From: an uncultured Saprospiraceae bacterium
Lineage (GTDB): Bacteria > Bacteroidota > Bacteroidia > Chitinophagales > Saprospiraceae
DNA length: 53,198 nt
NCBI GenBank assembly: GCA_937927575.1
Contig: CALBEE010000150.1
Coordinates: 1 to 53,198, forward strand
Direction of reading: 5' to 3'
The notes beneath the pieces were generated by a model. The model worked only from the letters and a program-made list of their open reading frames with translations, made no database searches and had not been told where the DNA came from. Made by a program: the position numbers and the translations under genes. Within the stretch, counting starts at the first letter, position 1. Each line of letters starts with the position of its first letter. Of the stretch, positions 1 through 53,198 are shown piece by piece.

Positions 1-504
1 TTTTTCCAAATCTTATTTACTGTTCCATTATATCTAGAAGAGATTGCCAAGTTTAACACAGATGCTATTGGCTATTTTTTTGGAATCAATGGAGCTATAG
101 TATTTATTCTTGAAATGCCACTGGTTCAATATGTAGATCAAAAAAAGATGATCATGAAAGCAATGATTTACGGATCTATTATGATTGGAGTTGGTTTTTT
201 AGTCTTGATTGCACAATCACCCATTTTGTTTGTCTTAGGAACATTCTTATTACTCACCGGAGTAGGAGAAATAATAAATTTTCCATTCATAAGCACTACC
301 GCTTTAAAAAGAGCCACGGATCAAAATAGTGGCAAGATGATGGCTATGACTTCTGTGATGTTTTCGATATCCCTGATCATTGCGCCACCATTAGGAACCA
401 CCATCCTTGAGCATTATGGATATACTATTCTTTGGATATTTATGGCAGGATTATGTTTTATCTCTGCCATTGGATTAAAAAGTGTAAGTCATCATTTCGA
501 ATAA
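1..504 (+). CDS. MFS transporter, C-terminal part (5' truncated by window edge)
   Basis: The reading frame is open from base 1, so only the last 167 residues are visible. They contain alternating hydrophobic segments with short charged loops (for example the loop DQKKMIMK between two membrane segments), as in the second half of a 12-helix Major Facilitator Superfamily permease. An internal ATG at 115 is not the real start, because the frame before it also encodes membrane sequence (FFGINGAIVFILE). The protein would sit in the inner membrane. Its substrate cannot be judged from this half. The next gene starts 53 nt downstream on the same strand. Confidence 0.75.
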   Translation, partial: FFQILFTVPLYLEEIAKFNTDAIGYFFGINGAIVFILEMPLVQYVDQKKMIMKAMIYGSIMIGVGFLVLIAQSPILFVLGTFLLLTGVGEIINFPFISTTALKRATDQNSGKMMAMTSVMFSISLIIAPPLGTTILEHYGYTILWIFMAGLCFISAIGLKSVSHHFE

Positions 505-557
505 ATAACAAAGCAGCGATTTTGTGATTTCGTCACTCTAACAACTAAAGCGAAACC

Positions 558-2432
558 ATGAAAACCAAATCGACTCTACTATATCTTATCCTAGCACTAC
601 CTTTAATCACTTATTCTCAAGGAGTATCTGATCATTGTGGCTTTGATCGATTACAATCACAATTACAAGAAGAAGATGCGACCTACTTTGATCGACAAGA
701 TGAAATCGAGTTAGACTATCTTAATTTTGTAAGCGCAAGTAATACCCTTGCTCTATACGACTCTATTAGTCTACCCGTAGTGATACATATAGTACATCTT
801 CCTGGAACACCAATAGGCGAAAATGAAAATATTACAGATGAAGAAGTACGCTTAGGCTTAGAACGATTGAATAATACTTTTGCTGGAAAAACTTGTGGAG
901 GAAATCCAGCTGGCAATGATATGGATATCAAATTTGAATTAGCCAAACGTAATATTCATGGAGAAGAGACAAACGGCATCATTCGTCATAGTAGCACACT
1001 ATCCGAATTTGGTCTTGGGGGCTATACCTTTATGATATTAGATGCTGTCGGTTTTGCTAGTCCATTTCCCACAAGGGAATATATCAATATATACTTAGTC
1101 AAAAGTATTTGTTATGCTATCATTAATGGCGAATGTTCTGGACCATTAGGCCTAGCTACATCACCCTCCAGCCATGGATTAATAGCAGATGGTATAGCTA
1201 TCGAATCTGGCATATGGATCAATGAAGACGAATGCTATAGTGGTAAACTTACTGCACATGAAATGGGCCATTATCTTAATCTTTTACACACTTTTGAAAA
1301 TGGATGTCCTAATGACAATTGTTTAACTCAAGGAGATCGAGTATGTGATACAGCTCCAGATAATTCGTCGGATCGAAATAATGAAGCATGTCAAACGGGT
1401 GTTTTTAGTAATTCTTGTACTACTGATTTGGATGATCAATATTGTAATATTTTCGTTACTGACTCCCCTGATCCTGAAGATAATATTATGGACTACTCAT
1501 CATTTGCTTGTCAGTATCTATTTACTGATGGACAAAAATCAAGAATGCATTCGAGTTTGAGAACTACGAGAAATAGTCTCGTTCAATCCAATGCTTTTTT
1601 GGAGCCCTGTCAATCCATCATCACGGCACAGATTATAGGCGAGCGAGAAGTACTGATCGATTCATTAGAGATTTACACATCCAGCGCAACTAATGCAGAT
1701 TCTATCGCTTGGTTGGTCGACAGTATTTTAGTTTCCAATGAGATAAATTTAGAATACGCATTTACAGACATCGGAGAACATAAATTATCACTCAAGGTGT
1801 ACAACGATTCTGGATGCGAATATGAAACTTATCGAATAATAAAAGTCTTTAGATCTGATTGCAATCTTGTCGCCCAAATATCAGAAATACCGAATGCATG
1901 CAGCACCTTTTCTAATGGATTTGTAAGAGTTAATGCTACTCCTTCTGGTGGAAAATGGGAGCTCCAAAATGGCCAAGTAGTTAATGGTTCTTATCGAAGT
2001 GAATTATATATTGGTGGATTGGAAGCAGGTACACATCCTTTGTACTATACGATACAAGATGAATGGTGTCAGCAAACTTTTGAAACTGAAATCACGATCG
2101 TTGAAAATATTCTCGATGTTACCTTTGAAGGAGAGATTGATTGCTCTAATCCAACACCTGATGCTATGTTAATGTCAATTTATTCCGATGAGCCAGGACT
2201 ATGGTATGACAACCAAGAAAACCAACAAAGCTTCAATGGATTCTCCGAATCATTTATCTCTAATGGAGGAACATATAGATTTGAAATGTTTACACAATCC
2301 GAATCTTGTGAATTAAATTATGAGGTACCTTCTACCCAGCCCATTCCTGTGCAAATCGTACCTTGCAATGATTGCCAAGCTAATGTAAGTCTATGTATCG
2401 AAAGCGATATTGAAAACAGCCACGTAAATTGA
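558..2432 (+). CDS. Secreted M43 (pappalysin-like) zinc metalloprotease, N-terminal fragment ending at an in-frame TGA
   Basis: Residues 1-20 form a signal peptide (MKTKSTLLYLILALPLITYS). The zinc site is H234-E-x-x-H238-x5-H244 (HEMGHYLNLLH), followed by a Met-turn at M311 (NIMDYSS). This is the metzincin layout of M43 proteases, which hydrolyse peptide bonds outside the cell. Many cysteines suggest disulfides. A PKD-like region follows. Translation stops at codon 625 (TGA, 2430-2432), but the same frame stays open to 3419 and ends in a T9SS sorting domain. This is therefore the front two-thirds of one gene of about 953 codons. If the stop is real and not read through, the product has a catalytic domain but no sorting signal. 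Confidence 0.8.
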   Translation: MKTKSTLLYLILALPLITYSQGVSDHCGFDRLQSQLQEEDATYFDRQDEIELDYLNFVSASNTLALYDSISLPVVIHIVHLPGTPIGENENITDEEVRLGLERLNNTFAGKTCGGNPAGNDMDIKFELAKRNIHGEETNGIIRHSSTLSEFGLGGYTFMILDAVGFASPFPTREYINIYLVKSICYAIINGECSGPLGLATSPSSHGLIADGIAIESGIWINEDECYSGKLTAHEMGHYLNLLHTFENGCPNDNCLTQGDRVCDTAPDNSSDRNNEACQTGVFSNSCTTDLDDQYCNIFVTDSPDPEDNIMDYSSFACQYLFTDGQKSRMHSSLRTTRNSLVQSNAFLEPCQSIITAQIIGEREVLIDSLEIYTSSATNADSIAWLVDSILVSNEINLEYAFTDIGEHKLSLKVYNDSGCEYETYRIIKVFRSDCNLVAQISEIPNACSTFSNGFVRVNATPSGGKWELQNGQVVNGSYRSELYIGGLEAGTHPLYYTIQDEWCQQTFETEITIVENILDVTFEGEIDCSNPTPDAMLMSIYSDEPGLWYDNQENQQSFNGFSESFISNGGTYRFEMFTQSESCELNYEVPSTQPIPVQIVPCNDCQANVSLCIESDIENSHVN

Positions 2433-2513
2433 TATGGTGGATATCCATGGAATACTGGAAATTGGGAAGCCATTGTAATCGATAATGCAACAGGATGTGA
2501 AAGCTGGACAAAT

Positions 2514-3419
2514 ATGCAAGTTTCTTCTCTTGAAAACTTAAATCCATCGTGCAGTGCAGGATCAACCTCTGGAATTTCTTGCGGTAAAACCACAACATTA
2601 CTTGGAGCTATAAATTCGCTTGAAGGTGATATAGATTATTGGTGGAGCACAACAGACGGAAATATTATTGCAGGAGCTAGAACCCTTACGCCTACCATAG
2701 ATAGACCAGGAACTTACGCTTTTCATGCAAGAAATAGAATCACCGGATGTGAAGATATAGATATGACAACTGTCAATCCACTTACCAAAAATATTGAAAT
2801 CAACGAATCCATATGTTTTGGTGAAAGTTATGAAGGATATACCTCAAGCGGTACTTATGTGGATACCTTAAAATATGCTTGCGATTGCGATAGTATCAGA
2901 ACATTAAATTTGGAAGTATTTCGCACAGAAATCAGTAGCGAAATCACTAATGCAATCGGCGATGAAAACAATGGCAGCATAAGACTTACTGAGATAGAGG
3001 GAGACGCGCCTTTTAACTTTCTATGGAGCAATGGTGCAATCACACAGGACATAGAAAATCTAATCTCGGATGACTACTCAGTAATCATTACTGATGCTAA
3101 TGGTTGTGAAAGTACATTTGATTTCTTCGTAGATATAGCAAGTAATATTAATGATCTGAATGAAAATATTCATATCCTACTATCTCCTAATCCTGCAGGG
3201 GAAAATGATGCTATAAGTATTAAAATAGAGTCTAATCAATTTGGGAAATATATAATACAGGTATATGATTTACTCGGAAGGAAAATTGAAGATTTAAATC
3301 ATCTGCATTATTCGGAAAGTTCATCTGCTCTATTTTCAGTTAGCCAATCTGGCATATATCTCGTTACGATAGAATCCGATATATGTAGAAAGAAAGCCTT
3401 TAAATTAGTGGTGAGATAG
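2514..3419 (+). CDS. C-terminal fragment of the same metalloprotease gene, with T9SS type A sorting domain
   Basis: This lies in the same frame as the preceding gene, and the frame is open from 2433 immediately after the TGA. The given start is only the first in-frame ATG. The sequence holds cysteine-containing repeats (GCESW, GCEDID, NGCESTFDF) of the SprB-like/PKD-like type common in Bacteroidota adhesins. The last roughly 85 residues are a typical type IX sorting domain: SPNPAGE, YDLLGR, GIYLVTIE, then a basic end. On its own this fragment has no signal peptide and could not be exported, so it is most likely part of an interrupted gene and not an independent one. Its 3' end overlaps the convergent HTH gene by 15 bp. 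Confidence 0.6.
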   Translation: MQVSSLENLNPSCSAGSTSGISCGKTTTLLGAINSLEGDIDYWWSTTDGNIIAGARTLTPTIDRPGTYAFHARNRITGCEDIDMTTVNPLTKNIEINESICFGESYEGYTSSGTYVDTLKYACDCDSIRTLNLEVFRTEISSEITNAIGDENNGSIRLTEIEGDAPFNFLWSNGAITQDIENLISDDYSVIITDANGCESTFDFFVDIASNINDLNENIHILLSPNPAGENDAISIKIESNQFGKYIIQVYDLLGRKIEDLNHLHYSESSSALFSVSQSGIYLVTIESDICRKKAFKLVVR

Positions 3420-3635
3420 TGCTGTGTCTTCATCACTGATATATTCAAGTATATCTCCTGGTTGACATTCAAGTGTCTTGCAAATAGCTGCTAATGTTGT
3501 AAATCGCATAGCTTTAGCCTTACCTGTTTTGAGTATGGAAAGATTAGCCGTAGTAATGCCAATCGCATCTGCTAAATCCTTACTTTTCATCTTACGTTTG
3601 GCGAGCATGACATCCAAGTTTACAATTATTTTCAT
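3405..3635 (-). CDS. XRE/Cro-family helix-turn-helix regulator (YozG-like)
   Basis: This 76-residue protein is almost entirely a Cro/C1-type HTH domain: NLDVMLAKRKMKSKDLADAIGI, then the recognition segment TTANLSILKTGKAKAMRF, then LAAICKTLECQPGDILEY. The wording CKxLxCQPGDIL is characteristic of the short YozG-like XRE proteins that accompany DUF2975 membrane proteins. It lies 4 nt after the DUF2975 gene on the same strand, so the two form an operon. A long inverted repeat over the operon promoter (4150-4200) suggests it controls its own transcription. The function is a DNA-binding repressor or activator with unknown targets. Confidence 0.85.
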   Translation of the reverse strand: MKIIVNLDVMLAKRKMKSKDLADAIGITTANLSILKTGKAKAMRFTTLAAICKTLECQPGDILEYISDEDTALSHH

Positions 3636-3639
3636 AGAG

Positions 3640-4143
3640 CTATATCGTTAGTTCGTTCTCAGATTTGAGAGTGAGGCCCACTTTTATTACTCTCGACATA
3701 AGCATTAAAAATAAGCCTATAATTACTATAAAGACTTCGGACTCCAGTAAAGAAGTCTCCATACTCAAAGAAAAACTGCCTACAAAGAGCGGTAAAATAA
3801 ATTTAAAGAATATCGAAACCACGCTTACTAAAGCGAGAAGTTTTCCAGCAACATTCAAATATTTAGATACATCCATATGAAAGAAATTATGCTCAACCAT
3901 ACCTTTAATACCTTTTCGAAAGTAATAGATAATAGCTAAGTAAATGAACTGGGCAGACCCTACTACTAGAGTATGGATCAAATAATAAATACCTGAGCCA
4001 TCCAACTCGGCTAATTCCTGAAAAAAAGATTCTTCCGTTTGGTAAATGGTATAAATCGTCATTGCGATAGAGGCCGCTATAATCAGCACCATTAAGAAGA
4101 AGAAAATGTCCAAAAGGATCACTAGTGTTCTAGATAAATTCAT
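3640..4143 (-). CDS. DUF2975 membrane protein
   Basis: The 167 residues contain four predicted membrane helices: LVILLDIFFFLMVLIIAASI near 7-27, a second near 55-70, a third near 96-118, and a last near 133-150. This layout, together with an adjacent YozG-like XRE gene, matches the DUF2975 family. No catalytic motif is visible, and the family's role is not established. Co-transcription with the HTH protein suggests the membrane protein modulates that regulator or is regulated by it, which is an inference. The start ATG at 4143 lies 25 nt downstream of a good -7 element. Confidence 0.75.
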   Translation of the reverse strand: MNLSRTLVILLDIFFFLMVLIIAASIAMTIYTIYQTEESFFQELAELDGSGIYYLIHTLVVGSAQFIYLAIIYYFRKGIKGMVEHNFFHMDVSKYLNVAGKLLALVSVVSIFFKFILPLFVGSFSLSMETSLLESEVFIVIIGLFLMLMSRVIKVGLTLKSENELTI

Positions 4144-4149
4144 GATGAT

Positions 4150-4200
4150 ATTATTGTTTTACGATAACAAATGTATAGTAAATTATTGAAAAACAATAAT
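4150..4200 (-). promoter_or_regulatory. Promoter and candidate autoregulatory operator of the DUF2975-XRE operon
   Basis: Read on the minus strand there is a -7 element TACATTTG (4168-4175) and a -33 TTG (4194-4196) separated by 18 nt, fitting the Bacteroidota consensus. The region is bounded by a perfect 11-bp inverted repeat, ATTATTGTTTT at 4150-4160 and AAAACAATAAT at 4190-4200. A further TTATTG half-site lies at 4183-4188. The repeat brackets the core promoter, as expected for a repressor site. Confidence 0.55.
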
Positions 4201-4240
4201 TATTTATCTAAAAACAACTATTTTACTCTAAAAGAGCTTA

Positions 4241-4846
4241 TTAATCCCTATTCTTACCCATAAAGACGTTCATTTTAGGATTCACTGGATTTTCATTGGT
4301 CCTTCTAAAACTTACTATTTGGCCAGTATGATAGATCGCATCAGCTATAAAACCATTGAGAAGATGCCAAAACTCGTAAGATGATTCACTATCACCTCTT
4401 TTAAAGATTACCTTCTTTGTACTCATATCCATATCTGGATCATCATTGAGCAGATCACTAGCCTTCTTCATATTCACAAGACTTTCATGTCTTAATTCTT
4501 CGTAGGATAAGTTACGCTCTTCTCTAGGCCTAATATTGGGCTTACCAGAGATACAATTCAAAATCCCCTCTGATAATCCATGTAGATGCTCCAAAGTCTC
4601 TATGATATTACTTGCATCTTCACTCGGACGAAATATCAAATCTTCGTCTGTAAGTCCTTCTGTTCCCCAGTAATATCTATATCCCAAGCCATCAATCGTC
4701 CTCGCCACCATCGTAGCCGCAGTAAAGACTTTTGGATAAGATTCAATAGAAGCGTAAGGAGTAATAGTCATAGTAGTATCTTGAGATTGAAGTGAACCAA
4801 TGGAAAATAAGATGCCCATTATCAACATGGAATAAAATCGAATCAT
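4241..4846 (-). CDS. Exported DinB-like four-helix protein
   Basis: Residues 1-21 are a signal peptide ending at LQSQ. The remainder fits the DinB/YfiT-like four-helix bundle: an early helix (FTAATMVARTIDGLGYRYYWGTE), a middle helix with potential metal-binding histidines (TLEHLHGLSEGI), and a C-terminal helix (LLNGFIADAIYHTGQIVSFRR) that is the usual family signature. Cytoplasmic members bind metals and include thiol-dependent transferases. An exported version is common in Bacteroidota, but its activity is unknown. A -7-like element lies 33 nt upstream. There is no obvious operon partner. Confidence 0.7.
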   Translation of the reverse strand: MIRFYSMLIMGILFSIGSLQSQDTTMTITPYASIESYPKVFTAATMVARTIDGLGYRYYWGTEGLTDEDLIFRPSEDASNIIETLEHLHGLSEGILNCISGKPNIRPREERNLSYEELRHESLVNMKKASDLLNDDPDMDMSTKKVIFKRGDSESSYEFWHLLNGFIADAIYHTGQIVSFRRTNENPVNPKMNVFMGKNRD

Positions 4847-4878
4847 ATTCTAAAAAAGTAAGATGGTGATTAATACCT

Positions 4879-4886
4879 CAAATGTA
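4879..4886 (-). promoter_or_regulatory. -7 promoter element upstream of the DinB-like gene
   Basis: The plus strand reads CAAATGTA, giving TACATTTG on the minus strand and matching TAnnTTTG. It sits 33 nt before the start codon at 4846. No clear -33 TTG is seen at 17-21 nt spacing, so support is partial. Confidence 0.35.
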
Positions 4887-4940
4887 AACAAACATAAAAG
4901 CTATTAACCACCATCGGACGACAATCCACTCAAAATAATA

Positions 4941-5576
4941 TTAGCCTCTAAACACAAGATTTAGTTTTAAAAATCGGTTTTTGAGCTTCACATTACCTAG
5001 GGGATCACCATCTAAATCTGTCAAAGTAAAAGTATTGACCGGATTAAATTGATGATTAGCAGTGAGCTGAATTTCGACATAGCGACCAACACTATATGCC
5101 ACACCTAGACTGCCGCCATAAAGGTGTCGTGCGTCTGCCAACTCCGTTACCGAAATACTTTCACTTTGAAATTCGTAAGACTGATTTACTAAGTAATCGT
5201 AAAATAGATCTCCCATAACCGATAGATTGCCTAGTACCTTATATTGTATACCTAAAGGTAAATGAAAATACACTGCGGATAAATTACGGCTGCTGAAAGG
5301 TTCATGATGCAAAAGAAAATTTATACCAGGACTGGTAGTGAGCTTCGTCTTTTCCGTCATGCGATAAGCCACATAAGCATTAACTGATGGTGATAGTTTC
5401 GCCTTATCTATGTCAAATTCGAATCCAGCTGGAAGATTGCTACTTTCGTGATAATCGCCGTATAACAATCCAATGCCGACACCATATTCCATTTTGGATT
5501 GTGCATGAATCGATAAGGTAAAAGATAAAAATACGATTAGAGCGTAAAGGCTCTTTAGAGATTTAAAAAATTGCAT
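4941..5576 (-). CDS. Outer-membrane beta-barrel protein
   Basis: A signal peptide (about 1-25, ending SIHAQ) is followed by alternating amphipathic strands typical of an 8-stranded barrel: MEYGVGIGLLYGDYH, VNAYVAYRMTEKTKLTTSPGINFLL, FHLPLGIQYKVLGNLSVMGD and GGSLGVAYSVGRYVEIQLTA. The C-terminus ends in a strand with a terminal aromatic/Arg-Gly pattern (KLNLVFRG). The length of 211 residues is normal for the PorT/OmpW-like barrels annotated in Bacteroidota. Nothing shows a specific substrate. The gene is divergent from the methyltransferase gene at 5667. Confidence 0.7.
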   Translation of the reverse strand: MQFFKSLKSLYALIVFLSFTLSIHAQSKMEYGVGIGLLYGDYHESSNLPAGFEFDIDKAKLSPSVNAYVAYRMTEKTKLTTSPGINFLLHHEPFSSRNLSAVYFHLPLGIQYKVLGNLSVMGDLFYDYLVNQSYEFQSESISVTELADARHLYGGSLGVAYSVGRYVEIQLTANHQFNPVNTFTLTDLDGDPLGNVKLKNRFLKLNLVFRG

Positions 5577-5666
5577 TTTAAGATAAATAGTTTAGTGAAG
5601 TAGATCTTCGTCATTCTTTGTGTTTTGTTACTATGTAACCACGATTTAAAAAGTTTATTTTACACA

Positions 5667-6743
5667 ATGAAAAATTTTGTCAGACTACCTTTAACTAAGG
5701 ATCGTTCGTTAAAGGCCTGGAATGCTGCGGATGAACATCTTCTTAAATGTATAGAAGAAGAAAATTTAGACGTTTCTAAAGTAGTTATTTTTCATGATCG
5801 ATATGGATACCTTAGCACTAACTTGGCTCAACATTCGCCTACTACTTTCATCTACTTAAAAAGTCAGTCCGATGCTATATCAACTAATGCTATCTCAAAT
5901 GATATAGAACCAAAGTCTATACGCATAAAATCTATTTTAGAATCAGCTTCAAATTCAAATAATTATATAATTAAAATTCCAAAATCTCTTGACCTATTTA
6001 GATTATACTTAATTAAAATTTGTGATGCCTGTCAAGCGGACAGCAAAGTACTTGCTGGATTTATGACACGTCATTTCTCTAAGTCTATAATTACCATCGC
6101 CGAAGAGTATTTCGAAAATGTTACTCAATCAAAGGCTTGGAAAAAGTCTAGAGTACTGAATCTGTCCAAACCCAAAATTATAAAAAGTCGAAATTCAAAT
6201 CTTATCCATACGATCATTCACGATGATCATAAATATCAACAATATCTAGGTGTATTTTCTGCTAAGCATATTGATTTTGCAACACAATTTTTACTGGATC
6301 ATTTGCAAGCAAAAGAAAACGAAAACTCATTTCTCGACATTGGTACAGGAAATGGAATTATAGGTAAACATCTTCTGGATCAAAAGTCTTGGAAAAATGC
6401 CATTTTAATGGATGATTCAATTCTAGCTACTGCATCGTCCCAATTGAATACTTCAAAATACCCATCCGTTGAGTGGATTGCTGATTACCATCTTGACTCA
6501 TTTTCTAATGATCAATTTGACCTGATAATAACTAATCCTCCATTTCATTTTGAATTTGAAGTAGATCCAAGTATTGCATTACAACTTATGGAAGATTCCT
6601 ATAGAATTCTAGCCACAGGAGGAAGACTGATCGTTGTTGCTAATAGACATCTTAACTATAAAAGTCAGCTTTCCAAATGGTATCCATCCATTTCCGTATT
6701 GAATGAAAATGAAAAATTTGTGATATATGAAGCATACAAATGA
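5667..6743 (+). CDS. RsmC/RlmG-like rRNA (guanine-N2)-methyltransferase
   Basis: The C-terminal half is a class I SAM-dependent methyltransferase. Motif I is LDIGTGNGIIG, with D224 in the GxGxG loop region, and the catalytic motif is N290-P-P-F-H (TNPPFHFE). NPPFH is the mark of the RsmC/RlmG group, which methylate N2 of guanosine in 16S or 23S rRNA. The N-terminal half is a degenerate methyltransferase-like domain, as in RsmC and RlmG. The length of 358 residues agrees. The ATG at 5667 is preferred over an in-frame TTG at 5625, which adds 14 unlikely residues. Which rRNA base is modified cannot be told. Confidence 0.7.
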   Translation: MKNFVRLPLTKDRSLKAWNAADEHLLKCIEEENLDVSKVVIFHDRYGYLSTNLAQHSPTTFIYLKSQSDAISTNAISNDIEPKSIRIKSILESASNSNNYIIKIPKSLDLFRLYLIKICDACQADSKVLAGFMTRHFSKSIITIAEEYFENVTQSKAWKKSRVLNLSKPKIIKSRNSNLIHTIIHDDHKYQQYLGVFSAKHIDFATQFLLDHLQAKENENSFLDIGTGNGIIGKHLLDQKSWKNAILMDDSILATASSQLNTSKYPSVEWIADYHLDSFSNDQFDLIITNPPFHFEFEVDPSIALQLMEDSYRILATGGRLIVVANRHLNYKSQLSKWYPSISVLNENEKFVIYEAYK

Positions 6744-6830
6744 AATCAATATTACTCATCAATAGAAAAGCAACAAACAGCGGAATGTTGTAAATTAGGG
6801 TCTTATCAGTAGCGAAAACCATTTACCAGC

Positions 6831-9800
6831 ATGAAAAATCTATTGACACTCGTCAGCTTCGTACTGATATGCCATTGCTTAGGGGCAACTACTTATACAT
6901 TTACTGCTGCTTCTGGAGATTGGAACGATACATCTAACTGGGACAGTTATCCAGGTACTACTGTAAACAGTGGTGACGAAGTAATAATCGATGGAATATG
7001 TACTATACCTAGTAGTCTAAATGTAAGAAATGAAGGAACTCTGACTGTTAACAGTGGAGCAGAAATCATTACAACTTCTGGTGGTCCAATCTTTCTAAAT
7101 TTCTTAGACGCCAATATGATTATTGATGGAAAACTAACTACAAATAATACTGCATACAATCAAGGGACTGTTACCATCAATGGTGAATTAATAAGTAATC
7201 ACGTATATATCAATTTTGATACTTTCATCAATAATGGAAAAGTAGTCAATCAAGGTAATCAATATTCCAACTCAGGGAATTTTACTAATAATGGAGAATT
7301 TGTTTGTCTAACGACTATGTCAAGTCAAGATGTTTTTGATCAGTTGGGCACCTATAGTGGTAATGATGATTTTCATTTAGATCCTTTTAATAATCAAGGG
7401 ACTATTGCGCCAGGTACCGATGACGATCCTATTGGTTTACTTACTTTTAATGTTGACTACAGCGAAAATGGAACTTACGCGATGGATATTGCTGGAGATG
7501 CTGGCGAAGGATTAGAAGATGGAAATGACTTAATCCACATTACTAAAAACACTAACCTAAGCGGTACTCTTTTGGTACAATTGCAGAATGCCTATGTTCC
7601 AATTATTGGTGATGAGTTTACAATATTGACAAGTTCGATGGCGATATCTGGCACTTACAATACAACCATATTCCCTTCCCTACCCTCTGGTAGGTCCATG
7701 GAAGTCATCTATAACACATTTAATATCAAAGTAAAGGTAGTTGCTGGAGATCCGCCTCCGAACACCAAAACTTACTATATTTCTAGCAGCACTGGCAATG
7801 ATAACAATAGTGGTCTAAGCCCTACCAATCCATGGCAAACACTTAGCAAAATGGCGAGTATAGTATACGAAACTGGCGATAGTGTGTTGTTAAAAAAAGG
7901 AGATACTTGGGAAGGTATAAGTCAATATTTCAGCAGATCATTTGTCTACATAGGAGCCTATGGAAGCAGTGAAAATTTTCCTATCATCACTAATCTCCAA
8001 ACCTTACCAAATGTTACAGATGCATCCAATTGGACAGTAGTGAATGGCCTATGGGAATGTTCCTTACCTCTAGCCACAACGAGACTATTTGTAGATGACC
8101 AAGAAATACTAAAGGCTGCCCTACTCTCTGAGGTTGGAGTTGCAGATAGCGAAGGATATATTCCTAAATGGTTTCATGATGGAGACAAACTTTTCATAGA
8201 CCATCCTAGTAATCCAGCAACAGCATGGACCGATATTAAAGGAAGTCAAAACTATATTACTTTCAATATGGAAGGGTCATCCGATGTTACTATTGAAGGG
8301 ATTGCAGTGGAAGGTGCTACGGGTCCTAGTCTTCAACTTGCAAATTGTCAAAATATCCAAATAGAAAATTGTCAACTGGGTAAAAATGCGGCATCAGCAT
8401 TACTATTAGTTAACGGCAGTAATAATAATATCATCACAGACAATACAATAGATTCTTACTATACTCAAATGTATGGCATTGGTACATCTACGGATCGAGG
8501 ATGTAGAGATGGCATAAGATTAGCAAATGACGCAAGTTATAACACGATTGAAAATAATACTATAAAAAATTGGTCGCATTATGGCATTGAATTATTAAAC
8601 ACTTTTAATTCAAGCGAAGGTGTGAATCACAATACGATTAGATATAATAATATATCTGCACCAGATATCCCTTATGCACATCCAATCGGAACCGATGGTC
8701 CGTCCGGAAGGTGCAATGAAAATGAAATTGGATATAATTTTATATCTGACTGTCGGACCACATGTCAAATTAATGGCGAGGATAATAGATTTCACCATAA
8801 TATTTTGAAACATTTTCGACAGTCACCTGCTAAGAACACTTTTTCCGCACATGCCATTACTATAGCAGCATATGATGTCTTAGATGTTGGAAATGTGTCT
8901 CGAAATAATATTTTCGAAAACAATTTGATTATGGATTCTGACGAAGCTGCTTTTAGATTTGATGATCAAGGATTTAATATCTTAGTTGACAGTATTTTTG
9001 TTCGCAATAATATCATTATCGATTCAGGACTAGATCCCATAAATGGTGAGTATAACGAAGGTACCGCTATCTACTTTGATGACTCAGAATATATGAATGA
9101 TATATTTTTTGAAAATAATTTATTCTTCCAAAACACGACATTCGGTGATGTCTTGTACAAAGTGATGAGTAATGAATATATTGATGTAGACCAACTTAAT
9201 TTACTTCATGAGATCGACGGAATAAAAGCAAACCAAAATCTGAAAGCAGATCCAAAATTAGATATAGGTTATACTCCATTAGATGAAAGCTTAGCGGTAA
9301 ATAATGGTTTGAACAATCGCACTTTGGAAGGAAATGCAGACTACTATAACCGCATGAGAATCAAGGGAGGCATCGTAGATATTGGCCCTGTAGAAAATCA
9401 AAATAATTGTAATGAAAGATCTATAATTTTCGTAGACAGCTTAGCTGTAGGTGGTCAAACAGGTCATTCATGGAGAAATGCATTTCTTACGATCACAGAT
9501 GCACTAGATGCCTGTCCAGAGCAAGAAGACAAAAGTTTTTGGGTAGCCAAAGGTCATTATTACCCTACCGATAATTTAGATCAGAGTATTTCGTTTTCAT
9601 TAAATTCCTCATCTAAGCTATTCGGAGGATTTATCGGTAATGAAATACTAGTTTCGGAAAGAAATATTAGTCAAAATCAAACGATCCTTAGTGGTGATAT
9701 TGGCATTCAAAATGAGGATAGTGATAATAGTAATATCATTATTCTTCAAGCTTCTGAGAACGATATTTTATTCGATGGTATCTATATAGAAGATGCTAAT

Positions 9801-10082
9801 AGTACTACAATTGAATCCGCAGTAGATCTTGGAAATTCTAACATCACTCTTTCCAATAGTATCATTCAAAATAATAATTCTGAACAGTATGCAGCTATCC
9901 ATTGTGATGCTTGTAGTCTTACTTTGGAAAGTGTAGAAATTATCAATAACCTCACAGTGTCTTCTGGAATCATCTCCATATCTCCAACAGGATTTATAGA
10001 AGTACATGAAAGCATTATCGAAGGTAAAATTGATGTTCAAGGAACATTAGAAATATCAGGAAACACTACCTTTAAAGAATGA
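6831..10082 (+). CDS. Exported right-handed parallel beta-helix protein
   Basis: A signal peptide (1-19) is followed by an Asn/Thr-rich beta-structured region (WNDTSNW, GTLTVNSGAEI). A pectate-lyase-like helix begins at KTYYISSSTGNDNNSGLSP, with many PbH1-type turns (IENCQLGKNAASALLL, NTIENNTIKNWSHYGIEL, NNIFENNLIMDSDEAAFRF). A second shorter helix begins near IIFVDSLAVGGQTGHSW. Such proteins bind or cleave polysaccharides, but no catalytic residues can be assigned. Unusually for a 1083-residue secreted protein of this phylum, the C-terminus (SGNTTFKE) lacks a type IX sorting domain. The gene overlaps the next start codon by 4 nt (ATGA). Confidence 0.75.
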   Translation: MKNLLTLVSFVLICHCLGATTYTFTAASGDWNDTSNWDSYPGTTVNSGDEVIIDGICTIPSSLNVRNEGTLTVNSGAEIITTSGGPIFLNFLDANMIIDGKLTTNNTAYNQGTVTINGELISNHVYINFDTFINNGKVVNQGNQYSNSGNFTNNGEFVCLTTMSSQDVFDQLGTYSGNDDFHLDPFNNQGTIAPGTDDDPIGLLTFNVDYSENGTYAMDIAGDAGEGLEDGNDLIHITKNTNLSGTLLVQLQNAYVPIIGDEFTILTSSMAISGTYNTTIFPSLPSGRSMEVIYNTFNIKVKVVAGDPPPNTKTYYISSSTGNDNNSGLSPTNPWQTLSKMASIVYETGDSVLLKKGDTWEGISQYFSRSFVYIGAYGSSENFPIITNLQTLPNVTDASNWTVVNGLWECSLPLATTRLFVDDQEILKAALLSEVGVADSEGYIPKWFHDGDKLFIDHPSNPATAWTDIKGSQNYITFNMEGSSDVTIEGIAVEGATGPSLQLANCQNIQIENCQLGKNAASALLLVNGSNNNIITDNTIDSYYTQMYGIGTSTDRGCRDGIRLANDASYNTIENNTIKNWSHYGIELLNTFNSSEGVNHNTIRYNNISAPDIPYAHPIGTDGPSGRCNENEIGYNFISDCRTTCQINGEDNRFHHNILKHFRQSPAKNTFSAHAITIAAYDVLDVGNVSRNNIFENNLIMDSDEAAFRFDDQGFNILVDSIFVRNNIIIDSGLDPINGEYNEGTAIYFDDSEYMNDIFFENNLFFQNTTFGDVLYKVMSNEYIDVDQLNLLHEIDGIKANQNLKADPKLDIGYTPLDESLAVNNGLNNRTLEGNADYYNRMRIKGGIVDIGPVENQNNCNERSIIFVDSLAVGGQTGHSWRNAFLTITDALDACPEQEDKSFWVAKGHYYPTDNLDQSISFSLNSSSKLFGGFIGNEILVSERNISQNQTILSGDIGIQNEDSDNSNIIILQASENDILFDGIYIEDANSTTIESAVDLGNSNITLSNSIIQNNNSEQYAAIHCDACSLTLESVEIINNLTVSSGIISISPTGFIEVHESIIEGKIDVQGTLEISGNTTFKE

Positions 10083-10573
10083 TTAAAAATATTTTGGTAA
10101 TCAATGGAAGTGCGAGATCGAATAATAATACATCTCAACTCGTAAAGCATTTATTAGGCAATGATATTAATATTATCGAACTAATAGAAAGCAAGGTATA
10201 TCATTACAATTATAAAGGAGTATATAATGCTGATGATTCATTTCAGGATATCGTAGATCAAATGCTAGATGCTCAGTTAATCGTATTAGCAACGCCTGTA
10301 TATTGGTATACGATGAGTGGTCATATGAAAGCCTTTCTAGATCGATGGACAGATCTAGTAAGTACTCATAAAGAAAAAGGGAGAGCCTTAAAAGGCAAGA
10401 AGATTGCAGTCATATCTCAATCTACAAGTGATGCAATGCCAGAGGGTTTTGAAATTCCATTTAAACTTACTGCTGAATATATGGATATGATTTATGTCGG
10501 CAGTCTCTTTTGGGATATGCGTAGGGAGTTGAAAGACTCTGAAGAGTTGAAAAAAATCACTAACCTTTGGTAA
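10079..10573 (+). CDS. Flavodoxin-fold NAD(P)H-dependent FMN reductase
   Basis: The phosphate-binding loop of the flavodoxin-like fold is visible at the N-terminus (VINGSARSNNNTSQLV, residues 7-22), and the conserved segment VLATPVYWYTMSGHMKAFLDRW (about 71-92) is typical of NADPH-dependent FMN reductases and related quinone reductases. With 164 residues the protein is complete. It is cytoplasmic and binds FMN. Its start codon overlaps the stop of the beta-helix gene (ATGA), implying translational coupling, although a functional link between a secreted helix and a cytosolic reductase is not obvious. Confidence 0.8.
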   Translation: MIKNILVINGSARSNNNTSQLVKHLLGNDINIIELIESKVYHYNYKGVYNADDSFQDIVDQMLDAQLIVLATPVYWYTMSGHMKAFLDRWTDLVSTHKEKGRALKGKKIAVISQSTSDAMPEGFEIPFKLTAEYMDMIYVGSLFWDMRRELKDSEELKKITNLW

Positions 10574-10582
10574 AAATTTATG

Positions 10583-11056
10583 TTATAAGTTAATACCAAA
10601 TCCTAGGTAAATCCCTTTCGTTGAATCCAATCCAAATCTATTTAGTCCATATTTATCTCTCCACCGAATACCGAAATGAATTCCTGGAGAAATTTTCCTT
10701 TCAATTTTAGCACTATTGATTCTAGCAACTTTTACACCGAACTCCCATTTTCTTTTATCCTCTGAATTTTCAATAAGTGTAAATCCCAAACTGCCAGTGC
10801 TCGTAGCTAAATTACTTCCATCTTTAAAGTACCCTGACATAATCGAACGTACATAGCCAATAGAGGTAACTGCATGAATATCAATTCTATTACTACTAGT
10901 AATTTTTCTCTCGTATACTAATGAAAATGTATTCACAAATACTACTGTACCCACTTCAGCGGTTAGCGTATTTTTTTGCGCACTTATAGAATTAGTAAAT
11001 AATACTATCAAACAGAATATACTGATACCAATCTTTCTAATTTTTAAATCTGTCAT
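10583..11056 (-). CDS. Small outer-membrane barrel-like protein (tandem paralogue 2)
   Basis: Starting at the ATG at 11056, the protein has a signal peptide (ISIFCLIVLFTNSISAQ) and about 130 residues of alternating beta strands ending IYLGFGINL. It is clearly homologous to the upstream neighbour: KWEFGVKVARINSAKIERK here against KWEVGIKFFRLNSGSVEKT there, both followed by a GxRW strand. An upstream in-frame TTG at 11080 would precede a poor leader, so the ATG is preferred. The function is unknown. The gap to the paralogue is 24 nt, so they are probably co-transcribed. Confidence 0.55.
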   Translation of the reverse strand: MTDLKIRKIGISIFCLIVLFTNSISAQKNTLTAEVGTVVFVNTFSLVYERKITSSNRIDIHAVTSIGYVRSIMSGYFKDGSNLATSTGSLGFTLIENSEDKRKWEFGVKVARINSAKIERKISPGIHFGIRWRDKYGLNRFGLDSTKGIYLGFGINL

Positions 11057-11080
11057 GCTCTTTATTATAAATTGTATCAA

Positions 11081-11545
11081 TTAAAATCGATAACCGCCAC
11101 TTAAATATAATCCAGCAATTGACTCTATTCCAGTTTTAATCAAGACATTGTTAACATCCCATCTCAACCCTAAATTAGCTGATGGAAAAAATGTTTTCTC
11201 AACTGAACCACTATTTAATCTAAAAAATTTAATGCCAACTTCCCATTTAGTGGATTTTCGATATTGTCTAATCATTGATACTCCAATACCGCCAAAACCA
11301 CCATTCAATTCGTGCCCTTCATGTGACCATTGTAGAAGATGACTTCTAACATTTCCGACAAAAACAATTCCCTTCAAATCCAAACTTGAAAAGAAATCTA
11401 TATCATGTTCATAACTAATAGAAATCGAACTAACATGGAAAATGGAAGTACCTGTCACCGATACATTATTCTTTTGAGAATATAGATTCCCCTTCGAAAT
11501 AAATATGATTGCGATAACAACTAAAATTGATTTCCTGTATAGCAT
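11081..11545 (-). CDS. Small outer-membrane barrel-like protein (tandem paralogue 1)
   Basis: This 154-residue exported protein has a signal peptide (VVIAIIFISKGNLYSQ) and amphipathic strands (SISISYEHDIDF, GGIGVSMIRQYR, KWEVGIKFFRLNSG, LYLSGGYRF). It is a tandem paralogue of the next gene. The C-terminal aromatic residue after a strand (GYRF) fits insertion into the outer membrane by BAM. No enzymatic or binding motif is visible. It follows the ridA gene by 9 nt on the same strand, so ridA and both barrel genes may form one transcript. Confidence 0.55.
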   Translation of the reverse strand: MLYRKSILVVIAIIFISKGNLYSQKNNVSVTGTSIFHVSSISISYEHDIDFFSSLDLKGIVFVGNVRSHLLQWSHEGHELNGGFGGIGVSMIRQYRKSTKWEVGIKFFRLNSGSVEKTFFPSANLGLRWDVNNVLIKTGIESIAGLYLSGGYRF

Positions 11546-11554
11546 GATTTCGTC

Positions 11555-11932
11555 TTACACTGCTATACAACTAATCTCTACATTGACATACTTAGGCAGA
11601 TTAGCTACTTCCACTAATTCTCTAGCAGGTGCCGTTTCTTCATCGAAGTACTGCGCATATACAGCATTGATACGACCATACATTTCCATATCTGCTACGA
11701 ATACCGAACACTTCACAACATTATCCAAAGTCATATCGGCTTCATTGAGTACAGCTTTTATATTTCTAAATACTTGGTGCGTCTCGTCTTCGATATTATC
11801 GGTAATAAGATTACCTGTAGATGGATCGATGGCAATCTGACCAGACATATAGAGCGTTCCGTTTGCTAATACTGACTGATTATAAGGTCCGACAGGTGCC
11901 GGAGCCTTGGAGGTATTTATTATTTTTTTCAT
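11555..11932 (-). CDS. ridA: RidA family reactive enamine/imine deaminase
   Basis: At 125 residues this has the full length of the YjgF/YER057c/UK114 family. Conserved features are APAPVGPYNQSV near the N-terminus, LYMSGQIAIDP, the segment NIKAVLNEADMTLDNVVKCSVFVADM, and the signature APARELVEVANLPKYVNVEISCIAV, which contains the substrate-carboxylate arginine. RidA hydrolyses reactive 2-aminoacrylate-type enamines released by PLP enzymes to 2-keto acids, protecting other PLP enzymes. The enzyme is cytoplasmic and typically trimeric. It is first of three same-strand genes. Confidence 0.92.
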   Translation of the reverse strand: MKKIINTSKAPAPVGPYNQSVLANGTLYMSGQIAIDPSTGNLITDNIEDETHQVFRNIKAVLNEADMTLDNVVKCSVFVADMEMYGRINAVYAQYFDEETAPARELVEVANLPKYVNVEISCIAV

Positions 11933-12100
11933 GCTTATCTTCTATTTAATAGGCCCAAGATAAATAAAGCTTTCATTTTCGTTTTGACATACCATTATTA
12001 AAGTCAAAAGATCCATAAAATAACTATTTAGTAATAAGTTATTAGTCTTTTTAATTCATCATCCGTACTGATGATATTATAACAAGCCTTAATATATAAA

Positions 12101-12143
12101 AACACAAAAAGCTCCTATGCAACTTTACGCTACATAGAAGCTT
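12101..12143 (-). terminator. Rho-independent terminator of the DUF177-rpmF operon
   Basis: On the minus strand there is a stem AAGCT-x-CTATG (12109-12119) pairing with 12133-12143, with one mismatch and a 13-nt loop, followed by a T tract from the A-run at 12106-12110. It lies about 50 nt after the rpmF stop codon. A smaller hairpin (TTATCT/AGATAA) lies between it and the stop. Confidence 0.6.
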
Positions 12144-12191
12144 CTATATATTTTGGATTATCTAAGCGCTCTCTTGAGCCAGATAAAACTA

Positions 12192-12389
12192 CTAATCTTC
12201 AGCTAACTCAGGTGCAGGAATGATTACCTGACCTCTGTAATACATAGCGCCATCATGCCAGTATGCTCTATGCATTTGGTGTGCTTCGCCAGTTACTTTA
12301 CAGATAGATATCTGTGGAGTAGTCGCTTTGTAGTGAGTTCTTCTTTTTGCTTTTCTCTGCTTAGAAATTTTACTCTTTGGATGTGCCAT
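12192..12389 (-). CDS. rpmF: 50S ribosomal protein L32
   Basis: The 65 residues start [21 protein letters not shown], the signature of bL32, followed by [27 protein letters not shown], typical of Bacteroidota L32. It is a structural protein of the large ribosomal subunit near the peptidyl-transferase exit region. It lies 60 nt downstream of the DUF177/YceD gene on the same strand, the pairing found across most bacteria. The two share a consensus promoter at 13000-13029 and a terminator after the gene. Confidence 0.97.
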
Positions 12390-12449
12390 TTTTATTTTTT
12401 TTATTGAAGTGTAAAATGCATCACTTCGTAGTTATTAATATTTCTGACC

Positions 12450-12971
12450 TTATTGGTCCAGATTTAAATCGTTTAGGGCGTCCCACATAGGATTAGATTT
12501 GACTTCATCAGTATCTGATTCTTGGTCGAATAGGCTTAGAATTTCTTCATTACAATTCGCTTTCGGATCCAAATCACACGTTTTGATCATTGGTATTGAC
12601 AAGTGAATGTACTCATAGATATATTGAGCCACATTGAGTCTTGAAAGTTTTGGATGTATATATATTACTTCATCCGTACTTTCCATTGCCTCTTCACTAT
12701 ATTTGGCATGAAGAATATACTCACCTTGAATAGGTAAATTAATTTCTTCCATACATCTATCACAATCAGTAAGCACTGAACCCTCTAAACCAAAGTCTAG
12801 AATCGTCATATGTGAACGCTTATCTAGATTTAGAATTACAGTGATTTCACCTTGCTTAATTTGCGAATTTTCATACTCAGCGAAAAAAGCATTGTCAACT
12901 TCAAATGTCAATTGATGAAGACCAATTTTCATACCTACAAAAGGAATCGAAAAATGATCTAGGACTTCCAT
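12450..12971 (-). CDS. YceD/DUF177 family protein
   Basis: The 173 residues include the family hallmark CDRCMEEINLPIQGEY (a CxxC pair near residue 70) and a later acidic region ending in HPKLSRLNVAQYIYEYIHLSIPMIKTC with another two cysteines (CDLDPKANC). YceD proteins are encoded directly upstream of rpmF in most bacteria, as here, and in plants are needed for 23S rRNA accumulation. A role in large-subunit biogenesis is therefore likely. The start at 12971 lies 28 nt from a strong promoter. Confidence 0.88.
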   Translation of the reverse strand: MEVLDHFSIPFVGMKIGLHQLTFEVDNAFFAEYENSQIKQGEITVILNLDKRSHMTILDFGLEGSVLTDCDRCMEEINLPIQGEYILHAKYSEEAMESTDEVIYIHPKLSRLNVAQYIYEYIHLSIPMIKTCDLDPKANCNEEILSLFDQESDTDEVKSNPMWDALNDLNLDQ

Positions 12972-12999
12972 AGTTATTGAACTTTTTCAAAATGGAGTG

Positions 13000-13029
13000 C
13001 AAAGATAAATTTTGTTACCGATAAATCAA
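13000..13029 (-). promoter_or_regulatory. Consensus promoter of the DUF177-rpmF operon
   Basis: On the minus strand the -7 element TATCTTTG (13000-13007) is preceded by a -33 TTG (13027-13029) at exactly 19 nt. This is a near-perfect Bacteroidota sigma-A promoter. It predicts a short leader before the ATG at 12971. Confidence 0.75.
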
Positions 13030-13109
13030 GGGAATGTCTTGTTTTTAGACCTAAAATCAATGACTTTTCCTTTTTCTTGAGAAAGAGCTTACATTTAATC
13101 CAATATCCT

Positions 13110-13892
13110 ATGACCAATACACTCCGAATATCACTGATCCAACCCAACACTATTTGGCATGATACCTCTGCCAATATAGGCTTATTAGATCGTCTGATCT
13201 CGAAGGTAGATGACAGCGACCTCATTATTTTACCGGAAATGTGGAATACAGGTTTTTCAATGACTCCAGCTCCATTGGCCACTAGAATGGATGGCATCGC
13301 TATAAGGGCTATGCAAAAATGGGCGGGTCAAAAATCGGCCATAATAGGAGGAAGCATAATTATAACGGAAGAGGGTCAATACTACAATAGATTTTTACTG
13401 GTAGACAGCGAAGGTCCTGTGGCAAGCTATGATAAAAAGCACCTATTTACCTTAGCAGGTGAACATAACAGTTATACATCTGGTGATAAGCTTTGCTCTC
13501 ATGACCGTGACCATTGGAAATTAAGGCTAAACGTCTGTTATGACTTAAGATTTCCAGTTTGGAGCCGAAACACGGATCATTATGATGTACTTATTTATGT
13601 TGCGAATTGGCCTTCCCCTAGGCATAACGCATGGCATTCATTATTACAGGCTCGCGCCATAGAGAACCAATGCTACGTAGTAGGATGTAATCGAGTGGGT
13701 ACTGATCCTAATGGTCATACCTATCTTGGAGGTTCGACAGTCATTGACTTTCTAGGTAAGCACATAATAGAAATGGATGAAAAAGAAGGAGTAGAAAGGG
13801 TTGAAATCGATAGATCCGCTCTTTTGGCCTTTCGATCCAAGTATGATTTTCTGTCTGATCGAGATGATTTTGTATTGCATACTCAAGTCTAA
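13110..13892 (+). CDS. Nitrilase-superfamily omega-amidase (YafV-like)
   Basis: The catalytic triad of the carbon-nitrogen hydrolase superfamily is visible: E43 (LPEMWNTGF), K109 (YDKKHLF) and C143 (NVCYDLRFPVW). FPxW after the cysteine and the sequence SPRHNAWHSLLQARAIENQCYVVGCNR identify the YafV/omega-amidase group, which hydrolyses 2-oxoglutaramate and 2-oxosuccinamate to 2-oxo acids plus ammonia. With the ATG at 13110 the protein has 260 residues, the normal length; an earlier in-frame TTG at 13077 is disfavoured. It is cytoplasmic and divergent from the DUF177-rpmF operon. Confidence 0.87.
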   Translation: MTNTLRISLIQPNTIWHDTSANIGLLDRLISKVDDSDLIILPEMWNTGFSMTPAPLATRMDGIAIRAMQKWAGQKSAIIGGSIIITEEGQYYNRFLLVDSEGPVASYDKKHLFTLAGEHNSYTSGDKLCSHDRDHWKLRLNVCYDLRFPVWSRNTDHYDVLIYVANWPSPRHNAWHSLLQARAIENQCYVVGCNRVGTDPNGHTYLGGSTVIDFLGKHIIEMDEKEGVERVEIDRSALLAFRSKYDFLSDRDDFVLHTQV

Positions 13893-14017
13893 GGGAAACT
13901 CACTATCCAATAAAATATCTTTTTCAGGGTTTTATCTTAATACAGCCATTCAAGGCTGGCTTAATCTTTGATATATTAAATATAATATTAATATGTAAGT
14001 CACTAATAAGCATAAAA

Positions 14018-14046
14018 ATAGCTCAACACCATAGGTCTTGAGCTAT
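14018..14046. other. Intergenic hairpin
   Basis: A 9-bp perfect stem, ATAGCTCAA (14018-14026) with TTGAGCTAT (14038-14046), has an 11-nt loop in the 239-nt gap between the amidase and NlpC/P60 genes. An A-run precedes it, so it would act as a T-tailed terminator only for minus-strand transcripts. A smaller CAGCC/GGCTG hairpin is at 13943-13958. Confidence 0.4.
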
Positions 14047-14131
14047 CAAACATGCAATAATTAAGCTTACTAACTAACGATACTTAATTGTTCGTGCTAA
14101 ACCTTATTTCAATTGGTTAAATAACACTACT

Positions 14132-14758
14132 ATGATAAAGAACGGTCTTGTACGCTTTTCGCTGCTTGGAGCATTATTAATTTTCTTGATGACAGCCTGT
14201 AGTACGCCAAGATACAGTCATGCTGGGGATCGCAGCTCATCTAGAGATACTAGAAAATACGTAAAAAACGATAGAAATTCTCGGACTGAAAGGTCTTCTC
14301 GAGTATATAAAAGCCACAAAAAGAAGAGTACTACAAGACGTGGTAGAACCAGTGTAGCTAAAGTCGAAAAATTAGATCTAAGATTGAGTGTGGTTGCATC
14401 GGCCGAAAGATTTATCGGTATGAAATATAAATGGGGAGGAAAATCTCCAAAATCTGGATTCGATTGTTCAGGTTTTACTAGCTATGTAATGCAGGAAAAT
14501 GGAGTCAATGTACAAGGTGCTTCACATCATCAATCCAAATTGGGTAAAAAGGTTTCCAAATCTAAAGTGGCTCCTGGAGATTTAATATTTTTTGGGAAAG
14601 GCTCTAAAGTCTCTCATGTAGCTATAGTCAAAGCTAATACCGGCGATTCATTAGAAGTAATACATGCAACGAGTGGATCAGGAGTAAGAGTAGATGATAT
14701 CAATAACTCAAATTATTGGAATAAGCGATACCTTTACGCTCGACAAGTAATCCGATAA
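14132..14758 (+). CDS. NlpC/P60 (C40) peptidase lipoprotein
   Basis: An N-terminal lipoprotein signal ends at LMTAC, followed by a basic, Ser/Arg-rich linker to about residue 85 that may interact with the cell wall. The NlpC/P60 domain runs from about 90 to the end: FIGMKYKWGGKSPKSGFDC112SGFTSYV with the catalytic Cys, then PGDLIFFGKGSKVSH162VAIV with the catalytic His. These enzymes cleave D-glutamyl-meso-diaminopimelate bonds in peptidoglycan stem peptides. The total length of 208 residues is typical of Bacteroidota single-domain members. The protein is periplasmic, anchored by lipid. Confidence 0.9.
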   Translation: MIKNGLVRFSLLGALLIFLMTACSTPRYSHAGDRSSSRDTRKYVKNDRNSRTERSSRVYKSHKKKSTTRRGRTSVAKVEKLDLRLSVVASAERFIGMKYKWGGKSPKSGFDCSGFTSYVMQENGVNVQGASHHQSKLGKKVSKSKVAPGDLIFFGKGSKVSHVAIVKANTGDSLEVIHATSGSGVRVDDINNSNYWNKRYLYARQVIR

Positions 14759-14897
14759 ATTTCGGCGAATTCACTTTTACCGTCATTCTATTGCCACAAA
14801 TCTTAAAATCATTGAACTTTAAAAGATGTTCAACAAGTTAATTCAGTGGGTTTTGGATATTTTTGCCAACCCTAACAGCAAATCACGTAATTCAATG

Positions 14898-15470
14898 ATG
14901 AACATCATCTTATTTGGCCCTCCAGGCTCTGGAAAAGGAACACAAGCAGAAAACCTAGAAAAGAAGTATGAACTTCTACACATTTCTACAGGCGATCTAT
15001 TTAGATATGAAATAGGAAACCAAACCGAACTTGGTGTACTGGCGAAATCTTATATCGATAAAGGAGAACTAGTTCCTGACGATGTAACGATAGGCATGCT
15101 TAAAAATAAAGTCAATGCCAATCCTGATGTAAAAGGTTACATATTTGATGGATTTCCACGTAATGAATACCAGTCAGAAGCGCTAGATAATTTCTTAGCT
15201 GAAAAAGGACAAACGGTAAATGCTCTACTCCAATTAGATGTAGATGACGAAGAGATCGTCAAGCGTATCCTTAATAGAGGAAAGACCAGTGGTAGAACAG
15301 ATGATAATGATGAAAGTATCATCCGAAATCGAATCTCTGTATTCAATGATGAGACAGCTCCGGTTTATGATCATTATGACAAATCTGGTAAGTCTACCAA
15401 AATAGACGGTATAGGTTCTTTAGAAGATATATTCGGAAGGCTAAGTGCGGCGATAGACGCTGCGGTTTAG
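14898..15470 (+). CDS. adk: Adenylate kinase
   Basis: The P-loop GPPGSGKGTQ lies at the very N-terminus when translation begins at 14898 (MNIILFGPPG). The segments HISTGDLFRYEI, DGFPRNEYQSEAL and GRTDDNDESIIRNR are the AMP-binding, Walker-B-like and lid regions of adenylate kinase (ATP + AMP = 2 ADP). This start gives 190 residues, the usual size for the short-lid form. ATG 14895 is equally possible. A further in-frame ATG at 14826 would add a 23-24 residue hydrophobic/basic leader (MFNKLIQWVLDIFANP), which is unusual for this enzyme. The gene lies upstream of obgE, a common Bacteroidota arrangement. Confidence 0.93.
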   Translation: MNIILFGPPGSGKGTQAENLEKKYELLHISTGDLFRYEIGNQTELGVLAKSYIDKGELVPDDVTIGMLKNKVNANPDVKGYIFDGFPRNEYQSEALDNFLAEKGQTVNALLQLDVDDEEIVKRILNRGKTSGRTDDNDESIIRNRISVFNDETAPVYDHYDKSGKSTKIDGIGSLEDIFGRLSAAIDAAV

Positions 15471-15478
15471 TATCCGGG

Positions 15479-15556
15479 TGGCAGTTTTCAGTTGGCAGAT
15501 TTAAGTCAGTAGTTTTCAATTAGCCGTTGGCAGATTATAGGTTTCAGTCGGCGATA
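15479..15556. repeat. Degenerate intergenic repeats between adk and obgE
   Basis: Two to three imperfect copies of a unit like CAGTTTTCAGTTGGCAGATT lie in tandem (about 15479-15503, 15508-15537 and a shorter one at 15539-15556). Repeats of this wording recur between genes in many Bacteroidota. No coding potential is seen. Confidence 0.5.
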
Positions 15557-15608
15557 GAAAATAGAGCGTAATCATATTACAGTAAGTAAGCATTCACAAA
15601 AGATATCC

Positions 15609-16607
15609 ATGTCCCAGCAAAACTTCGTCGACTATGTCAAGATGCACATCAAATCTGGAAACGGAGGCGCTGGATCTAACTATATGTTTCGTGACAACTA
15701 TACAGCCAAAGGTGGACCTGATGGTGGTGATGGTGGACGAGGCGGTAATGTAATACTCCGAGGTAATGAACAGCTCTGGACACTACTCTCTCTCAAATAT
15801 CGAAAACATATCAAAGCGGGTCACGGTGGCCATGGTGGTAAGTCTCGTAGCTTCGGTGCTGCAGGTGAAGATGTTATACTAGATGTTCCACTTGGTACGG
15901 TAGCCAAAGATTTTGAGACTGGTGAGGTACACTTCGAAATCACCGAACATGGTGAAGAGCAAATACTCATGGAAGGTGGAAAAGGTGGACGTGGAAACGT
16001 TTGGTTCAAATCTTCTACCAACCAAAATCCAAACTATGCACAACCAGGATTGGATGGTAACGAAGCTTGGAAAGTATTAGAGCTAAAAGTACTCGCTGAT
16101 GTTGGACTCGTAGGATTTCCTAATGCTGGAAAGTCTACCCTACTTTCAGTTGTATCGGCTGCCAAACCAAAGATCGCTAGTTATGCCTTCACTACTCTAG
16201 TACCTAATTTGGGTATCGTATCCTATAGAGATACGCGTTCATTTATCATGGCAGATATTCCTGGAATTATCGAAAATGCGCACCAAGGAAAAGGTATTGG
16301 TCATCGATTTTTGAGACATATAGAAAGGAATGCATGTTTACTTTTCATGATCCCTGCGGATAGTGAAGATATCAATAAAGAGTATAAAATATTGCTCAAC
16401 GAATTAGAACAATATAACAAAGAGTTAATCCATAAACCTAGATTGGTAGCGATTACAAAATCTGATATGTTGGATGATGATCTTAAGGCACTTCTTAATG
16501 AAGAAATCAAAATAGATGCCCCTTATATGTATATCTCTTCCGTGGCGATGCAGGGGATTACTGAGCTAAAAGATACACTTTGGGAGAAGTTGAATGCGGA
16601 GGTGTAA
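15609..16607 (+). CDS. obgE: Obg family GTPase
   Basis: The N-terminal Obg fold (residues 1-160) is glycine-rich with the usual repeats ([34 protein letters not shown]). The G domain follows, with G1 GFPNAGKST, switch region [12 protein letters not shown]3 DIPGIIE and G4 TKSD. The 332-residue length lacks a C-terminal OCT domain, as usual in this phylum. Obg proteins bind the 50S subunit and act in late ribosome assembly and the stringent response. The gene follows adk by 138 nt, including a repeat block. Confidence 0.96.
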
Positions 16608-16743
16608 TATTCTTTGCATGCGGCTTATATATTCTTTTCTGCTTAAAGAATGTTTATTTTGATCGGTAAACTTGAAAAGATTGATGAGCAAAAAACATTA
16701 GATGAAACTAAAAAGTACTCTTACCAAATAAATTTTGAAATCT

Positions 16744-18402
16744 CTATTCTACGCTCAATAATTTACCTTCCTTATTATAATACTCTGTTTTAGCAAATAA
16801 TCTATGTTCGCAGGGATTTTCTAATTGAGATCTATCTTCTATTTCTTTCATCGTCGGATAATATGCAATGGAACTGATCGAACCATCTTTCCGATAAGAA
16901 GTATGTTTTCCCACTCTTCTTCCCATATTAAATTCTCCTTCATACATTTTCCAATATTTATACTGAGCTAATTGAATATTATATCCATGTAGGAAGCCAT
17001 CCACCCTAGGTGCATTAGTAGATGTAGAGTATATTGTTGTTTCTCTACCATTTTTATAAATTGATTCGTTAGTTATATTTCCTTCAGCATCAAACGAAAT
17101 AGAGTTACCATTTTTAGTACCATTCTTATACTCAGTAAGTTGGGTTAACACACCTAATGAGTCTGTTTGTTGTTGCAAGCCATGTTTCTTGCCCTTTCGA
17201 TATGGCGTACTGAGTTTTCCGCCTGTACTATAATATCTAACACTCAACTGCAATTGATGATTGTCGTTGTAATAAAAATCATTTTCTAGACGGTTATCAT
17301 AAAACTGTTTCCATCGGCCCACTCTTCTTCCTTTCTTCAACTTACCTTCATTACGAAATCCAATATCCTCGCCAACTATAGTTAGTAATTTATCATTTAC
17401 TCTTTCTTCGTAAAAAATAGAATCCACCACTTGTCCATTCTTATTAAAGTATTTCCATTTACCTACTTTTTTACCGCTAACATATTTCCCTTCGGCTAAT
17501 GGAGAAAATGATGTAGAATCTCTCATATTGAAGTAGTTGCCTTCTTTGTAACTAATCCCATTCGATCTACCATATTGGAAATCTATGTACTTAGTAGTAT
17601 ATGACATGACCGTATCACCAGAATTATTCAATGAAGTATATATCGCCTGTTTGGACGTAGTATCAGGATATGTATATACTGTAGAATTTCTTTGGCTGTA
17701 TATTTCGTATTGGAGTTTTCCGTCTTTTGTATAGCTTTCATATTCTACTAGTTTAGGATTTGTATTCTCATAATACTTAAAAACGCTTCCCTCTATCTTT
17801 CCATTTTTATAGTCAATTTGATAAACTAAACCTTGCAGTTTCATTTCATATCGATACCCATAGTGTTTCCAAGTTCCAGAAGATTTTCCATTTTTGAATG
17901 TTGCCTTTGCAAAGAAATATTCATCACTAATTAGATCTATGTCTCCAGTGAATTTAATATTCTCTAATTGTACAAACTTTTTAATCACTTCCAAATAACT
18001 AAGTCCTTTACGTGTATACTTTTCCACGCAAGCTTTGGGATTGTTGCTTATACGAGCAGAAAGATTATAGCACCCTCGCATCGAGTAATGCTCATCATTT
18101 CTTTTTTCACTTATGATTAACCATTCTTCACCAGATGCAACTCTTTCTCCAGAAAAAGAAGAACCATCACCTGTAAACATTTTAACTGTATCAGATAAGA
18201 CTCTACCTCGATATACATCTTTGACTATTGCAGTGGTATAATATCCACTTTGAGTCGATAGAATTTCGCAAGTAAATATGTGATGCTTGTGTTCTTCGTT
18301 TGCTAAGATTTCTGTCAAGTAATATTTAGGTCCAACACAAGTAGACGCCTGACTCAAAAAAAAATTAAAACCGTAAAATATAAGTAGCAAGATTTTCTTC
18401 AT
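16744..18402 (-). CDS. Exported MORN/YwqK-repeat protein
   Basis: A signal peptide (1-19, ending SQAS) is followed by an N-terminal domain of about 150 residues with a few cysteines, then a long series of MORN-variant repeats of the YwqK type: GTWKHYGYRYEMKL, YKNGKIEGSVFKYYENT, GKWKYFNKNGQVVDS, GRWKQFYDNR and GEFNMGRRVGKHTSYRKDGS. Such repeats form a beta-solenoid. Databases often label the family an antitoxin, but here the protein is exported and no toxin gene adjoins it, so that label is not supported. It is the last gene of a three-gene operon (24 nt after the MATE gene). Confidence 0.75.
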   Translation of the reverse strand: MKKILLLIFYGFNFFLSQASTCVGPKYYLTEILANEEHKHHIFTCEILSTQSGYYTTAIVKDVYRGRVLSDTVKMFTGDGSSFSGERVASGEEWLIISEKRNDEHYSMRGCYNLSARISNNPKACVEKYTRKGLSYLEVIKKFVQLENIKFTGDIDLISDEYFFAKATFKNGKSSGTWKHYGYRYEMKLQGLVYQIDYKNGKIEGSVFKYYENTNPKLVEYESYTKDGKLQYEIYSQRNSTVYTYPDTTSKQAIYTSLNNSGDTVMSYTTKYIDFQYGRSNGISYKEGNYFNMRDSTSFSPLAEGKYVSGKKVGKWKYFNKNGQVVDSIFYEERVNDKLLTIVGEDIGFRNEGKLKKGRRVGRWKQFYDNRLENDFYYNDNHQLQLSVRYYSTGGKLSTPYRKGKKHGLQQQTDSLGVLTQLTEYKNGTKNGNSISFDAEGNITNESIYKNGRETTIYSTSTNAPRVDGFLHGYNIQLAQYKYWKMYEGEFNMGRRVGKHTSYRKDGSISSIAYYPTMKEIEDRSQLENPCEHRLFAKTEYYNKEGKLLSVE

Positions 18403-18426
18403 TTCACATTCTATTTATTTCATTTA

Positions 18427-19722
18427 CTATTCTGTCTGCCGATATTTATTCCAATAATAAGTCAATAGAACGCCTCTCATAATCAGAAAACTAAACATCG
18501 CTAACCACAACCCTTGTAGAGGATCTTCCAATTTCACAAAGTGATAGAGTCCTAAAAAAACGATCACAGCCAAGATCATACTATCACGCATTTCTTTGCT
18601 GGCCAATAATCCTATAAATACGCCATCCCAAATGTAGCAGGCAAATGCAATGACAGGAAAGACTACCATCCACGTTTTGTATCGAAGTGCAAAATCAATT
18701 ACATCACTATCACTAGAGAATAGATGAAGTAATCCATCATAATACACAAAGTACACAAGAGAATAAGTAACCGCCAATATCAATCCCCAAAGAAATGAAA
18801 GCTTCACTGATTGACTTAAATTAAATCTATCTCCTGCGCCTTTATATTTTCCAACCATGCTTTCTGCAGCGTAAGCAAATCCATCAATACCATAACTCAT
18901 CCAATTTACAAATTGAAGTAAGATGGCATTGGCCGCTAAAGCTAATGCGCCTGCAATCGATGACTCTCTATAGAAATATGCAAATACGAAAGTGAGACAA
19001 ACGGTACGTATAAATAGATTACTATTTACTTTGAAAAAATCTATCAACTCGCTGACTTTGGATGCAGCCTTGATCAATTCAGAACTGAGATACTGACGAT
19101 ACTTATAAGCTACAGCCACAAAACATAATAACACTCCGGTGTATTGAGCGATGACGGTACCCAAAGCCACACCTCTTATATCCATACCATAATGATGTAC
19201 AAGCATGTAGCTCACTATGATGTTTACGATATTGATAATGATCGTGATGATCATAGGATAGATGGCATTCTGCAATCCAAAAAACCAACCCATCAAAACA
19301 TACATCATCATGGTAGCAGGTGCAGCCCACATACGAGTAGTAAAGTACTCTGTGATCAATGGTGCATGTGCATCTTGAAATGAGAAAAACCAAGATGCGG
19401 CTTGCAATAACCAACCTTGAGTAAGAAATATAGTAACCGCCAGCAAAAGCGCTAAGAGCATTCCTCTCACTAATGTCACTCCTAATTTATAATCATCTTG
19501 AGCACCATAGGCTTGAGCTGTAAGTCCAGTCGTACCCATACGGAGAAATCCAAAATTCCAATAGACAAAATTGAAGATCATGCCACCTAAACCAATAGCT
19601 CCCAGGTGCAATGCCGAAAGCTGTCCCATCAAGATCGTATCCACCGTTGATAGCAAAGGAATCGATATATTACTTACAATATTGGGGATTGCTAGATTGA
19701 GTATTTCTTTGTGGGATGCCAT
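18427..19722 (-). CDS. MATE family multidrug/cation exporter (DinF-like)
   Basis: The 431 residues form about 12 membrane helices in two similar halves. The first half begins LAIPNIVSNISIPLLSTVDTILMGQLSALHLGAIGLGG, a MATE/DinF signature. The second half includes WMSYGIDGFAYAAESMVGKYKGAGD, the conserved E-x-M-x-G segment. These proteins export drugs or metabolites using H+ or Na+ gradients. The start codon shares one base with the stop codon of the upstream gene (TAATG), so translation is probably coupled. The substrate is unknown. Confidence 0.9.
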   Translation of the reverse strand: MASHKEILNLAIPNIVSNISIPLLSTVDTILMGQLSALHLGAIGLGGMIFNFVYWNFGFLRMGTTGLTAQAYGAQDDYKLGVTLVRGMLLALLLAVTIFLTQGWLLQAASWFFSFQDAHAPLITEYFTTRMWAAPATMMMYVLMGWFFGLQNAIYPMIITIIINIVNIIVSYMLVHHYGMDIRGVALGTVIAQYTGVLLCFVAVAYKYRQYLSSELIKAASKVSELIDFFKVNSNLFIRTVCLTFVFAYFYRESSIAGALALAANAILLQFVNWMSYGIDGFAYAAESMVGKYKGAGDRFNLSQSVKLSFLWGLILAVTYSLVYFVYYDGLLHLFSSDSDVIDFALRYKTWMVVFPVIAFACYIWDGVFIGLLASKEMRDSMILAVIVFLGLYHFVKLEDPLQGLWLAMFSFLIMRGVLLTYYWNKYRQTE

Positions 19723-20300
19723 TAATTGAAATTTAATTCAAGAGTTCTCCAAGCGCTATTATCTGTAGGCATTCTAACTAAATCCATTAACACTTTAGGC
19801 TCTTGAATTGGCACTATTTTATCCTCATAATTTTCTTCACACCATTCCAACGGAAATTCTTCTTGATGAACCATTCTTAAAGATTCTTCTTTGCCTCCGA
19901 ATTTAAACCATTCGTAAATTACTTGAATAAATTTTAATGGATTCATAATGATATATCTTCTCATCTCGGCAACTTCGAATTCTCCAATTCCATAGCTATC
20001 CAAAATTTTTCCGTTACAAATTCTAATTAGAGCTGAAGGGCCATTGATGAACTGCGGACAACTCGCTAAGATTGTAAATTTTATATGTCTATAGTTTTCC
20101 GAAAGGGATTGAATCACCCAATAAGGAGCATATTTTCTTCTTTCGTAATGAAAAAAAAGATTTTCAAGCTCTTTGGTATAACAGGATAAAGGTCCATAGG
20201 TCTTGGCATCTTTTTCATATATATTTATGGCAACAGTCCGAGCTTCCTTTGCACTCCTAATTCCCTCTGCTAGAATAGTAATTTCTGTCTCCCAACCCAT
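19722..20300 (-). CDS. Uncharacterised cytosolic protein upstream of the MATE gene
   Basis: I do not recognise this 192-residue protein. It has no signal peptide or membrane helix. It is rich in aromatic residues, with a Cys-containing core (ASCPQFINGPSALIRICNGKI) and an acidic C-terminal part (EFPLEWCEENYEDKI). The start MGWETEITILAEG is preceded by a gap to the divergent ligase gene, so it is the first gene of its operon. Its stop overlaps the MATE start (TAATG), so the two proteins are probably made in a fixed ratio. The context suggests a partner or regulator of the exporter operon, but nothing more. Confidence 0.6.
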   Translation of the reverse strand: MGWETEITILAEGIRSAKEARTVAINIYEKDAKTYGPLSCYTKELENLFFHYERRKYAPYWVIQSLSENYRHIKFTILASCPQFINGPSALIRICNGKILDSYGIGEFEVAEMRRYIIMNPLKFIQVIYEWFKFGGKEESLRMVHQEEFPLEWCEENYEDKIVPIQEPKVLMDLVRMPTDNSAWRTLELNFN

Positions 20301-20453
20301 TTTAATTCAATTTATATTGCAGTATTTGAAAAAACAGCCTCATTGTAAACGAATTCTCACTTTGTTATCACGAATACTAGACCTATGCAAAGTAGTTAAG
20401 ATCTTCTAATTAATTTTAATATTAATTCAGACTCGCAAGTTACCATAATTGAT

Positions 20454-20461
20454 TAATTTTG
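20454..20461 (+). promoter_or_regulatory. -7 promoter element upstream of the tandem ligase gene
   Basis: TAATTTTG matches TAnnTTTG and lies 31 nt before the ATG at 20493. A good -33 TTG is not seen at 17-21 nt, so only half of the consensus is present. Confidence 0.45.
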
Positions 20462-20492
20462 CTAATACGTAAAGAGCTGATTACTAGCAGAC

Positions 20493-23180
20493 ATGAAGAA
20501 GATCAAAGTAGGAATATTTTTTGGAGGACCATCTAGAGAGAGAGAAATCTCTTTTGCTGGAGGGCGTACAGTATATGATAATCTCAATAAAGACATATTT
20601 GAGGCCATTCCCATATTTGTAGATAGTCATCAGACATTATTAGCGCTGAATTGGGAGTATATTTATAAAGGAACGATTAGGGATTTCTATCCACCAGCAG
20701 CATATCAGTCTGCTGGAGATAGCAATTATCAGATCTATGTGGAATCTTTAGGCCCAACAGATAGCTATGATTATGATGCCCTTATCAATCAAGTGGGAAA
20801 AAAAAGATCTTGGGATGAAATACAGTCACAAATAGATATTGCCTTTTTAGCACTACATGGCAGTTATGGAGAAGATGGACAAATACAAGCCATTTGTGAT
20901 GCCAGAGGAATACCTTATACAGGATCTGGAGTCTTACCCTGTGCTATTGGAATGGATAAGTATACTCAGAAAAATTTGATGGAAGCTGCGGGTTTTCACT
21001 GTCCTGAGATATTAGCGATTACAAGAGAAGAGTGGATCAATAGTAGCGAAGATGATATCAATACTTTGTATCAAAGATCGAAGGAAGTGATAGGGTCCAC
21101 TATGGTAATCAGACCGAGTAATCAAGGAAGTAGTATCGGTGTAAGCATCCTTAAGTCAGTAGATCTCAAAACCTACAGAGAATCCATAGACGCTGCATTT
21201 TTCATAAGCTATCAAAGTGCTGTCCAGTGGAATAATTTCAACATTGAAGAAAAACATAATTGGGCAGTAGAATTATCAGACATCCGCGGTGGAATTGGAT
21301 TTCCAGTGCAGATCAATGATGATACTATCTATCATCCTCAAAAATTAGTCGCCTATCTAGATACATATCTGAATAGTCATGATGCTTGTACTATAGAAGG
21401 TCATATGACTGAGCAACGAGTAATCGTAGAATCATTTATCGATGGTAGAGAATTTTCATGCATCGTACTGCGTAACGAAGATCAAAAATCTATTGCCTTA
21501 CCACCTACTGAAATTGTTAAATCAGGGGAAGTATACGATTATAGATCCAAGTATCTTCCTGGTTTGTCTCGTAAGATTACACCTATTGCAGTAAGTGATC
21601 ATCACCTTAAGGCTATACGATCTGAATGTGAGCGATTATATGACTATTTAGGGTTTCATACCTACGCTAGAATTGATGGATTTATAAACTCTGAAGGGAA
21701 GATATTCCTCAATGATCCTAATACAACTTCCGGTATGTTACCTTCTTCATTTTTCTTTCATCAAGCGGCAGAAATAGGATTAAATCCAAGTCAATTTCTA
21801 AGCTTCATTATTAGATGTTCGATACAGGAGCGGCTCAAAGATCAGTTACATCTTAGAGGATATAAGCCATTACTTCAACGTATCGATGATGCTTTAGAAA
21901 AATTACAAAAAGAAGAAAGCCAAAAGAAAAAAGTAGCTGTAATCATGGGAGGCTACTCCTTTGAGCGTCATATCTCTATGGAAAGCGGGCGTAATATTTA
22001 TGAAAAACTTGCTAGTTCGGATAGATATGAACCGATACCTATTTTCTTGATGAAAGATGGAGATGGACACCAACTCTATAAGATTCCAGTGAAGATGCTA
22101 CTTAAGGATAATGCGGATGATGTAAAAGACAAAATTCTTGGATATTCTGTCCATCCAGTGATAGAGCAAATTCAAGAAGAATGTAAAGCGATAATGGATA
22201 GATACTTGGATGCTAGCTATATCTCTTCTCCTTCTCTGATCAGTTATGATCAATTAGCGCAAGAAGTAGATTTGGCATTTATAGCATTACATGGTAGGCC
22301 AGGAGAAGATGGTACGGTACAAGCCAAGCTAAGGTCACATGGCATACCACATAATGGTTCGGCTGCAGAATCTGCGGCTAAGACTATTGACAAATATCAA
22401 ACACTACAAATACTTAAGAGTAATGGCTTTACGGTAGCGAATCAATACGTTATCTCAAAGGAACAATATCAACTAGATAAGGACCAAGCCATTGCCCATA
22501 TGATCGAACTTGTTGGACGATTTCCAATCATTGCCAAACCTATGGATGATGGCTGTAGTTCGGCAGTTAGAAAAATCAAATCTTCAGAAGAATTAAAAGT
22601 CTACCTCAAAGGATTATTTCGTGATGAATGGCTCATGAGCCCAGAATTAAGATCAGAGTTGGACTTGAATTACAATGAAGAGTTTCCGATGAAATCTGAG
22701 GTACTATGCGAAGAACTGATCGACAGTAGTGATGCAGATCATTTCCTTGAAATCACAGGTGGCATGTTGACCCATATGGATGGAGAAGGTGTTAGGTTTG
22801 AAATATTTGAGCCTTCGGAAGCTTTAGCTACTGGCGAAGTATTGTCCTTAGAAGAGAAGTTTTTAGCTGGAGAAGGTCAGAATATTACACCTGCCAGATT
22901 TAGTGAAAACCCAGATAGATTTAGGGCGATATCAGATAAGGTAAGGGCAGATTTACAAAGAGCGGCGGAGCTATTAGGTGTTAGTGGATATTCTCGTATA
23001 GATGCTTTCGTAAAAATAAAAGGAGATGATGTGGAGACAATTGTAATAGAGATCAATTCGTTACCAGGTATGACTCCTGCTACTTGTATATTCCATCAAT
23101 GTGCTATTAATGGATACAAGCCTTATGAGTTTATTGATAAAATATTGCAATTTGCAGACCAGCGAGGGTTTCCTTCATAA
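20493..23180 (+). CDS. ddl: Tandem D-alanine-D-alanine ligase-like fusion (two ATP-grasp ligase modules)
   Basis: The 895 residues contain two complete Ddl-like modules, about 1-470 and 478-895. Module 1 starts GGPSREREIS (E16), has a serine loop GSSIG (S213), an omega-loop YDYRSKY354, and ends LNDPNTTSGM with D408 where Ddl enzymes have the Mg-binding Glu. Module 2 starts GGYSFERHIS (E491), has the loop DDGCSSA (C688 at the Ser position), EEKF790 where Ddl has a Tyr, and keeps E853 and N855 (IEINSLPGM). In E. coli DdlB the E15-S150-Y216 triad closes the active site. The family joins two D-alanines for peptidoglycan. It may be a D-Ala ligase with a second module of altered specificity, or a catalytic/regulatory pair. 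Confidence 0.85.
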   Translation: MKKIKVGIFFGGPSREREISFAGGRTVYDNLNKDIFEAIPIFVDSHQTLLALNWEYIYKGTIRDFYPPAAYQSAGDSNYQIYVESLGPTDSYDYDALINQVGKKRSWDEIQSQIDIAFLALHGSYGEDGQIQAICDARGIPYTGSGVLPCAIGMDKYTQKNLMEAAGFHCPEILAITREEWINSSEDDINTLYQRSKEVIGSTMVIRPSNQGSSIGVSILKSVDLKTYRESIDAAFFISYQSAVQWNNFNIEEKHNWAVELSDIRGGIGFPVQINDDTIYHPQKLVAYLDTYLNSHDACTIEGHMTEQRVIVESFIDGREFSCIVLRNEDQKSIALPPTEIVKSGEVYDYRSKYLPGLSRKITPIAVSDHHLKAIRSECERLYDYLGFHTYARIDGFINSEGKIFLNDPNTTSGMLPSSFFFHQAAEIGLNPSQFLSFIIRCSIQERLKDQLHLRGYKPLLQRIDDALEKLQKEESQKKKVAVIMGGYSFERHISMESGRNIYEKLASSDRYEPIPIFLMKDGDGHQLYKIPVKMLLKDNADDVKDKILGYSVHPVIEQIQEECKAIMDRYLDASYISSPSLISYDQLAQEVDLAFIALHGRPGEDGTVQAKLRSHGIPHNGSAAESAAKTIDKYQTLQILKSNGFTVANQYVISKEQYQLDKDQAIAHMIELVGRFPIIAKPMDDGCSSAVRKIKSSEELKVYLKGLFRDEWLMSPELRSELDLNYNEEFPMKSEVLCEELIDSSDADHFLEITGGMLTHMDGEGVRFEIFEPSEALATGEVLSLEEKFLAGEGQNITPARFSENPDRFRAISDKVRADLQRAAELLGVSGYSRIDAFVKIKGDDVETIVIEINSLPGMTPATCIFHQCAINGYKPYEFIDKILQFADQRGFPS

Positions 23181-23197
23181 AAGGAAAACGCGCGAAT

Positions 23198-23246
23198 AGT
23201 ATATTGTGGCAGTGTTTTAAAAGAAAACACATATAATATACTTTTT
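23198..23246 (+). terminator. Terminator after the tandem ligase gene
   Basis: A two-tier stem, AGTATATT (23198-23205) with AATATACT (23235-23242) and inside it GTGTTTT (23212-23218) with AAAACAC (23224-23230), is followed by TTTTT at 23242-23246. It starts 18 nt after the stop codon and separates the ligase from the PASTA gene. Confidence 0.7.
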
Positions 23247-23319
23247 GACGAGGCTTATATAAATAAAAGACTATAAGCATCATGGAAGTACTAATAGCTT
23301 TCACCAACTTTTAGATCAC

Positions 23320-24126
23320 ATGAAAATTTTACAATTCTTGACTAGCAAAGATTTTTTTAAACAACTGTTATACATCGCTATCTTTTTAGGAGTAATATTA
23401 TTTGCTGTGCTAATGTGGCTAAAGTATTATACTAATCATGGTCAAAAATTAGCTTTACCAGATTATGTAGGCGAACAATTAGATGACGCAAGAAAAGATG
23501 CAGAAGACAAAACTTTCCAAATCTTGGTTAATGATTCCATTCATATAGTAGGAAAACCTGGAGGCCAGATACTAGATCAAAATCCCAAACCTGGAGCAGA
23601 AGTAAAGGAAGGTCGTAAGATTTATGTACGTACTACAAAGTACAATTCGGATCAATATCCACTATCAAAGCTTCCTCAATTGTATGGAAATGATTTTGAC
23701 CAAAAGAAAAGAGAGTTGAAATTTCAAGAAATCAATGCAGTGATAAAATCCTATAAATATGATCCTGCTGAACCTAATCACATCCTCGAAGTATACTACA
23801 AAGGAGAAAAAATAGTGAGTAGTACGGTATACAAAAAGAGTACAAAAATTGAAAAAGGAGGAACGTTAGAGATGGTATTGAGTAGTCGTGGTGGTGGCGA
23901 AACAGATTTGCCTGACCTCAAATGTTATTCTTATCCAGAGGCAGTATTCTATTTGGAACAATTAAAATTGAAAGTGGGGAACGTCAACAAAATTGGCAAT
24001 GTTACTAATCTAGATAGTGCATATGTAGTATCTCAGAATCCTGCATATGATCCGATTAAGACCATCGAAAGAGGAACACCGATAGATATCTCTGTACAAC
24101 AATCTAAACCCTCATCGTGTAATTAA
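23320..24126 (+). CDS. Membrane-anchored PASTA-domain protein
   Basis: A short cytoplasmic N-terminus and one membrane helix (about 14-34) are followed by three PASTA-type domains in the periplasm: LPDYVGEQLDDARKDAED to IYVRTTKY, LPQLYGNDFDQKKRELK to LEMVLSSR, and LPDLKCYSYPEAVFYLEQL to IDISVQQ. PASTA domains bind peptidoglycan stem peptides or mediate contacts in cell-wall regulators. Here there is no kinase or transpeptidase domain. In many Bacteroidota such a gene follows the Ddl gene, as here, supporting a cell-wall role, but a terminator lies between them so transcription may be separate. Confidence 0.85.
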   Translation: MKILQFLTSKDFFKQLLYIAIFLGVILFAVLMWLKYYTNHGQKLALPDYVGEQLDDARKDAEDKTFQILVNDSIHIVGKPGGQILDQNPKPGAEVKEGRKIYVRTTKYNSDQYPLSKLPQLYGNDFDQKKRELKFQEINAVIKSYKYDPAEPNHILEVYYKGEKIVSSTVYKKSTKIEKGGTLEMVLSSRGGGETDLPDLKCYSYPEAVFYLEQLKLKVGNVNKIGNVTNLDSAYVVSQNPAYDPIKTIERGTPIDISVQQSKPSSCN

Positions 24127-24155
24127 TTCTCGTTCCATTTAATAAAAAAAGAAAA

Positions 24156-24464
24156 ATGATTGATATAGAAATACCAGAACTCAAGGCCAAGCTAGATGCA
24201 AAAGAAGATTTCCTTTTCATTGATGTAAGAGAGCCTTTTGAGTATGCAGAATTTAATCTAGGAGCAAAACTCATTCCTCTTGGCAATTTACCCGGAGCGC
24301 TCAATGAACTGGAACCATTTAAAGAAAAGGAAATTATTATTCATTGTAGATCAGGTGCTCGAAGTGGAAATGCAAAAAATATGCTTGCAGAACTAGGATA
24401 CAAAAATGTACGAAATGTACTTGGTGGAATACTGGAATGGCAAAGACTTTATGTAAATCCTTAA
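24156..24464 (+). CDS. Rhodanese-like domain protein
   Basis: The 102 residues form a single rhodanese domain: LFIDVREPFEYAEFNL near the start, the active-site loop HC64RSGARSGNAK, and GYKNVRNVLGGILEW at the end. The persulfide-forming cysteine is present, so sulfur transfer is possible. There is no signal peptide, so it is cytoplasmic. It lies 29 nt after the PASTA gene on the same strand, followed by a bidirectional terminator. The acceptor is unknown. Confidence 0.9.
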   Translation: MIDIEIPELKAKLDAKEDFLFIDVREPFEYAEFNLGAKLIPLGNLPGALNELEPFKEKEIIIHCRSGARSGNAKNMLAELGYKNVRNVLGGILEWQRLYVNP

Positions 24465-24526
24465 AATAAATTGAAGTCTAAGATTAAGTATAATAACAAA
24501 CAGATTCCAATTTTAATCTTACTTAT

Positions 24527-24554
24527 AAAAGCTCAAACGTATTTGAGCTTTTTT
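24527..24554. terminator. Bidirectional terminator between the rhodanese and dcd genes
   Basis: An 11-bp stem AAAAGCTCAAA (24527-24537) and TTTGAGCTTTT (24542-24552) has a 4-nt loop, with T tracts in both directions, between convergent genes. Confidence 0.8.
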
Positions 24555-24574
24555 ATCTATATCTATATCTATCT

Positions 24575-25111
24575 CTAGAATTTGTTTTTCCACATCATAG
24601 ACTCCATTGGCTTAGGAGTTTTTTGATTATACTTTGCGTTCTTCTTTTTGTTATAGTAATTTTCAATATCACCTTCCACCATAAAGTAAATTAACTGTCC
24701 GACGGGCATACCCGCATACACTCGCACAGGATGTACGCAAGAAATTTCTAAAGTCCAATGATTACAAAATCCAACGTCGCCTTTTCCAGCTGTAGCATGA
24801 ATATCTATTCCTAATCTCCCTACTGAGGATTTACCTTCTAAAAAAGGGACCGTGGCATGAGTTTCCGTATACTCTAAGGTAGCGCCTAGATAAAGTGTTC
24901 CAGGTTGAATGACATATCCTTCTTCAGGAATTTCGAAATGAGAAACTGTATTATGTTTCTTGGCATCTAGGACCTCACTATCATAAGTTGCCAGATATTT
25001 ACTTAGATGAACGTCATAAGAATTTGTACCTAAACAAGATCTGTCATAAGGTTCTATAACTATATCGCCTTTTTCTATAGATTTCAATATTTGCTTATCT
25101 GTAAGTATCAT
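24575..25111 (-). CDS. dcd: dCTP deaminase
   Basis: Starting at the ATG at 25111 (MILTDKQILKSIEKG), the protein has 178 residues, the normal length. Conserved blocks are IEPYDRSCLGTNSYDVHLS, the substrate loop LEGKSSVGRLGIDIHATAG (residues 91-109) and the catalytic glutamate E122 in TLEIS. A C-terminal QLIYFMVEG strand completes the trimeric dUTPase/dCTP-deaminase fold. It deaminates dCTP to dUTP, supplying dTTP synthesis. A longer reading frame to 25186 adds residues unrelated to the family and is not used. It is divergent from the phosphopantetheinyl transferase gene. Confidence 0.92.
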   Translation of the reverse strand: MILTDKQILKSIEKGDIVIEPYDRSCLGTNSYDVHLSKYLATYDSEVLDAKKHNTVSHFEIPEEGYVIQPGTLYLGATLEYTETHATVPFLEGKSSVGRLGIDIHATAGKGDVGFCNHWTLEISCVHPVRVYAGMPVGQLIYFMVEGDIENYYNKKKNAKYNQKTPKPMESMMWKNKF

Positions 25112-25233
25112 TTGAAGTTTTTCTTTAATGCAGTTACACCAGAAATTTGATTGGCGCAAATGTACTTGTAAAATGTGGATTACCATTTACGAATCCATTA
25201 CTTTACGTCATTATCTATATCTTACCATTCGAA

Positions 25234-25878
25234 ATGCCTTTACACTACATACAATCCGTTGAGCCTTCTGGCATTTTTGCTGTTTGGCAAAATGATGAGC
25301 CTAGTCTTTATTTCGAAAAGAGGCTTCAATTGAATGATGAAGAAAATGAGTTACTCAAGAATTTTTCTGAAAGGAAGAAACTAGAGTGGCTCTCTTCTCG
25401 ATATTTACTCCACATCATGACCGGTGCTAAGAGTAGAACCCTTTGCACTAAAGACGAATACGGAAAACCGACATTAGTAAATAGTGAGTATCATATCTCT
25501 CTCAGCCATTCAGTAGATAGAACTGCAGTAATCGCTTCAAAAATTTCTGTCGGAATAGATATTCAGAGGATAGTCAGTAAAATAGGTCGGATCTCAAGAA
25601 AATTTTGCAATTCGGACGAACTACTTCTTGAACCGCAGGAAAAGGAATCTCAATTGCTTTTCTATCATATCATATGGGGGGCCAAAGAGTGCATTTATAA
25701 ATCATATGGAAAAAAGAAAGTGGATTTTCGCAAGCATATGACAATAAGCGATATTGAGCAAAATCTAGAATCAGGAACGGCGAAAGGAAAGATTAATATG
25801 GATAGCTTCAATGCATCCTATCATATAGAATATCACCTTATAGAAGATTATATGATCGTGACTAGTGTAGAGGACTAA
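25234..25878 (+). CDS. 4'-phosphopantetheinyl transferase superfamily protein
   Basis: Sfp-type motifs are in order: GKPTLVNSEYHISLSHS (the CoA-binding SxSH-like segment), VGIDIQRI (Mg-binding Asp) and WGAKECIYKSYGKKKVDF (the WxxKE motif with the catalytic Glu and Lys). This enzyme moves phosphopantetheine from CoA onto acyl or peptidyl carrier proteins. With the ATG at 25234 it has 214 residues, the Sfp/AcpT size. No carrier-protein or polyketide gene lies in the window, so its likely target is the fatty-acid ACP, which is an inference. An upstream frame from 25147 adds an unrelated leader. Confidence 0.85.
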   Translation: MPLHYIQSVEPSGIFAVWQNDEPSLYFEKRLQLNDEENELLKNFSERKKLEWLSSRYLLHIMTGAKSRTLCTKDEYGKPTLVNSEYHISLSHSVDRTAVIASKISVGIDIQRIVSKIGRISRKFCNSDELLLEPQEKESQLLFYHIIWGAKECIYKSYGKKKVDFRKHMTISDIEQNLESGTAKGKINMDSFNASYHIEYHLIEDYMIVTSVED

Positions 25879-26270
25879 AGGCTTTAAAAAAAGAGAGAAC
25901 CATTCTTATCTTTTTCACCAATCTTTTAGCGGATTCCAGAATAATTTACGGTTACAATAGGACTACCTTGATTAGGTTATTTTCTTATGAAACTGATAGT
26001 CTATAGTTCTCTCTATGGATGAGTTACAGAAAGCCAAAACACCTAGAAGCTTCCGTAACAGTGCACAATATAGGTAATTTATACATTAAATAATAAAATA
26101 ATATGAAAACATTCCTAACCGTATTTTCAATACATTAATATGATATTATTCAAATAGGATTGTATAATTCCTTTATATTGGTTTTTTGTGGAGTCTTTAC
26201 CCTACAATCATCAATTATGCAAATAATATGCCATATATACTAAATCTGTAATATATATAACTCTGACCCT
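25879..26270. other. Gene-free interval of 392 nt
   Basis: Very AT-rich with no credible gene; the only small frames are of 11-20 codons. A 9-nt inverted pair, AGAGAGAAC (25892-25900) and GTTCTCTCT (26006-26014), is separated by 105 nt and may be chance. The promoter of the VPS10-like gene must lie here but no consensus element was found. Confidence 0.5.
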
Positions 26271-29200
26271 ATGAATTTTACTATAAAAACCGTCGTTTTA
26301 CTACTTGCTGCTACTATTTTTTCGTACCAAGCTGATGCCCAATCAAAAAACTCACAACCCACTGACTATGAGTACTATAGCACCGTAAAATGGAGAAACA
26401 TAGGACCCAAAAGAGGAGGAAGATCATGTGCTGTGGCTGGAGTACCTCAAAAACCAAATTTATTTTACTTCGGAGCGACGGGTGGAGGTGTGTGGAAGAC
26501 GCTAGACGGCGGTAGATCATGGGATAACATCTCTGATGGCTTCTTTGGCGGATCAATTGGTAGCATCGCAGTAGCGTCATCTGACCCTAATGTGATCTAT
26601 GTTGGTGGTGGTGAAAAAACAGTGCGTGGTAATGTTTCATATGGCTATGGAGTATGGAAATCATGGAATGCCGGTAAAACATGGCAATTTTCGGGTCTAC
26701 CCGCTAGTAGACATATTTCCCGTATTAGAATACATCCAAACAATCCAGATATCGTATTTGCTGCGGTGATGGGAGATTTATTTAAAGATACACCAGATAG
26801 AGGCGTCTACAAAAGTACGGATGGAGGAATATCGTGGAGAAAGGTCTTATATAGCGATGCTAGTTCAGGAGCTGTAGATCTAATCATCGATCCGACCAAC
26901 CATAGAATTATGTATGCGAGTACTTGGACCATCAGAAGAACGCCTTATAGCCTATCAAGTGGTGGTAAGGGATCTCGCATGTACAAAAGTACAGACGGAG
27001 GTGAGACATGGTCAGATATTAGTGAAAACGAAGGACTGCCCTCAGGAACTTGGGGTATCAGTGGTATCGCGGTATCTCCACTAAATGGAGAAAGAATCTG
27101 GGCAATCATAGAAAATGATAAGGGAGGTGTATATAGATCAGACGATGGCGGTTCCACTTGGAACAAAATGAATGATGAAAGAGCATTAAGGCAAAGGGCC
27201 TGGTACTACACAAGGATATACGCTGATACTGAAGATGAGAATACGGTTTACGTGATGAACGTGCGTTACCACAAATCCACAGATGGTGGAAAGACCTTCT
27301 CAGCCAATCGTGCTCCTCACGGAGATCATCATGATCTTTGGATTGCACCGGAAAACCCAAATAGAATGATCATAGGAGATGATGGTGGAGCGCAAGTCAC
27401 ATACGATGGCGGTGAAACTTGGAGTACTTATCATAATCAACCTACATCTCAATTTTATAGAGTTACTACTGACAATCATTTTCCGTATAGAATTTATGCG
27501 GCTCAGCAGGATAATAGCACTATAAGAATCGCCCATAGGACCACTGGCAGATCTATAGGAGAAGATGATTGGGAAGGTACAGCAGGCGGAGAATCAGCAC
27601 ATATTGCCATAGATCCTGAAGATAATGACATAGTATATGGAGGAAGCTATGATGGTTTTCTTACACGCCGGAATCATAGGACAGGAGATATAAGAGCTAT
27701 CAATGTATGGCCAGATAATCCAATGGGACATGGTGCAGAAGGAATGAAATATCGATTTCAGTGGAATTTTCCAATTTTCTTTTCACAGCACAATCCTAAT
27801 AGATTATACACAGCTTCGCAGCACCTGCACGTCACAGAAGATGAAGGTCAGACATGGAAAATAATTTCTCCAGACTTGACTCGTAATGAAGCGGAGAAAC
27901 TCGTTTCGTCTGGTGGACCTATCACACAAGACAATACAAGTGTGGAATATTACGCTACTATCTTTGCTGCTGCTGAATCACCACTAAAAGAAGGACTGAT
28001 ATGGGCAGGAAGTGATGATGGCCGCCTTCATGTAACTCAAAATGGTGGCTTGGATTGGACAGATATTACTAGTACAAAGATGCCTAAGTATCTAATGATT
28101 AACAGTATCGAACCAAGTCCTTTTGACGAAGGCACTTGTTATGTAGCTGGCACAATGTATAAGTCTGGAGACTATAAGCCTTATCTTTTCAAAACGGAAA
28201 ACTATGGTCAATCTTGGACACAAATCACTACAGGTATTCCTAATGATCATTTTACAAGAGTATTAAGATCAGACAAATCTCAAAAAGGCTATCTCTATGC
28301 AGGTGGAGAGTCCGGAATGTATATTAGCCGAAATGACGGCCGCTCTTGGGAATCATTACAACTCAATATGCCTATTGTACCGATCACAGATTTAGCCGTA
28401 AAAGGCGATCATCTTATAGCCGCTACTCAAGGTAGAGGACTTTGGATTATAGACGATCTGCATATTATCAAGCAAGTTGATTCTAAGAAAAAGAAAGGTA
28501 ATTTTGTATATGCACCAGATATCGCATATCGTATGAGTGGTTCTGCTCCGAAAGATGCAAAAGGCGCTGGTGTAAATCACCCAGGTGGCGTAAATCTTCA
28601 TTATTATTTAGAACAATATGACGAAAAGAAAGACACCATCTCTATTAGTTATCTAATGGGATCTGATACGATTGCAAATTTTTCTACGCACTCAGATCAG
28701 AAAGAATTTAAGCTCAAAGATATAGTGAAAGGTAGTAATAAGCATAGATGGAATATGCGCTACCCTACCGCGAAAAAATTTGATGGAATGATACTTTGGT
28801 GGGGCAGTACTAACGGTGCAATGGTGGCTCCTGGAAAATATTCAGCAGTCATCAGTCATAATGGAAAAAAAATGGATACCGAATTCATTATTGCCAAGAA
28901 TCCAAATACAGAGCAAACCAACGATGATATAAATGCACAAGTAAAATTTGTGCAATCCATCAACAATAAAGTAACGGAATCACATCAAGCGATTATTGAT
29001 ATTAGATCATTACGAAAACAAATGAAAGCATACGTTGGGAAATCTAAAAATGAAGACCTTATCAATGAGTCGGAAAAAATAGATAGTATCATGACTGTGA
29101 TAGAAGAAGCTCTCTATCAAACTAAAAATAGAAGTGGGCAAGATCCATTAAATTTTCCGATCAGACTTACTAACAAATTGGCCCACCTAAATTCTCTAAC

Positions 29201-29375
29201 ACAGATGGGCACTAATGACTACCCTCCTACAGCGGCTTCTATAGCGGTGAGAGATGAACTCATAACAGAAATTGATAAACACTTGGCAAATTGGGAAAAA
29301 GTGAAAAAAGAGTTGATTCCTTCATTTAATCAAATGGTGCGAGATAAGGCCTTAGATGTAATTATCTTGGAATGA
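26271..29375 (+). CDS. Exported VPS10/sortilin-type BNR-repeat protein
   Basis: A signal peptide (1-23, ending YQADAQ) leads into two or three beta-propeller-like arrays of Asp-box repeats (DGGRSWDNIS, DGGISWRKV, DGGETWSDI, DGGSTWNKM, DEGQTWKII, YGQSWTQI, DGRSWESL) up to about residue 720. A C-terminal helical and beta region follows (to 1034). The protein is often annotated glycosyl hydrolase, but Asp-boxes are a fold marker only and no sialidase catalytic residues are identifiable. It ends in VIILE and lacks a T9SS domain, so it is probably periplasmic. It is followed 31 nt later by a serine hydrolase gene and likely shares its transcript. Confidence 0.8.
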   Translation: MNFTIKTVVLLLAATIFSYQADAQSKNSQPTDYEYYSTVKWRNIGPKRGGRSCAVAGVPQKPNLFYFGATGGGVWKTLDGGRSWDNISDGFFGGSIGSIAVASSDPNVIYVGGGEKTVRGNVSYGYGVWKSWNAGKTWQFSGLPASRHISRIRIHPNNPDIVFAAVMGDLFKDTPDRGVYKSTDGGISWRKVLYSDASSGAVDLIIDPTNHRIMYASTWTIRRTPYSLSSGGKGSRMYKSTDGGETWSDISENEGLPSGTWGISGIAVSPLNGERIWAIIENDKGGVYRSDDGGSTWNKMNDERALRQRAWYYTRIYADTEDENTVYVMNVRYHKSTDGGKTFSANRAPHGDHHDLWIAPENPNRMIIGDDGGAQVTYDGGETWSTYHNQPTSQFYRVTTDNHFPYRIYAAQQDNSTIRIAHRTTGRSIGEDDWEGTAGGESAHIAIDPEDNDIVYGGSYDGFLTRRNHRTGDIRAINVWPDNPMGHGAEGMKYRFQWNFPIFFSQHNPNRLYTASQHLHVTEDEGQTWKIISPDLTRNEAEKLVSSGGPITQDNTSVEYYATIFAAAESPLKEGLIWAGSDDGRLHVTQNGGLDWTDITSTKMPKYLMINSIEPSPFDEGTCYVAGTMYKSGDYKPYLFKTENYGQSWTQITTGIPNDHFTRVLRSDKSQKGYLYAGGESGMYISRNDGRSWESLQLNMPIVPITDLAVKGDHLIAATQGRGLWIIDDLHIIKQVDSKKKKGNFVYAPDIAYRMSGSAPKDAKGAGVNHPGGVNLHYYLEQYDEKKDTISISYLMGSDTIANFSTHSDQKEFKLKDIVKGSNKHRWNMRYPTAKKFDGMILWWGSTNGAMVAPGKYSAVISHNGKKMDTEFIIAKNPNTEQTNDDINAQVKFVQSINNKVTESHQAIIDIRSLRKQMKAYVGKSKNEDLINESEKIDSIMTVIEEALYQTKNRSGQDPLNFPIRLTNKLAHLNSLTQMGTNDYPPTAASIAVRDELITEIDKHLANWEKVKKELIPSFNQMVRDKALDVIILE

Positions 29376-29406
29376 TTTATCGCAATATTTTAATAGTAAA
29401 AAAGTA

Positions 29407-30537
29407 ATGAAAAGCAAGCTCATAAAAATAACATTACTTACAACGGTTATGGTGGCAGCTTTGAATTCTTGCAGCCACAAGACATTTAAGCAAAACTTGA
29501 ATGTCAAAAATTTCTCTAGTCAATTTATTGCCAAAGTAGACTCTATTGTTATTCAAAGAATGAACGAATACAATATACCTGGCTTGGCCATAGGCCTGGT
29601 TAAAAACGATACGATAGTATATACAGAAGGTTACGGTGTCTCCAATATTCAAAATCGAAAACCGGTGACTCCAAACTCAATATTTCATACAGCATCAATA
29701 AGTAAATTATTTACGGCGATGGCAGTTATGACATTAGTACATGAAAATAAATTAGCATTAAATGACAAATTAGTTGATGTAATACCTAGTCTGAAATATG
29801 AAGATCAAAGAGTTCAACAAATAACTATTAAAAATCTTTTGAATCATACTTCTGGTCTGCCTGATATTAGCAACTATAATTGGAGTAATAATAATCAAGA
29901 TGATAGCAGTCTGAAAGAATATGTAATGGGTCTAAATCTTAGACTTAATTCTAATCCTTCGACCCAATACCAATACAGCAACTTAGCCTATGATATTCTG
30001 GGCTATGTCATAGAGAAAATTTCATCTATAAATTTCGAAAAATTTGTAAAGGAAAATATTCTAAATACTAGTGAAATGTATACCAGTGATTTTAGATATT
30101 TCGAAATAGAAGACTCTTTAAAAACAACGCCACATTCCAAGCGCTGGTTGACTAAAAAAGTACACACCAGAAAAACCTATCCGTATACCAGAGAACATGC
30201 ACCAAGTAGCACTCTAAATTCTTCTTCCCATGACCTCAGTAAATGGATGATTTCATTCTTAAAAATCATGGATAAATCAAATACTAATAACCAATACATA
30301 GAAATGACTATGCCTAGTATTGAATCTTATCCTTATATCGGATTAGGTTTTCAATTAGATAATATTCATGAGAACAAAACTATAGGACATTATGGCGGCG
30401 ACAAAGGATTTAGGAGCTATCTTCTCATGATACCTAAAGAAAAAATCGGATTAGTAATTTTAGCCAACTGTGATTATAATGAAGATTTTCGACAAGAGAT
30501 CTTGCATGCCATATCAAAACTGATGCTTGTCAATTAG
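29407..30537 (+). CDS. Class C beta-lactamase-like serine hydrolase lipoprotein
   Basis: A lipoprotein signal (VAALNSC) precedes the beta-lactamase/D-alanyl-D-alanine-carboxypeptidase fold. The nucleophile motif is S97-I-S-K100 (HTASISKLFTAM), the second motif is Y190-S-N (YQYSNLAYDILGY), and the third is HYGGDKG. These match the S-x-x-K, Y-x-N and H/K-x-G triad of serine beta-lactamase-like hydrolases (PF00144). The 376-residue length fits. Substrates in this family range from peptidoglycan to esters and peptides, so no specific role is assigned. It is attached to the periplasmic face of a membrane, downstream of the VPS10-like gene. Confidence 0.88.
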   Translation: MKSKLIKITLLTTVMVAALNSCSHKTFKQNLNVKNFSSQFIAKVDSIVIQRMNEYNIPGLAIGLVKNDTIVYTEGYGVSNIQNRKPVTPNSIFHTASISKLFTAMAVMTLVHENKLALNDKLVDVIPSLKYEDQRVQQITIKNLLNHTSGLPDISNYNWSNNNQDDSSLKEYVMGLNLRLNSNPSTQYQYSNLAYDILGYVIEKISSINFEKFVKENILNTSEMYTSDFRYFEIEDSLKTTPHSKRWLTKKVHTRKTYPYTREHAPSSTLNSSSHDLSKWMISFLKIMDKSNTNNQYIEMTMPSIESYPYIGLGFQLDNIHENKTIGHYGGDKGFRSYLLMIPKEKIGLVILANCDYNEDFRQEILHAISKLMLVN

Positions 30538-30543
30538 AAGCAA

Positions 30544-30682
30544 AAATCGCAATCAAGTATAAATAGAAACGAAGCAAATCTACTTCGTCATAATCTACAC
30601 TAAGGAAAATCTAGGAAGGCACTTAAGTCATTAGAACCGATATAGCTTTGCGATTTTGGGGTAAAAATTTGAGAAATCGCAA
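30544..30682. promoter_or_regulatory. Three copies of the 9-mer AAATCGCAA upstream of the HTH-Fic gene (candidate operators)
   Basis: AAATCGCAA occurs at 30544-30552 and 30674-30682 on the plus strand and inverted at 30648-30656. The last two make a perfect 9-bp inverted repeat with a 17-nt spacer that encloses the -33 element of the fic promoter (TTTG at 30668-30671). The placement fits autoregulation by the HTH domain of the Fic protein, which is an inference. Confidence 0.5.
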
Positions 30683-30698
30683 TATATGACTAATTTTG
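30668..30698 (+). promoter_or_regulatory. Consensus promoter of the HTH-Fic gene
   Basis: TTTG (30668-30671) and TAATTTTG (30691-30698) are 19 nt apart, an exact fit to the Bacteroidota consensus. The ATG is at 30727. The -33 box sits between the arms of an inverted repeat. Confidence 0.7.
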
Positions 30699-30726
30699 TC
30701 ATGTTGTTTTATGTCAATAAATTAGG

Positions 30727-31803
30727 ATGGAAACTATAGGGCTCAAAATCAGAGAAGTGCGAAAAGCCAACGGCATGACCATAAAACATGTAGCTCAATC
30801 ATTAGATATTGATCAAGCGCTTATTAGCAAATATGAAAACGATCGACGCTACCCTTCTGAAGAGCATATGCTTGTTATTGCACAATTCTTTGAGGATTGT
30901 GGTAACGCGTTAATGACACAATGGATCAGTGATAAGATTTATAGCATAGTAAAAAAGTATCCTACATATGCAGAAAAAGCAATAGAAGTAGCTGAAGAGA
31001 GGATCGCGTACCTATCAAAAGCTCAAGCAATGGATGCGCCAAGACTTGATAAAGCTTTAGAGATTAAGATCAATACTGCTAATACACTGCATACCAAATG
31101 GAATAGCCTAAAACCTCTGGAAGCAACAGCATTGGCAAAGATGCAAGAGCATTTTAGATTAGCTTATACGCATGAGAGCAATAAAATAGAAGGCAATACG
31201 CTTACACTCCAGGATACATTTTTAGTCATCAAAGAGGGACTTACTATAAGTGGTAAGACTATGACGGAACACCTAGAGGCCATCAACCACTCCGATGCGA
31301 TAGACTTTATTGATGATATCGTTAGTCGAAAGGAAGTACTTTCTTCTCGTACGATTAATGAGATCCATTCACTAATACTTAGAGGTATCGATAGTCCGAA
31401 TGCGGGCAGATATCGCCAAGTACCTGTGATGATCAATGGAAGTGCGCATAAGCCTCCCCAGCCATTTTTGATAGATAAGTATATGGAAGACTACTATCAT
31501 TTCTATGAGTTGAATAAAGATGCTATGCACCCAATCCTTCTTGCAGCTGAAATGCATGAGAGATTAGTGACCATACATCCTTACATCGATGGGAATGGAA
31601 GGACAAGTAGACTCATAATGAATCTTATTTTGCTGAGACACGGCTATACTATTGCTAATCTTAAAGGTGATAATATCTCTAAGTTGAAATACTATAGAGC
31701 ATTGAATAAAGTACAAACTGATCATGACTCGACTGAGTTTTATCATCTGATACTTGACGCTGTTATCGAATCTCTTGAAGCGCACATTGGATTAGCTGGA
31801 TAG
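30727..31803 (+). CDS. HTH-Fic fusion: XRE DNA-binding domain with Fic AMP-transferase domain
   Basis: Residues 1-60 are an XRE HTH (IREVRKANGMTIKHVAQSLDIDQALISKYEN). The Fic core contains the active-site motif H284PYIDGNGRTSR295 with the catalytic His and phosphate-binding GNGR, an intact consensus. An N-terminal inhibitory motif S151-N-K-I-E155-G156 (the [S/T]xxxE[G/N] type) lies in the same chain, so activity should be self-inhibited (class II Fic). Fic enzymes transfer AMP, or sometimes other nucleotide moieties, to Ser/Thr/Tyr of proteins. The product has 358 residues and its gene is monocistronic, with its own promoter, candidate operators and terminator. The target is unknown. Confidence 0.9.
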   Translation: METIGLKIREVRKANGMTIKHVAQSLDIDQALISKYENDRRYPSEEHMLVIAQFFEDCGNALMTQWISDKIYSIVKKYPTYAEKAIEVAEERIAYLSKAQAMDAPRLDKALEIKINTANTLHTKWNSLKPLEATALAKMQEHFRLAYTHESNKIEGNTLTLQDTFLVIKEGLTISGKTMTEHLEAINHSDAIDFIDDIVSRKEVLSSRTINEIHSLILRGIDSPNAGRYRQVPVMINGSAHKPPQPFLIDKYMEDYYHFYELNKDAMHPILLAAEMHERLVTIHPYIDGNGRTSRLIMNLILLRHGYTIANLKGDNISKLKYYRALNKVQTDHDSTEFYHLILDAVIESLEAHIGLAG

Positions 31804-31824
31804 CAGACTGGAAATTACAAGACT

Positions 31825-31861
31825 AGACCTTCGATGCCATAGAAAGCTCGAAGGTCTTTTT
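31825..31861 (+). terminator. Rho-independent terminator after the HTH-Fic gene
   Basis: A perfect 10-bp stem AGACCTTCGA (31825-31834) with TCGAAGGTCT (31848-31857) is followed by a T run (31857-31861). It lies 22 nt after the fic stop. Confidence 0.85.
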
Positions 31862-31886
31862 ATCTTCGTTGCAAATTATAAGCATC

Positions 31887-32936
31887 ATGATAGATATCTC
31901 AGCAGCAGTACTCAACCAAGTCGTTATACATAGAGTAGGCAATCAATCTAAGGACGAGGGAATATTTATATCCAATGATATGGCTATCATTGATCAACCT
32001 TTATCAGAATTGCTACTGGATTATTTTCTGAAATCATTTGCAAATGCTTCTGAAACTTATCAATTTGTTCATAATGTAGATATCAATATGAATGTCGTCT
32101 ATCATAGTGCGAAACATTCATTTGAAGATCCTGCATCTGTACATGAACAGTCAACAAATATTCTGCGTCACCTTTATGACCAATCTAGACATCCACATAT
32201 CAAGTCAGGTGATCTCTTTGTAGCGACATTCGACAATATCTTAATTTATGATGAATTAGTTTCTGCAGTAGGAATATTCAAAGCTGAAAACAAAGACAGT
32301 TTCATAACCCTCAAAGAGAATGACAACCGAATCATTATCAATCAAGAACTGGGCATCGGAACGAGAAGAATAGATAAAGGATGTATTATATTAGAAACCG
32401 AGATGGAACAAGGATATCGCATTCTATCGATAGACCATAACAACTATGATGCAGAATACTGGTTACGCCAATTTCTAGGGATAGACTATGTAAAAGATGA
32501 CAATTTTGATACTAAAGCTTACATTGACTTTTGCAAAGGATTTTCTGAAGAAGTCGTAAAAGAAAAACTAGATAAAAAGGGACAGATAGATTTCCTTAAT
32601 CAATCTGTGAGATATCTTGAAGAATCCGAGTCTGTAGATGTAGAAGAATTTAAAAACACCATTTTTGGAGATGAAGAATTGAAAAAAGATTTTGATGATT
32701 ACAAGCGAAATTTTGAAGCCAACAACAACCTTGAAATCAAAGAAACATTCGATGTATCTGCCACCGTGTTAAAAAAGCAAAAGAAAAAATTAAAATCCCT
32801 CATTCAGCTAGATACCGGTATAAAAATCAAATTAGATTTTCAAAATACTGAATCTGTTGATAGATTTATCTATAAAGGCTACGATACAGAACGTGGTATG
32901 CAATTCTATAAAGTCTACTTTAATACTGAACGATAG
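31887..32936 (+). CDS. NdpA/YejK-like nucleoid-associated protein
   Basis: From the ATG at 31887 the protein has 349 residues, close to the 335 of the NdpA family (PF04245). Recognisable features are the N-terminal segment AAVLNQVVIHRVGNQSKDEGIFIS, the middle block SGDLFVATFDNILIYDELVSAVGIFKAENKDSFI, and DAEYWLRQFLGIDYVKDDNFDTKAYIDFCKGF. Family members bind DNA in the nucleoid or occur near phage-defence genes. Here the neighbours are a Fic gene and an ECF operon. A weak -7 element (TATCTTCG at 31861-31868) directly follows the fic terminator, suggesting separate transcription. Confidence 0.85.
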   Translation: MIDISAAVLNQVVIHRVGNQSKDEGIFISNDMAIIDQPLSELLLDYFLKSFANASETYQFVHNVDINMNVVYHSAKHSFEDPASVHEQSTNILRHLYDQSRHPHIKSGDLFVATFDNILIYDELVSAVGIFKAENKDSFITLKENDNRIIINQELGIGTRRIDKGCIILETEMEQGYRILSIDHNNYDAEYWLRQFLGIDYVKDDNFDTKAYIDFCKGFSEEVVKEKLDKKGQIDFLNQSVRYLEESESVDVEEFKNTIFGDEELKKDFDDYKRNFEANNNLEIKETFDVSATVLKKQKKKLKSLIQLDTGIKIKLDFQNTESVDRFIYKGYDTERGMQFYKVYFNTER

Positions 32937-32939
32937 TTT

Positions 32940-34367
32940 CTATTTTCCAAATCTCCAAATTAATCCTAATTCTAGTCCAAAAAATTGATAATTAGAATTG
33001 AGATTCTTTATCGATTGATGGTCCGCGAGAGATAGTTTCTGAAAATTAAATCTCGAGGTAATAGCCCATGCATTATTGAATCGATATTTTGTCGATAAAA
33101 ACCCATTCATCGAAGGACTTACCCACTTACCACCTACTCTATTAATTACTGGCCTACCTAAGTCAGAGAGAATAACATGAGTATCTGATAAATGGTAATT
33201 AAGATAAACACCTAATCCTACTCCAAAGTCGAATTTATTAATTGACTTATGCATTGATATTGATAACGGAATTGAGATAATTCTTTGGCTATTATATTGT
33301 TCTATAGTATATTCTTGACCTACAGAATCAATACCATTTATAAGAACACTACTATCTTGTAAAATTAATTCATCGTTTTCGAAAATATATCTATTATAAA
33401 AGTAAGGGTCGATATCTTTAAAAATATTTTCATTGACCCATTTATCAGTAGTCATTGAATATCTAATCCCAGATTCCAACTTTAAGTTTTTGTATTTAAA
33501 AAGTTTAAATCTCAAGCCAATACTCCATTGCTCTAATAGTTTTTCAGAATTGTTTCTAGCAGTAGCATAAGCTTTATCCTCTGTTTCTATCGATTTGTTA
33601 CCTAAAGATATCCCACTATAAATTTCGAGTTCTGTAAAATAATTTCGCTCATCTTCATCTTCAAGTATGGAATACTCCAAAAAATTCTCTGCAGCATCAA
33701 TGACTACTAGATCTCGTTCTATATCCAACAAACCAACTTTCAAATACTTCACTTTGGACATTACTAATTCCTTTCTTATGCTCCACCCTGCATCTAATAC
33801 TTTTGCTATTTCATTTTCTTTATACTCATTTCTAAAATCAAAATATTTATCAGCTACCTCATTAGATTTCAAATCCTCTTGTCGAAGTATTTCTGAATAG
33901 GCCTTGGATTCACTTTGTAGTATATTCAAGTGATCGAAATCACTTTTGAAATTTGATTCAAATTTATCTCTATCGGAAAGAGCAACAGAAGATATAATTT
34001 CGGAACTTAAAGCACTATTCAAATTACTGTTACCCAGTGAATTAAAAGATAATTCTTCTACTTTTTCAGTATCACCTTTTTTCTGCTTACTGCTTTCGAT
34101 AGTAGTAATTTGAATAGAATCAGACGTCGCTCTTACTAGAGGCATTATAGAATTTTCTGCATTGCTACTATCACCTAAATTCGAAAAATATAACATGGAT
34201 AGAATAACGCCTAACAACATAACTCCTCCAAACCACCATATCGCAATAAATCTTTTTCTTCTTCTTTCTAGTTTCTTTTCTACACCATTCCAAATTATAT
34301 CAGGATTGATATCATCGGAATAATTTTCTGCCGTTTTTTTGATTATATTTTTAATATCTTCTTTCAT
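32940..34367 (-). CDS. Membrane-anchored barrel protein, likely partner (anti-sigma-like) of the ECF sigma factor
   Basis: The first roughly 38 residues are a charged cytosolic segment (MKEDIKNIIKKTAENYSDD), then a single membrane helix at about 41-62 (IAIWWFGGVMLLGVILSML). A long low-complexity periplasmic linker with much Ser/Glu follows, and from about residue 245 a strand-rich region resembling an outer-membrane barrel (GISLGNKSIETEDK, IPLSISMHKSINKFDFGVGLGVYL, FLSTKYRFNNAWAITS, LELGLIWRFGK). The architecture suggests a bridge from cytosol to outer membrane. It follows the sigma gene by 12 nt. No anti-sigma domain can be named, so the regulatory role is inferred from position. Confidence 0.6.
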   Translation of the reverse strand: MKEDIKNIIKKTAENYSDDINPDIIWNGVEKKLERRRKRFIAIWWFGGVMLLGVILSMLYFSNLGDSSNAENSIMPLVRATSDSIQITTIESSKQKKGDTEKVEELSFNSLGNSNLNSALSSEIISSVALSDRDKFESNFKSDFDHLNILQSESKAYSEILRQEDLKSNEVADKYFDFRNEYKENEIAKVLDAGWSIRKELVMSKVKYLKVGLLDIERDLVVIDAAENFLEYSILEDEDERNYFTELEIYSGISLGNKSIETEDKAYATARNNSEKLLEQWSIGLRFKLFKYKNLKLESGIRYSMTTDKWVNENIFKDIDPYFYNRYIFENDELILQDSSVLINGIDSVGQEYTIEQYNSQRIISIPLSISMHKSINKFDFGVGLGVYLNYHLSDTHVILSDLGRPVINRVGGKWVSPSMNGFLSTKYRFNNAWAITSRFNFQKLSLADHQSIKNLNSNYQFFGLELGLIWRFGK

Positions 34368-34379
34368 TACGATTTGTCA

Positions 34380-34919
34380 TTAAACGACCATTTTATTAGG
34401 CTGAATAGATTTTTGCAATAGCACTTTAGCTCTCGAGTATAAAGATCTAGATGTACTAGGTTGTACATTTAGTATCTCTGCAATCTCATTATGAGAATAT
34501 CCATCAATGGCATAAAGTCCAATGACTTGCTTATACTTTAAAGGCAAATTATAAATTGCATTCATTAATTCTTCGGCATCAAAATTAGCTAGGGCCATTG
34601 GTTCTATAGATCGCTCTAATACATTATCTAATACATAAGCTTCTTTAGTGTAACTCATTTTTTTATACTTGGAAATTCCAGCATTCATCACTATCTTTTT
34701 CATCCAAGCTAATAAGGCACTTTCTTCATCTCCCTTAAACTTATCAATGTGTTGATATATGGAAATAAAAGCATCTTGCAACACATCTTTAGCATCTTCC
34801 GTATTTCGAGTATAAATTCTAGCAACAGTCATTAGCTGTGGTGTGTGCTTATACACCAGCTCTCTGAAGGTATTATGATTACCTTGCTTAAGTTGCGATA
34901 TGACTGTTACTAGATTCAA
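34380..34919 (-). CDS. ECF RNA polymerase sigma factor
   Basis: The 179 residues contain sigma-2 (RELVYKHTPQLMTVARIYTRNTEDAKDVLQDAFISIYQHIDKFKG) with the DAxDVxQD segment, and sigma-4 (LPLKYKQVIGLYAIDGYSHNEIAEILNVQPSTSRSLYSRAKVLLQK) with its HTH. Regions 1 and 3 are absent, which defines the extracytoplasmic-function group. The sigma factor would direct RNA polymerase to its own regulon, often including its operon. The gene sits between a surface-type lipoprotein gene (7 nt upstream) and the membrane-anchored barrel gene (12 nt downstream). Confidence 0.93.
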   Translation of the reverse strand: MNLVTVISQLKQGNHNTFRELVYKHTPQLMTVARIYTRNTEDAKDVLQDAFISIYQHIDKFKGDEESALLAWMKKIVMNAGISKYKKMSYTKEAYVLDNVLERSIEPMALANFDAEELMNAIYNLPLKYKQVIGLYAIDGYSHNEIAEILNVQPSTSRSLYSRAKVLLQKSIQPNKMVV

Positions 34920-34926
34920 ATTTATA

Positions 34927-36714
34927 TTACTCTCTTAGTTTGAATAAGAAAGAAAAATCTAAAGAGGTATGTGAAGAGTTATAGATCAATGGATCCGTAA
35001 CTTCAATAACATCTAATACGCCATAAGCTTGTATGTAAGTTTCTCCGCCTTGCTCTAGCTTATCCACAGTAGCTATTCCACTTGCATTAAAACCAGCTTC
35101 AGGCACAGGCATCTCTATATGTTGCAATGGCTCACCTTCTATGTAGGTGAAGTCAAATTCGTATCTTATTGGCTCAGATGTCGGTAAGGTCTGAGTCCTA
35201 AATATCACATAATAATCAGTCGAATCTGTAAAGTCTTGTTTCCAATAGCTGAACGCAGTTGAAGAATCAATGTAAGTTGGATCCACTTCATATAAAAAGT
35301 TATTGCCACCATAGATATAATTTAAGTGTTCGACTATAAAATCTTCACACAAGGCTAGTTCTCCTACATCAATGAGCTCTTTTGGTTCAAATCGTTTCGA
35401 TTGACTTGCCCTCTCATTTTCCGGATCTACGGCAGTCACTTCGAATTCCACATCATCAGAACAGAATCGTAATTCCGCATCAAAAACTAAATCCTCCGTA
35501 ACATCAAAGAAATAGTTATACGACCCATGGCTTACCATTACGTACGTACTATTAGATAATTCAATACCGCATGCATTAATATGTCCAGCAAGATTCGAAT
35601 TAGAAATAGATAAGAAAAGCTCCATAGGGTCTAATACGGTATCTTCATCAAATGGACCAATATTTCCAACATGAATAATTTCACCGCATAAATTATATAG
35701 TTCAAAAGTGAGTTCTAAACCTTTAGGAACCTTACCGGTAAAATTTCCTTTTTCATCCGTATAACCAGATCCTACGCTTCCATCTTCTATCACTGTCATA
35801 TTGACCCTTGTATTATGTAAAGGAGCTCCATTACTTAATAGGGTTCCTGACAACTGAATCAGATCATAAGGATCATCACAATTCCAAAACGAAAAATGAG
35901 ATACTTTTCCTTCATATTTTCCATTTACCAAATTGGCAGTGCCTTCTTCTTTCCAGATGCCCAAACTTTCATCAAAATGCCAAAGTGGAATTTGACTGGG
36001 CGCATTCCCTACCAATGCTTCAGGAATTGGAATTGAGATGTCCACCTTATAACCATCCCTGATTATTACTTCTTCACTTTCCAGTGAATAACCTTTTCGC
36101 AATTCTACCGTGATCATTCCAAAAGTTGATAGTACAACTTGATTTTCTAGCACATCAACTCCCGTTAAATCACCAGGCATTCGGTCTAAAGTGCTCAAAG
36201 AGGTAGGGTCCAAATATGAGGCGAAAACTCTTACGTTTCCATCAAAAATTGATTCATTCGCACTAGCGAAACAATCTTTAGGAAATCGCAATTCGACGTC
36301 TTGGAAAGTGACAACTTGATCTTCACTAGAATTAATAACCGCCACATTCACAGGGTCAATCAATTCGATTTTTACTCTAGATATTGTTCCTTGCTGAGGA
36401 TAAAATTTTCTTGAACCAACTATGTACCCATCTTTTTCTGCGGTAATGAAAGTACCTCTCGAATTCATTGTCCTATTATTGAATCGAAATACACCATTTA
36501 CATCTGTTTTAATCGTTTTATTAAGATGCGTCACACTAGCATAAGAAATAGGTGCGCCATTCTCTTTTACAACAACACCCATTACAGAAGCATTTACATT
36601 TTCCACAGGAAGATATGCAGGAGGCGATACATCTATGATGTCGCTATCTTTTCTACAGGATTGCATCGCCAAAGCGGCAACCATGAAAAGCATTAATATT
36701 TTTATTGATTTCAT
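34927..36714 (-). CDS. Surface-type lipoprotein with carboxypeptidase-regulatory-like domains, ECF operon
   Basis: From the ATG at 36714 the protein is 595 residues. The signal MKSIKILMLFMVAALAMQSC ends in a lipobox cysteine, and RKDSDIID after it is acidic, as in lipoproteins displayed on the Bacteroidota surface (inference). A CarboxypepD-reg-like domain spans about 40-130 (VNASVMGVVVKENGAPISYASV, TDVNGVFRFNNRTM), and a second is near residue 300 (ISGTLLSNGAPLHNTRV, YTDEKGNFTGKV). An earlier in-frame ATG at 36771 adds an unlikely 19-residue leader. It is the first gene of the three-gene operon that continues with sigma and the barrel protein. Confidence 0.75.
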   Translation of the reverse strand: MKSIKILMLFMVAALAMQSCRKDSDIIDVSPPAYLPVENVNASVMGVVVKENGAPISYASVTHLNKTIKTDVNGVFRFNNRTMNSRGTFITAEKDGYIVGSRKFYPQQGTISRVKIELIDPVNVAVINSSEDQVVTFQDVELRFPKDCFASANESIFDGNVRVFASYLDPTSLSTLDRMPGDLTGVDVLENQVVLSTFGMITVELRKGYSLESEEVIIRDGYKVDISIPIPEALVGNAPSQIPLWHFDESLGIWKEEGTANLVNGKYEGKVSHFSFWNCDDPYDLIQLSGTLLSNGAPLHNTRVNMTVIEDGSVGSGYTDEKGNFTGKVPKGLELTFELYNLCGEIIHVGNIGPFDEDTVLDPMELFLSISNSNLAGHINACGIELSNSTYVMVSHGSYNYFFDVTEDLVFDAELRFCSDDVEFEVTAVDPENERASQSKRFEPKELIDVGELALCEDFIVEHLNYIYGGNNFLYEVDPTYIDSSTAFSYWKQDFTDSTDYYVIFRTQTLPTSEPIRYEFDFTYIEGEPLQHIEMPVPEAGFNASGIATVDKLEQGGETYIQAYGVLDVIEVTDPLIYNSSHTSLDFSFLFKLRE

Positions 36715-36918
36715 TCTTAATTTCTTTTTAAGTAACGATACTGGAATAGCTCTTAAGTATTCCGTTATCATATATTTTAATCATTCATTCAATCTAGCTA
36801 GAATAATTTCATAGCGCCGCAAGCATCGATTTACAAACTGCCCTATGCCTACTAGAAGGGAATGAAATTGAAAAAAGCTGCAACACCGATCAAAAAAGTT
36901 GAAAAAATCTCGAATTTA

Positions 36919-36942
36919 GGCACTTTCAAAGATAGAAGTGCC
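36919..36942. promoter_or_regulatory. Hairpin/palindrome with minus-strand -7 element between divergent genes
   Basis: GGCACTT (36919-36925) and AAGTGCC (36936-36942) form a 7-bp inverted repeat. Its loop contains CAAAGATA (36927-36934), which reads TATCTTTG, a -7 element, on the minus strand. It lies 213 nt before the lipoprotein start at 36714 and 29 nt before the plus-strand -7 element. Confidence 0.4.
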
Positions 36943-36970
36943 CCTATATAAGGTATCTGCCAAGAATGGC

Positions 36971-36978
36971 TATCTTTG
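36971..36978 (+). promoter_or_regulatory. -7 promoter element of the FG-GAP lipoprotein gene
   Basis: TATCTTTG matches TAnnTTTG and lies 23 nt before the ATG at 37002. No clear -33 TTG is visible 19 nt upstream. The early ATG at 36966 overlaps this element, which argues for the start at 37002. Confidence 0.5.
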
Positions 36979-37001
36979 CCGCCTATCGTAAAATTGATAC
37001 A

Positions 37002-40000
37002 ATGAAAGCTAAAATAACCTTCTATGCCCTGCTAATATTGGTGATATCTGCTTGTAAAACAGATCAACCTACTGAAGCTTTTTCTGGGCAATTATTTTCT
37101 CAGGTAGCTCCTTTACAATCCGGAGTATTCTTCGTCAATGGCATCAACGAATCTTGGCAACGAAATACAATGACATTTGACTATTTCTATAATGGTGCTG
37201 GGGTCGCTCTGGGTGATATCAATAACGATGGTCTAACGGATATCTTCTTCGCGGGTAATGATGTGACTAATAAATTATATCTCAATCAGGGGAATATGCA
37301 ATTCGAAGATATCACTCTGAATGCCTTGCAATCTTCTGTGAAATGGGCTTCCGGAGCGAGTATGATTGATATTAATAATGATGGATTCTTAGATATTTAT
37401 GTGTGTAATGGTGGACCCAATGCCGAAGCGGCTTTAAGGACTAATGATTTCTATATTAATAATGGTGACATGACATTTACCAACAAAGCAGAGAAAATGG
37501 GTGTCAATGATGCTGGTAGATCCGTCCAATCTTCTTTTTTCGATTATGATAGTGATGGTGATCTTGATCTTTGGGTAAACAATCACAGTCTTTATGATGG
37601 CAATTTAAATCAATGGCTCTCCAATCAAAATGACGAACCACAAAAGTCTAATCCTACTGGTAAAACTCGGTTGTATAGAAATGATGGAGGAATATTTACT
37701 GATGTAAGCCAAGAAGCGGGAATTTTTAAGGAAGCATTTGGTCTCGGTCTTGCCACTGCAGATTTTGATGATGATGGCGATATAGATGTGTATGTCGCTA
37801 ACGATTATTTCTTACCAGACTACTATTATATTAATAATGGTGATGGCACTTTTACCGATAAATCAAAATTACTACTCGCGCATACTTCATTCTATTCTAT
37901 GGGGTGTGATGCAGCAGATATAAACAACGACGGTGTACTAGATCTTGCTGTAGTAGATATGACTCCAGAAGATCATTATCGAAATAAAGTCCTTATGGAA
38001 TCTATGGATACTGAGCGATTTAGATACTTACATAACCGACTCAAATTTACAAGACAGTATATGTTTAACTCTCTCCAGATGGGAGGAGGATTTGGTAGTT
38101 TTCAGGAGGTAGGAAAAGCTTATGGTGTATCTCAATCTGAATGGAGTTGGTCTGCCTTATTAGCAGATTTTGACAATGATGGATATAAAGATTACTACAT
38201 AACTAATGGCTTTTACCGAGACACTAAAGACAACGATTTTAGACTAAAGCAAAAAGAATTTGAAAGTATGCCAGGTGCTCAGTTCAATGAGCAAGTATTC
38301 AATGAATTCTTAAAAATACTGAAAAGTACTCCAACACAAAATCAACTATATAGAAACGAAAAAGGAGAAAAATTTAGTAATCAAAGTACGGCATGGACTG
38401 ATATGGGACCAAGTTTTTCTAATGGTGCAGCTTATGGCGATCTTGACAATGATGGTGATCTTGATTTGGTAATTAATAATCTTCAAGACACGGCTACGAT
38501 TTTAGAAAACAAACTACCTAACTCTAATTATTTACAAGTACAACTGATCAATCCTACTAGGACGGCAGCCAGTGATCATGCAGTAGTGAAAATATTTCAA
38601 GGAGATAAAATACAAAGGGCAGATTACAATTTCTCGAGAGGCTATCAATCTAGCGTCCAACAGCGAATTCATTTTGGACTCGGAGATGATGCGATAGATA
38701 GTCTTTCTGTATCCTGGTCAGATGGTACACATTATGGTAGTTCGGATGTAAAGTCCAACCAAATGCTTACCATCAATAAACGAAGTGGTCAAGTGATCGC
38801 AAAAAACAATGATCGTGAGAATACACGATTTATGGATATCACTAGATCGACAGGCATGGATATATTTGTCGACGAAAGAGATCATGACGATTTTGCCACT
38901 GAGATTCTATTACCACATAAGTACTCCACCATGGGACCAGCGCTAGCTGTTGGAGATGTAGATGGTGATGGATTTGATGATTTTTATGTGGGTGGCTCAC
39001 AAGGTATAGCTGGAAGAATCTATACTGCTTCTGGCACCTCATTCTCGCCCATTGATAATAAGACTTTCACCTTAGATAGTAAGCATGAAGATCTAGGGGC
39101 GGTATTTTTAGACGTAGATAATGATGGCGATCAAGATCTTTATGTCGCTAGTGGTGGTGGAAGCGAAGCTGCAGTCAGTCCTATATTACAAGAAGACCGA
39201 CTCTACATAAATAGCGGAAACGGTTTTTTTGTGCGTAGTGTGATTAGTCTTCCAAAGACGGAATCTAGTACTAAAAGTATTACCAAATTAGATTATAATG
39301 GAGATGGTAAAATTGACTTATTTGTAGGTGGCCGTAATACGCCAGGAAAATACCCTTTAGCTGCAGAGTCCTACTTAATGATTAACACTGGAGGTAAATT
39401 TAGAATAGAAGACCTCTCAGCTATACAAGAGAATATGTGCGGAATGGTTACAGGTTCTGCGGTAGCTGATCTAGATCAAGATGGTAAAGATGAATTAATT
39501 ATTGTGGGTGAATGGTGTGCCCCTCAAATCTATAGTCAATCAGAAAACGGACTCGCTTTAGTTGAAAATGCTGCTTTGGCTGAGATGACTGGTTGGTGGC
39601 AATCTATACAGACTGTAGATATTGATAGAGATGGAGATCAAGATATCGTACTAGGAAATATGGGTGAGAATAATAAATTTCATCCTACTAAAGAAAAGCC
39701 ATTAGGTGTGCTGGCCTCAGACTTTGATGATAGTGGATCTATAGACATTGTACTGACTAAAGAATATAAGGGTAAGACTGTACCTGTAAGAGGTAAAGAA
39801 TGTTCGACAGAACAAATGCCATTTTTGCAAGAAAAATTTCCGACTTATGACGGCTTTGCTTCCTCTGGGATAGAAGACATTTTGGGCGCAGAAAAAGTTA
39901 GTTCTGCCAACCAAAAAGCCGTTACTACGATGAGTAGTATGATCTTAATCAATAACGGCGGAATGTCATTTGATGCTCAAAAATTACCTGCTCCAGCGCA

Positions 40001-40310
40001 ATGGTCTCCTATTCTTGACATGATTATTGACGACTTCGATAAAGATGGCCATACGGATATTGTAGTTGCTGGTAATCTCTATGATACAGAACCAGAAACT
40101 CCATCTTACGACGCTGGTCGAGGTTTACTATTAAATGGAAATGGAGATGGCACATTTACCACCAGCAATCTAATCCAATACTCAGGGCTTAATATAAGTC
40201 GAAATGTAAGAGCGATAGAACCTATAAAATTAGGCTCAAACCAAAAAGGAATATTAGTCGCAAATCATAATGACAAGATGCAATTATTCTTAACAAGAGA
40301 AGATTTTTAA
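37002..40310 (+). CDS. FG-GAP/VCBS-repeat lipoprotein with ASPIC/UnbV domain
   Basis: The signal MKAKITFYALLILVISAC ends in a lipobox cysteine, giving a 1102-residue protein. It has many FG-GAP/VCBS repeats with Ca-binding loops (GDINNDGLTDIF, DINNDGFLDIYV, DYDSDGDLDLWV, DFDDDGDIDVYV, DVDGDGFDDFYV), which form beta-propellers like integrin alpha chains. An ASPIC/UnbV domain is seen near the middle (FSRGYQSSVQQRIHFGLG, VSWSDGT). These large lipoproteins are abundant in Bacteroidota and probably surface-exposed for polymer binding. The stop overlaps the next start (TAATG). Confidence 0.87.
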   Translation: MKAKITFYALLILVISACKTDQPTEAFSGQLFSQVAPLQSGVFFVNGINESWQRNTMTFDYFYNGAGVALGDINNDGLTDIFFAGNDVTNKLYLNQGNMQFEDITLNALQSSVKWASGASMIDINNDGFLDIYVCNGGPNAEAALRTNDFYINNGDMTFTNKAEKMGVNDAGRSVQSSFFDYDSDGDLDLWVNNHSLYDGNLNQWLSNQNDEPQKSNPTGKTRLYRNDGGIFTDVSQEAGIFKEAFGLGLATADFDDDGDIDVYVANDYFLPDYYYINNGDGTFTDKSKLLLAHTSFYSMGCDAADINNDGVLDLAVVDMTPEDHYRNKVLMESMDTERFRYLHNRLKFTRQYMFNSLQMGGGFGSFQEVGKAYGVSQSEWSWSALLADFDNDGYKDYYITNGFYRDTKDNDFRLKQKEFESMPGAQFNEQVFNEFLKILKSTPTQNQLYRNEKGEKFSNQSTAWTDMGPSFSNGAAYGDLDNDGDLDLVINNLQDTATILENKLPNSNYLQVQLINPTRTAASDHAVVKIFQGDKIQRADYNFSRGYQSSVQQRIHFGLGDDAIDSLSVSWSDGTHYGSSDVKSNQMLTINKRSGQVIAKNNDRENTRFMDITRSTGMDIFVDERDHDDFATEILLPHKYSTMGPALAVGDVDGDGFDDFYVGGSQGIAGRIYTASGTSFSPIDNKTFTLDSKHEDLGAVFLDVDNDGDQDLYVASGGGSEAAVSPILQEDRLYINSGNGFFVRSVISLPKTESSTKSITKLDYNGDGKIDLFVGGRNTPGKYPLAAESYLMINTGGKFRIEDLSAIQENMCGMVTGSAVADLDQDGKDELIIVGEWCAPQIYSQSENGLALVENAALAEMTGWWQSIQTVDIDRDGDQDIVLGNMGENNKFHPTKEKPLGVLASDFDDSGSIDIVLTKEYKGKTVPVRGKECSTEQMPFLQEKFPTYDGFASSGIEDILGAEKVSSANQKAVTTMSSMILINNGGMSFDAQKLPAPAQWSPILDMIIDDFDKDGHTDIVVAGNLYDTEPETPSYDAGRGLLLNGNGDGTFTTSNLIQYSGLNISRNVRAIEPIKLGSNQKGILVANHNDKMQLFLTREDF

Positions 40311-40771
40311 TGTCAAAATATAGAGCGCTAAGTATTGAAGAATTAGAATCTTTAGAAAAAGAATTCGTAGATTTTTTAGTGCTGAATGGAATCATGCACG
40401 ATGATTGGATCAAAATGAAAAAAGAAGATCCTAGTGCAGCTCAGAAAATGACTGAACTATTTTCAGACGTAGTATGGGAGAGCATTTTACGAAAGGCCAA
40501 ATTTCTGGATTTTAGATCAGAGCATAGTATCAAGTGTTTTCAATGCTTAGAAGATAAAATCGTTTTGGTTGGAGTCGATAGTACGACTACAGATATGTCG
40601 AGTCCATCATTTATCTCCTTAGAAACTAAAGATTATCCTGACGATGTCGTGGCTTATACTACCGAAAAAAAATATAATAAAGTTAGAGAATTAGAGTTAT
40701 TCGAAATGCTTAATTGGGGCTGCGAAATATCTGAGGGGATTTTATTCAAACAATTATGTCTCGCCTTATAA
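40310..40771 (+). CDS. DUF6495 family protein
   Basis: The 153 residues begin MSKYRALSIEELESLEKEFVDFLVLNGIMHDDW and contain KIVLVGVDS and MLNWGCEISEGILFKQL. This fits a small cytosolic protein family (DUF6495) widespread in Bacteroidota. No catalytic motif is seen and no function is known. It starts in the stop codon of the lipoprotein gene (TAATG), implying translational coupling, though one product is exported and this one cytosolic. The name is recalled from memory. Confidence 0.65.
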   Translation: MSKYRALSIEELESLEKEFVDFLVLNGIMHDDWIKMKKEDPSAAQKMTELFSDVVWESILRKAKFLDFRSEHSIKCFQCLEDKIVLVGVDSTTTDMSSPSFISLETKDYPDDVVAYTTEKKYNKVRELELFEMLNWGCEISEGILFKQLCLAL

Positions 40772-40835
40772 GCCAACTTACAGCTTGATACTACTTGTTA
40801 ATCTTCGCAAAAGTGGTACTTAGCAAAATTGTTCT

Positions 40836-42419
40836 TTATTTACTCTTTACTATATACATCAACTGCCAATCTTCTCGTTTTCTAAACGTGTCTACTACTT
40901 CATAATTTTCTGGAATGTCGTGTCTACTAGTATCAATTATGAGATACAAATCTTCATCACTAATTTCAGAATTTCGATATGTAATAGCTTCTCTTTGAGT
41001 AGCGATATAAAATGAACCAGTATGATCTAATTTGCCATTTTTATATATCCCCAATTTTTCATTTTTATATTTCTTTCCTATTTCGATGGCTTGATTTTTC
41101 GCTAAAGTTCCGTAGTCATTCGCTTGCCTTATAGGCATTACAAACCAATTAAAACCCACTCTTAATATCAGCACTAACATCACTATAAAGAATGGACGGT
41201 AAGGTGGATCTTTAAAATAAATTATCGATAAAGAAACTAATGCAACTAGAAGCAATGAAACTTTCCATTTCCAACCTTCGATTTGCGGTACTTCATCTAA
41301 ACCAATTACAGTCAATGCAATAAAAGGTACTGCAATAATCACTAGTTGATACAATCTTCTTAACAATATTAATCGCCAACCTTCTCCTTCAATACTATAT
41401 AGATAAATAAGCACGGTAAAAATCAATGGAATCAACATCAAGATATATCTAGGATATGTGCCAGGCGAAATCCAATACACAATAACATTGGCTATAAAGC
41501 AAACTGCTACATAATGGATATATCTATTCGACTTGATTATTTGCCAAATATTTTTTCTTAAAAACATAACACCTAAAACCGACCATGGCAAAAAGTGGAA
41601 AATATTTTCAAACGGATAAGAAAATATATGCTTAATAGTTTTCCACAAACCATGTCTGAGAGGAGTACGTTGAGTACTTTGATCTAGCAAGCCCGGAACT
41701 ACAGATGTACTTTCATTATATACATCGTAGAGACTATAATAGCCACCTAGAATGGCGACCATCACTAATCCTCCAATAATATGTGGTAATGAAATTATTT
41801 TTTTAAGACTCTTATCTACATAATGATAAGCCGATAAGGTAAAACCAATAAAAATAAATGCAGGAAGACCTTTCAGTAAATAGGCAATTGCACCAAGGGA
41901 ATATGCCAAAATATACATATGCCAATACTTGCGCTTAGTACCAAAATGATACACAATAATAAACATCGAATAGATTACCCAAGAAAATCCTATATCAATC
42001 AATCCTCTAAAGGAATCCCAAAATATAATTCTTCCACATGTCAAGAAAAACAAAGCGATTAAGATTGGATATTTAATACTCTTAAAGTGAGGTTTATTGA
42101 CTCTATAGATCGTGTAGCAAAATAAAATTAAGCAAATGATGGTTGGAAATCTACTTGTAAACTCATCGGCTCTGCCAAAAAAAGTAAAACTTAAATGCAT
42201 CAACCAATTGTATAAAGGTGGCTTACTATAGTAATAAGAACCATTCACTGTGGGTACAATAAAATTGCCAGAGTAATCCATCTCTAGCGTGACTAAAGCT
42301 CTAATGGCTTCATCATTAATATAAGTGAGTAAACCTAGATTAATTAGTAAAGCGGGTATCGTCAATGCTATGATGATACCTAAATAGATATATAATCTTT
42401 TGTCTACGTACTTATCCAT
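40836..42419 (-). CDS. GT39/ArnT-like membrane glycosyltransferase
   Basis: The 527 residues hold about 11-12 membrane helices. The first periplasmic loop has the catalytic acidic pair INDEAIRALVTLEM, and a short downstream motif YSKPPLYNWLMHLSF is typical of the PMT/ArnT superfamily, GT39-like enzymes that use polyprenyl-phosphate sugars. The C-terminal soluble part is about 100 residues. The sugar and acceptor cannot be deduced. Its start overlaps the stop of the upstream M16 gene (TAATG), so the two are coupled. Confidence 0.82.
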   Translation of the reverse strand: MDKYVDKRLYIYLGIIIALTIPALLINLGLLTYINDEAIRALVTLEMDYSGNFIVPTVNGSYYYSKPPLYNWLMHLSFTFFGRADEFTSRFPTIICLILFCYTIYRVNKPHFKSIKYPILIALFFLTCGRIIFWDSFRGLIDIGFSWVIYSMFIIVYHFGTKRKYWHMYILAYSLGAIAYLLKGLPAFIFIGFTLSAYHYVDKSLKKIISLPHIIGGLVMVAILGGYYSLYDVYNESTSVVPGLLDQSTQRTPLRHGLWKTIKHIFSYPFENIFHFLPWSVLGVMFLRKNIWQIIKSNRYIHYVAVCFIANVIVYWISPGTYPRYILMLIPLIFTVLIYLYSIEGEGWRLILLRRLYQLVIIAVPFIALTVIGLDEVPQIEGWKWKVSLLLVALVSLSIIYFKDPPYRPFFIVMLVLILRVGFNWFVMPIRQANDYGTLAKNQAIEIGKKYKNEKLGIYKNGKLDHTGSFYIATQREAITYRNSEISDEDLYLIIDTSRHDIPENYEVVDTFRKREDWQLMYIVKSK

Positions 42420-43651
42420 TACTTAGGCAAGTAAATTATTTCATTACATTGCTCTGGTTTTAAAATCTCATTTGCTACACGCTTAATATCTACAGCAGTA
42501 ATGCTTTGATACTTTTCTGATTGTATATTGATCATGTCTGCATCTCCCAATATTTCGTAGTAAGCGAGATTCATTGCTTTATGAAGAACGCTTACTTCAG
42601 AGTATACCAAACTGCTTTCAGTTTTATTTCGGATTTTTTCTAACTCTTCTACTAAGACTCCATTGGTTTTGACATCTTCTAATTCTTTCCATATGACATC
42701 TCTAGCTTGATCAATAGATACACCTGGCATGGGTCTAGCCTCTACTATAAATAATCCTGGATCAAAAGTTCCAGAAATGAAAGCATCTATAGTACTGCAG
42801 ATAGATTGTTTATAAATATTGACAAAGAATCTACTAGATCTTCCATTCGCTAATATATCTGACAATAGATCTATGGCGTAATAATCATCATCTAACCTTT
42901 CGCACATATTAAATGCCATAATAATAGAAGGAAGTGGAACTGCTGCCTCTATCGTCTTGCTGCGAGGCCCTTCTTGTTTAGGTTCTTTTACTAAATTTCT
43001 AGAAGGAGTAACGCCTGCAGGAATATCATTAAAATATTTACTGATTTTTTGTTTTACCTCTTCTACATTGATGTTACCTGCCACCACTAACACTGCATTA
43101 TTCGGTCTATAGAATCTATAGAAAAAAGCTTCAACATCAACTAAATTAGCATTTTCAATATGCTCTGGTACCAGACCTATCGTAGGCCAACGATAGCTAT
43201 GCTCCTTATAGGCAAGATCACTTAGGTGGTGCCACATATCACCATAGGGTTGATTGAGGCAAGTCTCTTTAAATTCTTCTATTACGACTTTCTTCTGAGT
43301 AGATAATGACTTTTGACTAAAGTCTAGTTTCATCATTCGATCAGATTCTAACCACAGCGCCGTTTCAATATTTTGAGCTGGTAAGATGTTATAGAAGTTA
43401 GTCATATCACTATTAGTGAATGCATTATTCTCTCCACCTGCCATCTGAATGGGTTGATCAAAATCTGGAACGTTGGCAGAGCCACCAAACATCAAATGCT
43501 CAAACAGATGTGCAAATCCAGTTCGCTCTTTTTCTTCATCTCTTGAACCTACATCATATGCTACATTGACCACTGCCATTGGACTCGATGTATCTTGATG
43601 TAAAATGACACGAAGTCCATTATTCAGGACATACTTTTCAAATGATATCAT
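42419..43651 (-). CDS. M16 family zinc peptidase
   Basis: The inverted zinc motif H48-L-F-E51-H52 (FAHLFEHLMFGG) is present with the third ligand glutamate near residue 128 (VVIEEFKE). The second M16 domain includes NVEEVKQKI and the conserved R/Y region near 320 (EARPMPGVSIDQA). At 410 residues this is a single active M16B subunit. In many Bacteroidota two such genes lie side by side, one inactive, but here only one is seen. There is no signal peptide, so it is cytoplasmic or released by another route. Confidence 0.88.
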   Translation of the reverse strand: MISFEKYVLNNGLRVILHQDTSSPMAVVNVAYDVGSRDEEKERTGFAHLFEHLMFGGSANVPDFDQPIQMAGGENNAFTNSDMTNFYNILPAQNIETALWLESDRMMKLDFSQKSLSTQKKVVIEEFKETCLNQPYGDMWHHLSDLAYKEHSYRWPTIGLVPEHIENANLVDVEAFFYRFYRPNNAVLVVAGNINVEEVKQKISKYFNDIPAGVTPSRNLVKEPKQEGPRSKTIEAAVPLPSIIMAFNMCERLDDDYYAIDLLSDILANGRSSRFFVNIYKQSICSTIDAFISGTFDPGLFIVEARPMPGVSIDQARDVIWKELEDVKTNGVLVEELEKIRNKTESSLVYSEVSVLHKAMNLAYYEILGDADMINIQSEKYQSITAVDIKRVANEILKPEQCNEIIYLPK

Positions 43652-43719
43652 GTAATATTATTACGCTATATTTTTATAAATCGCTGCGTAAAGGTACTAC
43701 TATCCCCTAGAATGAGTTT

Positions 43720-44397
43720 TTAATCCTCGGCAAACGTTATCTGATCCAGAATATGATACCTCATAAAGTCCATAAAATCGGCTCGATCCATAAATTCAAA
43801 ACCCAAAGATTCAAGATGATCATTATGAATCTGACCATCAATCAATTCAAAACCTTTACGCTCCAGATGTTGGCATAGAGAGATAAAACCAAATTTGGAG
43901 GCATTACTAGCCTTTGCAAACATAGATTCGCCAATAAAACACTTGCCAATGGCCATTCCATACAAACCTCCTACCAATTCATCTTGATTATTCCATACTT
44001 CGACAGAATGCGCATAACCCATTTCATGAAGCTTAGTATAGGCCATTATCATTTCATTGGATAGCCAACCTCCTTCTTCCGGCTGACCCGCACGTTTGAC
44101 ATCGGCACAGGCTTGTATGACTTTACTAAAAGCTTGGTCTAGGGTATATCTATAAATCCCTCGATTCATGATGTTACGCATGGACTTACTTATTTTTACC
44201 CGTGAAGGTGATAACACGTATCTCTCTCGAGGGCTCCACCACATAATAGGATCGCCCTCTGCAAACCAAGGAAAAATTCCATAATGGTAAGCCAACAATA
44301 GTCTTTCAATTGAAAGGTCTCCACCTACCGCCAATACATCATGTTGATGATTAGATTCCGGATGAGGAAATACAATACTATCATTTAAAAGGACCAT
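43720..44397 (-). CDS. aat: Leucyl/phenylalanyl-tRNA-protein transferase
   Basis: Family signatures are FPHPESNHQHDVLAVGGDLSIERLLLAYHYGIFPWF, then MWWSPRERYVLSPSRVKISKS, GQPEEGGWLSNEMIMAYTKLHEMGYAHSVEVW, and GGLYGMAIGKCFIGESMFAK. The enzyme transfers Leu or Phe from aminoacyl-tRNA onto the N-terminal Lys/Arg of proteins, creating N-degrons. The length of 225 residues is usual. It lies downstream of clpS on the same strand but is separated from it by a strong terminator. Confidence 0.95.
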   Translation of the reverse strand: MVLLNDSIVFPHPESNHQHDVLAVGGDLSIERLLLAYHYGIFPWFAEGDPIMWWSPRERYVLSPSRVKISKSMRNIMNRGIYRYTLDQAFSKVIQACADVKRAGQPEEGGWLSNEMIMAYTKLHEMGYAHSVEVWNNQDELVGGLYGMAIGKCFIGESMFAKASNASKFGFISLCQHLERKGFELIDGQIHNDHLESLGFEFMDRADFMDFMRYHILDQITFAED

Positions 44398-44437
44398 GCC
44401 GCGAAAATATGACTTTGATTACAATCTAGCATAAGAC

Positions 44438-44480
44438 AAAAAAAGTAGCCATCTTTTGATATTCAAAGGATGGCTACTTT
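44438..44480 (-). terminator. Strong terminator between clpS and aat
   Basis: Arms 44442-44459 and 44463-44480 form an 18-bp stem with a single wobble pair and a 3-nt loop, followed on the minus strand by a 7-T tract. A second small hairpin, GTTGGAT (44484-44490) with ATCCAAC (44495-44501), precedes it. The position is directly after the clpS stop. Confidence 0.85.
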
Positions 44481-44516
44481 AAGGTTGGATATTGATCCAA
44501 CGTTATGTCTATTTTT

Positions 44517-44816
44517 TTAATCTTCTACTAAAGTCTCGATGACAGCACTGATACCTCTATCAGTCAAGGCGTCTTTCATAGGCTTTAGCGTATCGAAAGA
44601 ATCGGTTTTCACACAAGCCTTACCCTTAAAGTGAACAATTAAAGATAATTGCTCTGATTGCTCATATGTATGATTACACACCTCCATTAAAGATTGAATC
44701 ACCCAATCGAAAGTGTTTACGTCATCATTTAATACGATAAGTTGCGAAAACGTGGTTGGGGCTTCCTTTTCCGCTACGAGTGTGTCTAATAGTTCATCTA
44801 CTGAAAACTCTATCAT
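44517..44816 (-). CDS. clpS: ATP-dependent Clp protease adaptor ClpS
   Basis: The 99 residues include the ClpS core: PTTFSQLIVLNDDVNTFDWVIQSLMEVCNHTYEQSEQLSLIVHFKGKACVKTDSFDTLKPMKDALTDRGISAVIE. LNDDVNTFDWV forms part of the N-degron pocket, and the His of IVHFKG is conserved. ClpS binds proteins with N-terminal Leu, Phe, Trp or Tyr and delivers them to the Clp unfoldase. It lies just upstream of aat, which creates such N-termini, so the two belong to one pathway. The acidic leader to about residue 20 is the usual ClpS N-terminal extension. Confidence 0.95.
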   Translation of the reverse strand: MIEFSVDELLDTLVAEKEAPTTFSQLIVLNDDVNTFDWVIQSLMEVCNHTYEQSEQLSLIVHFKGKACVKTDSFDTLKPMKDALTDRGISAVIETLVED

Positions 44817-44867
44817 GGTTCTGCTATTACTTCTGTCTTACAATATGTTCCTAGTTGTCAAAAAATG

Positions 44868-45335
44868 CTAACATGCAGCTAAGGCATCTCTTACAGCTGC
44901 AAAGTTAGGTATATCACCAGCATTTTCCAATACCTCAGCATATTTGATTGTCCCCTCCTTGTCAATTACGAAGGCAGATCGCTTTGAGACCCCTTTAAGA
45001 TCCAAAACGAAGTCTTCATACAGAGATCCATATGCTCTTGAAACTTCCTTGTTGAAATCTGATAATAGTGGAAAATTATAACCTTCTAGCTCCTTGTATT
45101 TAGCTAAAGTAAAAGGACTATCTACAGATATAGCTACTACTTCAGCATCTAGATTATTATAATCAGCAATGCTATCTCTAATTTGGCAAAGCTCATTCGT
45201 ACATACACCCGTAAATGCTAAAGGGAAAAATAGAATTACAACATTCTTACCTTTATAATCAGATAAACTCACTTCTTCAGTGGCGCTATTTCTCAAAGTA
45301 AACGATGGCGCTTTCTCTCCTAATTTTATTGACAT
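44868..45335 (-). CDS. Peroxiredoxin (AhpE/BCP-like)
   Basis: The 155 residues have the thioredoxin-fold AhpC/TSA layout: GEKAPSFTL at the start, FFPLAFTGVC45TNELC50 with peroxidatic Cys45 and a second Cys50, the segment AVSVDSPFTLAKYKE (as AISVDSPFTL), and SAFVIDKEGTIKYAEV. This reduces H2O2 and organic peroxides, likely as a thioredoxin-linked enzyme. It is cytoplasmic. It stands upstream of clpS on the same strand with a 51-nt gap. Confidence 0.9.
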   Translation of the reverse strand: MSIKLGEKAPSFTLRNSATEEVSLSDYKGKNVVILFFPLAFTGVCTNELCQIRDSIADYNNLDAEVVAISVDSPFTLAKYKELEGYNFPLLSDFNKEVSRAYGSLYEDFVLDLKGVSKRSAFVIDKEGTIKYAEVLENAGDIPNFAAVRDALAAC

Positions 45336-45505
45336 TCGCGATTTTTTTATTTCGTTAAGTATTTTATCACATGATTAAATCCAATATACTAATCCTAAAT
45401 AGATTCAATTGGTTCACGTTAATATTAATAGATCGTATCGAAAGTAAACATTTTAAAAATATGATAGATTAATAGTTAATATTTAACGCTCCGATGGCTA
45501 TCCGA

Positions 45506-45538
45506 TTGTTGTCAGATTGAATAATTGGTATAAATTTG
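45506..45538 (+). promoter_or_regulatory. Consensus promoter of the saccharopine dehydrogenase-like gene
   Basis: A -33 TTG (45509-45511, with another at 45506-45508) and a -7 TAAATTTG (45531-45538) are 19 nt apart. The ATG at 45599 is 60 nt downstream. Confidence 0.7.
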
Positions 45539-45598
45539 CGTGCCTTTGCGTGTATTCGTTTTGGCAAATTCACTTACTAATACAAATCAATAAGAATA

Positions 45599-46732
45599 AT
45601 GGACGCAAAGATATTTATAGCTGGATCAGGCGGAATTGGTCAAGCTGCAGGTCTTATATTATCAGAATCTAATGAAGTTAATGCAGAAATATACTTAGGA
45701 GATATTTCTCAAGGAGCGATAGACAGCGCGATTAAGTTTGTCTCTGAAGGTTGTGGTCACCTATCAAAGCTACATGGAGTACTCATGCCTATGAGTGACA
45801 CCAATGAAGCCTTAGAGGAAGCGCTAGCGGCTTGTGACGTAATATTAGATTGCTTGCCAGGAAGTCAAGCGCCTCGTATGGCTAGATTAGCTATAAAGCA
45901 TGGTTGTCACTATGCAAACCTAACAGAATATGTAGCTGAAACCAATGAGATCATGGAAATCGCTAAAGATGCAGAGACTGGATTCATTTTACAAACCGGC
46001 TTGGCTCCAGGATTTATTAATGTATTAGCGAATCAATTATTTCAAGACTTTCAAGCCACTCATGGTGTTGATAAGGTAGATCATATTTCTATGAAAGTAG
46101 GTGCCCTATCAGCTCATGCTCAAGCGCCACATTTCTATGCTTTTACTTGGAGTCCTATCGGTGTGGCTACTGAATATATGAAAGATGCTATAGTAGTAAA
46201 AGATTACAAAACACAATCCATACCTGCATTATCTGGTAATGAAACTATCATAATCGACAATATCACATACGAAGACAATTTCACTTCTGGAGGAGCAGCC
46301 GATCTACCTGAAGCCTTTGAAGGTAAAGTCCGAGATCTTGATTATAAGACTTTACGCTATCCTGGACATTATGGATGGGTTAAAAAAACGATAGAAGGAA
46401 TCTCTGGAGATGATAAAATCAATGTTTTAGAAAAGACGATGTTAGATCAAATACCATCTGTAGAAGAAGATGTGGTAATAGTATATTCTTCAGTTAAAGG
46501 AAAAGACAGTAATGGTGTATTACGTATGATGGAAAAGTCTTACACTGTCGATCCGTCAAAAGTTGGAGATAAAATGTTAAGAGCTATACAATCTACCACA
46601 GCAGGCCCATTATGTGAAGCGGCTTATATGTTGCTCAAAGGTGGTCTTAAAGGTGTGGTATTACAAAGCCAAATTCCAGCGAAAGAATTTTTAAATGGTC
46701 CTTTCGTAAAAGGTATTTATGGTGGGTATTAG
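45599..46732 (+). CDS. Saccharopine dehydrogenase family protein
   Basis: An N-terminal Rossmann fold has the dinucleotide-binding glycine loop GSGGIGQAAG (residues 9-18), acidic D35 in YLGDIS, and the SDH-type segment ILDCLPGSQAPRMARLAIKHGCHYANLTEYV. The catalytic domain follows with LAPGFINVLANQLFQDF and LRYPGHYGWVKKTIEG. The 377 residues match the Sacchrp_dh_NADP group. The enzyme is cytoplasmic and NAD(P)-dependent. Whether the substrate is saccharopine is unknown, and no lysine genes adjoin it. A microsatellite and a terminator follow the stop. Confidence 0.87.
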   Translation: MDAKIFIAGSGGIGQAAGLILSESNEVNAEIYLGDISQGAIDSAIKFVSEGCGHLSKLHGVLMPMSDTNEALEEALAACDVILDCLPGSQAPRMARLAIKHGCHYANLTEYVAETNEIMEIAKDAETGFILQTGLAPGFINVLANQLFQDFQATHGVDKVDHISMKVGALSAHAQAPHFYAFTWSPIGVATEYMKDAIVVKDYKTQSIPALSGNETIIIDNITYEDNFTSGGAADLPEAFEGKVRDLDYKTLRYPGHYGWVKKTIEGISGDDKINVLEKTMLDQIPSVEEDVVIVYSSVKGKDSNGVLRMMEKSYTVDPSKVGDKMLRAIQSTTAGPLCEAAYMLLKGGLKGVVLQSQIPAKEFLNGPFVKGIYGGY

Positions 46733-46740
46733 GGTTAAGA

Positions 46741-46788
46741 GTGAGAGAGTGAGAGAGTGAGAGAGTGAGAGAGTGAGAGAGTGAGAGA
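46741..46788. repeat. Perfect 8-nt tandem repeat, six copies
   Basis: The unit GTGAGAGA is repeated exactly six times without error, starting 8 nt after the stop codon of the saccharopine dehydrogenase-like gene. Such units expand and contract by slippage. It lies outside coding sequence and before the terminator, so it would be in the 3' untranslated region. Confidence 0.95.
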
Positions 46789-46847
46789 AAATTAATTTTT
46801 CAGATTCTTCCTTCAAAAATATTTACTTCTTCTTTCAAAAATATATT

Positions 46848-46882
46848 GGAGCTACTGACTTGAGTTGGTGGCTCTTTTTTTT
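46848..46882 (+). terminator. Rho-independent terminator
   Basis: GAGCTAC (46849-46855) pairs with GTGGCTC (46868-46874, one G-U pair) and is followed by an 8-T tract (46875-46882). It ends the transcript of the saccharopine dehydrogenase-like gene, about 115 nt after its stop. Confidence 0.75.
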
Positions 46883-47052
46883 GGGATATTCAGAAGTAAG
46901 AATGATTTTTCAAACCAAATTCAAAGACAGTTCTTTATTTACTTTTTTCAGATTTTTCTTTATATAAAACTGACAGTTTGATCAAAAGTGCCTTAATTTA
47001 AAATAGAATTTTGCCGCTATCAAATGTCTTTTCGGAAGTAAGGAAGAAATTG

Positions 47053-47088
47053 ACCTCGTTTTCTGATAATACTTCTGAAAAACGAGGT
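47053..47088. other. Intergenic hairpin with a 10-bp perfect stem
   Basis: ACCTCGTTTT (47053-47062) and AAAACGAGGT (47079-47088) have a 16-nt loop. A T run follows at 47095-47100, so it could be a terminator or part of an unknown RNA. No gene ends immediately upstream of it. Confidence 0.5.
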
Positions 47089-47114
47089 AACATTCTTTTT
47101 AACTTATGATAAAA

Positions 47115-47265
47115 TGAAATTTAAGTACGCCTTCGCTACCGCGGGTTTTCCTTTTTGCATTGCCCAAAAACGAAACCAAAAACGCTAGGCCGTAGTTATG
47201 CAGCACGCATAGCCGCTCCCTCAGCCCACTACGACGCCCTTTCCTCTGCTGCCTAATCGTGTAAA
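47115..47265. other. GC-rich gene-free patch
   Basis: Visibly richer in G+C than the surrounding sequence, with no convincing reading frame on either strand. A nested inverted structure is present: CGTAGT (47191-47196) with ACTACG (47228-47233), and inside it ATGC (47198-47201) with GCAT (47207-47210). Together with the flanks it belongs to a 727-nt gene-free interval (46733-47459). It may be a dispersed repeat or a mobile-element remnant; neither is proven. Confidence 0.35.
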
Positions 47266-47459
47266 CCTTTTTCAAGCAATCTTTAAAACGAAAAATTTGT
47301 ACTCAATTTCCTATTTTATTTCTATTTCTGAATATCCCTTTTTGAGTTGTCTAAAAATATTCTTTAGCCATCTTCCTCAAATAGGAGCTCATTTAAAATC
47401 AACAACCTAAATCAGGATACAATCTGTTTTTACATTGCAATAAACTAAATGTACAAATC

Positions 47460-47693
47460 ATGATTTATAAAATAGTTCTTTCCTTAATTACTTTAGCCTT
47501 TTCTCTGACTATAATTTCCGGACAAGAAATCAAAAAACAAAACAATTTATACCTATATGAAGGTAAAACCTATACTTCTAAGGAGCTAAGTCCAATCCTT
47601 TCATCAAATGAAAAATCTCTCGCTAAATACGAAGAGTATCAACAAAAAAACAATTTGCTAGAGACGGATATAATGCAGGTACATTTCTACTAG
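47460..47693 (+). CDS. Small exported protein, N-terminal part before a poly-A frameshift
   Basis: A signal peptide (about 1-21, ending TIISGQ) is followed by KKQNNLYLYEGKTYTSKELSPILSSNEKSLAKYEEYQQ. The frame then passes a run of seven A (47644-47650) and ends after an out-of-frame tail at 47693. If the run had eight A, the frame would continue QQKKQFARDGYNAG and run to the stop at 47959, giving 166 residues. The product is therefore probably one gene with a 1-nt deletion, a sequencing slip, or a slippery switch. No function is recognised. Confidence 0.55.
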   Translation: MIYKIVLSLITLAFSLTIISGQEIKKQNNLYLYEGKTYTSKELSPILSSNEKSLAKYEEYQQKNNLLETDIMQVHFY

Positions 47694-47761
47694 TAATTGG
47701 AAGTGGATTTGCTATTTACGAACTAAAAGATTGTCAAGGAGGGCCTTGTTTAGGGAATGCT

Positions 47762-47959
47762 ATGATTGGAACAGGTGTAGGACTAATTGGATTCGTAATG
47801 GATCTTTTTGCTATATCCAATGACATTAAATCAGCAAAAATACTTGATCGGTCCATTGATATTTTTAATGGAGATTTAGAGTCATCTACATACTTCTATG
47901 AACCACAGCCACAATTAGCTCGTACTTCTAATGGATTTGGAATAGTATTAAACTTCTAA
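47762..47959 (+). CDS. C-terminal part of the same frameshifted protein
   Basis: This frame is open from before the A-run and reads FARDGYNAGTFLLVIGSGFAIYEL, with a glycine-rich hydrophobic hairpin GTGVGLIGFVMDLFAIS that could form a membrane or amphipathic segment. It ends LARTSNGFGIVLNF, resembling the C-terminal strand of exported proteins. The ATG at 47762 is merely the first in-frame one. Without its N-terminal half it would lack an export signal. Confidence 0.45.
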   Translation: MIGTGVGLIGFVMDLFAISNDIKSAKILDRSIDIFNGDLESSTYFYEPQPQLARTSNGFGIVLNF

Positions 47960-47987
47960 TGAATAAATACGCAACCTGAAGGCCACG

Positions 47988-49094
47988 CTACTTCACTTCT
48001 GCACTACCCTTCTTTGCGTTAAATCCTATACCTAGAGAGAAAATATGTGAAACCAATACATCACTGGCATCACCTAAATTGGTTAAGGCATAATCAATAT
48101 TTAATCTACCTAGTTTAAGGCCTAGTCCCACATTTGGTTGAATTTCGATATTACGCTCATCAAAGTTTTCGATATTGACTCTACGCTGAATATTACCCAT
48201 TCCAAATCGGAGGAAAGCTTTATTCATATATCCCAGTTCTACTCCTAAAGTTGGGTCGAGTTCAAAATTATTACTAGACACTAGTCCAGCTTCTCTACCA
48301 TTTGTAGACAAAGTAATATCGGTTTCGGCGAGTAATGAGAAGTCGTTTGTAATATTAGCGTGATAAGCAATTCCTAATACAAATCTTGGTAAAGTAATCT
48401 CATTACTACTAACAGGAATTTCATTACCTGTCTCATTGAATGTGCTTTTATCTTCCTCTGAGAGATTGAAAGACCAAGCGTTAAAGGTTGTTGTTATATC
48501 CTTAGCAGTAAGACCAATAGTCAAATTTTTATTCATCTTATACTTCAATCCAAGGTCTGCCCCAAATCCCCATGCGGAACCAAAACTACCAATGGATCTA
48601 TGTATTACCTTAATATTACCTCCAAGAGATAATTTCCCAGCTTCGTCTATTCCCTTGGCATAGGATAATAAAAATGCATAATCGGCAGTTGAGAATGTTT
48701 CTATTCGATCATAATCTACACTACCATCTGGGCCGATTAGATTTAAAGTATTAGGGATATTATCTATTCCCATTCTTATCAAGGTTACTGCTGCTGCAGC
48801 ATTTTTCTCTTTAAACTTTTTTCCAAGAGAGATATAATCATAACCTGCTACTCCACCAAACCAATTGGCATGCATAGCATTAATTTGCAATGAATTTTCC
48901 AATCCTACAAGACCTGCAGGATTCCAATATGCAGAGGTTAGATCTTCTCCATTAGCCACTACGCTACCAAACATTCCGTGTGCTCTTGCTCCTACACCAA
49001 TATTAAGAAATTCGTTAACAAACTTCTGCGCTGAAGTGATTGTAGATAAGCACAACAAAAGTGCTAATGCTGTATATTTTATTTGAGTTGCCAT
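47988..49094 (-). CDS. PorV/PorQ family outer-membrane protein
   Basis: From the ATG at 49094 the signal peptide MATQIKYTALALLLCLSTITSAQ is followed by a long beta-barrel sequence with the family opening FLNIGVGARAHGMFGSVVANGEDLTSAYWNPAGL, the GARAxGMG-type start and AYWNPAG signature of PorV/PorQ and FadL-like proteins. The C-terminus ends in strands IDYALTNLGD and HIFSLGIGF. PorV and PorQ take part in type IX secretion, shuttling or releasing cargo at the outer membrane. This may be one of several paralogues, so the exact role is not assigned. ATG 49109 is an alternative start. Confidence 0.85.
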   Translation of the reverse strand: MATQIKYTALALLLCLSTITSAQKFVNEFLNIGVGARAHGMFGSVVANGEDLTSAYWNPAGLVGLENSLQINAMHANWFGGVAGYDYISLGKKFKEKNAAAAVTLIRMGIDNIPNTLNLIGPDGSVDYDRIETFSTADYAFLLSYAKGIDEAGKLSLGGNIKVIHRSIGSFGSAWGFGADLGLKYKMNKNLTIGLTAKDITTTFNAWSFNLSEEDKSTFNETGNEIPVSSNEITLPRFVLGIAYHANITNDFSLLAETDITLSTNGREAGLVSSNNFELDPTLGVELGYMNKAFLRFGMGNIQRRVNIENFDERNIEIQPNVGLGLKLGRLNIDYALTNLGDASDVLVSHIFSLGIGFNAKKGSAEVK

Positions 49095-49180
49095 CTTGCC
49101 AGTTTGCATTCCGATCTATTATGATTTAGTAAATAATCTTTTTTCAAAGCATTAAAACGTCTTAAGCTTCAATCTATTAT

Positions 49181-49188
49181 CAAAGATA
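49181..49188 (-). promoter_or_regulatory. -7 promoter element of the PorV/PorQ-like gene
   Basis: CAAAGATA on the plus strand gives TATCTTTG on the minus strand, an exact -7 match. It lies 72-87 nt upstream of the start codon. No -33 TTG is seen at the usual spacing. Confidence 0.4.
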
Positions 49189-49346
49189 GGGGTAAATTGT
49201 CTATCTGAAGGCCATAATCATACTATTCGGTCATATTGCCACCATCTTCCTGCCTCCTAGATGCCCTTCTAAAAGGTTTAAAATAGACAATATTAGCATT
49301 AAATCGAGCTAGCTGATATATATTCATGGCTACAAAATCATACCAT

Positions 49347-51050
49347 ATGAAGTTTTCTATCTATTTGAGCATTGCATTAGTAACCTTAACCTTCTGCCTA
49401 CCTTCTTGCAGAAAAGCTAAAATAGACGAATATCAATTTACTAAAACAGCGATTGAAGATAGTGTAATGGTGGTCTCAGCCCATCCTGTAGCCACGAAAA
49501 TCGGAGTTGACGTTTTAAGAGATGGAGGTAATGCCATTGATGCCACCATTGCTGTACAATTTGCTTTAGCAGTATGTTACCCAGTTGCTGGCAATATTGG
49601 AGGAGGAGGATTTATGATCTATCGAGATGCAAGTGGCATATCCACTACTTTAGATTTTAGGGAAAAAGCTCCTGCAGCGGCATTTGCTGATATGTATTTG
49701 GATGAAAATGGAATGGCCGTTTCGGAGTTATCGCGAACGGCAGAATTAGCCGCTGGAGTTCCGGGTACTGTAGATGGGATGATTCAAGCTTTCGAGAAAT
49801 ACAGTAAACTAAAAGATTGGAGGAGATTAATACAACCCGCGATTAATATTGCCGAAAAAGGATTTTATATCACTGAAAAACAAGCCAACTCTCTGAATAA
49901 AAAAAGAGAAGATTTCGATAAATATAATAGAGCTTCGACACCGTTTAACGCTAAAGAATATCAAAAAGGAGATTTATTAATTCAAACCGATTTAGCAAAA
50001 ACATTAAGCGCTATTAGAGATCAAGGAAGATCCGGATTTTATGAAGGTTGGGTGGCTGATAAAATAGTTTTGCAAATGAATGAAGGTAATGGAATCATTA
50101 GCAAACAAGATCTTAAAGACTACCAATCCAAGTGGAGAGAACCCATAGTAACGAACTATCGAGGTTATGAAATAATATCTATGCCGCCTCCTAGTAGCGG
50201 AGGTATAGCCTTGGCTCAGCTTCTTGAAATGATAGAACCCTATGATATCAAAAAAATGGGCTTGCATAGTGTAGAAAATATTCATCTTTTAGTCGAAGCT
50301 GAGCGGAGAGTATATGCTGATAGAGCCACTCATCTTGGAGATAATGATTTTTATGATGTTCCCGTTGATATGCTCATGGATGATGAATATTTAAAAAATC
50401 GAATGCTAAATTTTAATTCTCAAAAAGCAAGTCTAAGTGATAGTATCAAGGCCGGACAAGCTAAGGAAAGTCTCGAGACTACACATTTTACCATTGTTGA
50501 TCTTGAAGGAAATACAGTATCATTGACTACGACTATTAATGCGGCTTATGGAGCCAAAACGGTAGTACAAGGAGCAGGTTTTATTCTCAATAATGAAATG
50601 GATGATTTTTCAGCTAAGCCAGGCACTCCGAATATGTTTGGATTAGTGGGTGCGGAAGCTAACAAAATTGAACCTGGCAAAAGAATGCTCTCTTCTATGA
50701 CTCCGACTATTGTAACCAAAAACGGCAAGACTTTCCTAACCGTCGGAAGTCCAGGAGGGTCAACAATTATTACATCAGTTTTTCAAACCATCGTCAACGT
50801 AATAGATCATGGAATGACCGCTAGTGATGCTGTCGCAGCTCCAAGATTTCACCACCAATGGCTACCTGATGAAATTAAATTTGAAGAAGAAGGATTTGAT
50901 CAGACTCTCATCGATTCTCTAAAAGCTATGGGTCATAAAATCAAGCAGAAAGGCAAAATCGGAAAAGTCGAATGTATCTACTACAATAAAGATGGCATGA
51001 TCGAAGGAGCCGCCGATATTAGAGCAGATGATACAGCCATGGGATTTTAA
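49347..51050 (+). CDS. ggt: Gamma-glutamyltransferase, lipoprotein type
   Basis: The signal peptide ends in a lipobox cysteine (CLPSC). The large-subunit part includes GGNAIDATIAVQFALAVCYPVAGNIGGGGFMIYRD, with the oxyanion and substrate residues, and LDFREKAPAAA. The autoprocessing site is TT379HFTIVD, where Thr379 becomes the N-terminal nucleophile of the small subunit. SSMTPTIV and SPGGSTIITSVFQTIVN follow. It cleaves gamma-glutamyl bonds of glutathione and related peptides in the periplasm. The ATG at 49347 gives the cleaner signal; 49326 would add seven residues. Confidence 0.95.
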   Translation: MKFSIYLSIALVTLTFCLPSCRKAKIDEYQFTKTAIEDSVMVVSAHPVATKIGVDVLRDGGNAIDATIAVQFALAVCYPVAGNIGGGGFMIYRDASGISTTLDFREKAPAAAFADMYLDENGMAVSELSRTAELAAGVPGTVDGMIQAFEKYSKLKDWRRLIQPAINIAEKGFYITEKQANSLNKKREDFDKYNRASTPFNAKEYQKGDLLIQTDLAKTLSAIRDQGRSGFYEGWVADKIVLQMNEGNGIISKQDLKDYQSKWREPIVTNYRGYEIISMPPPSSGGIALAQLLEMIEPYDIKKMGLHSVENIHLLVEAERRVYADRATHLGDNDFYDVPVDMLMDDEYLKNRMLNFNSQKASLSDSIKAGQAKESLETTHFTIVDLEGNTVSLTTTINAAYGAKTVVQGAGFILNNEMDDFSAKPGTPNMFGLVGAEANKIEPGKRMLSSMTPTIVTKNGKTFLTVGSPGGSTIITSVFQTIVNVIDHGMTASDAVAAPRFHHQWLPDEIKFEEEGFDQTLIDSLKAMGHKIKQKGKIGKVECIYYNKDGMIEGAADIRADDTAMGF

Positions 51051-51118
51051 GAGATACTTTTTTTCAAGTAATTGTTGATTACTCGGTGAAAATTTCTACT
51101 CGAATATTAATCGATATA

Positions 51119-51142
51119 GGGCTATTAAATTATTAATAGCCC
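51119..51142. terminator. Hairpin after ggt
   Basis: GGGCTATTAA (51119-51128) pairs with TTAATAGCCC (51133-51142), a 10-bp perfect stem with a 4-nt loop. No immediate T tract follows in either direction, so termination is plausible but not certain. It overlaps the stop codon of the GNAT remnant on the other strand. Confidence 0.45.
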
Positions 51143-51335
51143 CACCCTCTTTTAAAAATTACATAAATAATATCATCGACCCATTCATCATTTACCAATA
51201 AGTCTTCTTTGAATTGAGCTTCTTTTCCAATCCAAGTCGCTCTACCATTTTAATCGGACGCCTGTTTCGTGGATCCAATGGAGGCAATTATTCTATGATT
51301 ATTTAATTTTTTGAATAAATAGCTTATTATCGTTT
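51133..51335 (-). pseudogene. GNAT acetyltransferase C-terminal remnant with two frameshifts
   Basis: Minus-strand translation gives LNNHRIIASIGSTKQAS, then in another frame IKMVERLG (about 51229-51254), then back in the first frame GKEAQFKEDLLVNDEWVDDIIYV and FKRGW before a stop at 51133. This matches the C-terminus of RimJ/RimL-type GNAT proteins (HRIIAS...NxAS, RLxERLG, RKEAxFKE, DxIxYxxLKREW). The frame is broken by an extra base at about 51255 and a missing base at about 51229. Only about 65 codons remain, ending at the thioredoxin-like gene, so the 5' part is gone. Confidence 0.75.
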
Positions 51336-52541
51336 TTATTGGTCCTCAATCTTCTGCAGTAGCTTTTCTAAACTTTCGGTGCTTTCACCTTCTATTTTCG
51401 CCGCTGAAATGGCCTTTTCTGCAATTCGTTTTGCTTCTGAAAAGTTGCCAGATTTTGACATTAAGAAAGCATAGGTATCTAAATACATGTAATTGGGTTC
51501 TTCCGTAGTGACTTCCTTCATCCAACTCAAACACTGCGCTATCACCTTATTATCATCACAATTCTTATACACTTGCCAGCTGAAGTGGTTCACATAGCCA
51601 TTGTCGAATTCTCCATTTGCTTTTAATTCTTTATAAATGTCAAGTACTTTATCCCATTGCCCTAATGCCTTAAAAAATTCAATTCTTGAACGAAAAATGA
51701 TATTATCCATGGATTCTTCACTCAATACGTCTTTTGCGTAAGCAGCAGCTTCATCAAACTTTGCTTGACTTTTGGCTTCTATTGCTTTATCAAATTTTCC
51801 TGCAATCAATAGATAAATCATTGTACCAACACTTGACTCTCCGTAAAGCTCTTCATACTTCTTGTTATTGGTAACGGCTTTATTGATGGTCTTGTCTGAA
51901 GCAAGCTCTGTAAAATAAAACAGCGAAGAAAAATATTCTTCAGATAAAACAACTTCTTCTGATTCCCAATATTCATTTAACTCAGCTGCATCTACCTTTC
52001 TTATTTCGCGATTGATAAAGGCTATATACGGTTTTGGATAATTTGAAACGTCAGTTTGGTTAGAATAGCCTTCAATGATTTTGTTTTTAGCGGCAAACTC
52101 GAGTGCTTCCTTCGTAAATTTTAATACATCCGAACTAAGCGATTTGTAATCATCACCCCTAAAACCATAACGTATATGCAAAACGAAACCTTCGGAATTC
52201 AGCACAATAGCAGTGGGGTAATTTCTAACATGATATTTCTTGGTTAAATTGAAGGTGGAGTCTTTTTCAGCATTATACTTTAGTAGTATGAAGTCTTTGC
52301 CTAGTACATTTTGAACTGAATCTTTCTGGAAGACCCATCGATCTAACTTTTTGCATGGACCACACCAAGTGGTGTAAAAATCGATAAAGAGCAGCTTTTT
52401 GCTTTTCTTAGCAAGTTTTATGGCTAGTTCAAAATCCTGGTCTATCACTTCTAGTTCGTAGTTTGAAGTTTCTTCTGCTTTTGCCTTATTAGAACAGCAA
52501 AAAATCATAAAACTAATTAAGAGTATCTGAGTTACTTTCAT
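51336..52541 (-). CDS. Exported thioredoxin-fold protein with TPR-like tail
   Basis: From the ATG at 52541 (MKVTQILLISFMIFC) the 401-residue protein has a signal peptide and a thioredoxin domain at about 25-150 with the redox motif WCGPC (FYTTWCGPCKKL), preceded by LLFIDF. Cis-Pro is in VRNYPTAIVL. The second half (about 170-401) is helical with TPR-like repeats (AAAYAKDVLSEESMDNI, WDKVLDIYKELKANGE). Such proteins act as periplasmic thiol reductases or oxidases. A longer frame to 52607 adds an unsuitable leader. It is followed directly by the GNAT remnant. Confidence 0.8.
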   Translation of the reverse strand: MKVTQILLISFMIFCCSNKAKAEETSNYELEVIDQDFELAIKLAKKSKKLLFIDFYTTWCGPCKKLDRWVFQKDSVQNVLGKDFILLKYNAEKDSTFNLTKKYHVRNYPTAIVLNSEGFVLHIRYGFRGDDYKSLSSDVLKFTKEALEFAAKNKIIEGYSNQTDVSNYPKPYIAFINREIRKVDAAELNEYWESEEVVLSEEYFSSLFYFTELASDKTINKAVTNNKKYEELYGESSVGTMIYLLIAGKFDKAIEAKSQAKFDEAAAYAKDVLSEESMDNIIFRSRIEFFKALGQWDKVLDIYKELKANGEFDNGYVNHFSWQVYKNCDDNKVIAQCLSWMKEVTTEEPNYMYLDTYAFLMSKSGNFSEAKRIAEKAISAAKIEGESTESLEKLLQKIEDQ

Positions 52542-52559
52542 CTTGATATTGTTTGATTT

Positions 52560-52567
52560 CAAAATTA
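52560..52567 (-). promoter_or_regulatory. -7 promoter element of the thioredoxin-fold gene
   Basis: CAAAATTA on the plus strand is TAATTTTG on the minus strand, matching TAnnTTTG, 19 nt before the start at 52541. There is no clear -33. Confidence 0.4.
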
Positions 52568-52647
52568 TTAAGCTCAATAATAGTCTTAAAATCAGTACGT
52601 TAGACAAAATTGGGATGGATGTGCCACTTTTGTGATGAACGGGAAAG

Positions 52648-53198
52648 CTAGTTAAAGTCAGTCTTCGAAAAAGACCTAGAGACAGGAATACTCGTAGTAA
52701 CTCTATCCAGTTTTAATGTAAGTGATCTTGCATTGCCATCAATAGATGTTATATGTTGCATATTAATAAGGTAGGAGCGATGACAACGTTTTATTTGAGG
52801 AAGATTTTCTAATTGTATTTCGAGCTGTTTTAAAGAAAGCCTAATTAGTTTACGCACAAGCACACTTCCTTCCAAATGATATATCGTCACATAATTCCCT
52901 TCTGATTGTGCATATACAAACTCCGATAATGGCATCACAATAGGTAGTGCTTTTACACTTTTTTCTTGTATTTGTACAGTAATGTTCTCCTCTATCGCTG
53001 CGGGCGGCAACTGATTAGAAAGCAATTGTGCACTCTGGATATTACGTTTTAAAAGTATACGTTCTGTAAAAAAGATTAAACCTAAAACCGGGAAAACGCC
53101 TATCAAAATGGTAATTTTAAGAAAATTGAAAAAGGTTTGATATAAATCAATATCGCGCCACCAATTGTAATTGTGTAGTGAATTAAAAACACTTATTA
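52648..53198 (-). CDS. LytTR DNA-binding regulator with membrane segment, N-terminus cut by window edge
   Basis: The frame is open to the end of the window, so the N-terminus is missing; an in-frame TTG at 53106 is not a convincing start because membrane sequence precedes it. A helix FFNFLKITILIGVFPVLGLIFF is followed by a linker and the LytTR domain: VMPLSEFVYAQSEGNYVTIYHLEGS, RLSLKQLEIQL, IKRCHRSYLINMQHITSIDGNARSLTLKLDRVTTSIPVSR. LytTR proteins bind promoter repeats. Unlike AgrA-type regulators there is a membrane segment, as in many Bacteroidota regulators with several transmembrane helices. The target is unknown. Confidence 0.87.
   Translation of the reverse strand, partial: ISVFNSLHNYNWWRDIDLYQTFFNFLKITILIGVFPVLGLIFFTERILLKRNIQSAQLLSNQLPPAAIEENITVQIQEKSVKALPIVMPLSEFVYAQSEGNYVTIYHLEGSVLVRKLIRLSLKQLEIQLENLPQIKRCHRSYLINMQHITSIDGNARSLTLKLDRVTTSIPVSRSFSKTDFN

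Follow-up and report, generated by a model that had tools for sequence, protein, structure and literature searches.

D-Ala-D-Ala ligase (Ddl) is an essential enzyme, a dimer and the target of D-cycloserine. To our knowledge, most work on its catalytic triad has used mutants of one-module enzymes. A Ddl within a longer chain is seen in the bifunctional MurC-Ddl (NF011171), which we take to be chlamydial, and a tandem of functionally unlike ATP-grasp halves makes up the large subunit of carbamoyl-phosphate synthetase. E. coli has two Ddl copies per cell, encoded by the separate genes ddlA and ddlB (PMC7691350). The same paper says that Ser150 and Tyr216 (E. coli DdlB numbering) are conserved in dipeptide-only ligases and that DdlB with both residues exchanged has weak D-Ala-D-Lac activity, and it gives Ala at the Ser150 place of the single-module Leuconostoc D-Ala-D-Lac ligase LmDdl2. 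PMC5996685 names Phe at the Tyr216 place as a mark of the depsipeptide ligases of lactobacilli.

Here we describe a gene that encodes two full Ddl modules in one chain. It lies in the window (the whole 53 kb contig analyzed, from an assembly of 262 contigs that is 87% complete) at 20493-23180 on the plus strand, starts with ATG and comprises 895 codons and a stop. Module 1 covers residues ~1-470 (20493-21902, +) and module 2 residues ~471-895 (21903-23177, +). On the 895-residue chain Dala_Dala_lig_N matched in two stretches and Dala_Dala_lig_C in four, and the whole-chain scores for PF01820 (162.7 bits, cut-off 34.6) and PF07478 (174.2 bits, cut-off 24) place the protein in the Ddl superfamily. 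The modules share 27% identity with each other and 29-30% with DdlB. The Pfam matches and the alignment with DdlB bear out the preliminary description of this DNA, which had read the chain as two Ddl modules. A 192-residue ORF on the minus strand (19722-20300) adjoins the ligase gene and has no Pfam match at E <= 0.001.

The AlphaFold model (28 sequences) is one well-determined chain with two Ddl folds (mean pLDDT 85.6, pTM 0.87), two omega-loop stretches being among its least certain parts. Both modules resemble solved Ddls with Z scores of about 34-35, module 1 (model residues 2-450) giving 35.4 to 6u1d_B and module 2 (model residues 476-895) 34.1 to 3tqt_A. The modeling that had been proposed as a check agrees with the sequence matches, and on this model an intramolecular pseudo-dimer of the two modules is plausible. 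A chain of two unequal ATP-grasp modules in tandem also brings to mind carbamoyl-phosphate synthetase, after whose example one module might make an activated intermediate and the other consume it. CarB (1bxr_A) is indeed found at rank 44 of the Foldseek matches, in an alignment of 1116 columns, but it belongs to another family, its whole-chain fit is poor (TMq 0.46, rmsd 15.1), and module 1 with a stump appears to suffice in the shortened family described below; we consider such coupling very improbable. Among curated profiles, NF002378 for Ddl (cut-off 243 bits) gives 356 bits for the whole chain as a sum of both halves, and no single module exceeds the cut-off among the double ligases of 22 genomes. 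The chain scores 153.6 bits against a cut-off of 1015 for MurC-Ddl NF011171; both halves are Ddl, so that the partner is a second Ddl here and MurC there.

We aligned both modules with E. coli K-12 DdlB (L058), with a Ddl from L. curvatus and with 23 stand-alone Ddls from related genomes, a set from which the weak Ddl-like ORF of G033 (L057) was excluded. In module 1, E16, S213 (codon 21129-21131, +), Y354 (21552-21554, +), D408 (21714-21716, +) and N410 align with E15, S150, Y216, E270 and N272 of DdlB, and in module 2 the same five places are held by E491, C688 (22554-22556, +), F790 (22860-22862, +), E853 and N855. Every position named in the preliminary description holds: the Glu-Ser-Tyr triad is complete in module 1, which has Asp at the Mg-ligand position, and it reads Glu-Cys-Phe in module 2. 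Two further changes had escaped that description. R207 of module 1 (21111-21113, +) stands at DdlB Lys144, presumably an ATP-binding residue, and the pair 281/282 is S-F in module 1, T-C in module 2 and S-L in DdlB. The double ligase thus resembles stand-alone Ddls (E. coli DdlB/DdlA, Thermus Ddl) in fold, in both Pfam domains and in nearly all catalytic positions, and differs from them in having two modules, in the Asp at E270 and frequent Arg at K144 of module 1 and in the Cys and Phe at S150 and Y216 of module 2; compared with the separate E. coli genes it combines unlike sites in one chain.

The changes in module 2 raise the possibility of a division of products, with module 1 making D-Ala-D-Ala and module 2 another pair, for example D-Ala-D-lactate or D-Ala-D-Ser. 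Module 2 is altered at both of the positions that dipeptide-only ligases conserve according to PMC7691350, and its Phe is shared with LmDdl2 and with the Phe-type Ddls of lactobacilli (PMC5996685), among them the L. curvatus Ddl in our alignment. However, module 2 has Cys and not the Ala that PMC7691350 gives for LmDdl2, and the whole chain scores 182 bits against a cut-off of 550 on the D-Ala-D-lactate ligase profile NF000206. It also falls below the cut-offs of the profiles for VanA (144.1 against 775) and for the D-Ala-D-Ser ligases VanG (238.3 against 495) and VanC (146.1 against 650).

The double gene appears to stand in for the ordinary single Ddl in a group of Bacteroidota, as judged from gene content. 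The proposed search of the organism's own genome for a stand-alone ddl found none in the 87% complete assembly. Among the other PF07478 matches, which might have been extra ddl genes, the part that matched identifies four as RimK, CarB and two biotin-carboxylase-like proteins, and a fifth (on C243) scores 22.7 bits, under the cut-off. Two congeners carry the full-length double frame at 87-88% identity and in a third it is split by a contig end; the genus neighbors (G001-G003) hold the double form only, that of G003 in two pieces. Because both modules lie in a single frame at 100 loci, a frameshift or assembly accident is excluded as the origin of the double ORF.

In a draw of 298 genomes from the order, our own included, the double form occurred alone in 85 and a stand-alone Ddl alone in 194; 4 genomes had both and 15 had neither. 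The double form (E <= 1e-60) was thus present in 89/298 and the stand-alone Ddl (NF002378, E <= 1e-50) in 198/298, 171 of the latter above the curated cut-off and the others by E <= 1e-50 alone. The exclusion gives a Fisher p of ~4e-53, a value that overstates the case because genomes were treated as independent. The double form was found in 32 of the 59 other genomes of a search among relatives. It is uncommon in the phylum, where 8/395 genomes match at E <= 1e-60: two from our own family, three from family f28 with full-length forms and three from family f29 with shortened forms. Of 22 selected genomes that carry double or shortened forms, three (G004, G021, G023) also have a stand-alone ddl above the cut-off. 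A scan of genome contigs for the peptide LNDPNTTS, which contains Asp408, returned at least 80 loci, which were left out of every residue count; records titled Aureispira sp. CCB-QB1 and Rhodocytophaga aerolata, both cultured carriers, are among them. One double ligase of Bacteroidota type (L127) sits on a contig titled Candidatus Saccharibacteria that is perhaps mis-binned or mislabeled.

We call a copy sole if its genome has no match to NF002378 at E <= 1e-50, a definition that leaves room for Ddl-like ORFs with weak scores of 77 to 86 bits, which exist in G033, G026 and G246; the counts come from the order draw less the four genomes with both genes. In the module 1 of sole copies Ser150, Tyr216, Asp270 and Asn272 (DdlB numbering) are each found in 85/85, and position 144 is Arg in 64 and Lys in 21. 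In module 2, Lys144 and Cys150 are found in 85/85 and Phe216, Glu270 and Asn272 in 83/83, the lower counts reflecting gaps at contig ends. Across 107 loci, a list that 17 further loci outside the sole-copy counts enter, the modules present show no departure from 11 key positions at 93. The 14 departing loci comprise six with a stand-alone ddl, seven cut by contig ends and one (L228) whose apparent loss of Glu15 is an artifact of module splitting. Invariant positions in 28 sequences are equally dense in module 1 (109/470) and module 2 (97/425), and dN/dS between L002 and L003 is 0.051 and 0.049, respectively, with dS above 1. In four pairs from genus g7, module 2 is slightly less constrained (0.13-0.21) than module 1 (0.11-0.16). 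The claim that the halves are differently specialized is well supported, since in uninterrupted sole copies each half has its own invariant active-site signature.

These counts bear on a strong rival, in which the role of module 2 is purely structural or allosteric: as a non-catalytic nucleotide-binding partner it would bind ATP and D-Ala and prop or regulate module 1 as a frozen second subunit in a Ddl dimer. In all uninterrupted sole copies, module 2 differs from the triad at two of its three positions, and the AlphaFold model, a single well-determined chain, also favors such a partner. On the other hand, these same copies keep K97, K144, E187, K215, R255, D257, E270 and N272, which we take to be ATP-, Mg- and intermediate-binding positions, and this is more than a scaffold needs. 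We regard the non-catalytic partner as possible but on the unlikely side.

Six genomes hold the double gene together with an ordinary ddl; G004, G021 and G023 came from the relatives search, and G587, G600 and G686, with G021 again, from the order draw. In these six, 12/12 modules of the double protein depart at one or more of the 11 active-site positions, although the diverged rows of the decayed copies align less surely. The mildest departure is that of module 2 in G023, Cys to Ser only, beside a broken module 1; in G600, module 1 has two changes only and module 2 is wrecked. Module 2 has lost more than the Cys in five of the six. The decayed copies sit at three places in the tree, where two changes are forced. 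Since departures accompany an ordinary ddl, the signatures are retained in genomes in which no ligase but the double protein was found. The preliminary description had held that an ordinary ddl beside a damaged fusion would speak against its reading; this situation was not seen in the organism's own assembly but is present in the six relatives, where it is informative rather than fatal.

The same genomes weigh against a separate product of module 2. An ordinary Ddl would replace only the dipeptide, and both modules depart beside it; a separate essential product is disfavored because an ordinary Ddl should not free module 2 too. The decayed proteins may retain a non-catalytic role, as they still look constrained: between L229 and L230 (G587 and G686) dN/dS is 0.056 and 0.034 in the two modules, with dS saturated, and between L047 and either of them it is 0.13-0.14 in module 1.

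Family f29 offers a second view of what module 2 contributes. Module 1 matched in 40/41 of its genomes and in 35/35 of those of good quality, G702 being without a match. In G717 the match is cut short by the contig, and the other 39 are open frames of 555-677 residues made of module 1 and a tail; the match crosses a stop codon in 6/40. A Ddl above the curated cut-off was found in 0/41 f29 genomes. A weakly scoring Ddl-like ORF (326-337 aa, 86-100 bits), perhaps another amino-acid ligase, occurs in six of them (G246, G695, G698, G702, G728 and G729), as at G246:C1:363208-363945. We read 32 of the 40 matches (8 were left unread) and, as a 33rd row, a Bernardetia plasmid record; the shortened-form loci are L241-L269, L050-L052 and L060. 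The module 1 residues, including Asp270, are intact in 33/33 rows (32 of them f29), with Lys and not Arg at 144. The module 2 profile reaches at least 15 bits on the tail in 22/33 rows, mostly over profile positions 3-128, before the ATP-grasp half, so that the tail often looks like the N-domain of module 2; it stays below 15 bits in the other 11, three of which are negative.

In an unrooted tree in which long branches meet, module 1, module 2 and stand-alone Ddls are set apart, and three f29 rows and the Bernardetia row fall inside the module 1 clade, beside f28 (100/96). Because they nest there, f29 has probably lost the catalytic half of module 2. From the gene content of this family, it seems that a main D-Ala-D-Ala ligase can work with Asp at the Mg position, and the catalytic half of module 2 would be dispensable. 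The tail speaks both ways on the non-catalytic partner, since its match in 22/33 rows hints that some structural part is still required and its score is under 15 bits in the remainder. The family also bears on an exchange of roles in which module 2 would be the real ligase and module 1 its helper, a reading that the odd Mg-site Asp of module 1 and its Arg at Lys144 in 64/85 sole copies could favor; here, however, module 1 is fully conserved, Asp included, and the catalytic half of module 2 is gone, and we give this exchange hardly any credence. For the division of products, f29 is again unfavorable. The shift toward D-Ala-D-lactate raised in the preliminary description is therefore unsupported: residue positions alone are in its favor, while both the pattern of decay and family f29 weigh against it, and we hold a second product line to be unlikely.

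We favor the explanation that the double protein is the sole D-Ala-D-Ala ligase, in which module 1 ligates and module 2 is a second ATP-using site serving the same function, and we put its chances at about even. Module 1, with its triad intact and Asp at the Mg position, would carry out ordinary D-Ala-D-Ala ligation. Where the triad has Ser and Tyr, module 2 has Cys and Phe, yet it retains every ATP-, Mg- and intermediate-binding position tested and may add extra or modulating capacity within the internal pseudo-dimer, with no independent product line; a second ATP-using site is suggested because the ATP, Mg and Arg255 positions are complete. The active-site positions, folds, conservation, exclusion with stand-alone ddl, departures beside ddl and f29 gene content all support this explanation. 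Against it, the catalytic half of module 2 is completely conserved elsewhere, which is hard to square with its loss in f29; the halves decay out of step in G023 and G600, and in the 22 genomes no double-ligase module alone reaches the NCBI Ddl cut-off. Further points against it are the weaker constraint on module 2 in g7, the restriction of decayed copies to only three tree places, the existence of weak Ddl-like ORFs, the lack of a module 1 match in G702, the stops in f29 matches and the 87% completeness of our own assembly.

Directly downstream of the ligase lies a gene for a PASTA protein (PF03793) with an N-terminal hydrophobic segment (23320-24126, +), whose homologs are fused to the C-terminus of the ligase at 32/107 loci. 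At 62 loci a PASTA ORF is separate, counted by its presence within the flank, and at 13 none was seen, some of these being cut by contig ends. Beyond residue 850, each of the 32 fused chains contains a hydrophobic window (mean Kyte-Doolittle value 2.1-2.7), which fits a topology of cytosolic ligase, membrane segment and periplasmic PASTA domains as predicted from sequence. The fused forms all belong to our own family and are separated from the unfused ones by one branch (100). L011, L012, L024, L046, L047, L163 and others have the PASTA gene after the double ligase. Because a PASTA gene also adjoins 3/10 stand-alone ddl genes examined, the linkage of ddl and PASTA may be of older date. A bolder reading, which strikes us as rather improbable, is a two-headed ligase, tethered through the membrane segment to periplasmic PASTA domains in part of the family, in which one head makes D-Ala-D-Ala and the Cys/Phe head uses another acceptor or runs a regulated second reaction; if true, precursor supply and wall sensing would be combined in one molecule.

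Our searches of an open-access library returned no paper with a double or PASTA-fused Ddl as the subject of its title or displayed abstract. Ddl itself and two separate ddl genes per cell are already known; a tandem with unlike fixed sites or a PASTA fusion did not turn up in these searches. In the PASTA-fused forms, a single polypeptide would link a cytosolic enzyme of precursor synthesis to a periplasmic domain that presumably binds the wall. The family has two different active sites fixed in one chain across a clade and comes with three natural controls: relatives in which an ordinary Ddl takes the place of the double one, relatives with both in which the double protein is decaying, and a family that is without the catalytic half of module 2. 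With these controls, what the Ser150, Tyr216 and Glu270 positions contribute can be tested directly.
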